Assembly: GCA_022564935.1 (NCBI GenBank)
Contig: JADFKM010000038.1
Span: 1 to 19,812 of the forward strand
DNA from: Candidatus Dadabacteria bacterium
Lineage (GTDB): Bacteria > Desulfobacterota_D > UBA1144 > Nemesobacterales > JADFKM01
Length of the DNA: 19,812 nucleotides
Direction of reading: 5' to 3'
Shown here: one piece after another, positions 1-19,812 of the stretch
Layout: the number at the start of each line of letters is the position of its first letter
How positions within the stretch are numbered: the first letter of the stretch is position 1
Translations under genes and position numbers: made by a program
Notes under the pieces: generated by a model
Seen by the model: only the letters and a program-made list of their open reading frames with translations
Told to the model about the DNA's origin: nothing
Database searches by the model: none

Positions 1-1
1 G

Positions 2-749
2 CTTACATTCGACTTAACGGTCGTATTTTCGGATCAATCCACTGATGTTGTTTCATGGGCCTGGGATTTTGGAGATGGTAATACTTCTACTTCCCAAAAC
101 CCGGTATACACGTATGCAGCAGACGGAACATACAACGTGTGTTTGGTAACCACCAATCCCTGTAGTACAGATTCGATTTGTATGTTGGTAACCGTATTTG
201 ACAATACCGTTCCCTGTACGCCTACGGTTGCCTCATTTACTTCTGCCAGTGTAGGACTTGATGCAGTGTTTAATGATGGATCTTCGGATGCAACATCATG
301 GTCATGGGACTTTGGAGATGGTGGTACCGATGCTGTGATGAATCCCACACATACCTTTATGAATATTGGCACCTATCAGGTAACACTGACAATCATTTCT
401 CAGGATGGCTGTGAGGGGCAATATGTTAAAGATATACGTATCGATGCACCTGATATAGATCTCCTTATTCCAAATGCGTTTACCCCTAACCCCAATGGAT
501 CTTCGGGCGGTTATTATGACCCCACTTCCTTTGATAATGATGTGTTCTATCCCATTACAAGCTGGGTAACCGAATATCTCTTGCAGATGTACAATCGATG
601 GGGCGAGTTGATATTCGAATCAACCAACCATGCCATTGGATGGGATGGGTATTACAGAGGAAAACTTTGCCAGCAGGGTACCTATATATGGCAGATAAAA
701 CTAAAATGGACAACAGGAGAAGAATTTTTCCATCGAAGATATAAGAAAG
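2..749 (+). CDS. PKD-repeat protein with type IX secretion (type B) C-terminal sorting domain, both ends missing
   Basis: The frame is open at the left edge of the window. It contains two PKD modules: one with WAWDFGDGNTSTSQNPVYTY near bases 56-115 and one with SWSWDFGDGG followed by NPTHTF near 300-357. After these comes a gliding-motility/CHU_C-type C-terminal domain beginning IPNAFTPNPNG and continuing YNRWGELIFES and GWDGYYRG. In Bacteroidetes this domain directs secretion of large adhesins through the type IX system and anchors them at the cell surface. The family normally ends with a short strand after the HRRYKK-like segment. Here that strand is replaced by unrelated sequence: from about base 740-750 the frame runs on to a stop at 1001-1003 through a basic, low-quality tail that I regard as out-of-frame reading of other genes. 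The sequence is AT-rich and unlike the rest of the window. Domain identity is secure; whether it belongs to this genome is doubtful. Confidence 0.85.
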
Positions 750-752
750 GTA
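735..752. other. Probable chimeric join between a Bacteroidetes segment and the host contig
   Basis: Up to about base 749 frame 2 encodes a type IX sorting domain. From about base 738 frame 3 encodes a different, well-formed protein tail (DIRKVNELISEGDRMLKSSY) that ends at 855-857. The two coding signals overlap by only about a dozen bases, as expected for an end-to-end join at chance microhomology. No insertion-sequence end, tRNA or repeat is visible at the point. Composition also changes here. Confidence 0.7.
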
Positions 753-857
753 AACGAGTTGATAAGCGAGGGCGACAGGATGCTCAAGTCTTCCTATGTC
801 CCGGTCGAGAATGTAATGACAAAGCTCGTTCTGGAGCTGTGCGACGGCGCAAACTGA
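738..857 (+). CDS. holA: Probable DNA polymerase III delta subunit, C-terminal fragment
   Basis: The frame encodes about 39 residues and ends LVLELCDGAN. The pattern of an acidic residue pair, D-R-x-L-K-S and then a hydrophobic L-V-L-E-L-C helix resembles the last helices of HolA (delta), which loads the sliding clamp within the clamp-loader complex. Members often read ADxxLKSSR...LERLVLxLC at this place. The adjacent gene, rpsT, is a frequent holA neighbour and lies convergent, which supports the call. The rest of the gene is missing because the upstream sequence is replaced at 735-752. With only 39 residues this is a pattern-based identification. The alternative is the tail of another AAA+-associated helical protein. 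Confidence 0.55.
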   Translation, partial: DIRKVNELISEGDRMLKSSYVPVENVMTKLVLELCDGAN

Positions 858-935
858 GTAGAGGGATAGGAAGTTCTACAGGTTTGCGGTTAAAGGGAAG
901 TACGGAGGGGTTGAAAGCTCCGGAGGATGCATGGG

Positions 936-1205
936 TTAGGCTTGGAGTTTATGCACCATTATTGAGAGTCTCGACACGCGCCTGGACGCGGTTCTTTTTT
1001 TAATTACACCCTTTGTTGCGGCTTTGTCTAACGTCCTGACGACGTCCCTGAGAGCAGTGGAAGCGCCCTCGGTGTCGTTACTTTCAATGAGAGCGTGGAA
1101 TTTCTTGATTATCGTTCTGAGGGACGAGCGCACATGCTGGTTCCTAGCCCTTCTCTTGAGGCTCTGACGGTGTTTCTTTACAGCGGATTTTATCCTGTTT
1201 GCCAT
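936..1205 (-). CDS. rpsT: 30S ribosomal protein S20
   Basis: The protein has 89 residues, the usual S20 length, and starts MANRIKSAVKKHRQS with the expected basic N-terminal helix that binds 16S rRNA in the small subunit. The middle has the RNQHVRSSLRTIIKKF segment and the end has the conserved K-G-V-I-K-K-x-T-A-S-R-R-x-S-R-L pattern. The frame is open 21 codons further upstream, but those residues have no S20 character, so the start at 1205 is chosen. An AGGA lies directly against this start, which is tighter than ideal spacing. The gene is convergent with the holA fragment and divergent from the aldolase gene. Confidence 0.95.
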   Translation of the reverse strand: MANRIKSAVKKHRQSLKRRARNQHVRSSLRTIIKKFHALIESNDTEGASTALRDVVRTLDKAATKGVIKKRTASRRVSRLSIMVHKLQA

Positions 1206-1235
1206 TCCTAACTTCATGTGTTTCAAAAAGTGGAC

Positions 1236-1268
1236 GTTATATTTTGCACACCCCGGCGGATTTGTCAA
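1236..1268 (-). promoter_or_regulatory. Weak candidate promoter for rpsT
   Basis: On the minus strand a perfect TTGACA (1268-1263) is followed by TATAAC (1241-1236). The spacer of 21 bases is longer than the 16-18 preferred by sigma-70 enzymes, so another -10 may be used. It would give a leader of roughly 24 bases before rpsT. Confidence 0.3.
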
Positions 1269-1299
1269 TTGTCCGCGACGACATACTCAAATATTGTGT

Positions 1300-1328
1300 T
1301 CACTCGCCTCGGCAATCTATGGTATAGT
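1300..1328 (+). promoter_or_regulatory. Candidate promoter for the aldolase gene
   Basis: TTCACT (1300-1305) and TATAGT (1323-1328) are separated by 17 bases. Transcription would begin near 1335, leaving a short leader containing GAGG about 8 bases before the ATG at 1358. Confidence 0.4.
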
Positions 1329-1357
1329 AAGGACTTATAGCTACTGAGGATTGGGAA

Positions 1358-2011
1358 ATGAAATTTTTTCTGGATACCGCTAACATGGATGAAATCATAG
1401 ACGCCGCCAGCAGTGGGGTGCTCGACGGCGTAACCACAAACCCGACACTTGTCGCAAGAGAAGGACAGCAGGGCGCTTTCAAAGACCGTATCTTTGAAAT
1501 TTGTGAGTTGGTTAAAGGCCCGGTGAGTGCGGAGGTGCTATCCGCCGATGTGGAGAGGATGATCGAAGAGGGCAGGGAGCTTGCAGCGATCCATACCAAC
1601 GTCGTGGTTAAGCTGCCGCTAACCGAGGATGGTATACGGGCCACGAAGACGGTGTCCGATGAAGGCATCAATGTGAATGTAACCCTGGTTTTCTCTCCCG
1701 CACAGGCCCTTCTAGCTGCCAAAGCCGGGGCCGCATACGTCAGTCCGTTCGTGGGCAGGCTGGATGACGTCTCAAATAGCGGCATGGATGTTGTCAGGGA
1801 GATTCTCGAGATATACCGGAACAACGACTATAAGACGCAGGTGCTGGTGGCGAGCATTCGCCACCCCATGCACGTGGTAGAAGCCGCTAAGATGGGAGCA
1901 CATGTGGCAACCATTCCGCATAAAGTGTTCAAACAGCTCTTCAAGCACCCCCTTACCGATGTGGGCATTGAGCGTTTTCTCGCCGATTGGGGAGGGAGAG
2001 GTAAGAAGTAG
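1358..2011 (+). CDS. fsa: Fructose-6-phosphate aldolase / transaldolase-like protein (TalC/FSA family)
   Basis: This 217-residue protein has the length of the short, single-domain transaldolase subfamily. It begins [13 protein letters not shown] and has the family signature [12 protein letters not shown] at residues 24-35. The Schiff-base lysine is Lys85 in [11 protein letters not shown], the same number as in the E. coli FSA enzyme. Later motifs are [19 protein letters not shown] and SPFVGRLDD. The fold is a cytosolic TIM barrel, usually a decamer. It either cleaves fructose-6-phosphate to dihydroxyacetone and glyceraldehyde-3-phosphate or acts as transaldolase in the pentose phosphate pathway; sequence by eye does not separate these two activities. 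The ATG has a GAGG upstream. It stands alone and is divergent from rpsT. Confidence 0.93.
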
Positions 2012-2247
2012 TGAGTAGTCTCGGGGCTGTATATAGTTGGAATTCTGTGAAGATTGGTCAGTTTCAAATGAACCGCGTGACGCTTGGTGTGATAGTAGCG
2101 TCTGTTCCGGGAATGCTTTTTTTGAGTTAAGGGATAAAGAGCTGCGAATCTAAAACTGAATGGATAGCTGAAATATTCATGACCACGCCGCTTCTTGATG
2201 TTTATTAAAAAGGGTGACGGCAGGTACTCTTAAATAAGGCCTTTGAC

Positions 2248-2532
2248 ATGGACAAAGAAACGGCGGTTAATAGAGAGAAGGTCAAAAACTTCTTGAGCCG
2301 GCGCTATGCGAGCTTTCCGGGAATGCCGATACCAGGGGAGTTATTAAACGAGGCGATGAGCTACATTCCCGAGAGGCTTGCCGGGAAGTTCAGCGTCCTG
2401 TACGTCCAGAGCCCGGCGGACTGGGAGCGTGTGTCTGGCGATATCGGCACCGCTATAGAGGAGTGGAACGCAGGCAAGCGCAGCGAGGGTAAGCTGCGCT
2501 TCGTTAAGGTGATTCTCGATACCTGTATTTAG
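2248..2532 (+). CDS. Small protein of unknown function
   Basis: This 94-residue protein has no family I recognise. It starts MDKETAVNREKVKNFLSRRY, is hydrophilic, and has a proline-rich turn (FPGMPIPGELL, about residues 23-33) between predicted helices. It ends in a hydrophobic strand-like stretch, KVILDTCI. There is no signal peptide or membrane segment, and the single cysteine is second from the end. Codon use has the GC-rich third positions typical of the neighbouring host genes, which argues for a real gene. An AAGG lies about 8 bases before the ATG. It follows the aldolase gene in the same direction after about 236 bases in which I see no other feature. Confidence 0.55.
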   Translation: MDKETAVNREKVKNFLSRRYASFPGMPIPGELLNEAMSYIPERLAGKFSVLYVQSPADWERVSGDIGTAIEEWNAGKRSEGKLRFVKVILDTCI

Positions 2533-2628
2533 CGCTTTGCGGCGTTCGCTGTATCAGAAGATTATTTCTAAGCATGGAATGGCTCGACTAGTCCGATACT
2601 GGGCATGAGCTGGGCTTGAAGTTACGTT

Positions 2629-3339
2629 TTAACTCATGGGAACCTCTATTATTAGAACATCCGATTTTTTAGTCGTTGTAAGATTAATAAGTTCCGAATC
2701 GGTTATTGCAGCGGCGTCTCCGTCTTCGAGTTCATACCCGTCTATGGTAATTCCGCCTTTAATAGTGAAAACGTAAACTCCTAGTTTGGATTCACCGGTC
2801 TTGTGAGAGACCGAAATTCCCTCGTCCAGACTCCCTACGAAAAAGCCGGCATCCTGGTGAATGTAAATGGTCTCATCACTCTTTATGCCTGATACAACTG
2901 GGAGTAAAGCGTTTTTCCTCATCTCGGCTGGAAATGACTTTTGCTCATGTCTAGGCTCGATATCTTTTTCTTTAGTGTGAACCCAAATTTGAAGAAAATG
3001 CACAATGTCGGAGTTTGAAGCGTTGTGCTCGGAATGCTCGACACCGCGCCCTGCCGACATGGCTTGTACATCTCCGGCGGGAATTATTCCACTGTTGCCC
3101 ATGCTGTCTTTATGCTCCAAGGCGCCCTCGAGCACGATGGAGACAATTTCCATGTTTTTGTGATGGTGTATTCCGAAACCGCGTCCGGGCTCCACTATGT
3201 CCTCATTCAGGACACGAAGCAAGCCAAAGCCCTCTCGATTGGGGTTGTAGTGGTTGGCAAAACTAAAACTGTGCCTGCTATGCAGCCATCCGTGTTCGGA
3301 AATTCCTCTCTCGGATGAAGGGTGGATTTCAATTATCAT
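2629..3339 (-). CDS. Pirin family protein (possible quercetinase-like cupin)
   Basis: The protein has 236 residues and the bicupin pirin layout. It begins with the family motif GWLHSRHSFSFANHYNP (residues 17-33). The N-terminal cupin supplies metal ligands His58 and His60 (in GFGIHHHKNMEIVS) and His102 and Glu104 (in GRGVEHSEHN), matching the four ligands of characterised pirins, so an iron or similar metal site is expected. The second cupin is shorter and less conserved, with GVYVFTIKGGITIDGYELEDG, as in YhhW-type members. Pirins of this type include quercetin 2,3-dioxygenases, but most have no known physiological substrate. It is cytosolic. It lies 92 bases downstream of the asparagine-synthetase-like gene on the same strand and may share its transcript. 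Confidence 0.92.
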   Translation of the reverse strand: MIIEIHPSSERGISEHGWLHSRHSFSFANHYNPNREGFGLLRVLNEDIVEPGRGFGIHHHKNMEIVSIVLEGALEHKDSMGNSGIIPAGDVQAMSAGRGVEHSEHNASNSDIVHFLQIWVHTKEKDIEPRHEQKSFPAEMRKNALLPVVSGIKSDETIYIHQDAGFFVGSLDEGISVSHKTGESKLGVYVFTIKGGITIDGYELEDGDAAAITDSELINLTTTKKSDVLIIEVPMS

Positions 3340-3431
3340 ATTACATTCATGCCCATTAATTTATGCTGAGTTTTACATAAAAGACCGTGTTAAGTACCGT
3401 GCGGCTGCGACTATGAAGATGTTCCTTGTGG

Positions 3432-5172
3432 TCAAGTATCCCCGCTTAAGACGTTTTGTTCCCAAATCTTGAATACAAGCAGGCAGAATATTCTCCTGCC
3501 TTCATCGGAAACGGCGCTTTTATTCCTTTTAAGAAGCTTCTCAATATAGTCCCTGTTGAAAAAACCCTCATCCCCGCTCAAAAGGATGTCCCGTGCGTAG
3601 TCACTCCAGTTGTGTTTTAGCCACCTGGAAAACGGGGGGTTAAAACCCCTTTTTCTCTCAAGGGGGAGCTCGGGGGGCAGGAACTTTTTCGCCAGCTTTT
3701 TCAGCAGGTATTTTGTGGTGCCCTGCTTTAGCTTCAAATCGCCCGGAACCTTGCCGAAGGCGAACTCCACCATCCTGGAGTCTAAGAAAGGCGTTCGGAC
3801 TTCGTATGAGAGATGGCTGCTTATTCTGTCCAGTTTATACAGAATGTCGTCGGGGTCGGATTTGAAGTTAAGATAACCCATCTTGCCGGTGAGTGTGCCG
3901 TCGTAGGATCCCATTATGGAGGCTCCCAGTCTTTCGGGCTCGTGAAACCGGTCCCCAAGCTCCTCAAGCACCCAGCCCTGAAGCAATTTCTCTCTAAGGG
4001 GAGCGCTGTAAACCATCATCCTTCTTAAGAAGAACTCCTCGGGGGTTAGGTTGTCGAGAAAGATCCTCCACTTGACTTCCTGCGATATAAATGCGGCAAG
4101 CGCTCCTGAAAGCCAGCTCAGCGGAGGGGGTATATATTTTTTGAAATCTCTGTATTTTATCGATAGACGGTGGCTTCTAAACCCGATGAAAAGACCGTCT
4201 GCCCCTTCTCCCGATATGATGCTGTCGCAGTGGGAGCTTGCGAGTTTCCCCGCAAAGTACGAGGGGAAAATGGATGGGTCGGCAAGAGGCTCGTCAAATA
4301 GGGAGACGGCTTTCACCAGGGAGTCGAAATCGGGCTCGACCACAAATTCCTCGGAGTCCGTTCCGAAGTGCCGCGAGACGATTCTCGAAAACGGTATTTC
4401 GCTGAACTTATCGTCCTTGAAGCCAATAGTAAAGGTTTTTACTCGCTTCGAAGAGAGTTTGCTCATTACGGCCACGATGAGGCTAGAGTCGAGTCCGCCG
4501 CTGAGCAGGGCGCCCGTGTTTTGGTCCCCGTTCATACGCAGCCTTACTGAGTCAAGGAGTATCTCTTCGAGTTCGTCAAGGAGGGCGCTTTCGCTCATAC
4601 CGCTCGACTCGACAGTGGGCGGCTCCCAGTATCGTGTCATCTCGGTCTCTCCTGAGCCGAGGGTGAACCGTAAGGCGCAGCCGGCCGGAATCTTCCTTAT
4701 ATCCTTGAAAATACAGAGGTCTTCGGGGATGTATCGGTAGGTGAGATAACAGTTTAAGGCGCTTAGATCGATATCCCTTGAGATCCCTGGGGTTTTAAGG
4801 ATTGGGGAGATCTTAGATGAGAATACTATCTTTCCGTTCCGGGTAGCATAGTAAATGGGTTTTCTACCTACGTGGTCCCTTGCTATATATAAGGTATCTT
4901 TGCTCCTGTCATGAAAGCATATCGAAAACGCACCGTTTAACTTCTTGATGCAGCTCTCTCCCCAGGCTTTGTATGCTTTTGGCAATTAGCTGCGAGGGGG
5001 TTGTGGTGGTATCGAATCCGAACCCGGCGGCTTCTAAGTCTCTGCGCAGCTCGGCAGTATTGTATATCTCTCCGTCGAGCAAAGTCCCTAAGCCGGATTC
5101 GTCGTAGGAAATGGGTTTCCCTGAGATGTTACGGGTATCCTTGCCCAATGTGGAGCCGAAGAACACATTCAT
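3432..5172 (-). pseudogene. Asparagine-synthetase-like gene, frameshifted and lacking the glutaminase active site
   Basis: Two overlapping frames make one AsnB-type protein. The first (5172 down) starts MNVFFGSTLGKD and has LLDGEIYNTAELRRDLEAAG. The second continues with KAYKAWGESCIKKLNGAFS, the ATP pyrophosphatase loop LLSGGLDSSLIVAV and C-terminal SSHLSYEVRTPFLDSRMVEF. They join if one A is removed from the minus-strand run AAAA (plus 4977-4980), restoring an A-K-A-Y-K-A-W reading. The glutaminase half is also defective. AsnB needs Cys2 and an NGEIYN segment near residue 74; here residue 2 is Asn, DGEIYN falls near residue 33, and about 40 residues including the RGPD region are absent. The synthetase domain looks complete. 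An ammonia-dependent or repurposed ligase in sugar modification is possible if the frameshift is a sequencing error; otherwise it is a pseudogene. It is divergent from the flippase gene at the head of the polysaccharide locus. Confidence 0.85.
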
Positions 5173-5180
5173 GGCACAAG

Positions 5181-5186
5181 ATTATA
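5181..5186 (-). promoter_or_regulatory. -10 element directly ahead of the asnB-like start
   Basis: On the minus strand a perfect TATAAT lies 8 bases before the ATG at 5172. No Shine-Dalgarno intervenes and an in-frame TAA stops the frame just upstream. This supports 5172 as the true, shortened start and suggests a leaderless transcript. No good -35 is seen. Confidence 0.45.
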
Positions 5187-5360
5187 AATGAAAAAACTGC
5201 CTTGCTCGAATCTCCGAATGCCGGGCTTTTTAGTGGGTTGGCGCGTCAAAAATAAAAGCGATATCGCCCTTATCCCACCGGTGCCCCTTATTCCTCATAC
5301 ACAGCTGGAGCCCGGTACGGGTTGTCTTGATCTACAACAAGCTCCGAAATTCATGTAATC

Positions 5361-5366
5361 TACAAT
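5361..5366 (+). promoter_or_regulatory. -10 element ahead of the flippase gene
   Basis: TACAAT lies 9 bases before the ATG at 5376, with no Shine-Dalgarno between them. Transcription would start within about 3 bases of the start codon. No clear -35 is visible. Confidence 0.35.
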
Positions 5367-5375
5367 GTCCCTAGA

Positions 5376-6710
5376 ATGAGCGAATCTCCCAATATAACAT
5401 CCCGCCTTTTTCGTAACGCGTCGTGGCTATTCGCCGGAAAAACCTTCGCCAGCGTTTGTTTTTCAGTTCAGACCATTTTGCTTGCCAGGGTGCTTGGGGT
5501 TGCAGATTACGGTCTGATGACCCTGGTGATTGCATATGTGAGCATAGTCGGCAATTTGTTTGACTGGAAGATGTGGGAGACCGCAACAAAATACATAGGC
5601 ACGTTCTGGACAAGCGGCGAGAAGGACAAGGCAGCTTCGATGATAAAGCTGTCATACCTGCTTGACATATCTAGCGGTATCGTCGGGTTTTGCGTGGTTG
5701 TGCTGACATCGGAATTAGCAGTGACTTATATATTAAAATCCCCAGGAATCCAGAATCTGGTGTGGATATATTCCCTCAGCCTGTTGATATTAATGGTAAA
5801 CAACACGTCTGATGCCGTTCTCAGGGTGTTTGAAAGGTTCAAAGTCCTTGCGTTTATAGCCTCATTTACCAATATCTTCAGCCTGGCGCTCATAGCGGTA
5901 GTGCTGCAAATGGATTTGGGCATTGAATGGGTGCTGCTCTCGATGGTCGCTTCATTTTTTGGCGGTTTCGTTATAAGGATATGGTTTGTGGGTGCGACGC
6001 TCAGCCGGAACGGTCTCGGCAAGTGGTGGCTTGCCAGGCTGGGTTTAATTAAAGGGCAATGGAAGGAGATTGGATGGTTCACGGTCAACACCAGTTTTGC
6101 GGGCTCGCTGAAGCTTGCCAACGACAACAACCTGGGCCCCCTTGTGCTGGGGTTTTTCTCGGGGAAAGAGGCGGTGGCGTTCTACAAGATTGCAAGGTCG
6201 GTAACTAGGCTGATGACGAGGATAATTCAGCCCGTGTATGAGGTGATATACCCGGAGCTGGTTAAAATGTCTGCTGACAATGCCCTCCGAGATTTTAAGA
6301 AGCTCATAAGGGAATCTACTAAACATATGAGCTACGTTCTCGTCCCCATTGCCGCTGTATTGATAATATTCCCCGAAGTCGTGGTGAGTCTTGTGTTCGG
6401 AAGGGACTATTTGCCCGCGGCGGCGGCACTGAGGATAGTCGCCGTGGCGGTGTTTATTACTCAGATTACGTTCTGGATCGTCCCTGGGCTTCTTGCCTTT
6501 GGCAAGCCCGGATTGAGGACATATTCCACCTTAACGTCGACTATTGTATACGTGCTTCTCCTTTTAATCCTTGTGCCTGAGCATTCCTTCATCGGAGCGT
6601 CGTGGGCGTATTTGGGGTTTGCTGTAGCCGGCGCTTTGGTTTCGTTTGTTAGCTTGGCAGCATCGTACACCGAAAGGAAGAAGCGCAGTGGGATGGAGAT
6701 TGCCGAATGA
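5376..6710 (+). CDS. Polysaccharide flippase, Wzx / MOP exporter superfamily
   Basis: This 444-residue integral membrane protein has about twelve hydrophobic segments, the usual number and length for Wzx-type flippases. It opens with the family pattern LFRNASWLFAGKTFASVCF followed by LLARVLGVADYGLMTL, and has the VFGRDYLPAAAALRI stretch late in the protein that is typical of the group. Such proteins flip lipid-linked sugar repeat units across the inner membrane before polymerisation of O-antigen, capsule or exopolysaccharide. Downstream sugar genes (FkbM methyltransferase, glycosyltransferase remnants, galE) agree with that role. The carried glycan cannot be inferred. The start is chosen by family alignment and a nearby -10. 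The last bases overlap an ATGA that opens a 10-codon reading frame ending in TAG, possibly the stump of a lost next gene. Confidence 0.9.
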   Translation: MSESPNITSRLFRNASWLFAGKTFASVCFSVQTILLARVLGVADYGLMTLVIAYVSIVGNLFDWKMWETATKYIGTFWTSGEKDKAASMIKLSYLLDISSGIVGFCVVVLTSELAVTYILKSPGIQNLVWIYSLSLLILMVNNTSDAVLRVFERFKVLAFIASFTNIFSLALIAVVLQMDLGIEWVLLSMVASFFGGFVIRIWFVGATLSRNGLGKWWLARLGLIKGQWKEIGWFTVNTSFAGSLKLANDNNLGPLVLGFFSGKEAVAFYKIARSVTRLMTRIIQPVYEVIYPELVKMSADNALRDFKKLIRESTKHMSYVLVPIAAVLIIFPEVVVSLVFGRDYLPAAAALRIVAVAVFITQITFWIVPGLLAFGKPGLRTYSTLTSTIVYVLLLLILVPEHSFIGASWAYLGFAVAGALVSFVSLAASYTERKKRSGMEIAE

Positions 6711-7244
6711 ACACCGAAGTATCGAAATCGCGGGGTTAGGAGAGCCGGTGATATATTACGGTAGCGTAATTGTCCTTAAGAGTCTTAAGGGGATATAAAA
6801 AACGAAGTTTCGTGGCGGGTAAAGGGCTTGACCTTCCCCCTGTTTTTATACCACGGCAAGTGAGAGTTCCACTGAGCCTGAGCCTCACCCAAAAGCTGTA
6901 CCGCGAAAATTAGATATGCATGCAATATCTTTTATAAACTGTGTAAAGGAAATCATAACCAGGAATTAATATTGTCCATTGATATGATTAAGCGCTCTGT
7001 AGCCACTGAAGTGGATATTGGCGATGTTGAATTGATTTAGAATCAGTGTTCGTAGAGAGTGTGCATTTATGGATTTTTATAGTAGCTTTATGTAAGTGAG
7101 GTAGCGGAGCTGTATGTGGGCTATCAATGCTGCTTCATATTCTATAATGATTACTGAAGGTTATGTCGCTCTCCGACTTTTATGTACAACTCAAAGATTT
7201 TGAATCTGAAGCGAAGATTTAAAATGTTTCCCTTGTTGGGCTTA
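6711..7244. other. Non-coding or degenerate stretch in the polysaccharide locus
   Basis: About 530 bases hold no convincing gene. An ATG overlapping the flippase stop (6707) reads only MNTEVSKSRG before a stop. Two adjacent hairpins follow (6755-6790). The second half is AT-rich with only very short frames. Given the broken glycosyltransferases nearby, this is probably scar sequence from gene loss or replacement. Confidence 0.5.
6755..6790. repeat. Two adjacent short hairpins after the flippase gene
   Basis: ATTACG-GTAG-CGTAAT (6755-6770) and CCTTAAG-AGT-CTTAAGG (6774-6790) are perfect inverted repeats three bases apart. They lie 45 bases beyond the flippase stop and could weaken or end transcription. 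Neither has the GC-rich stem and T-run of a classical terminator. Confidence 0.45.
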
Positions 7245-8072
7245 TTAATACTCTCGTGTTTTGAGCGAAGAGCTGATTAAGATAATGTTCTCGCCTTTTC
7301 TGAATTCATCAAAGCCGTATTTTCCAGTAGCGCTGTAAAATGCTTCGCTGCAGCCGGGTTTAAATCGGTCGTGCAGCTCAATAATAATTACCCCTACTTT
7401 TGGAAGCCACTCTTCGTAATTGTTTGTAAAGACTTCTTTTTCTGCACCCTCAATGTCGAGCTTTAATATGTCGATTCGATCATATTGGGGTTTCTTTAAA
7501 ACATCTGTCAGGGTAATGGCTTTTATTGTATCTGAGTTGAAACTCTGAGTTTCTTCGACTCTAAAGCCCCATTTTTTGTATTCTTCAAACTCAATGATTT
7601 TCAAATTGCCGTTTTTGTTCCATAAAGCAGCTTTAATTAAACGTATGTTCGTGTAATGTCTCGTGTTCACCTCTAGCAAAGAGAAGTTCGATTCCTCGGG
7701 CTCAATGGCAATGATTTGCGCGCCGGGGTACCTGTTGGCGAAGAAAACGGAAGCGCAACCGATATTTGCCCCACCGTCCACAATCAGTTTAGGTTCGATG
7801 TTGACCGGCAGCTTATATTCTTCGTCGATAAATATCTTGTTCAGCGTCGGGAAATCGGAAGTGCTGATTCGGACATGAATGGGTCTAGAGATCTCCGGCA
7901 AATATATTTCATCCGGGCCCCCTCCTTTAAGGAGTTTAAAAATTAATTTGGCAGTTTTTGTGTACCCGAATTTATGCCCGAATCTAAAGAAATATTTAAC
8001 GGTTTTGATTCTTCTGTAAAGGAGGTAGAGTGGGGTTCTCTTTAGCGATTTTTTTAATGCAGGGAAGCTCAT
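7245..8072 (-). CDS. FkbM family methyltransferase
   Basis: This 275-residue protein contains the S-adenosylmethionine-binding motif VDGGANIGCASVFFA at residues 98-112, an acidic end to the second strand (IAIEPEESNF), and the FkbM hallmark ILKLDIEGAEKEVF at about 202-215. It ends with the usual IIELHDRFKPG region. The first 50 or so residues are basic and probably helical (RTPLYLLYRRIKTVKYFFRF), a common lead-in for members in polysaccharide clusters, where they O-methylate sugars or glycan ends. It is cytosolic or membrane-associated. The gene is on the opposite strand to its neighbours and distinctly AT-rich, including its flanks, which suggests separate acquisition. The acceptor is unknown. 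Confidence 0.9.
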   Translation of the reverse strand: MSFPALKKSLKRTPLYLLYRRIKTVKYFFRFGHKFGYTKTAKLIFKLLKGGGPDEIYLPEISRPIHVRISTSDFPTLNKIFIDEEYKLPVNIEPKLIVDGGANIGCASVFFANRYPGAQIIAIEPEESNFSLLEVNTRHYTNIRLIKAALWNKNGNLKIIEFEEYKKWGFRVEETQSFNSDTIKAITLTDVLKKPQYDRIDILKLDIEGAEKEVFTNNYEEWLPKVGVIIIELHDRFKPGCSEAFYSATGKYGFDEFRKGENIILISSSLKTREY

Positions 8073-8453
8073 TGTACTACAGTCTCATAAATAATAACTT
8101 TTAAGATTATCAGGTTCAAACTTACACTGAGTACTGGGAGAGGAATTTCCAATGTAGTTTATAAGGAGAAAGCGATTTTGGATGAAAATTTGACGAGATA
8201 GTGGACTTTACCCTAATTTATTGTGAATTATTGTAAATGCTCAGATAACCATCGGGTCAAAGATACAGAGCGTGGTAGGTTGTTCTACATATCGCTCTAA
8301 CTTCTGCTTGTCAAGTTAATTTAAATGGGCATTTGTTAATTATCCAAAAATAGTGTACCGAGTTATTCTTTATAAATTATTAATTAGGGTAATTATGCGG
8401 AAAATTCCGTATAATAATTAGGTCCCAGGAGATTCAGGAGGAGGTTCTGTGTG
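8073..8453. other. AT-rich divergent intergenic region
   Basis: About 380 AT-rich bases separate the FkbM gene (-) from the next gene (+). Apart from the palindrome over a TATAAT at 8392-8415 and the strong ribosome binding site AGGAGGAGG at 8436-8444, I see no gene or RNA here. Confidence 0.5.
8392..8415. promoter_or_regulatory. Imperfect 24-base palindrome overlapping a -10 box
   Basis: The arms ATTATGCGGAA and TTCCGTATAAT pair at 10 of 11 positions around an AA centre. The right arm ends in TATAAT (8410-8415), so a protein bound here would cover the -10 of the gene at 8454. It could equally be a hairpin near the 5' end of the message. No good -35 is seen 17 bases upstream. Confidence 0.4.
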
Positions 8454-8924
8454 ATGCATCAAACATTGCTGAGTTTAACTGGTCTAGAGATCTTCTTTAT
8501 CTGCTCGACCATTATTTCTTTGGTCTTCAACCTACTTCAGTGGCGCTACAGGAAAGCTTCGAAAGAGCCTCTGTCAAATTCCTTAGTTGCGATTTTCAAC
8601 GATATAAAGTCAAAGACGAATGGCGTTTTTCTCGTCTATAACGCCCTCTTCAATCTGAACAATCCTCACAAGGACATCAACACTCTCAGGTGGGAGTACG
8701 GCCTTTTCGCTCAATCGGTCATCGGTTATCTCCAAGGCTTTCAGGAGCAGCTTTTTGGCGTGCTTGTATCACTGAAGCCCGAAGATAAAGGCGGCCAGCA
8801 GGCCTTTCGAGCAACAGACTACGGCCTAACTGAGCAAGAAAAGGAGCTAAGGGAACAGTATTTCCAGCAGCACAAAGCGACTAATGCAGCACCCGCTAAT
8901 CAGGAATCGCAGTCTAACCGATGA
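8454..8924 (+). CDS. Unknown protein with an N-terminal membrane anchor
   Basis: The protein has 156 residues from this ATG; a GTG one codon earlier (8451) is also possible. AGGAGGAGG at 8436-8444 is an excellent ribosome binding site, 9 bases before the ATG. Residues ~10-30 (LEIFFICSTIISLVFNLLQW) form one membrane helix followed by basic residues (RYRKASK), so the rest should face the cytoplasm. The body is mainly helical, with a polar glutamine-rich end (EQYFQQHK and onward). I recognise no family or catalytic motif. It lies between an AT-rich intergenic region and the tail of a glycosyltransferase, so it may have arrived with the segment that broke that gene. A role in surface glycan assembly would be guesswork. 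Confidence 0.6.
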   Translation: MHQTLLSLTGLEIFFICSTIISLVFNLLQWRYRKASKEPLSNSLVAIFNDIKSKTNGVFLVYNALFNLNNPHKDINTLRWEYGLFAQSVIGYLQGFQEQLFGVLVSLKPEDKGGQQAFRATDYGLTEQEKELREQYFQQHKATNAAPANQESQSNR

Positions 8925-9087
8925 TGCCGAAGAGCTTTACAGAGGTATTAAATCCGTTCTTGACGACCGGGGGCTAGCCGGGAGATTGTCTTCGAGAGGA
9001 AGAAGCCTTGTTGAAAGCTCATATGAGAGTGGGAGGGTTGCCGAGCTGATGATAAGGGAGTTCGATGCTATTTTATCCGGTTCGTGA
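8914..9087 (+). pseudogene. C-terminal fragment of a GT4-type glycosyltransferase
   Basis: About 57 residues beginning LTDDAEELYRGIKSVLDD and continuing LAGRLSSRGRSLVESSYESG then VAELMIREFDAIL match the last helices of group 1 (GT4) glycosyltransferases. In those, an alpha-helical tail with D-x-x-L-x-x-x-I, a LA-x-x-L-x-x-x-G-R motif and a final Y-E-x-x-L-like helix wraps back over the nucleotide-sugar domain. The catalytic domain (E-x7-E, sugar-nucleotide site) is absent: just upstream in this frame the sequence overlaps the end of the preceding unknown gene. An in-frame ATG at 8884 exists but has no ribosome binding site. The fragment ends 21 bases before galE, suggesting an ancestral operon GT4-galE-GT2. 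Confidence 0.75.
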
Positions 9088-9108
9088 GGGGTTCCTAGGA
9101 GAAATGAG

Positions 9109-10098
9109 TTGAATGTTCTTGTAACGGGAGGTGCCGGCTATATAGGCTCTCATGCGGTTAAGAGGCTTCAGGGTTTAGGCCACAATCCCGTCATATACGA
9201 CAATTTGTCAAGGGGTAACGAGTGGGCTTTATTGAGCGATTCCGTTATTGGGGACATAAGGGATGGAGAGAGGCTCATCGAGATATTCAAGAAGTTCAAT
9301 ATTGAGGTCGTCATGCATTTTGCCGCCCTTGCATATGTGGGGGAGTCGGTTGAGAAGCCTGAGATGTATTTTGATAACAATATTTCGGGCGGCATAAACC
9401 TCATAAACTCATGCTTGGAGTTCGGAATAAAGCACTTTATCTTCTCTTCCTCGTGCGCTGTGTACGGACTCCCATCTCAAATCCCGATTGACGAGAGCCA
9501 CTCAAGGCTGCCTATAAGTCCTTACGGCGAAACAAAACTGGCTGTTGAGAAAGTGCTGGATTGGTACGACAGGTTGGGCAAACTGAAACACGTCTCCCTC
9601 AGGTATTTCAATGTAGCGGGCTGCGACACGGAGGGCGAGATAGGCGAGTGGCATAGTCCCGAAACGCATATCATTCCTAACGTGCTGCTGAGTTCTCTGG
9701 GACTCAAACCGGAATTTAGAATCTTCGGCGACGATTACGACACCCCCGACGGCACATGCATCAGGGATTATGTACATGTGGCCGACCTAGTTGAAGCTCA
9801 CGTGCTTGCTATGGAGCGTCTTATGGAAACGGGCAGGTCTGAGGTGTTTAATTTGGGCAATTCTAGGGGTTTTTCGGTTAAGGAAATAGTGGAGGAGTGC
9901 GAGAAGGTGACCGGAGCGAAAATTAACGTGGCTACCGATAATAGAAGACAGGGGGACCCTCCGGTGCTTGTTTCCGACTCCAAAAAGGTCAGGGCGGAAC
10001 TGGGCTGGAGGCCCGCTTACAGCGGAATAGAGACTATAATTCAAACCCACTGGGACTGGCTTAAGAAGGCAAAGGAAAGGGGAATCTGCAATAGTTGA
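9109..10098 (+). CDS. galE: UDP-glucose 4-epimerase
   Basis: The protein has 329 residues, the normal GalE length, and is a short-chain dehydrogenase-type enzyme. The Rossmann NAD-binding motif TGGAGYIGSH is at residues 6-15. The catalytic serine region is SSSCAVYG (113-120) and the Tyr-x-x-x-Lys pair is Tyr139/Lys143 in SPYGETKLAVEK. The later segment SLRYFNVAGCD and the RDYVHVADLVEAHVLAM helix are typical of GalE. It interconverts UDP-glucose and UDP-galactose in the cytosol and supplies sugars for surface glycans. The start is a TTG: AGGAGA (9097-9102) lies 6 bases before it and the glycine-rich motif follows at once; the nearby ATG at 9104 hits a stop after two codons. It sits between two broken glycosyltransferase genes. 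Confidence 0.95.
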   Translation: MNVLVTGGAGYIGSHAVKRLQGLGHNPVIYDNLSRGNEWALLSDSVIGDIRDGERLIEIFKKFNIEVVMHFAALAYVGESVEKPEMYFDNNISGGINLINSCLEFGIKHFIFSSSCAVYGLPSQIPIDESHSRLPISPYGETKLAVEKVLDWYDRLGKLKHVSLRYFNVAGCDTEGEIGEWHSPETHIIPNVLLSSLGLKPEFRIFGDDYDTPDGTCIRDYVHVADLVEAHVLAMERLMETGRSEVFNLGNSRGFSVKEIVEECEKVTGAKINVATDNRRQGDPPVLVSDSKKVRAELGWRPAYSGIETIIQTHWDWLKKAKERGICNS

Positions 10099-10105
10099 GC
10101 GAGAT

Positions 10106-10204
10106 ATGAGCGGCACGGATTATTCGAAGTTCCCAAAGACAAAAGCACCTATTTCAGCAATAATTCTCACCTATAACGAGGAATTGAACATCAAGCATGC
10201 TTTA
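10106..10204 (+). pseudogene. N-terminal stump of a GT2 glycosyltransferase
   Basis: Thirty-three residues, with ISAIILTYNEELNIKHAL at the end, are the opening strand and helix of a family 2 (GT-A fold) glycosyltransferase of the kind that begins with ILTYNEE. It starts 7 bases after the galE stop, so it was probably the next gene of the polysaccharide operon. At about base 10193-10204 the sequence becomes the reverse strand of an IS1-type transposase. The same frame continues to a stop at 10352-10354, but that tail is only antisense of the transposase. The nucleotide-sugar DXD motif and the rest of the enzyme are missing. Confidence 0.8.
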
Positions 10205-10338
10205 CCTATATCAATTAAGAGTTTTGTAACGGTACCCTTTGCCGCTCCCGTCATTCGGGATGTAGCCCTTATGGAATTACCCTCAACTAAAGCTGATATT
10301 ATTTGTATTTGTTTTTCTATACTTGACCGCTCAAGCAT
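10195..10338 (-). pseudogene. IS1-type transposase, N-terminal fragment
   Basis: The minus strand encodes 48 residues starting at an ATG at 10338, with SIEKQIQIISALVEGNSIRA, then TSRMTG and VTKLLIDIGKAC. This matches the N-terminal helix-turn-helix region of IS1-family transposases, where EGNSIR-S/A-x-x-R-x-T-G, VTKLL and GKAC are conserved. It breaks off after GKAC at the join with the GT2 stump, so the catalytic DDE-type core is gone. Usual IS ends cannot be seen at the break, which means it is a rearrangement and not a simple insertion. The fragment is divergent from the P63C gene, and the spacer between them contains several CAAGCA/TGCTTG copies. Confidence 0.8.
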
Positions 10339-10370
10339 TGTCAAGTATATTTAGCAAGCAATAGTATTTC

Positions 10371-10433
10371 TTGACATTATATGCTTGCATCAGTTATAAT
10401 GCAAGCATATAATATTTATGGAGATGCTTGCAT
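10371..10433 (+). promoter_or_regulatory. Strong promoter with three palindromic operator-like sites ahead of the P63C gene
   Basis: A perfect TTGACA (10371-10376) and TATAAT (10395-10400) are 18 bases apart. The 10-mer ATGCTTGCAT occurs at 10381-10390 (in the spacer), as its reverse complement ATGCAAGCAT at 10399-10408 (over the -10 end), and again at 10424-10433 (overlapping the start codon). A second -10, TATAAT at 10408-10413, is 17 bases from TTGCAT (10385-10390). GGAG at 10420-10423 is the ribosome binding site. The arrangement is that of an autorepressed gene: bound protein would block polymerase and perhaps translation. Looser CAAGCA copies lie at 10332 and near 10354. Confidence 0.65.
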
Positions 10434-11460
10434 GAAAGAAGCTGATAAGAAAAATAGATCAAAAGGGGGCTATGCACGAGCAGAGGCGCTAACGCCTGAA
10501 CGACGTAAAGACATAGCAAGAAAGGCCGCATTGAGCAGATGGGATTCAGATGTGCCACGGGCAGAATTTGAAGGCGATTTCAAAATCGGAGAAAAGTTAA
10601 TATCTGCTGCTGTTTTGCTAAATGGTAAGAGGTTATTGTTTCAATCTACCTTTTTGAAAGCCTTAGGGCGTTCTCGCTCTCCAAAGGCTGGAACTGGCGT
10701 ACTTAGCACTGTCGACGGAATCCCGTTTTTTTTACAAGCAGAAGCATTAAAACCTTTTATTTCCGAGGAGTTATCACAATCGACCACTCCAATATTTTTT
10801 AAATTGAAAAGCGGTAAACGCATGGTTGGTTATGATGCCGAATTATTGCCACAGGTTGCCGAAGTATATCTAAAGATGAGAGATTCTTGTTTATCCGAGG
10901 GCAAAAAAGTACCTAGTCAATATCAACATATTGTTAGAGCATGTGATTTTATCATGAGAGGTTTAGCTCATGTAGGCATTGTAGCCCTAGTCGATGAAGC
11001 CACAGGTTATCAAGAGGTAAGAGATCGCCTTGCCCTACAGGCAATTCTCGACAAATATCTGACCGATGATTATGCAAAATGGACTAAGATATTTCCTGAT
11101 GAATTTTATAAAGAGCTTTTCCGCTTAAAGGGTATATCTTACCCCCCTTCTGCGCATGGACAAAAACCTAGTTACGTCGGTCACTGGACAAATTTTATAA
11201 TTTATTCACGATTGGAAGCAGGAGTATTAAAAGAACTTAAAATTAAAAATCCTCGGTTACTTTCTGGTAATAGAGCAAGAAAGTACCATCAACATTTAAC
11301 AAGGGATTTTGGTCATCCTGAACTTCAAGAATTGTTATCAAATACGATATTTCTAATGAAAGGATGTGTTGACTGGAATGATTTTGAGTGGAAACTCAAC
11401 CGTGCGAGACCTCAATATGGTAACACTCTATTGTTAGATTTTAAAGAACCACAAAATTAA
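10432..11460 (+). CDS. P63C-domain protein with N-terminal KGG/ERRK motif
   Basis: The protein has 342 residues. The ATG at 10432 is chosen because GGAG lies 8 bases upstream and the promoter and operators occupy the preceding in-frame codons. The N-terminus is basic and carries SKGGYARAEALTPERRKDIA followed by RKAALSRW, a helical motif repeated in the neighbouring small gene. The C-terminal half resembles the phage P63C domain, with the signature HVGIVALVDEATGYQEVRDR and FPDEFYKELFRLKGISYPP. P63C proteins are found in phages, prophages and genomic islands, and their biochemical role is not established. There is no signal peptide or membrane segment. Codon use is AT-rich compared with the cof genes, fitting horizontal arrival. 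Its stop shares the bases TTAA with the stop of the convergent gene. Confidence 0.8.
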   Translation: MKEADKKNRSKGGYARAEALTPERRKDIARKAALSRWDSDVPRAEFEGDFKIGEKLISAAVLLNGKRLLFQSTFLKALGRSRSPKAGTGVLSTVDGIPFFLQAEALKPFISEELSQSTTPIFFKLKSGKRMVGYDAELLPQVAEVYLKMRDSCLSEGKKVPSQYQHIVRACDFIMRGLAHVGIVALVDEATGYQEVRDRLALQAILDKYLTDDYAKWTKIFPDEFYKELFRLKGISYPPSAHGQKPSYVGHWTNFIIYSRLEAGVLKELKIKNPRLLSGNRARKYHQHLTRDFGHPELQELLSNTIFLMKGCVDWNDFEWKLNRARPQYGNTLLLDFKEPQN

Positions 11461-11690
11461 CGACCCCACCTTGCTTTAGCCGCTTTCTGGGCAATTTCCT
11501 TGCGTCTTTCAGCTGATAGCTTCTTGGCTCTAGCCTTGCCGCCCTTGAGACCCCCCAGCCTTCCAAGAGCTACAGCGGCAGGGTTCTTTTCAGGTTTTTC
11601 TTCGGACGGTTCTTTCTCGGTGGTTTCTTCGACTATAATCTTAGCTATTACATTTACGTCATCAGACTTCTTTCTTGAGCGCTTAGGCAT
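11457..11690 (-). CDS. Small basic protein with KGG/ERRK/RW motif
   Basis: The protein has 77 residues in three parts: a basic start (MPKRSRKKSDD), an acidic middle (ETTEKEPSEEKPEK), and a basic alanine-lysine C-terminus LKGGKARAKKLSAERRKEIA followed by QKAAKARWGR. The last part matches the N-terminus of the P63C-domain protein on the opposite strand at 18 of 28 positions by eye. Such motif-only proteins are common as small hypotheticals and are sometimes labelled histone-like because of the A/K composition; the function is unknown. A role in binding nucleic acid or pairing with the P63C protein through the shared motif is inference. The two genes converge and overlap by 4 bases. No Shine-Dalgarno precedes the ATG, so translation may be leaderless. 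Confidence 0.65.
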   Translation of the reverse strand: MPKRSRKKSDDVNVIAKIIVEETTEKEPSEEKPEKNPAAVALGRLGGLKGGKARAKKLSAERRKEIAQKAAKARWGR

Positions 11691-11700
11691 ATAAATATTA

Positions 11701-11729
11701 TTGCACAGTTGATGTCCTTTGTCTATACT
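11701..11729 (+). promoter_or_regulatory. Promoter for the 93-residue unknown protein
   Basis: TTGCAC (11701-11706) and TATACT (11724-11729) are separated by exactly 17 bases. Transcription would start near 11736, giving a leader of about 40 bases that contains GGAGG before the ATG at 11775. Confidence 0.5.
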
Positions 11730-11774
11730 TTAAAAAATGTTTTAAAACGATGAAATTGAAGCTGGAGGGATTCA

Positions 11775-12056
11775 ATGGGTGGAGTTAAACGTTTAATGGA
11801 AGAACAAGAAGGTAAACAAAATGTTGCGATTCAAATCGCACTTGAAGCTGGTGTCTTGAAATCATGTGAGTATCACGAAGATTTTATCTTCGATACTGGT
11901 AAAGACATCCTAAATGCCTACATGCTGGCTAATGCAAAATACACTGAAGACCATTACATTGATGTGTTCAACAATAGGAAGGAAATGACGGATTTTATAA
12001 AAGACGTTGTTGAAGAACACCTTCCTGTAGAGTGTCCTTTCTGTGCGAAGCTCTGA
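11775..12056 (+). CDS. Unknown small protein, conserved-looking, with C-terminal CPFC
   Basis: The 93-residue soluble protein begins MGGVKRLMEEQEGKQNVAIQ and continues with ALEAGVLKSCEYHEDFIFDT. It ends with a helical segment (NNRKEMTDFIKDVVEEH) and CPFCAKL. The arrangement C-x-x-H near residues 31-34 and C-x-x-C near the end could hold zinc, but only the positions are seen. Proteins with the E-E-Q-E start and A-L-E-A-G-V-L-x-x-C-E segment occur, to my recollection, as hypotheticals in genomic islands of proteobacteria; no function is known to me. GGAGG at 11763-11767 is a good ribosome binding site and a promoter lies upstream. It is divergent from the small KGG protein. Confidence 0.75.
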   Translation: MGGVKRLMEEQEGKQNVAIQIALEAGVLKSCEYHEDFIFDTGKDILNAYMLANAKYTEDHYIDVFNNRKEMTDFIKDVVEEHLPVECPFCAKL

Positions 12057-12057
12057 A

Positions 12058-12216
12058 ATGAATGAAAGACAAAACGTTTCCTTAAAAAAATTCAAATTGA
12101 CCCACTACCCAAAGCCGGGCGGTTTGAATTTAGAGCTTGAATCGGTCAACATTAATCCCGTTTCACTAGCCCAATCTGCTTCGCGGTATGATAAGAATTT
12201 CCTCCCCCCTGGGTAA
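12058..12216 (+). CDS. Possible 52-residue protein
   Basis: An ATG one base after the stop of the preceding gene opens 52 codons starting MNERQNVSLKKFKLTHYPKP and ending KNFLPPG. There is no ribosome binding site of its own, but the closeness would permit translational coupling. No family is recognised and the length is within reach of chance, so this is a candidate only. Confidence 0.3.
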   Translation: MNERQNVSLKKFKLTHYPKPGGLNLELESVNINPVSLAQSASRYDKNFLPPG

Positions 12217-12351
12217 CCTCATATATTTGCGTCTGACGTAAGCTAGGGCAATCGCTTATTCAGTTGTAAGAAAGTTTAGACGAGCCTCATAAAACTTGTG
12301 TTCGGGCGCGCTCTAACAGCAAGGTTTACCCTTATAAATTCCCTTCGGTTG

Positions 12352-12759
12352 TTAGCCTACCAGATGGAATATTTTCGATAGCAATTCCTTAGAAGTATTG
12401 CTCCCCTTATAGACATAGCCTTTAACACCGTTGTCAAAGCAGTAAGGCAGCAACTCGTCGCTTCCGGTTAACATTATCACGGGAATCCTTTTTAACCCCG
12501 GTGTTCTTTTCAGCAGCTTCAGCAGTACGAGCCCGTTCATGCCGGGCATGAATATGTCGAGAATGATTACCTTCGGCTTGAAGTCGAGGATGATTTTAAG
12601 GGCTTCTTCCCCATTGCTAGCAGTCTTTACATAAAACCCGTTCTTGGTCAGGTATCCTGAATAGAGGTTTCTCAGTTTATCGTTGTCTTCCGCCAACAAG
12701 ACCTTTACCGCCGGAGGAGGTATGAGTAAAGAGCGCTTTGGTTTTTTTGATCTGATCAC
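12352..12759 (-). CDS. Stand-alone response regulator receiver (CheY-like)
   Basis: The protein has 135 residues made of one receiver domain after a short basic leader (MIRSKKPKRS). The acidic pocket is Glu24/Asp25 in LLAEDND, the phosphoacceptor Asp68 in VIILDIFMPGMNG, the switch threonine Thr98 in PVIMLTG, and the conserved lysine Lys118 in YVYKGSN. There is no output domain, so it should act by protein contact like CheY or Spo0F. The GTG start has AGGGGG about 9 bases upstream. A very similar gene lies 73 bases upstream on the same strand, and no histidine kinase is in the window. Confidence 0.9.
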   Translation of the reverse strand: MIRSKKPKRSLLIPPPAVKVLLAEDNDKLRNLYSGYLTKNGFYVKTASNGEEALKIILDFKPKVIILDIFMPGMNGLVLLKLLKRTPGLKRIPVIMLTGSDELLPYCFDNGVKGYVYKGSNTSKELLSKIFHLVG

Positions 12760-12832
12760 GGTTATTAGCCCCCTGATCTAAATTAGCTATGAGTAATGTC
12801 TAAGATTATCGGATTTTGCCCTCAGTAACTGT

Positions 12833-13183
12833 TTATCTGACAAGTGTCGAGATTTTAGTCACCAGTTCCTTACAAGTGTTGCTCCCTTTATTTATGTAAC
12901 TGGATGCTCCGTACTCGAAACATTTTGAGAGGATATCTTCGTTTGCAGTGAGCATTATCACGGGAATTTTGCACAGACCGGCGGTGCCTTTTATGATATT
13001 TAGCAATGTTAATCCGTCGATAACCGGCATGGTTATGTCCAGTATGATAATTTCCGGGGTATAGTTTTCCAAAACGTTGAGGGCATCCTGACCGTCGCTT
13101 GCGGTCACCACATCGAAGTCGTTCATGATCAGATACATTCCGTACAGGTTTCTCAGGTGGTCATTGTCCTCGACCAGCAACAC
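12833..13183 (-). CDS. Second stand-alone response regulator receiver
   Basis: The protein has 116 residues, only a receiver domain. Residues are Glu5/Asp6 in LLVEDND, phosphoacceptor Asp49 in IIILDITMPVIDG, Thr79 in PVIMLTAN and Lys99 in YINKGSNT. It shares about half its positions by eye with the regulator downstream, including the unusual KGSNT-x-KEL ending, so the two come from a tandem duplication. The GTG start at 13183 is only two codons after an in-frame stop and has AGGA just upstream, so no longer start is possible. It probably shares a transcript with the downstream copy. The signal and partner kinase are unknown. Confidence 0.88.
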   Translation of the reverse strand: MLLVEDNDHLRNLYGMYLIMNDFDVVTASDGQDALNVLENYTPEIIILDITMPVIDGLTLLNIIKGTAGLCKIPVIMLTANEDILSKCFEYGASSYINKGSNTCKELVTKISTLVR

Positions 13184-13420
13184 TTTTTCCTACGGTATTA
13201 AAGCGTGTGAATATTCCATAGATTTGGCCATTAGCTCCTTATTAGTTACAGATCTCGACGATTACTAATACAATAATTGTGCCACATGGTTTCATGAGGC
13301 CTTCGAGTCGGCTGGATGGGTGGCTAAGTTGCAAATATAAATCAGTTTTTTAATGTGTGCCGATGCGCAAACTTAAATTGTTAGGTATCCGATGGAGAAA
13401 GATTAAACGCTTAACTAAGC

Positions 13421-13446
13421 TTTTTTGAGACACTTTTTTGAGACAC
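13421..13446. repeat. Perfect tandem 13-base duplication, probable insertion-sequence end
   Basis: TTTTTTGAGACAC occurs twice without a gap (13421-13433 and 13434-13446); a looser CTGAGACA follows at 13457. It directly abuts the stop codon of the transposase remnant (13446-13448), where the terminal inverted repeat of the element would be expected. Confidence 0.6.
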
Positions 13447-13657
13447 TATTTGTTCACTGAGACAAAAGTCCGGGGTGATTTTCTGCTCCGTGTGATGCCA
13501 TTTTCTTTAAGAAACTGCAATGGCGTTTGATATTGAGCGCCTGATGGGGTCTTTTGCCATTATAGATATACTCCCACTGTATGAGCAGTTCGTTAATTTC
13601 CGGCACAGTACATATTGCCACTACGCAGTACCATTGACTGCAGTAGGGATATTCATC
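13446..13657 (-). pseudogene. C-terminal remnant of an integrase-core (DDE) transposase
   Basis: On the minus strand the frame from about 13657 reads VPEINELLIQWEYIYNGK followed by RPHQALNIK, the classical end of an rve-type integrase core as in IS481/IS3-like elements. It then loses frame. Adding one A to the run AAA in the NIK codons continues it as TPLQFLKENGITRSR to SVNK and a stop at 13448-13446. The catalytic D-D part is gone, and an in-frame TAA lies just upstream of the readable part. The remnant lies between the response regulators and the F420 operon, so it marks the right edge of the accessory block. The IS family assignment is by pattern only. Confidence 0.78.
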
Positions 13658-13714
13658 TTAGATCAATTATTTTATTTACTTCTCTTTCCCCACCCTGATC
13701 GAGAAAACCCCGTT

Positions 13715-13743
13715 TTGTAGTCCCCCGCTCGTTCGGTTAAAAT
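13715..13743 (+). promoter_or_regulatory. Candidate promoter for the F420 operon
   Basis: TTGTAG (13715-13720) and TAAAAT (13738-13743) have a 17-base spacer. The -10 ends 7 bases before the cofE ATG with no Shine-Dalgarno, so the message would be leaderless or nearly so. Confidence 0.45.
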
Positions 13744-13750
13744 TCGCACT

Positions 13751-14506
13751 ATGGCCGGAGGCATTGATCTTATCCCCATAAAGGGTCTCCCCGAGATTAA
13801 GCCGGGCGACGACCTAGTAAGGATGGTCATCGACGCCGCCCGGCAAAGCGGCGTCACTATTAAAGAGGGGGATATAATCGTATTTGCGGCCAAGATCCTC
13901 TCCAAGGTCGAGGGCAGGTTTGTAAGGATAGAAGACGTAAAACCTACCCCCTTTGCATACGGCGCTGCTAAAGTTCTTGACAAAGACCCCAGGGTCGTGG
14001 AAATAATACTAAGAGAGGCCCTTCGAATTATAAAGATGGAGAAGGGCAAGCTTATTGTCGAGAACATGCACGGTGTAATCTGCGCCAACGCCGGTGTAGA
14101 TCTTTCCAATGTCAGGGGAGGGGAAGAAGCCCTGCTGCTCCCCAAGGAGCCGGACAGTACGGCGCGGGCCCTTCATGAGGGGTTCAGGAATGAGCTTGGG
14201 ATCGAAGCCGCCGTAGTAGTGACGGACACCGTCGGAAGGCCCTGGCGTGACGGGCTGGTTCAGGTGGCGATCGGGTGTTACGGAATAAGCCCGATGAAGG
14301 ACTACAGGGGCGAGCACGACTCAAAAGGCTTTGACCTTCAGGCTACGGTTCTCGCCCAGGTAGATGAGGTTTCTTCTGCCGCCGGTCTGCTGCTCGGCAA
14401 AACTGAAGGCGTCCCCGTTGTGATAGTAAGGGGATATAATTATGATAAAAGCACCGAGGGCGCAAGTAAGATTTTAAGGAATCCCGATGATGACCTCTTT
14501 CGTTGA
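13751..14506 (+). CDS. cofE: Coenzyme F420-0:L-glutamate ligase
   Basis: The protein has 251 residues, the usual length for stand-alone CofE. It begins GGIDLIPIKGLPEIKPGDDL, the family opening, followed by EGDIIVFAAKILSKVEGR. It has the GVICANAGVDLSNV segment (about residues 108-121) and VVVTDTVGRPWRDGLVQVAIG (about 155-175) that form the GTP and metal site. CofE adds glutamates to F420-0 through gamma linkages using GTP, giving the polyglutamate tail of coenzyme F420 in the cytosol. It is the first gene of an operon of four overlapping genes; its last 20 bases contain the cofG start. The genes for the lactyl-phospho step (cofC, cofD) are not in the window. Confidence 0.95.
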   Translation: MAGGIDLIPIKGLPEIKPGDDLVRMVIDAARQSGVTIKEGDIIVFAAKILSKVEGRFVRIEDVKPTPFAYGAAKVLDKDPRVVEIILREALRIIKMEKGKLIVENMHGVICANAGVDLSNVRGGEEALLLPKEPDSTARALHEGFRNELGIEAAVVVTDTVGRPWRDGLVQVAIGCYGISPMKDYRGEHDSKGFDLQATVLAQVDEVSSAAGLLLGKTEGVPVVIVRGYNYDKSTEGASKILRNPDDDLFR

Positions 14507-15764
14507 ACACGCGCGGGATCTTTTGGAGCGCGACAGTATAAGGGAAATGATGCGCCCTGTCGGTCTGAAGAAGGATGCGAGTCCCTCTGCGCCCACAATG
14601 GAGCTAGAATCGATTCTCAGCAAAGCGGTTGACGGGGAGACCATAAACCGCGAAGACGCCCTGCGCCTGGTTAAGATTAAAAACTCCGAGCTGGTGCATC
14701 TCATTGCCGCCGCCAAGCTCGTGAGGGAAAGGGCTAAGGGCGGCACTGTTACTTACTCGAAAAATGTTTTCATCCCCCTAACGCAGCTCTGCCGGGACAA
14801 CTGCGGATATTGCACATTCAAGATCGAGCCCGGAGAGGGGCCCCTTTTCGTCCCTCCCGATGAAGTGATCGAGACCGCGAGAAAGGGCGGGGCGCTTGGG
14901 TGCAAAGAGCTTTTGTTCGTTACCGGCGATAAGCCTGAGAGCAAGTACAGTGTCTACAGGGACGCCCTTGCGAAGATGGGGTATGGGAGCACCGCCGAGT
15001 ACCTTATCGATATGTGTGAGGCAGTGCTGGCCGAGGACATTTTCCCGCACTCAAACCTCGGCTTGGCCACCCCGGAGGAGCTTGGTAGATTGAGGGAGAC
15101 CAACCCCAGCATGGGTCTTATGCTTGAGAACATCAGTCCCAGGCTGCTCGAGAAGGGCGAGGCCCACTACGGCTCTCCCGATAAGGTGCCCAAGCTCAGG
15201 ATGAAGACCATGCAGGACGCGGGCGGCCTGAGAATACCCTGGACATCGGGAATTTTGGTGGGCATTGGGGAGACGTGGGAGGAGCGCATAGATTCGCTCT
15301 TCGCGATTAAAGAGCTGGACGACGAGTTCGGACACATCCAGGAAATCATAATTCAGAACTTCACCCCCAAGCAGGGGATCAGGATGGAGGGCTACTGCCC
15401 TCCGGCGTTTATCGACATGCTCAAGACCGTGGCCATTTCCCGTCTTATATTCCCCGACAAGATGAACATACAGGTCCCCCCCAACCTCAACCTCAAGGAG
15501 TTCCCACTGCACATACTGGCCGGGGTCAATGACCTTGGCGGCGTATCGCCTATAACCATAGATTACGTGAACCCCGAGTCTCCCTGGCCTCAGGTCAAGC
15601 GGATGGAAGAGGTGGTGTCCGGGCTGGGTTTGAAGTTAAGAGAGAGGCTTCCCGTGTACCCCGAATACTTGATTGAAGAATTTATAAACCCAAACCTGCT
15701 TCGCAAAGCGAAAAATTTTGTTGATAGCGAGGGTTTTGTACTTCAGGAGATGAGCCATGGATGA
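14487..15764 (+). CDS. cofG: 7,8-didemethyl-8-hydroxy-5-deazariboflavin synthase, CofG subunit
   Basis: The protein has 425 residues and is a radical SAM enzyme. The iron-sulfur cysteines are Cys102, Cys106 and Cys109 in PLTQLCRDNCGYCTF. The barrel carries SGILVGIGETWEERI and IIIQNFTPKQGI, and the C-terminal part INIDY-like ISPITIDYVNPE is typical of CofG. With CofH it builds the 5-deazaflavin chromophore Fo. The roughly 90 residues before the cluster motif are also seen in the CofG half of FbiC fusions. Two ATGs stand together (14487, 14490), and AAGGA at 14476-14480 serves the first. The overlap with cofE is 20 bases and with cofH 8 bases, so translational coupling is likely. Confidence 0.95.
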   Translation: MMTSFVEHARDLLERDSIREMMRPVGLKKDASPSAPTMELESILSKAVDGETINREDALRLVKIKNSELVHLIAAAKLVRERAKGGTVTYSKNVFIPLTQLCRDNCGYCTFKIEPGEGPLFVPPDEVIETARKGGALGCKELLFVTGDKPESKYSVYRDALAKMGYGSTAEYLIDMCEAVLAEDIFPHSNLGLATPEELGRLRETNPSMGLMLENISPRLLEKGEAHYGSPDKVPKLRMKTMQDAGGLRIPWTSGILVGIGETWEERIDSLFAIKELDDEFGHIQEIIIQNFTPKQGIRMEGYCPPAFIDMLKTVAISRLIFPDKMNIQVPPNLNLKEFPLHILAGVNDLGGVSPITIDYVNPESPWPQVKRMEEVVSGLGLKLRERLPVYPEYLIEEFINPNLLRKAKNFVDSEGFVLQEMSHG

Positions 15765-17013
15765 TGCAGCGCGCCTTGAAGAAGTAAAACGTCTGATAAC
15801 ACAGGACAGAGCGCAGGGGGTGGAATCCCTGCTCCGAGGAGTCGGCGCCAATACGGCAAGAATAATCGGCAAGTCAATGGAAGGGGGAGAAATATCTGCC
15901 GCTGAGGCGGAACATCTTTTCACGCTCCAGGACACGGCTGATATAGCGGCTTTAGCGGTAGCCGCCGATGAGATCAGGAAGCAGGACGTAGGGGATGTGG
16001 TTACCTACGTGGTGAACAGGAACATAAACTTCACAAACATTTGCTACACATATTGCGGGTTCTGCAACTTCATGGCCCCTGAGGGTGACGAGAGGGCCTA
16101 TTTCCTCACGATGGATGAGATTGCTGCAAAGACTACGGAGGCGTGGGATAGGGGCGCCACAGAGGTGTGCATGCAGGGAGGGATGCACCCTGACATAGAT
16201 GGCCATTTCTACATCGAGATCATCAAGACGGTGAAGCGTGCCGTCCCCGGGATGCATACCCACTGCTTCAGCCCGTTTGAGATCTACTACGGCGCCAAGA
16301 CCATAGACGAGAGCGAAGAGAATTTTATAGAGATGCTCAAGGACGTGGGGCACGACACTTTTCCGGGGACGGCGGCCGAGGTACTCGACGACGAAATAAG
16401 GAAGATAATAGCTCCGGGGAAGATGAGGACAGACAAGTGGATAAGCATCGTCAAGAAGGCACACAGGGCAGGGGTCAGAACCACTTCGACCATTATGTAC
16501 GGGCACGTGGACAAGCCCGTTCACTGGGCGAAACACCTGGAAATCCTAAGGGATATTCAGAAAGAGACGGGCGGTATTACGGAGTTTGTACCCCTGAGAT
16601 TTATCCCCTGGAACACCAGGATTTACAAGAAAGGGGTTGCGAGAGGAGGCCCTACCGACCTCGACCAGCTCAAGATGTACGCCGTTTCGAGGCTCATGCT
16701 CAGGGGCTGGATAAACAACATCCAGGTCTCGTGGGTAAAGCAGGGCCCGGAGTTTGCGCAGTTCTGCCTCACAACGGGGGCGAACGACTTCGGCGGAACA
16801 TTGATGGAGGAGCAGATCTCAAGAGCCGCCGGGGCCAATCACGGCCAGTACTTCCCCCCCGAGGAGTTCCGCCGCCTTACTAGAGAGCTCGCCAGAATAC
16901 CGGCCGAGCGTTCCACCACATACAAAATACTGAAGATGTTCGACGGTGAAGAGAAAGTGGCTCAGTCCTCTAGGGATTTAAAGGTAGTACCTGCTGTAAG
17001 CGAAGTTGTATGA
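15757..17013 (+). CDS. cofH: 5-amino-6-(D-ribitylamino)uracil-L-tyrosine 4-hydroxyphenyl transferase, CofH subunit
   Basis: The protein has 418 residues and is the second radical SAM enzyme of Fo synthesis. The cluster cysteines are Cys96, Cys100 and Cys103 in NFTNICYTYCGFCNF. Further family landmarks are EVCMQGGMHPDIDG, TFPGTAAEVLDDEIRKIIAP and TSTIMYGHVD. CofH transfers the hydroxyphenyl part of tyrosine to the ribityl-uracil, and CofG closes the ring. It overlaps cofG by 8 bases, and an AGGAG precedes the ATG within the cofG end. The order cofG-cofH is the same as the domain order in actinobacterial FbiC. Confidence 0.95.
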   Translation: MDDAARLEEVKRLITQDRAQGVESLLRGVGANTARIIGKSMEGGEISAAEAEHLFTLQDTADIAALAVAADEIRKQDVGDVVTYVVNRNINFTNICYTYCGFCNFMAPEGDERAYFLTMDEIAAKTTEAWDRGATEVCMQGGMHPDIDGHFYIEIIKTVKRAVPGMHTHCFSPFEIYYGAKTIDESEENFIEMLKDVGHDTFPGTAAEVLDDEIRKIIAPGKMRTDKWISIVKKAHRAGVRTTSTIMYGHVDKPVHWAKHLEILRDIQKETGGITEFVPLRFIPWNTRIYKKGVARGGPTDLDQLKMYAVSRLMLRGWINNIQVSWVKQGPEFAQFCLTTGANDFGGTLMEEQISRAAGANHGQYFPPEEFRRLTRELARIPAERSTTYKILKMFDGEEKVAQSSRDLKVVPAVSEVV

Positions 17014-18206
17014 GCACTGATTCGTCTAAGATAATCACATTCGACAGGATGATGAACGAGGTGGTAGCGCTTGGAAGCTGCTGCGGCTGCTCCATGTGTG
17101 TCGTCACCTGCCCGTACGACGTTATAAAATACGACGACACCTCCATGATGCCCTATGTGTCAAAGCCGAAGGGGGACTTCGACTACTGTCCCATTAGCGA
17201 GCAGATAGGGTGCGACGTGTGCGCGAACGCGTGCGAGAGGCTCAGCCCCTATGGGATGAAGCCTATAAGACCCGAAGAGCTTGATGTAAGGGTTTTCAAT
17301 AGAAGCAGGGAGGAAGACGAATACTACGGCGTCACGAGGTTCATCTGCGCCGCCCGCAGCACGAACCGCGATTTCGTTCCCAAGGCTCAGGACGGAGGCG
17401 CCGTCACTGAGATCCTCCGCACCGCCTTTGAGGAAGGTGTCATTGACGGCGCATGTGTGGCCGGCCCCTCCGAGGAGATGTGGCTTAAGGCCGTGCCCAA
17501 GGTGGTGAAGAGCGCCGAAGAGCTCTACGAAAACGCCATGTCCTGGTACACCTACTGCGCCACTCCCCTTATGCTCAAAGAGGCTATCGACAAACACAAG
17601 CTCACGAAGCTCGCCCTAGTCGGGGTGTCGTGCGAGGTGTCGGGCTATGCCACCAACGTCGGCGCAAGCACGGGTTACATCGCCGAGGAAAGGGGTCGGA
17701 AAAACGTCGACAAACAGAATAAACACTTCATGCAGTACGCAGAAGCCGTACAGTTGACAATAGGGCTTTGCTGTACAGAGACGTTCGTGCTCGACGGGTT
17801 TTTCAATGAGTACCTCTCTGAGCAGTGCGATATAGAGCCCGCCGAGGTAGTTAAACTCAACGTCAAGGGCAAGATTGTGACCGACCTTGCCGACGGCAGG
17901 CGCATCGAGACCCCGCTCAAGGAGGCTCGGGTATATCAGCGAGAGCAGTGCAACTACTGCGGCGACTTCAGCGCCGAGCACGCCGATATATCCGCTGGAG
18001 GGGTGGGGGCGGACGGCTGGACCATTATCATCGTACGCTCCGAGAGGGGAGAGAGGATTTTCGAGCGCACCGTGGAAAAGGGCTACATAGAAGTCCGCGC
18101 TTCAACGGAGTTCCCCGTGTCCATGAGGGTGCTTCGCCGCCTCACCGAGGAGCAGCGTGTCAGGGCGGACGCCCAGTACGCCTCCATCGGCAGCTCACGG
18201 CTGTAG
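17010..18206 (+). CDS. F420 hydrogenase/dehydrogenase beta-subunit-like (FrhB family) oxidoreductase
   Basis: The protein has 398 residues. The N-terminus has a ferredoxin-like cluster motif, Cys24-x2-Cys27-x2-Cys30-x3-Cys34-Pro (SCCGCSMCVVTCP), and a second group Cys60, Cys68, Cys71, Cys75. The FrhB N-terminal domain follows (AQDGGAVTEILRTAFEEGVI), then the C-terminal domain with ALVGVSCEVSGY and the signature QCNYCGDFSAEHADISAGGV. Members carry FAD and iron-sulfur clusters and pass electrons between F420 and a partner enzyme. The start codon overlaps the cofH stop as ATGA, so it is made together with the F420 biosynthesis enzymes. No hydrogenase, formate dehydrogenase or sulfite reductase partner is next to it, so the substrate is unknown. 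Confidence 0.9.
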   Translation: MSTDSSKIITFDRMMNEVVALGSCCGCSMCVVTCPYDVIKYDDTSMMPYVSKPKGDFDYCPISEQIGCDVCANACERLSPYGMKPIRPEELDVRVFNRSREEDEYYGVTRFICAARSTNRDFVPKAQDGGAVTEILRTAFEEGVIDGACVAGPSEEMWLKAVPKVVKSAEELYENAMSWYTYCATPLMLKEAIDKHKLTKLALVGVSCEVSGYATNVGASTGYIAEERGRKNVDKQNKHFMQYAEAVQLTIGLCCTETFVLDGFFNEYLSEQCDIEPAEVVKLNVKGKIVTDLADGRRIETPLKEARVYQREQCNYCGDFSAEHADISAGGVGADGWTIIIVRSERGERIFERTVEKGYIEVRASTEFPVSMRVLRRLTEEQRVRADAQYASIGSSRL

Positions 18207-18235
18207 CCGGTGTTTTCCTATCTTTATACGGGTGA

Positions 18236-19432
18236 CTATTGGACGAGTGTCGCGATCCTATCCCACCTTATTTCCGGCAGCCTGCGCCTGGTGTCCCAAG
18301 ACCAGTAGATGAGGTAGGGCTTGCCCACGATGTTTTCGACAGGAACGAACCCCCAGAACCTGCTGTCCTTGCTGTAGTCCCTGTTGTCCCCCATTACGAA
18401 CACGTGGCCGGGGGGGACTTCCGCAGGGATGAACTTTCCTCTGTTGGTGATTAATTTAAGCTTGCTGTATATAACCTTGTGAGTGTTTCCAGCTAGGCTT
18501 TCTTCGAAGTATTCATACCCCTCGCCCAGTACCGGTATATGAAAATCGCTAAGCGGCCGTAAGGGTATTTTTTTCCCGTTAATTACGAGGTTCCTTTCGG
18601 CGATGTCGATGCGGTCTCCCGCTAGGGCCACGACCCTCTTTATGTAAAAGGTTTCCCCACCTTCGTTCTCATCTTTACCTTCGGGAAGGGTAAACACCAC
18701 AACGTCCCCGCGGTTTATCTCTGCCGGGTCGGGCAGAACAAACATGTAGTCTCCTACCAGGAATGTGGGGCTCATGCTCCTGCTTGGGATGTTATAGGGG
18801 ACGGCGAGGTGATTTTTTGTTATCAGCCCCGAAAAGCCGAGTAATGCCAATAGTGAAAAAACTGTGAAACAGAGCTTAAGAATCGGCTTCCTAGTGGCTT
18901 CACGCCGCACAGGCGATGCAATATAAGCGTGGTAAAGAACGAAAGCGTAATAGAGCAAGGCGAGGAAAGTGCCCGGGTAACTGTACATCTCTTCTAGAAT
19001 CCAGAGGGCAAAAGCCCCGATAAGGAACAAAATACCGTACTTCCATCTCCTCAAATAAAAATGCCCCAGGCCGGAAATGAAGATTGATAAGAAAACCGCA
19101 AGCCAGGGGTCTTTGTCTTCCTTCCTTGCCGATTCCGCGCTCGCCCCGTTGGCATCTCTGCCGCACCTGTGGGCGTCGAACAGGTTCCATATGACAAGCG
19201 GAGGAAAAATCAGCAGCATAGATACAGCGAGCTTCGGGTTTCGCCACGGGGCGAGAAGAAACAAACCCGACAAGCCAAAGATCGCAATCTGCGAGGAAAT
19301 GATTATCCACCCCCTGGCCGCTCTGCCTGTGTAAATCTGTCCCAGCCCAGGCAGCAGAAGGGACAGGATAACGGCGAGCCAGGGCTCTTTCCTAATGGGT
19401 GCAACTGAGCTATGGATGACGCTATGGTCCAT
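18236..19432 (-). CDS. lepB: Signal peptidase I with duplicated N-terminal membrane domain
   Basis: The protein has 398 residues. The C-terminal ~185 are a standard signal peptidase I: catalytic Ser219 in PSRSMSPTFLVGDYMFV, Lys265 in FYIKRVVALAGDRIDI, and VFVMGDNRDYSKDSRFWGFV near residues 344-363. It cleaves signal peptides on the outer face of the inner membrane. The first ~200 residues are unusual. They contain two copies of a membrane module, KEPWLAVILSLLLPGLGQIY (15-34) and KDPWLAVFLSIFISGLGHFY (107-126), each followed by more hydrophobic segments. The modules resemble TM2-like or DUF5683-type 'PGLGQIY' proteins. It converges on the F420 operon with 29 bases between stops. Chain start is the first ATG after a good promoter. 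Confidence 0.93.
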   Translation of the reverse strand: MDHSVIHSSVAPIRKEPWLAVILSLLLPGLGQIYTGRAARGWIIISSQIAIFGLSGLFLLAPWRNPKLAVSMLLIFPPLVIWNLFDAHRCGRDANGASAESARKEDKDPWLAVFLSIFISGLGHFYLRRWKYGILFLIGAFALWILEEMYSYPGTFLALLYYAFVLYHAYIASPVRREATRKPILKLCFTVFSLLALLGFSGLITKNHLAVPYNIPSRSMSPTFLVGDYMFVLPDPAEINRGDVVVFTLPEGKDENEGGETFYIKRVVALAGDRIDIAERNLVINGKKIPLRPLSDFHIPVLGEGYEYFEESLAGNTHKVIYSKLKLITNRGKFIPAEVPPGHVFVMGDNRDYSKDSRFWGFVPVENIVGKPYLIYWSWDTRRRLPEIRWDRIATLVQ

Positions 19433-19445
19433 ATCTGTCTATTAA

Positions 19446-19475
19446 ATCATACCTTCTCCGATTAATCCACATCAA
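19446..19475 (-). promoter_or_regulatory. Candidate promoter for the signal peptidase gene
   Basis: On the minus strand TTGATG (19475-19470) and TATGAT (19451-19446) are 18 bases apart. The -10 lies 13 bases before the ATG at 19432, leaving a leader of only about six bases. Confidence 0.5.
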
Positions 19476-19562
19476 AATGTCTTAGGCTTTCAAGAGCACA
19501 CGTTTTTGGGTGCGTTTGGGGTTTATGTGTAAACGCGGCACACTTTGCCGGACTGATCGCAT

Positions 19563-19593
19563 TTGTCAGAAGCCGGTGGGGGGGTGTTATAAT
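19563..19593 (+). promoter_or_regulatory. Candidate promoter for the gene starting at 19600
   Basis: TTGTCA (19563-19568) and a perfect TATAAT (19588-19593) are 19 bases apart. Only 6 bases separate the -10 from the ATG and there is no Shine-Dalgarno, so a leaderless mRNA is expected. Confidence 0.5.
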
Positions 19594-19599
19594 TACGTG

Positions 19600-19812
19600 A
19601 TGCGTTTTATCGAAAGCAAGGGGTTTGCCGCTCTATTCTTATTACTAATATCCTTCGGCATATACAGTTTTTCACTCACCGGCGAATTTGTCTGGGACGA
19701 CGTGCAGGTCATAGAGAAGAGTTACTACAGCTTCCAAGCCTCGAATGTCATTTCCCATCTCGTACCAGAGGAAAAGACGCAAAAAAGGGCCAGGTACTGG
19801 CGCCCTGTGCTG
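19600..19812 (+). CDS. Membrane glycosyltransferase, PMT/TMTC-like, N-terminal part
   Basis: Seventy-one codons are visible and the frame runs off the right edge. It starts MRFIESKGFAALFLLLISFG, giving one membrane helix at residues ~9-26. After it comes an outside loop with GEFVWDDVQVI, the acidic W-D-D segment where dolichyl-phosphate-mannose-type and TMTC-like transferases hold their catalytic Asp. The last codons read RYWRPVL, matching the Y-R-P-V-L that begins the next helix in many TPR-containing members. It probably glycosylates exported proteins or lipids using a polyprenyl-phosphate sugar. The start is supported by a TATAAT just upstream. Confidence 0.75.
   Translation, partial: MRFIESKGFAALFLLLISFGIYSFSLTGEFVWDDVQVIEKSYYSFQASNVISHLVPEEKTQKRARYWRPVL

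Follow-up and report, generated by a model that had tools for sequence, protein, structure and literature searches.

An operator-like array at a transposon-borne P63C gene and a candidate residue-to-base code in its KGG domain

Phage Cro and CI, Arc-Mnt and the C proteins of restriction-modification systems are autorepressor/operator modules of mobile elements. The P63C gene analyzed here likewise has several short inverted sites over the -35/-10 region of its own promoter, and it differs from those modules in three respects: a KGG domain of ~30 residues that is absent from Pfam, a very variable half-site arrangement, and a half-site base predicted by a single residue. Its product is a clear member of the P63C domain proteins (PF10546; namesake p63 of Myxococcus phage Mx8), which were reportedly defined by Iyer and colleagues in 2002. 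Genes of this family are common in temperate phages, often beside an immunity repressor or integrase, and a subset of the family lacks both the KGG head and the operators. The central core of the protein shows a fold likeness, at middling scores, to the KilA-N/BRO-N/APSES-type DNA-binding proteins of phages and large DNA viruses; unlike in those proteins, the covarying specificity lies in the KGG helix and not in the core. KGG stress-repeat proteins (PF10685; GsiB/YciG) are similar only superficially, through a glycine-containing repeat, and the KGG domain gave no match to the PF10685 model even at E up to 10. A literature search, whose coverage excluded most subscription papers, found nothing relevant on the motif, on P63C biochemistry or DNA sites, or on a KGG N-terminus or DNA binding by it, and no report of any P63C biochemical activity. 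Here we describe an array which is very probably the operator of an autoregulated gene, with the P63C protein predicted to bind it via its own KGG domain; both the binding and the repression are inferred.

The window (the whole stretch of 19,812 nucleotides analyzed, from a Candidatus Dadabacteria bacterium) holds three exact copies of ATGCTTGCAT within 53 bp, all predicted operator sites: site 1 (10381-10390, plus strand; core TGCTTGCA at 10382-10389) in the promoter spacer, site 2 (10399-10408, minus strand; core 10400-10407) overlapping the end of the -10 element, and site 3 (10424-10433, plus strand) overlapping the ATG start codon at 10432. The two forward copies and one reverse copy thus lie where an earlier note on this DNA had placed them, over the spacer, the -10 and the ATG. 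The same note's near-consensus promoter was also borne out: the predicted sigma-70 promoter (10371-10400, plus strand) matches at 12/12 consensus bases, with TTGACA at 10371-10376, TATAAT at 10395-10400 and 18 nt between them. On the other hand, the second overlapping promoter that it proposed (TTGCAT-17-TATAAT) is weak, having just 3/6 matches in the -35, and was not called. Its looser CAAGCA copies running toward the transposase were accounted for in part by a degenerate fourth site, AGCAAGCA (10353-10360, minus strand; upstream of the -35), which is an exact TGCAAGCA in the relatives L011 and L013; the rest proved to be a different dyad, CTTGACCGCTCAAG (10322-10335).

Across the family, inverted sites are most often spaced 18 nt apart, as sites 1 and 2 are here; the position of site 1 is conserved in L011, L012 and L013, and a start-codon site is present in 14/32 site-bearing clusters. 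Sites 1 and 2 together form a perfect inverted repeat (10376-10413; 15-bp arms at 10376-10390 and 10399-10413, 8-nt spacer). So perfect a 15-bp dyad might instead work at the RNA level (hairpin, attenuator or riboswitch), but we give this next to no credence: transcription is expected to start downstream of site 1, the 5' transcript shows no folding beyond that of shuffled sequence (z +1.2), no Rfam match was found, and half-site orientation and spacing are variable.

According to the earlier note, ATGCTTGCAT being frequent genome-wide would have refuted its reading. The word is not frequent: the 1.99-Mb genome has four copies, at chance level (composition expectation 4.2), three of which are in the array, and the Poisson probability of three within 53 bp is ~4e-7. 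The fourth copy (L139) is inside an apparent coding sequence, which we take to be murJ-like from reading alone, without a database search. A genome-wide regulon was considered and rejected: TGCTTGCA has 55 copies versus 29 for a reversed-pattern control, the 10-mer has four, and no further arrays were seen.

The P63C gene (10432-11460, plus strand) meets the test of family membership (PF10546 E 8e-28; 97.3 bits versus a gathering score of 26.1). Its protein is laid out as a KGG domain (residues 10-38), a KilA-N/BRO-like core (43-190) and the P63C domain (205-298). In the AlphaFold2 model (pLDDT 89) the KGG domain (10459-10545, plus strand) consists of two N-terminal helices (10-19 and 22-38), the second of which holds both residue 28, here Ile, and residue 33. 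A fold search with the core gave a best Z of 6.2 to a baculovirus Orf22 domain and a Z of 3.0 to Mbp1, and DdrC was also among the fold matches; in a viral structure library the core matched BRO proteins near 1e-3, and Mx8 p63 was among the best structural matches of the P63C protein. Foldseek against the PDB found no match below 0.001, the KGG domain reached no Pfam family above cut-off, and PADLOC found no defence family.

P63C genes were gathered from genomes, phages, plasmids and viral contigs and clustered at 70% protein identity, and the upstream 150 nt (KGG-bearing clusters) or 250 nt (KGG-less clusters) were scanned. Start codons were chosen by script, phage contigs dominate the sample, and one locus with a broken frame (L497) was left out. 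The earlier note had asked for shared palindromes upstream of homologous P63C genes, and these were found: TGCTTGCA/TGCAAGCA stands upstream of 35/66 KGG-bearing clusters, versus 0/24 KGG-less clusters within 250 nt. The KGG clusters hold 95 sites in total, versus a mean of 1.8 and a maximum of 6 after shuffling; 30 of the site-bearing clusters have at least two sites and 18 at least three. Three further KGG-less P63C loci, from cellular genomes (L492, L493 and L496), likewise had no TGCTTGCA in the stretch read. The layout of sites is the same in L011, though its protein is only ~30% identical and its genome unrelated. Comparison across the clusters shows that the motif belongs to the KGG domain.

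The exact 8-mer is absent from about half of the KGG clusters and GCTTGC from a quarter; in KGG loci without GCTTGC (17 loci), a 6-mer recurred three times in 53%, versus 7% after shuffling, which suggests that the recognized word differs there. In favor of the link between motif and domain, a protein-blind DNA pattern search of viral contigs for TGCTTGCA-N10-TGCAAGCA returned 20 places, five of them directly upstream of P63C-KGG genes; the other 15 have no P63C gene. Seven of the latter, in apparently related phages, lie just upstream of a tRNA-like gene (L015:12668-12693, and L018, L022, L026, L030, L032 and L034). A scan of viral contigs with the single protein P0001 gave no match, whereas profile scans did.

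As the array sits in a typical bacterial promoter, a conserved host regulator could be imagined to bind it. This is hardly credible: the motif is found in hosts as distant as Deinococcus, Gordonia, Acinetobacter, Salmonella and Nitrospirota, it vanishes with the KGG domain, and the 10-mer is at chance level genome-wide.

Some of the gathered genes have suggestive neighbors. On the Burkholderiales plasmids L039 and L040, the P63C gene has a helix-turn-helix gene and a gene of the Abi family as neighbors, with three to five TGCTTGCA sites in front of it. The P63C genes of L046, L050, L051 and L053 (lambdoid and P22-like phages and prophages) adjoin the CI/LexA-type repressor gene or the Arc/Ant immunity genes, a setting that suggests they are expressed during lysogeny.

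The identity of residue 28 was compared with the third base of the half-sites. Under I, L or V at this position the sites read C-T-TGC (51 T and 2 G; 2 with none or tied), while under S or A they read C-G-TGC (0 T and 10 G; 1 tie), giving a Fisher probability of 5e-10 when relatedness is ignored. Among all KGG positions residue 28 was the best predictor (z 14.3), followed by residue 20 (z 10.0). On a tree built from the protein without its KGG domain, residue 28 changes at least seven times and the third base nine times. Among independent pairs taken from supported branches, the base went with the residue in 4.9/5 on average and never the opposite way; the relatedness-aware sign test gave a p of 0.06, which is the floor with five pairs. 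The rule was derived from the same data that give it most support. In loci fetched after it had been noted, I/L28 had T in 7/7 and S28 had G in 3/3 (3 ties), and A28, an extension of the rule, had G in 3/3; these later loci are few and some S28 ones look closely related. Residue 28 and the third base of the half-site hence change together, repeatedly on the tree, as this comparison of aligned proteins and upstream regions shows. As for the first base, A accompanies V33 (6/6) and G accompanies A/G33 (50/55, so exceptions exist); this second rule is just suggestive, because residue 20 predicts the base about as well.

On these grounds we judge it likely, with somewhat less assurance than for the operator itself, that the ~30 residues of the KGG domain form a sequence-specific DNA-binding domain not described before. 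In phages, plasmids and transposons it would occur either by itself or joined to a P63C/KilA-N-like core, and its residue-to-base code would be simple: I/V/L28 reads CTTG, S/A28 reads CGTG, and the first base depends in part on residues 33 and 20.

An IS1-like transposon carries the P63C gene as a passenger. In the window this element retains just one end, AATTCAAATTGACCCACTACC (12089-12109, minus strand); GTAGTGGGTCA is found once in the genome. Within it are an N-terminal remnant of the transposase (10198-10326, minus strand; start codon lost), the P63C gene, a small stand-alone KGG protein gene downstream of it (11457-11690, minus strand) and a gene related to lambda ea8.5 (11775-12056, plus strand; PF20735). 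A glycosyltransferase-like reading frame (ISAIILTYNEELNIKHAL; 10106-10199) is cut off where the transposase remnant starts, which suggests that the element inserted into this frame or next to it. Adjoining the element, on the minus strand, are two single-domain response regulators in tandem (12352-12759 and 12833-13183).

An intact relative in another genome (L138:1164-4708; 3545 bp) has inverted ends GGTAGTGGGTCAGTTTGAAA and an 8-bp target duplication ACGACTTC, and so meets the criterion for an IS1-family transposon, namely inverted ends with a short target duplication. Its gene order is membrane protein, transposase (intact, 2449-3276), P63C and small KGG. The transposase matches the NCBIfam IS1 model at E 3e-15 and 56.5 bits; because this is below the family cut-off of 100, we call the element IS1-like. 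A further difference from the IS1 family is the presence of regulatory passenger genes in the element. The membrane protein (314 aa) has no Pfam match above cut-off. The P63C protein of L138 is ~30% identical to that of the window, and its promoter has the same array: TGCAAGCA, TTGACA, TGCTTGCA, TATAAT, TGCAAGCA, and then TGCAAGCATG at the start. Elements of Nitrospirota (L012 and L013) have three or four of these sites and keep the 18-nt distance between sites 1 and 2.

These contexts bear on the idea that the P63C protein binds the array as a centromere or replication iteron, autoregulation being secondary. P63C genes do occur on small plasmids, and arrays of four or five sites exist; but the P63C genes of the window and of L138 sit in a transposon, and the sites, mostly inverted pairs, overlap with start codons and elements of the promoter, which makes a centromere or iteron quite improbable. 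Operators of an autoregulated P63C gene remain our reading of the sites.

Small, nearly KGG-only proteins have a promoter dyad of their own, C[T/G]TGASCGNTCA[A/C]G. It takes the T..A form at stand-alone loci with I28 (L012, L450 and L452) and the G..C form at those with S28 (L380, L392 and L447), while L417 (I28) has an imperfect match, C..A. The stand-alone KGG genes are a second protein context in which the same T-to-G switch can be read from promoter and protein. The small KGG protein of the window has I28/A33, and its model has the same two helices (48-57 and 60-75). The transposase promoters of the element, including that of the window's remnant, carry the T form of the dyad: in the window this is CTTGACCGCTCAAG, which is unique in the genome (wider dyad 10318-10327/10340-10349), and the transposase promoters of L011, L012 and L013 carry the same dyad. 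CTTGACCGCTCAAG is therefore a probable site of the small KGG protein, in the absence of binding data.

Relatives of the small KGG protein gave no match in plasmids. In viral contigs, small KGG genes are often found right after a transposon end, GGTAGTGGGTCAGTTTGAA, located ~50-100 nt before the reading frame (L395, L397, L398, L400, L402, L407, L424, L426, L432, L436, L448 and others), so that elements of this family seem to be common in contigs of phage-like character.

The earlier note had left the regulator of the array undecided between the two KGG proteins. The small one, encoded in the same element and having the same helix with I28/A33, could bind the TGCTTGCA array and cross-regulate the P63C gene. 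We consider this unlikely: TGCTTGCA arrays occur at phage and plasmid P63C genes without an annotated small KGG gene (as judged from annotation tables only), the dyad at stand-alone KGG genes is another one, and it is the residue of the P63C protein itself with which the base covaries. The KGG domain of the P63C protein is thus the favored reader of TGCTTGCA, and the small protein fits the dyad C[T/G]TGA-SCGN-TCA[A/C]G.

In the mechanism we propose, the KGG domain would be a compact two-helix, helix-turn-helix-like module reading half-sites [G/A]C[T/G]TGC, here TGCTTGCA. Occupying the spacer, -10 and start-codon sites, the P63C protein would block RNA polymerase and hold its own expression low; repression is proposed because sites at these three places leave polymerase no room. 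The small KGG protein of the element would read the related dyad in the promoter of the transposase and, in relatives, in its own promoter as well; by inference, we suggest that it restrains the transposase. The locus meets the criterion for an autoregulatory repressor, in that conserved sites overlapping the gene's own promoter are tied to a putative DNA-reading domain, with binding and repression inferred. Autoregulation through a KGG protein, which the earlier note put forward, gains from the motif tracking the KGG domain in phages and plasmids and from the covariation with residue 28, while the binding and the sign of regulation stay unproven. Direct binding, repression rather than activation, the oligomeric state and the benefit to the element are all inferences, no binding or expression data being at hand.

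With this proposal, the P63C family gains a testable role, that of self-limiting DNA-binding regulators, with their DNA sites named. If a DNA-reading module predictable from one residue holds true, it would aid the annotation of many unknown phage and transposon genes, and the KGG module could serve as a compact programmable DNA-binding domain.
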